From Pseudomonadota bacterium (GTDB lineage Bacteria; Pseudomonadota; Gammaproteobacteria; Xanthomonadales; Xanthomonadaceae): a DNA stretch of 12,000 nucleotides. The stretch is from assembly GCA_019348095.1 (NCBI GenBank), contig JAHWKC010000046.1, positions 1-12,000 on the forward strand, given 5' to 3'. Below, one piece after another: positions 1 through 12,000 of this stretch; within the stretch, counting starts at the first letter, position 1, and every line of letters starts with the position of its first letter. The translations under genes were made by a program, and so were the position numbers. The notes under the pieces were generated by a model. It was given only the letters and a program-made list of their open reading frames with translations, was not told the DNA's origin and made no database searches.

Positions 1-249
1 CTCGTCCGATCTTGGGGCGATGCCCAGTGGTCCTACCTGTTCAAGGGCGACACCGTCTACGCGCCGACGCTGCCCGCCGACGGCCAGGTACCCGAGGCCG
101 CGCGCGCCGCGCGGGCACCCGAGGAGATCGGGACGGTGCAGGGCCCGGTGATCAAGCCGGCCGTGTGGACCTGGGAGATCCCGGTGTACTTCTGGACGGG
201 CGGCATCGCGGCGGGCGCGTCGTTCGCCGCGCTGGCCTGCGACCTGGCC
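1..249 (+). other. NrfD/PsrC-like N-terminal segment (foreign part of the chimeric ORF)
   Basis: Codons 1-83 contain the hallmark of NrfD-family quinone-interacting membrane subunits: a short soluble leader, then GPVIKPAVWTWEIPVYFW followed by a glycine/alanine-rich first transmembrane helix (TGGIAAGASFAALACDLA). In this family the helix is followed by more membrane helices; here the text changes to Clp straight after CDLA. That tetrapeptide is plausible in both families, as NrfD often reads CDLAG and Clp reads CELAEI, so the breakpoint cannot be placed more exactly than about 225-255. From memory the style is closest to NrfD proteins of actinobacterial type, but this is an impression and not a search result. 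Confidence 0.65.
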
Positions 250-612
250 GAGATCGGCCATGAACGCTTCTACGAGCTTCTGCTCTCGCGCCTGGCGGTG
301 GACGCACCGAAGCTGCTGTACGCGATCGGCGCGCAGATTTCGCGGCGGCTGCTCGACACCAGCCGCAAGGCGGGGCGCCTGGCGTTCCTCGACGTGACCG
401 ACCGCATCGTGCGCGCGCTGCACGACCTGGCCAAGGAGCCCGATTCGATGAGTCACCCTGATGGCACCCAGCTGCGCGTGTCGCGGCAGGAGCTGTCGCG
501 CCTGGTGGGTTGCTCGCGCGAGATGGCCGGTCGCGTGCTCAAGAAGCTGCAGGCCGACGGCAAGCTGCACGCGCGCGGCAAGACCGTGGTGCTGTACGGC
601 ACGCGCGGGTAA
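1..612 (+). CDS. Chimeric ORF: NrfD-like N-terminus joined to C-terminal half of Clp (CRP/FNR family), 5' partial
   Basis: The frame is open from the first base to TAA at 610-612. From about codon 84 onward it matches the C-terminal half of Clp, the CRP-like global regulator of Xanthomonadaceae: the long dimerisation helix, then LAFLDVTDRIVR, then the winged helix with SRQELSRLVGCSREMAGRVL and the closing HARGKTVVLYGTR. Clp is about 230 residues; only about 120 are present, and the N-terminal cyclic-nucleotide/c-di-GMP-binding beta-barrel is missing. It is replaced by residues that read as an NrfD/PsrC membrane-anchor N-terminus (GPVIKPAVWTWEIPVYFW, then one hydrophobic segment). A GTG at 136 could serve as an internal start, but no convincing Shine-Dalgarno precedes it. 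The Clp part is confident. The fusion as a real protein is doubtful, and an assembly join is more likely. If real, the product would be a membrane-tethered DNA-binding domain. Confidence 0.8.
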   Translation, partial: LVRSWGDAQWSYLFKGDTVYAPTLPADGQVPEAARAARAPEEIGTVQGPVIKPAVWTWEIPVYFWTGGIAAGASFAALACDLAEIGHERFYELLLSRLAVDAPKLLYAIGAQISRRLLDTSRKAGRLAFLDVTDRIVRALHDLAKEPDSMSHPDGTQLRVSRQELSRLVGCSREMAGRVLKKLQADGKLHARGKTVVLYGTRG

Positions 613-635
613 GGCGCAGCGCACCGCAGCTCTTC

Positions 636-711
636 GTAGGAGCGGCTTCAGCCGCGATCGCCAACCGGTGCGTTCGCGCCGATTCCAGATCGCGGCTGAA
701 GCCGCTCCTAC
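636..711. repeat. REP-like inverted pair forming a long hairpin
   Basis: Two 24-base arms (636-659 and 688-711) are perfect inverted repeats separated by 28 bases. Each arm contains the core TAGGAGCGGCTTCAGCCGCG or its complement, and GCGGCTTCAGCCGC is itself a short palindrome. This is the type of REP palindrome scattered through gamma-proteobacterial intergenic DNA, including Xanthomonadaceae and Pseudomonas. The pair lies 24 bases past the stop codon of the Clp ORF, so in RNA it would make a very stable 3' hairpin that could protect the message or stop transcription. No T-run follows, so a classical intrinsic terminator is not supported. Confidence 0.75.
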
Positions 712-762
712 AAGGGCGAGGGATCCGGCTTTCAACCACGACCGGAGCGGCCAGGACATTTG

Positions 763-867
763 ACGCGGATCAGAGCAAAAAGGACGCGGATCAAAGCAGG
801 TTGGAAGGTAAGAGCGCCTTTATCCGATTTATCCGCTTCATCCGCCTCTTTTCGCTCTGATCCGCGT
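763..867. repeat. Palindromic repeat element with 14-base terminal inverted repeats
   Basis: ACGCGGATCAGAGC at 763-776 is repeated exactly as its complement GCTCTGATCCGCGT at 854-867. The pairing continues inward with AAAA (777-780) against TTTT (849-852), offset by one base. A second direct copy of the left arm with one change, ACGCGGATCAAAGC, lies at 784-797, 21 bases after the first. The right half is a degenerate run of roughly 10-base units around ATCCG (about 818-845). The element is followed by nine A and four T (868-880). It contains no ORF of its own. It resembles small repetitive intergenic elements; I see no target-site duplication and cannot name the family with certainty. Confidence 0.6.
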
Positions 868-896
868 AAAAAAAAATTTTATCGACCCAGCAATTC

Positions 897-920
897 GATC
901 GCGGCTGAAGCCGCTCCTAC
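897..920. repeat. Single REP-like palindrome, third copy
   Basis: This 24-base unit is identical to, and in the same orientation as, the right arm at 688-711. It ends 36 bases before the ATG of the TSUP permease gene, so it lies in that gene's leader or promoter region. The stretch 613-956 therefore holds three REP units and one palindromic element and no gene I can support. Confidence 0.7.
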
Positions 921-956
921 GGGGGGTTGCGGCGCGCTCGCGTAGCATGCGCGCGC

Positions 957-1706
957 ATGGGCGAGACCGAACTGCTCCTGGCGCTGCTGTTGCTCGTGGT
1001 GGCGACGCTGTATTCGTCGGTTGGCCATGCCGGCGCCAGTGGTTACATCGCGGCGATGGCGCTGCTGGGGTTCGCGCCCGAGCAGATGCGCCCGACCGCG
1101 CTCGCGCTGAACCTGCTGGTCGGCGGCATCGGCCTGGTCCGTTTCTGGCGGAACGGGCAGGTGCGGTGGCGCAACGTGCTGCCGTTCGTGTTGAGCTCGG
1201 CGCCGGCGGCGTTCTTCGCCGCGCAGGTGACGCTTGCGCGTGAGAGCTATTCGATGCTGCTGGGCGCGGTACTGCTGGTCGCGGCGCTCGGTGTCTTTCG
1301 CAGTGCGGCGAGTGCCGAGTCCGAGGACGTCCGGGCGATCGGGCGACGTGTGCCGTGGCTGCCGGGCCTGCTGGCCGGCGGCGCGATCGGGGTGCTGTCG
1401 GGACTGACCGGCACCGGCGGGGCGATCTTCCTGACCCCGCTGCTGTTGTTCGCGCACTGGATGCCGACGCGCGAGGCCAGCGGCACTTCGGTCGCGTTCG
1501 TCTGGATCAATTCGCTGACCGCCCTGAGCGGCCTGCTGCATGCCACCGGCACGCTGCCGGTCGCCTTGCCGGCGTGGCTGGTGGCGGTTGCGCTAGGCGC
1601 ACTGATCGGCACGCAGCTGGGCCTGAAGTGGTTGCCGGTGAAGATGCTGCGGCGCGCGCTCGGCGTGGTGCTGCTGATCGCCGCCGGCAAGCTGCTGCTG
1701 GCGTAG
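957..1706 (+). CDS. TSUP / TauE-SafE family permease
   Basis: A 249-residue, strongly hydrophobic protein of the sulfite exporter TauE/SafE (TSUP, formerly DUF81) family, whose members move sulfite, sulfonates or related small anions across the inner membrane. The two family half-motifs are visible: YSSVGHAGASGYIAAMALLG with PTALALN at residues 19-52, and GVLSGLTGTGGAIFLTPLLL at 145-164. Helix-forming stretches flank both. The length is normal. I chose ATG 957 because it gives the conserved start with the first helix; an in-frame TTG at 927 would add ten Arg-rich residues that do not look real. No clear Shine-Dalgarno is seen. The gene stands alone, between repeat-rich DNA and a convergent gene, and the substrate cannot be told from the sequence. 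Confidence 0.9.
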   Translation: MGETELLLALLLLVVATLYSSVGHAGASGYIAAMALLGFAPEQMRPTALALNLLVGGIGLVRFWRNGQVRWRNVLPFVLSSAPAAFFAAQVTLARESYSMLLGAVLLVAALGVFRSAASAESEDVRAIGRRVPWLPGLLAGGAIGVLSGLTGTGGAIFLTPLLLFAHWMPTREASGTSVAFVWINSLTALSGLLHATGTLPVALPAWLVAVALGALIGTQLGLKWLPVKMLRRALGVVLLIAAGKLLLA

Positions 1707-1717
1707 GTACGGCCTTT

Positions 1718-1765
1718 GTGCCCACCGACCGGCAACGGATGGTGGGCACCGACAGCGTGCCCACC
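1718..1765. repeat. Three-arm repeat with competing hairpins between convergent genes
   Basis: GTGCCCACC at 1718-1726, GGTGGGCAC at 1741-1749 and GTGCCCACC at 1757-1765 make two mutually exclusive 9-bp GC-rich stems that share the middle arm. One has a 14-base loop and the other a 7-base loop. The block fills the 95-base gap between the ends of the TSUP gene and the M56 gene, so it could act as a two-way transcription barrier. No T-run follows on either strand, so this is a hairpin repeat and not a proven terminator. It looks like a dispersed Xanthomonad intergenic repeat. Confidence 0.6.
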
Positions 1766-1801
1766 CTACGGTGCTGGCGGCAACGCAGCGAAGGCCGCCG
1801 C

Positions 1802-3508
1802 TCAGCCCTGCACTTCTGCCGGCTTGTCCGGTTCGAACGTGACCGGCACCCGCACCCGGCTGGCCACCGGCTTGCCATCCTCGATCTTCGGGTTGAACGA
1901 CCACTTCCACGCCGCCTCGACCGCGGCGGTATCGAACACCCCGGCCGGCGTGGCGCTCTCGACCTCCACTGCTGTGGGCTTGCCGTCGGCGCCGATGTCG
2001 ACCAGCAGCACCACCTTTCCGCCCACGCCCTGTTCAGCGGCTTCGGCCGGATAGCGCGGCGGGTGCAGAGCTCTGGCATCGCGGCTGGCAACTGGCGAGG
2101 CGGTGCCGGCGTCAAGCGGCGCGGGTGGTGCCGGCGGTGCAGGCGGTGCCGCCGATCCGGGAGCTGGAAGTGCCGCAGGCGGCGGAGGCGGCGCAGGCGG
2201 TGTGGGTGGCTCCGGGGGCGGCGGCGCAGGCGGTGGGTTCGATGTCAGCCTTAGTCCGAGCTCAAGTGCTTCCGAGCCCTCCGTCGGAGCTTTGCCAATC
2301 CTGACTCCGGAAGCCTCTCCATCCCGAATGATCAGACGCGGCGTTCCCACTACTGCGCCGTCCCGGGCAATGGAGGAGCGGAAATCGATCGCTCCATCGG
2401 GTCGCGGGGCCGCCGTGGCCGTCACTTCCCACAGCTGACCGTTTTCCCGCACGTTGAATGAAAACGGCTTGCCGGGAGGGTTGACCAGTGTGAAGTCATG
2501 CATTTCCCCACTGCCAATCTGCAGCGTGACATCGGCTCGGACCATTCCTGCGGTTGCGCCGTCAACAGCAATGAGCTCGCTGCGTTTGGGCTGCGCCGCC
2601 CAGGCCGAGACCCCGGCGGTCACGGTCAGCACGGTCACCACCAGGCTGCCGGTGATCCAGCGGGACAACGAGGGAGCAGGTTGCTTGAGCATGGCGATTC
2701 TCTCCTTGAGCGGGTGGGAGCGGCTGCCGTCGAAAGCCAGCCAGTGACATCCCAGCGGCAGCGGCTGCGCGGCGAGCTGGGTCCTGAACATCGCCTCGCC
2801 GTAGGCGCGGCGCGATTGCGGGTGGCGCGCGATCACGCGCTGGTCGCAGGCCAGTTCCTGGTCCTGGCGGAAAAGCCGGGCGGCCGCGTGCAACAGGGGG
2901 TTGAACCAGAACAGGCAGCGCAGCGCGGCTGCCAGTGCGTTGACCTGCAGGTCGCCGCGGCGGATGTGCAGGCGCTCGTGGGCCTGCATCAGCGCCTGCT
3001 GCTCGATGCTGTAGCGGGTGTCGAAATCGGCCGGCACCACGATCCGCGGATGCCACAGCCCCAGCGCCGCCGGCAAGCCGTCGACCCCGCGGGCCTGCTG
3101 CAGGCCATCGCTGCGCATGCGCAAGGGCCCCAGCGCGCGGCAGAAGCGGCGCTGCTGCCGGACCAGACGCCCCGCCATCGCCAACGCGCCGAGCGCCCAC
3201 GACACCGCAAGCCAGGCTTGCCAGTCGATCCCGCGCACCGCCCCGGCCGCGAGCACCTGCGGGACGGCGGCGGTGCCGACGGACACCATCGACACCGGCA
3301 CCGGCGCGACCGTCGTCGCCGGCACCAGCACCGCCAGCAACGCCGCCGGTACCAGCAGCCACAGGCAATACGCGAGCGTCGCCCCGAAACGGCGGCGCAA
3401 CGGCCGGCGCAGTGCCAGCACCAGCAGCACCGCCGCACTGGAGGCCAGCGTGGTCTCGACCAGCAGTGCGATGGTGTCGGCGACTAGGGTCTCAGCGATG
3501 CTCATCAT
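1802..3508 (-). CDS. M56 (BlaR1-like) membrane metallopeptidase fused to a TonB C-terminal domain
   Basis: A 568-residue protein. N-terminal hydrophobic helices lie at about residues 12-33, 43-64 and 96-113. The M56 zinc motif HERLH is at 177-181, with the downstream ligand region ELACD at 218-222. Another helix is at about 286-303. A beta-rich, unassigned extracytoplasmic region (305-420) is followed by a proline-rich linker (425-464) and a TonB-type C-terminal domain (about 482-560: HPPRYPAEA, GKVVLLVDIGADGKP, WSFNP). BlaR1/MecR1 relatives sense a signal outside and cleave the partner BlaI repressor; here the usual penicillin-binding sensor is absent and the TonB domain takes its place. Two ATGs (3508, 3505) follow GGAGGAG at good distances; I use the first. 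The start overlaps the end of blaI by 17 bases, so the pair is translationally coupled. Function beyond proteolysis is inferred. Confidence 0.88.
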   Translation of the reverse strand: MMSIAETLVADTIALLVETTLASSAAVLLVLALRRPLRRRFGATLAYCLWLLVPAALLAVLVPATTVAPVPVSMVSVGTAAVPQVLAAGAVRGIDWQAWLAVSWALGALAMAGRLVRQQRRFCRALGPLRMRSDGLQQARGVDGLPAALGLWHPRIVVPADFDTRYSIEQQALMQAHERLHIRRGDLQVNALAAALRCLFWFNPLLHAAARLFRQDQELACDQRVIARHPQSRRAYGEAMFRTQLAAQPLPLGCHWLAFDGSRSHPLKERIAMLKQPAPSLSRWITGSLVVTVLTVTAGVSAWAAQPKRSELIAVDGATAGMVRADVTLQIGSGEMHDFTLVNPPGKPFSFNVRENGQLWEVTATAAPRPDGAIDFRSSIARDGAVVGTPRLIIRDGEASGVRIGKAPTEGSEALELGLRLTSNPPPAPPPPEPPTPPAPPPPPAALPAPGSAAPPAPPAPPAPLDAGTASPVASRDARALHPPRYPAEAAEQGVGGKVVLLVDIGADGKPTAVEVESATPAGVFDTAAVEAAWKWSFNPKIEDGKPVASRVRVPVTFEPDKPAEVQG

Positions 3509-3863
3509 CGATCTCCTCCAGCAATTGCCGCAGTTCGGCGATGTCCTCGCGGCTGAGCCTGCGGTGCTCGCTGAAGTGCGCCACCAGCGGCGCGATGCGG
3601 CCGTCGAACAGCCGCTCCAGCAGCCCTTGGCTTTCGCCGAGCAGCCAGTCCTTGCGCTGCAGCTGCGGCGCATAGAGATAGCGGCGGCCGTGCCGCTCGG
3701 CGCTCACCGCGCCCTTGTTCAGCAGGCGGTTGAGCAAGGTCTTGATGGTCGGCTCCTGCCACTGCTGGCTGTCGGCGAGCGCCGCGACCACCTGATCGGC
3801 GGTCAGCGGATGGCGGCGCCACAGCACGTCCATCACGATTGATTCGGCTTCGCTGATCTGCAT
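3492..3863 (-). CDS. BlaI/MecI/CopY family transcriptional repressor
   Basis: A 123-residue winged-helix repressor of normal family length. The N-terminal domain covers residues 1-70, with ISEAESIVMDVLW, the recognition-helix region EPTIKTLLNRLLNKG (37-51) and the wing HGRRYLYAP (58-66). The C-terminal dimerisation helices (about 73-120) include LVAHFSEHRRLSREDI; H96-F97 sits where BlaI/MecI carry the Asn-Phe bond cut during induction. The gene lies upstream of and overlaps the M56 gene, the classic repressor-protease pairing. A palindromic operator candidate covers the promoter directly before the ATG, which predicts autorepression of the whole operon. The true target is unknown: no beta-lactamase or penicillin-binding protein gene is in the window, so calling it blaI would overstate the evidence. 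Confidence 0.9.
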   Translation of the reverse strand: MQISEAESIVMDVLWRRHPLTADQVVAALADSQQWQEPTIKTLLNRLLNKGAVSAERHGRRYLYAPQLQRKDWLLGESQGLLERLFDGRIAPLVAHFSEHRRLSREDIAELRQLLEEIDDEHR

Positions 3864-3905
3864 CGTTTACATCCGTAATTTTCGTCCAGATTACGCCTGT
3901 AAACG
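3864..3905 (-). promoter_or_regulatory. Candidate BlaI-type operator
   Basis: CGTTTACATCCGTAAT (3864-3879) and ATTACGCCTGTAAACG (3890-3905) form a 16-base inverted repeat with two mismatches and a 10-base spacer. The half-sites carry TACA/TGTA, as known operators of BlaI/MecI-family repressors do. The site begins at the base next to the ATG of the repressor gene and covers the -10 region and probable transcription start, a good place for autorepression. Binding itself is inferred. Confidence 0.65.
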
Positions 3906-3915
3906 CTCCTGTCAA
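3888..3915 (-). promoter_or_regulatory. Candidate sigma70 promoter of the repressor-M56 operon
   Basis: On the minus strand a perfect -35 TTGACA (3915-3910) is followed after 16 bases by TAATCT (3893-3888), which keeps the important first TA and last T of the -10 box. Transcription would start near 3881, giving a leader of about 20 bases before the ATG at 3863. The predicted operator overlaps it. The -35 box is strong and the -10 box weak, so activity is plausible but unproven. Confidence 0.5.
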
Positions 3916-4029
3916 GCCCCTGTGCTCCCGCTGCGGCTGCCTGCCGCCGTGCGTGTCGGACTCAAGCCCGCCGCGGCGTTGCCGATAGTCACAGGACAAT
4001 CCACCCGCCACGGACGACCCCTGCCCGCC

Positions 4030-5337
4030 ATGACCCGCTTCCCACCCTCGCTGCAGGACCAGGTTGGGACCGGGACCACCAACGGCCGCGTGCTGCTGAT
4101 CGAGAACTCACGTTTTTACGCCGGGATGCTGGCCAGCGAATTACGCGAACGCCTCGGCGTCGACGTGGTGGCGGTCGCATCGTTGGCCGCGGCCCGGGAG
4201 GCGCTGGAAACCCACGCCGCCACGCCGTTCTTTCTGGCCCTGACCGGCCTGGTGCTGCCCGATGCCGGGGGCGACCAGATCACCGGGCTGTTGATCGCCC
4301 ACCGGGTGCCGACCGTGGTGGTGACCGGCGTCTACGACGAGACCGCGCGCCAGCGCCTGGCCGAACAGCCGATCATCGATTACGTGCTCAAGGATGCGCC
4401 GGGCAACATCGATTATCTGGTGTGGCTGGTGCGCCGGATCGAACGCAACCGCGGCATCACCGCGCTGGTGGTCGACGACCTGGCCGAGACCCGCGCGCAG
4501 GTGGCCGACCTGCTCGACCTCTACGGGTTCCGCGTACGCTGCGCCGCGGATGCGGCGGCGGGGCTGGCGGCGCTCTCGGAGGATGCCTCGATCCGCCTGA
4601 TCGTCCTCGAGCACGACCTGCCCGACGCGGATGGCATCGAGTTCATCCGCCGTGCGCGGCAGGCGCACGCGCGCGACATGCTGTCGATCGTCGGCACCTC
4701 GGCCGGCGGCGGCCCCTCGCTGGTCGCGCGCTTCCTCAAGCACGGCGCCAACGACTTCGTGCGCAAGCCTTTCTCGCGCGAGGAGTTCTTCTGCCGCATC
4801 TCGCAGAATGTGGACAACCTGGAGCTGATCGGCACCTTGCAGGACCTGGCCACGCGCGACTACCTGACCGGCTTGCCCAACCGGCGCCATTTCTTCGACC
4901 AGGGCACGCGCGCGCTGGCGCGGACGGACGCGCCGATGACGGTGGCGATGCTCGACCTGGACCGCTTCAAGCAGATCAACGACCACTACGGCCACGACGC
5001 CGGCGATGCCGCCCTGCGCGCGGTGGCCGCCGCGGTGGCGCAGCACGCACGCGCCGGCGACCTGGTCGCGCGTTTTGGCGGCGAGGAGTTCTGCATGCTC
5101 GCCACGGAACAGTCCAGCGAGGCGGCCGGCGCCTCCCTGGAAGCACTGCGCGAGGCGATCGCGGAGCTGCGCATCACCTACAAGCAGCACACCATCCGCG
5201 TGACCGTGAGCATCGGCGTCTGCCATCGCCGGGACACCGATCTGCACGGCATGCTCACCGACGCCGACCGCCTGCTTTACCTGGCCAAGGCCCGCGGCCG
5301 CAACCGGGTGGTGTGCGAATCCTGGGTGCCGGCCTGA
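4030..5337 (+). CDS. Diguanylate cyclase response regulator, REC-REC-GGDEF
   Basis: A 435-residue cytosolic protein that should make cyclic di-GMP from two GTP. REC1 covers about residues 19-135 and REC2 about 143-262. The GGDEF domain covers about 270-430 with DYLTGLPNRR, the metal-site LDLDRFK, the active-site GGEEF at 350-354, and an inhibitory-site RxxD (R341-D344) exactly five residues before it. So the cyclase looks active and product-inhibited. Both receivers are unusual: the phosphoacceptor position is Gly (G73) in REC1 and Glu (E194) in REC2, although REC2 keeps D149-D150, T223 and K246. Classical phosphorylation therefore looks impossible. ATG 4030 is chosen because domain homology begins soon after it and the 36 extra upstream codons look non-coding. 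No clear Shine-Dalgarno is seen. The gene is divergent from the repressor operon and stands alone. Confidence 0.9.
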   Translation: MTRFPPSLQDQVGTGTTNGRVLLIENSRFYAGMLASELRERLGVDVVAVASLAAAREALETHAATPFFLALTGLVLPDAGGDQITGLLIAHRVPTVVVTGVYDETARQRLAEQPIIDYVLKDAPGNIDYLVWLVRRIERNRGITALVVDDLAETRAQVADLLDLYGFRVRCAADAAAGLAALSEDASIRLIVLEHDLPDADGIEFIRRARQAHARDMLSIVGTSAGGGPSLVARFLKHGANDFVRKPFSREEFFCRISQNVDNLELIGTLQDLATRDYLTGLPNRRHFFDQGTRALARTDAPMTVAMLDLDRFKQINDHYGHDAGDAALRAVAAAVAQHARAGDLVARFGGEEFCMLATEQSSEAAGASLEALREAIAELRITYKQHTIRVTVSIGVCHRRDTDLHGMLTDADRLLYLAKARGRNRVVCESWVPA

Positions 5338-5405
5338 TTTATGCGCGTGACACCGGCGCCGGAGTTCCAGCGCCGCTCACCGAGGGTCCGTCAGCAGCAC
5401 CGGAC

Positions 5406-5423
5406 GGGCGCGTGGTCGCGCCC
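5406..5423. terminator. Short GC hairpin between convergent genes
   Basis: GGGCGCG (5406-5412) and CGCGCCC (5417-5423) form a perfect 7-bp stem with a four-base loop, in the 97-base gap between the ends of the diguanylate cyclase and transketolase genes. It could serve both strands. Neither side has a T-run, so a Rho-independent terminator is only a weak suggestion. Confidence 0.35.
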
Positions 5424-5434
5424 CTCCTGCACGC

Positions 5435-7441
5435 TCAGCCCAGCGCTTTGGCGACCTCGACCACCCGCTCGACGGTGAAGCCGAAGTGCGGGAACAGCTT
5501 CTCCGCCGGCGCGCTGGCGCCGAAGGTGTCGATGCCGACCACCGCGCCATCCAGACCGACGTACTTGCGCCAGAAGTCGCTGACGCCGGCCTCGATCGCG
5601 ACCCGCTTGCGACAGGCGTTGGGCAGCACCGATTCGCGGTAGGCGGCGTCCTGCCGGTCGAACACGTCGCTGCACGGCATCGACACCACCCGCACGCCAT
5701 CGCCCAGTCGCTCGGCCGCCTGCATCGCCAGGCCGACTTCCGAACCGGTGGCGATCAGGATCACCTCCGGGCTCGCGCCACCGCCGCGCAGCACGTAACC
5801 GCCGCGCGCGATGTCGTCCACCTGGCGCTGGTCGCGCGCCTGGTGCGCAAGGGTCTGGCGCGAGAACACCAGGCAGCTCGGGGCATCAGAGCGCTCGATC
5901 GCCATGCGCCACGCCACCGCCGACTCGACCGCATCGCACGGCCGCCATACGTCGTTGCCGGGGATGTAGCGCAGGCTCGCCAGGTGTTCGATCGGCTGAT
6001 GGGTCGGGCCGTCCTCGCCCAGTCCGATCGAGTCGTGGGTATAGACGTGGATCGCGTGCGCTCCCATCAGCGCGCTCATGCGCACCGCGTTGCGCGCGTA
6101 GTCGCTGAACACCAGGAAGGTCGCGTCGAACGGAATGAAGCCGCCGTGCAGGTTCAGGCCGTTGCTGATCGCGGTCATCGCGAACTCGCGCACGCCGTAA
6201 TAGACGTAGTTGGCGTCGGGGTCGTCGCTGTTGACCGATTTGCTGCCACTCCACAGGGTCAGGTTGGAATGGGCCAGGTCGGCCGAGCCGCCGACCAGCT
6301 CCGGCAGCCACGGCGCGAATTCGGCAATCGCCATCTGCGAGGCCTTGCGCGAGGCGATGCTGGGACCCTCGGCCTGCAACCTGGCGACGAATGCATCGGC
6401 CGCGGCGGTGAACCCGGCCGGCAGCTCGGCGTGCGAGCGCCGCACCAGTTCCTCGGCCGGTTGCGGGTGACGCTGCGCGTAGGCGTCGAACTGCCGGTTC
6501 CACTGCTCCTCGCGCGCAGTGCCGGCGTTGCCCGCGCGCCAGCCGTCGTAGATCTCCTGCGGGATCTGGAACGGCTGGTGCTCCCAGCACAGGCCGCTGC
6601 GGCATGCGGCGATCTCGTCCAGGCCCAGCGGCGCGCCGTGGCTGGACTCCTTGCCGGCCTTGTTGGGCGAGCCATAACCAATGGTGGTGCGGCAGCAGAC
6701 CAGGGTCGGCTTGTCGCTGCAGGCGATTGCCTGCTCGATCGCGGCCTTGATCGAATCGCTGTCGTGCCCATCGACACCGCGGACCACGTTCCAGCCGTAG
6801 GCCTCGAACCGCGCGGGGGTGTCGTCAGTGAACCAGCCCTCGACATTGCCGTCGATGCTGATGTGGTTGTCGTCCCAGAACGCGACCAGCTTGCCCAAGC
6901 CCCAGGTGCCGGCCAGCGAGGCGGCCTCGTGCGAGATGCCTTCCATCAGGCAGCCATCGCCCATGAACACCCAGGTGCGGTGATCGACGATTTCCATCTC
7001 CGGCCGGTTGAAGCGCTGGGCCAGCAGCTTCTCGGCCAGCGCCATGCCGACCGCGTTGGCGAAGCCCTGGCCGAGCGGGCCGGTGGTGGTCTCCACCCCC
7101 GGGGTCATGAAGTTTTCCGGGTGACCCGGGGTCTTGGACTCGAGCTGGCGGAAGTTCCTGAGGTCCTCGACCGAGAGGTCATAGCCGGCCAGGTGCAGCA
7201 GTGCGTACTGCAGCATCGATCCGTGGCCGTTGGACAGCACGAAGCGGTCGCGGTTGAACCACTTGGGGTTGTTCGGGTTGTGGCTGAGATAGTCGTTCCA
7301 CAGCACTTCCGCTATATCGGCCATGCCCATCGGCATGCCCGGATGGCCGGAGTTGGCGGCCTGCACAGCGTCGATGGCGAGGAAGCGGATGGCGTTGGCG
7401 AGGTCGCGGCGGGCAGGCTTGGCGGAGGCGGGCGTGGGCAT
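5435..7441 (-). CDS. tkt: Transketolase
   Basis: A 668-residue protein of normal bacterial length. It moves two-carbon ketol units between sugar phosphates in the non-oxidative pentose phosphate pathway, using thiamine diphosphate and a divalent metal. Visible landmarks: [11 protein letters not shown] with H33; the cofactor motif [13 protein letters not shown] (161-173) with D162, N192 and I194 as expected metal ligands; [18 protein letters not shown] (252-269); the catalytic glutamate E419 in [22 protein letters not shown] (475-491); and the C-terminal domain with IATGSEVG. All key residues are present. ATG 7441 matches the family N-terminus; 34 further upstream codons fall in repeat DNA and are rejected. 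The Shine-Dalgarno is weak. It is transcribed toward the cyclase gene, lies 244 bases downstream of the symporter, and is probably its own transcription unit. Confidence 0.97.
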
Positions 7442-7465
7442 GGGCAATAGGTCTTCGCGGCGGGA

Positions 7466-7598
7466 AGCCCCTCTCCTTGTGGAGCGGGGTCGGGGTGAGG
7501 GGTCGGCGGAGCGTCGGTGAGAGTCGCAGCCGGCACGCGGCATGCTGGCACTTCATCACCGCGCCACCGTCCGCCTTCTCCTGGGGGGAGAAGGACGG
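7466..7598. repeat. Hairpin-rich intergenic block before transketolase
   Basis: Two structures lie here. At 7468-7502, CCCCTC and GAGGGG bracket a smaller CTCC/GGAG hairpin; this is the CCCCTCACCCCGACCCC-type repeat common in Xanthomonad intergenic DNA. At 7574-7594, CCTTCTCC pairs perfectly with GGAGAAGG around a five-base loop, with a further CCGT/ACGG pair outside (7567-7598). The second could end transcription coming from the symporter gene, though no T-run follows on the minus strand. Confidence 0.5.
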
Positions 7599-7685
7599 AA
7601 CGGGCGCCATTGTCCCATCCGTCCGCCGTGCTGTCGCGCCGGGTCGCTGACCGCACCCAGGGGCCCGCCGCAGCGGGCGCCGGGC

Positions 7686-9020
7686 TCACGCCACTGGCGG
7701 CGCGCTCGCCTGCGCGACCTTGTCGGTGCCCTGACCGAACTCGCTGCGCCCGATCACCACCGACCCGACCATGTCGCCGCCGACATTGACCCCCGTGCGG
7801 CACATGTCGAGCAACCGGTCGACGCCGAGGATCAGGCCGATGCCCTCCGGCGGGATGCCGAACATCACCAGGATCATCGCGATCACCGGCAGCGAGCCGC
7901 CTGGCACGCCGGCCGCACCGATCGAGCCGAAGATGCACAGCACCAGGATCATCCCCTGCTGCACCAGGCTCAGCTCGACGCCGAAGAACTGGGCGAGGAA
8001 CAGCACGGTGATGCCCTCGAACAAGGCGGTGCCGTTCATGTTGGCGGTGGCGCCGAGCGTGCAGACGAAGCGCGCGACGCGACGCGGCACGCCGAGGTTG
8101 TCCTCCGACACCTTCAGCGTGGTTGGCAGGGTCGCGCTGGAAGACGAAGTCGAGAATGCCGTCAATAGGGCCGGCTGCGCGTTGCGGAAGAACGCCAGCG
8201 GCGACATCCCGCCGAATACCCGCAGCAGTATCGGAAACACGATGAACAGGTGGATGCCGAGCGCCAGCAGCACGGTGCCGACGAAGCGCGCAAGCTGAAC
8301 CAGCACGTCGAAACCGAGCACCGCGGTGATCGAGAACAGCAGCGCGGCGACCGCATACGGCGCCAGCTCGATCACCCAGCCGATCAGCTTCAGGCAGATG
8401 TCGTAGATGCCCTGCACCGCGCCGACGAAGCTGCGGGTGCCGTCGCTGCGGATCACCGTGGCGGCGATGCCGAACATCAGCGCGAAGAACATCACCGCGA
8501 TCAGGTCGCCCGCGGCCGCGGCGGCCACCGGGTTGCGCGGCACGATGTTGAGCAGCAGGTCGATACCGGAAATGGTGCCGCCGCTGCCGGCGATCTCGGC
8601 CGAACGCGCACTGGACTCGGCCAGCAGCGTGTCCGCGACCTCCGGCGGCAGCCCGAGGCCGGGCTGCAGCACATTGACCAGGAGCAGGCCGATGGTGACC
8701 GCGATGCTGGTCACCGCCAGGATCCACAGCAGCGTCTTGCCGCCGATGCGGCCCAGCGAGTGCGGGTCGCCGATCTCCACCACGCCCAGCACCAGCGCCG
8801 AGAACACCAGCGGGATCACCAGCATGAACAGCAGGCGCAGGAACAGCTGCCCGATCGGGTCGGTGACATAGGTCACCAGCGTGTCGAGCCAGCCGGCATC
8901 GGCGGCGAACAGGTTGGCCAGGATGCCGGCGCCGGCGCCGAGCACGAAGCCGATCAGCATCCGGGTGTGCAGCGCCATCTTCGGCTTGCCGGCGCCGGCA
9001 GCGGTGTGGTGTTCGGACAT
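7686..9020 (-). CDS. Dicarboxylate/amino acid:cation symporter (DAACS family)
   Basis: A 444-residue inner-membrane protein of the SDF/DAACS family (GltP, DctA, GltPh relatives), which takes up acidic amino acids or C4-dicarboxylates with Na+ or H+. The first re-entrant hairpin carries the serine-rich STSSSSATLPTTL at 290-302. NMNGT at 327-331 is the cation-binding motif. D405 and R408 in DRLLDMCRTGVNVGGD correspond to the GltPh residues D394 and R397 that hold the substrate amino and side-chain carboxyl groups, which favours an acidic substrate. Eight or more hydrophobic segments are present and the length is normal. The ATG at 9020 has GGGGGAAAT about nine bases upstream as a ribosome binding site. 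The exact substrate cannot be decided. The gene appears monocistronic, with repeats on both sides. Confidence 0.93.
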   Translation of the reverse strand: MSEHHTAAGAGKPKMALHTRMLIGFVLGAGAGILANLFAADAGWLDTLVTYVTDPIGQLFLRLLFMLVIPLVFSALVLGVVEIGDPHSLGRIGGKTLLWILAVTSIAVTIGLLLVNVLQPGLGLPPEVADTLLAESSARSAEIAGSGGTISGIDLLLNIVPRNPVAAAAAGDLIAVMFFALMFGIAATVIRSDGTRSFVGAVQGIYDICLKLIGWVIELAPYAVAALLFSITAVLGFDVLVQLARFVGTVLLALGIHLFIVFPILLRVFGGMSPLAFFRNAQPALLTAFSTSSSSATLPTTLKVSEDNLGVPRRVARFVCTLGATANMNGTALFEGITVLFLAQFFGVELSLVQQGMILVLCIFGSIGAAGVPGGSLPVIAMILVMFGIPPEGIGLILGVDRLLDMCRTGVNVGGDMVGSVVIGRSEFGQGTDKVAQASAPPVA

Positions 9021-9096
9021 GCGTCTATTTCCCCCAGTGATCGGGCGAGCTTAGCAAACCCCCGGCAGGCAAAAACCGCCGTGGGCGCATCGCCGT

Positions 9097-9189
9097 GCGA
9101 TCCCCTGCAGGACGACCCGGGCGCGACGGGTTTCGCCGGCGCTGGGCGAACAGCATCGCGGCCATGGGCCGCTCCTGCAGGGGCGATCG
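9097..9189. repeat. REP-like palindrome variant with an inverted partner
   Basis: CATCGCGGCCATGGGCCGCTCCTGCAG at 9154-9180 is a variant of the REP unit seen at 636-711: same GATCGCGG...CCGCTCCT frame, different centre. Its right part, GCTCCTGCAGGGG with CGATCGC after it (9171-9189), is imperfectly repeated in inverse at 9097-9113. It lies upstream of the symporter gene in the 336-base gene-free stretch 9021-9356. Confidence 0.5.
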
Positions 9190-9214
9190 CGGTGTCCGTG
9201 CGGTCGCGATTTCC

Positions 9215-9293
9215 GTGGAGCCGAGCTTGCTCGGCTTGGTACCCGCACGAGAAACGTTGCCACCGTGGCGCAGCCGAGCAAGCTCGGCTCTAC
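9215..9293. repeat. Inverted pair of AGCCGAGCTTGCTCGGCT palindromes
   Basis: Two 22-base arms (9215-9236 and 9272-9293) are inverted copies with one mismatch, separated by 35 bases. Each arm is a perfect 8-bp palindrome with a two-base centre, so the DNA can fold as two small hairpins or one long one. The GTAGAGCCGAGC edge is typical of Xanthomonad/Stenotrophomonas REP families and differs from the family at 636-920. The stretch 9021-9356 contains only these repeats, a small hairpin at its right end, and no gene I can support. Confidence 0.7.
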
Positions 9294-9323
9294 AAACGTG
9301 TGGCGGCGCGGCAACGCCGCCCG

Positions 9324-9358
9324 GATCACCGCTCACCTCGCTGGGATGCGCGGTGATC
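9324..9358 (-). terminator. Weak hairpin at the end of batD
   Basis: GATCACCGC (9324-9332) and GCGGTGATC (9350-9358) form a perfect 9-bp stem with a 17-base loop. The right arm runs into the first two bases of the batD stop codon complement, so the hairpin would form at the very 3' end of the batB-batD message. No T-run follows, so it may protect or end the transcript, but this is uncertain. Confidence 0.35.
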
Positions 9359-11048
9359 AGGTCCCGGGATAGAGCGGCGGCAGCGGCGAGGGTTCCGGCG
9401 CAGAGACCTCTCTCCAGCGTGGCCCACGCGCGAAGGCCGCGCGCAGTTGCGCACGCGCGGCCACGCCGTCGCCATCGCCCCAGCGCGCGCGCTGCATCGA
9501 GGCGAGCGCCTCGCGCTGGGCCGGATCGTCGAACCGGGCGATCAGCGCGTCGACGTCGCGCGCAGGCGGCTGCGCCATCGCGCAGAGGATGTCGGCGACC
9601 TCGCCGAAGTCGCCGGTATCCAGCGCGCGTTTGAGCGCGGCCGAGCCGGGCAGCGGTGCATGCCGGGCGTCGGCGGAACGCCCGCCGGAGGCGGCTGACG
9701 CGGCGCCGCCGTGCCGTCGGCGTTGCAGCGCCCACAACAGCGTGACCAGCCACAACGCCGCAAAGACCAGTGCAGCGGCCGCCCAGGCCCGATGCACCCC
9801 GCCGTCCGCTGTCGGCGAGGTGATCGACCGATCGCCCGCGAGCGGCGCGGGTTCGACCGCCCGCGTCGGCGCCGGCGCGCCGGCACCATCGGCCGCGGCG
9901 ACGTCCCACGACAGCGGCGGCAGCGTCGCGGTGCGTGCATTGCCCGCACGCACGTCCCACCACGGCAGACGCATCCCGCCCAGCTCCACCTCGCCGGCGT
10001 GGCCCGGCACCAGCGAGAACCGGCGCGTCAGCTTCACCCGCGGGCGGCCGTCGACAAAACTCTCGTCGGCCTGCACCGGTTCGGCGAACACCTGCACGCC
10101 ATCGATCGGCGGCAACTGCAGCTCGGGCATCTGCGCGGCGGTGGCGCCATCGGCGGTGGCCTCGATGGTCAGCGTGGCGGCGGCGCCGACGCGCAGGTCC
10201 TGCGGGGTGGACTGGTATCTCAATTGCAGGTCATGCAGCGGCAGCCACGGCTGCGCTGCGCCCGCCGGGACCGGACGCACCTGCAGGAAACGCGGCGGCG
10301 CCTGCGCCTGCAAGACATCGCCGCGGCCGCCGAAGAAGTCATCGAACATGCCCACCGCACCGCGGCCCTCGAAACTCGCGCCGGGGATGGTCAGGGTGCC
10401 GCTGCGTTCGGGGATCAGCTGGTAGCGCCGCTCCACGACGTTGTAGCGCCGCCCGTCGATCTGGCGGGTGTACTGCGCATCGGTGCCGACCCGCTGCAGC
10501 GAGGCGCCCTCGGGTGCGGGCTGGTCGATCTGGCCGGAGATCAGCGGCACTGCCGAGTACAGCCGCACCACCCAGCCAACCGCCTGCTGCACGTAGGGGT
10601 CGGCGTCGTCGGCTTCGCTCTCGATGAACACCGCATCGCCTGCCCGCGCCGGGGTGCGCGTGGACGCGGGGGCCACCACCAGCGATAGCGGCTGGGTGCG
10701 CTCGCCGCCGACATCGAGCGCGGGAATGGTCAGCACGCCCTGGCGCAGCGGCCGCAACGCCACCGCGTGCAGCGTGCGATCGACCCGGCGGCCGTTAATC
10801 AGCTCCAGCTGACGCCGGCTGGTGTTGCCGGTGACGCGGAAGTCGCCTCGCAAGGGCGTGTAGTCCGGCGCACCGGAGAGCGCCGAGGTGGTTTCGATGT
10901 TGAGCGTGACCGTCTCGCCCAGCGCGATCCGGTCGCGGTCCAGCCAGGCGCGCGCCTGCGCCGATGCCTCCGCGCCGAAGCCCGACAACAGCAGCAGGAT
11001 GCAGCACTGCAGTGCACGGATGACTGACGACGGCGACATGGCGTTCAT
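9357..11048 (-). CDS. batD: BatD family protein (Bacteroides aerotolerance operon type)
   Basis: A 563-residue exported membrane protein. Residues 10-30 form a signal peptide ending in AEASA, just before QARAWLDRDRIALGETVTL, the usual start of the BatD extracytoplasmic beta-domains. A second beta-domain begins near 280 (RVGAAATLTIEATADG). One transmembrane helix at about 421-441 is followed by Arg residues and a helical cytoplasmic tail. In bat operons (moxR, DUF58, batA, batB, batD) these proteins form a membrane assembly linked to the MoxR ATPase and envelope stress; the exact role is unsettled. The start ATG 11048 overlaps the stop of the preceding gene as ATGA, indicating coupling; ATG 11039 has better spacing from GGGAGA and is an alternative. 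No truncation is seen. Confidence 0.88.
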   Translation of the reverse strand: MNAMSPSSVIRALQCCILLLLSGFGAEASAQARAWLDRDRIALGETVTLNIETTSALSGAPDYTPLRGDFRVTGNTSRRQLELINGRRVDRTLHAVALRPLRQGVLTIPALDVGGERTQPLSLVVAPASTRTPARAGDAVFIESEADDADPYVQQAVGWVVRLYSAVPLISGQIDQPAPEGASLQRVGTDAQYTRQIDGRRYNVVERRYQLIPERSGTLTIPGASFEGRGAVGMFDDFFGGRGDVLQAQAPPRFLQVRPVPAGAAQPWLPLHDLQLRYQSTPQDLRVGAAATLTIEATADGATAAQMPELQLPPIDGVQVFAEPVQADESFVDGRPRVKLTRRFSLVPGHAGEVELGGMRLPWWDVRAGNARTATLPPLSWDVAAADGAGAPAPTRAVEPAPLAGDRSITSPTADGGVHRAWAAAALVFAALWLVTLLWALQRRRHGGAASAASGGRSADARHAPLPGSAALKRALDTGDFGEVADILCAMAQPPARDVDALIARFDDPAQREALASMQRARWGDGDGVAARAQLRAAFARGPRWREVSAPEPSPLPPLYPGT

Positions 11049-12000
11049 TCTCCCGGGTCACCGCGCAACTGGCGGCGCTCGTATTCGATGCGGAACTTCT
11101 CGCGCAGCAGGCCGCCCGGGTCATCGGGCACGCGCTGCAGCCAGGCCTCGTTGGCGAGCCGGCGCTCGCGCTCGGCCGCGGTTTCCGGTGCGCGTGGCGG
11201 CGGCCCCGGTTGTGCCTGCTCGGCCTGCGCTTGCTCCTGCGCCTGCTGCAGCGCGCGCTGCATGGCTTCGCGTTGTGCGGCGTCGGCGGCTTGCTGGGCT
11301 TCTGCGTCGGCGGGGTCGGCCTCGGCGGCCGGATCCGCCTCATCCGGTGGCTGCCCGGTCTGCTGCGGCGGCGCACCCTGCTGCGGCGGTGAGGGCTGGC
11401 CGCTCTCGCTCTCGCCCTCCCCCTCGCCCGGCTGCGGTTCGCCATCCTGGCCCGGCTCCGGTTGCGCGCCGGGGTCGGGCTGCTGGCCCTGCGGTGGCTG
11501 GCGCTTCATGGCGGCCTCGACCGCGCGCTTGTTGGCGAGCGCATCCGGCATGCCCGGCTGGCGCTCCAGCGCCTCCTCGTAGGCCTTGATTGCCTGCTGA
11601 TATTCACCGGCCTTGGCCAGCGCGTTGCCCAGGTTGTACTGGCCGTCCGCGCTGTCGAGCGCGAAGCCGAGGACGAGCAGGCCCCCTCGCTCGATGACGG
11701 CCCGCTTGGTGGCGTCGTCGGCGCCCTTGCCGCCGAGCTTGAAGTCGACGCCGCGTCCGCCCTTTGGCGTCGCGATGGTGATGCGCCCGGGAGCGCCGGC
11801 CTCCGCGATGACCTTCGCCTCGAGCTCGTCGTTGGTGGCGTTCAGCAGCGCGTGCTCGACGCCGTTCTCCGAGAGCAGCAGCGACAGCGCCATCGCGAAG
11901 GCGCCCTTGACCGGGGCCGGGATGCTGCGTGAGTTGAACGGCGGCGCGAGCAGCACGAAGCCGGTGGCGCGGGCCACGCCGAGCAGCAGAGCCGCCAGGG
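11045..12000 (-). CDS. BatB-like TPR protein C-terminus, 5' partial, with a chimeric N-terminal part
   Basis: The frame is open from the right edge to TGA at 11047-11045. From about 11660 downward it is the C-terminal part of a Xanthomonad vWA-TPR (BatB/BatC-type) protein: one TPR unit ADGQYNLGNALAKAGEYQQA continuing to ALERQPGMPDA, then AVEAAMKR, a long Pro/Gln/Glu-rich low-complexity linker, an Ala/Gln-rich coiled helix, and the conserved tail WLQRVPDDPGGLLREKF. It should sit in the membrane with BatA and BatD. The vWA domain and membrane helices expected before the TPR are missing. In their place, in frame, are a SecA-like segment and, before it, a FliR-like segment. The TPR half and the coupling to batD are trustworthy. 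The N-terminal third probably is not part of this gene. A GTG at 11977 gives the longest local start but lies in the FliR-like part. Confidence 0.75.
   Translation of the reverse strand, partial: LAALLLGVARATGFVLLAPPFNSRSIPAPVKGAFAMALSLLLSENGVEHALLNATNDELEAKVIAEAGAPGRITIATPKGGRGVDFKLGGKGADDATKRAVIERGGLLVLGFALDSADGQYNLGNALAKAGEYQQAIKAYEEALERQPGMPDALANKRAVEAAMKRQPPQGQQPDPGAQPEPGQDGEPQPGEGEGESESGQPSPPQQGAPPQQTGQPPDEADPAAEADPADAEAQQAADAAQREAMQRALQQAQEQAQAEQAQPGPPPRAPETAAERERRLANEAWLQRVPDDPGGLLREKFRIEYERRQLRGDPGE
11656..11887 (-). other. SecA-like helicase segment inside the chimeric ORF
   Basis: Read on the minus strand, this stretch of about 75 codons matches part of helicase domain 2 of SecA, the preprotein-translocase ATPase: LLSENGVEHALLNA corresponds to LL..RGI.H.VLNAK, then EAKVIAEAG corresponds to EAEI.AQAG, ITIATPKGGRGVDFKLGG to the motif VTIATNMAGRGTDIKLGG, and GGLLVLG to GGL.VIGTERH. 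The canonical Asn-Met-Ala and Thr are changed (PKG, V), so it is a diverged SecA. It changes to TPR text right after LGF, before the SecA motif that should follow. Confidence 0.6.
11872..12000 (-). other. FliR-like segment at the right edge of the window
   Basis: About 42 codons on the minus strand read as the N-terminal region of FliR, the flagellar export-gate membrane protein: a hydrophobic helix LAALLLGVARATGFVLLAP, then the signature APPFNSRSIPAPVKGAFAMAL. It stops at about SLLLS, where SecA-like text takes over. No other flagellar gene is in the window. From memory the style APPFNSRSIPAPVK is closest to actinobacterial FliR proteins; no search was made. Confidence 0.55.

Follow-up and report, generated by a model that had tools for sequence, protein, structure and literature searches.

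The window analysed here is the entire 12,000-base contig C410 of the host genome G000, which comprises 2.7 Mb in 480 contigs and is 72% complete. A minus-strand frame of 317 codons (11998-11045) occupies the right end of the contig; it is open up to the contig end and is cut at 11998. The features at the two ends are the following.

11870 to 11998, minus strand: FliR fragment of 43 codons (Bac_export_1 profile 2-42 of 230, E 8.7e-8, for the piece alone)
11660 to 11890, minus strand: SecA P-loop fragment (P-loop_SecA profile 48-116 of 205), overlapping both neighbours by a few codons
11045 to 11665, minus strand: C-terminal BatB sequence of the host itself, with TPR and a low-complexity tail
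9357 to 11048, minus strand: batD, which follows batB downstream (Pfam BatD, E 1.9e-19)
1 to 234, plus strand: foreign fragment, weakly NrfD-like, in frame with clp
235 to 612, plus strand: C-terminal part of a clp/crp regulator, native (CRP equivalog model, E 6.9e-53, from residue 78)

The first-pass annotation had described FliR, SecA and BatB TPR sequence within the one minus-strand frame, with the first two pieces incomplete and the vWA domain missing before the TPR. Pfam confirmed this arrangement. In the whole frame, Bac_export_1 (FliR) matched residues 2-47 at profile positions 2-43 of 230 (E 1.3e-7), P-loop_SecA matched residues 37-129 at positions 48-116 of 205 (E 6.4e-15), and TPR_1 matched residues 117-148 (E 5.4e-10). 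No vWA match was found in the frame. The FliR and SecA matches overlap by about 10 residues. Neither a complete Bac_export_1 domain nor a complete SecA motor, with the P-loop and the other helicase parts, is encoded; the SecA similarity is confined to part of one domain. The anomalous part in front of BatB amounts to the final ~335 bases of the contig. In the searched protein collection, the composite frame itself is present as P0001, listed with SecA, FliR and TPR domains.

The two joins had been placed at 11887-11872 and at about 11671-11655, and both positions held up: identity to the FliR protein P0121 ends at 11870, a few bases past the first interval, and BatB similarity begins inside the second, at 11665. 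The annotation had also proposed to split the protein at the joins and to search each part. After cutting, the first piece matched only FliR models in Pfam and NCBIfam, the second only SecA models, and the third TPR models along with some weakly matching further ones. Base composition gave no contrast, with a GC content of 0.73 and 0.72 in the foreign pieces and 0.74 in the BatB part.

The third part belongs to the host. Its identity to residues 344-546 of P0010, labelled at its source as a Lysobacter VWA protein, is 61%. With P0010 as the query, 24 of 30 genomes (G000 included) gave a match. The comparison of batB among relatives was another proposed check: in 11 of 17 other family genomes P0010 had one near-full-length match (residue 1 to 543-548), five gave matches in pieces and one (G008) gave none, and G000 holds residues 344-546 only. 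Many of the searched family genomes also had a second, vWA-like match beside the batB match. Like BatB, a vWA and TPR protein of the bat operon, the window has the last 200 residues, TPR and tail included, and batD downstream, the stop codon of the BatB part overlapping the batD start; it differs in having no vWA domain, as the contig departs from batB at ~11665. Next to batD, the organism most likely has an ordinary batB, the first part of which lies off the contig. Among the relatives of the BatB part, P0037 (PF01070/PF03060) and P0071 (PF07264) carry other, unrelated Pfam domains; they are perhaps further composites from metagenome contigs.

The FliR piece was identical in 43 of 43 residues to residues 10-52 of P0121, a complete FliR protein of 254 residues. 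Beyond residue 43 (base 11870) P0121 continues as FliR, whereas the window continues as SecA. Among the 120 listed of 193 matches, those named by organism (P0167, P0237 and P0239) were all from the actinobacterium Geodermatophilus. Against 30 genomes (G000 included), the three best matches outside G000 reached E values of 0.003-0.008 at 36-38% identity, and weaker, shorter matches reached up to 52% identity. Plasmid records gave no match. Because the piece is identical to P0121 over 43 residues, has Geodermatophilus as the organism of its named matches and finds only weak matches in relatives of the host, it is, judged by these similarities, foreign to the host and from a Geodermatophilus-like actinobacterium.

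The SecA piece matched in 29 of 30 genomes of the host's family (G000 included), with 38-57% identity outside G000, and in 129 of 143 genomes of the class (G000 included), where identity outside G000 did not exceed 56% and E was 1.7e-14 or weaker. SecA is conserved, so that a copy belonging to the host would be expected to show far higher identity to its relatives; since identity within the family is just 38-57%, the piece is most likely foreign as well. Its best NCBIfam model was SecA2_Mycobac. A scan of genome contigs returned two relatives with 48% and 51% identity, and viral contigs gave no match. Matches were present in 74 plasmid records, the 20 listed at 39-51% identity and two further ones in the 60-80% band; as DNA, the piece matched 17 plasmid records, each over less than 80% of its length. 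P0240 was the only match (51%) in the large protein collection, a search whose length limits, 0.55 to 1.75 times the 317 residues of the frame, excluded whole SecA proteins. A source was not found in the genome contigs, viral contigs, plasmid records, class or family, and the piece may stem from an unsampled or distant SecA. In an alignment with three solved SecA chains, the window fragment (11645-11881) reads GGRGVDF where the chains have AGRGTDI.

Searches of G000 itself found no other batB match, no second FliR (two weak matches elsewhere at a low threshold, E 0.02 and 0.8) and no other SecA P-loop above the cut-off (two weak matches below it), and in a genome that is 72% complete these absences say little.

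The left end of the contig is also composite. The plus-strand frame 1-612 carries a Clp/CRP regulator from residue 78 onward, and this part showed 66-93% identity in 11 family genomes. When the whole frame was compared with 20 genomes, this one included, 19 had a match; the best match started at residue 78-80 in 17 of the 18 other genomes and at residue 51 in one order-level genome. In a local BLAST, five of those loci aligned from residue 79-80 onward. Taken by themselves, the first 81 residues matched no NCBIfam family. In Pfam, the left-end piece matched NrfD alone at E 0.1-0.2, so that it appears weakly NrfD-like, and it had no match in plasmid records.

We also surveyed other contig ends of G000. 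Sixty contigs were fetched, 40 terminal frames were listed from contigs of at least 5 kb, and 30 of these, chosen by eye, were scanned. Four of the 30 further frames joined families that were unrelated as judged from their Pfam names, and eight had no Pfam match at E 0.01. The four ends are listed here.

C440, left end: DUF72 joined to DUF6691, without domain overlap at the join
C475, right end: phosphodiesterase piece joined to a PAS histidine kinase, without domain overlap at the join
C10, right end: short-chain dehydrogenase (to 236) joined to an MFS_3 piece (from 227), overlap of about 10 residues
C30, right end: ELM1 (to 387) joined to elongation factor G domain IV (EF-G IV, from 380), overlap of eight residues

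The composite frames lie at L062 1-933, L069 6069-8036, L076 6324-7346 and L078 5283-6824. We know of no link between the families joined at these ends, and the four frames are probably artefacts of the same kind as the one studied here. For the control genome G013, 20 of 22 listed frames were scanned; none of the 20 joined unrelated families, a propeller-plus-protein-kinase protein being counted as genuine, and three had no match. By itself, the difference (4/30 versus 0/20) did not reach significance (one-sided Fisher p = 0.12), and it comes from one control genome whose contigs were not length-matched. The excess nevertheless agrees with the remaining evidence for an artefact.

Taken by its sequence, the three-part frame is almost certainly an artificial join of one kind or another, chimeras made in the laboratory included, with an assembly chimera at a metagenome contig end as the likeliest kind. 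Chimeric contigs are a known kind of error in metagenome assembly. The anomaly sits at the very end of a complete contig, and the same contig has a second composite end at 1-234. The parts come from different organisms, clearly so for FliR and BatB and probably for SecA. The overlaps of domain matches at several joins (FliR/SecA, dehydrogenase/MFS_3, ELM1/EF-G) fit a short shared sequence bridging two genes. Chimeric metagenome contigs likewise have foreign scraps at their ends, in several cases with similarities that overlap where the parts meet, and we saw no difference between them and the window; the frame was kept, but only such joins are visible. Against an artefact speaks that every join found keeps the frame, though the method detects only in-frame joins, that two of the four further joins (C440 and C475) lack a domain overlap, and that the foreign pieces do not stand out in base composition. 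The interpretation of the first-pass annotation was partly supported: the anatomy, the families, the joins and the missing vWA domain stood, and it had left open the reading as an artefact.

We infer that the assembler left the true batB at ~11665 through a short shared stretch and entered the SecA gene of another organism. About 200 bases further on, a second shared stretch would have led into an actinobacterial fliR gene, within which the contig stops. At the opposite end, the assembler would likewise have left clp for an NrfD-like gene. In high-GC coding DNA with common codons, short shared words would mostly lie in the same codon phase, and this may account for the kept frame. No working fused protein would be expected from such a sequence.

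Within the artificial joins, a chimera formed by amplification or ligation during library making would yield the same kind of sequence; we regard this variant as unlikely, as the overlapping domain matches at several joins suit a join through shared words better. A real rearrangement that broke batB in the host strain, by recombination or transfer of foreign scraps, would account for foreign pieces beside native sequence. It is very improbable, since separate events would be needed at both ends of C410, each close to the point where the contig stops, and similar events at other contig ends too. That some real process in the organism or the sample attaches pieces of foreign coding sequence in frame to native genes has hardly any probability. 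A genuine gene fusion, by which the organism would make one FliR, SecA and BatB protein, is just as hard to credit: the frame does run unbroken through both joins, but it contains no more than the beginning of FliR, a truncated SecA P-loop and a BatB without vWA, no other protein among the 120 listed of 261 found has FliR or SecA domains beside TPR, and the differing origins of the parts, which the annotation had named as the test of a true fusion, argue against it.

With an assembly chimera as the preferred reading, the frame 11998-11045 is most likely not a new fusion protein. A contig end can lead a scan to such a "new fusion protein", and our results suggest that the contig ends of G000 are worth checking or trimming before genes are counted. 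Seven other genes of the window were scanned and were ordinary in Pfam. At 1802-3863, a penicillinase-repressor family regulator adjoins an M56 peptidase with a TonB C-terminal domain, which is an ordinary BlaI/BlaR1-like pair.
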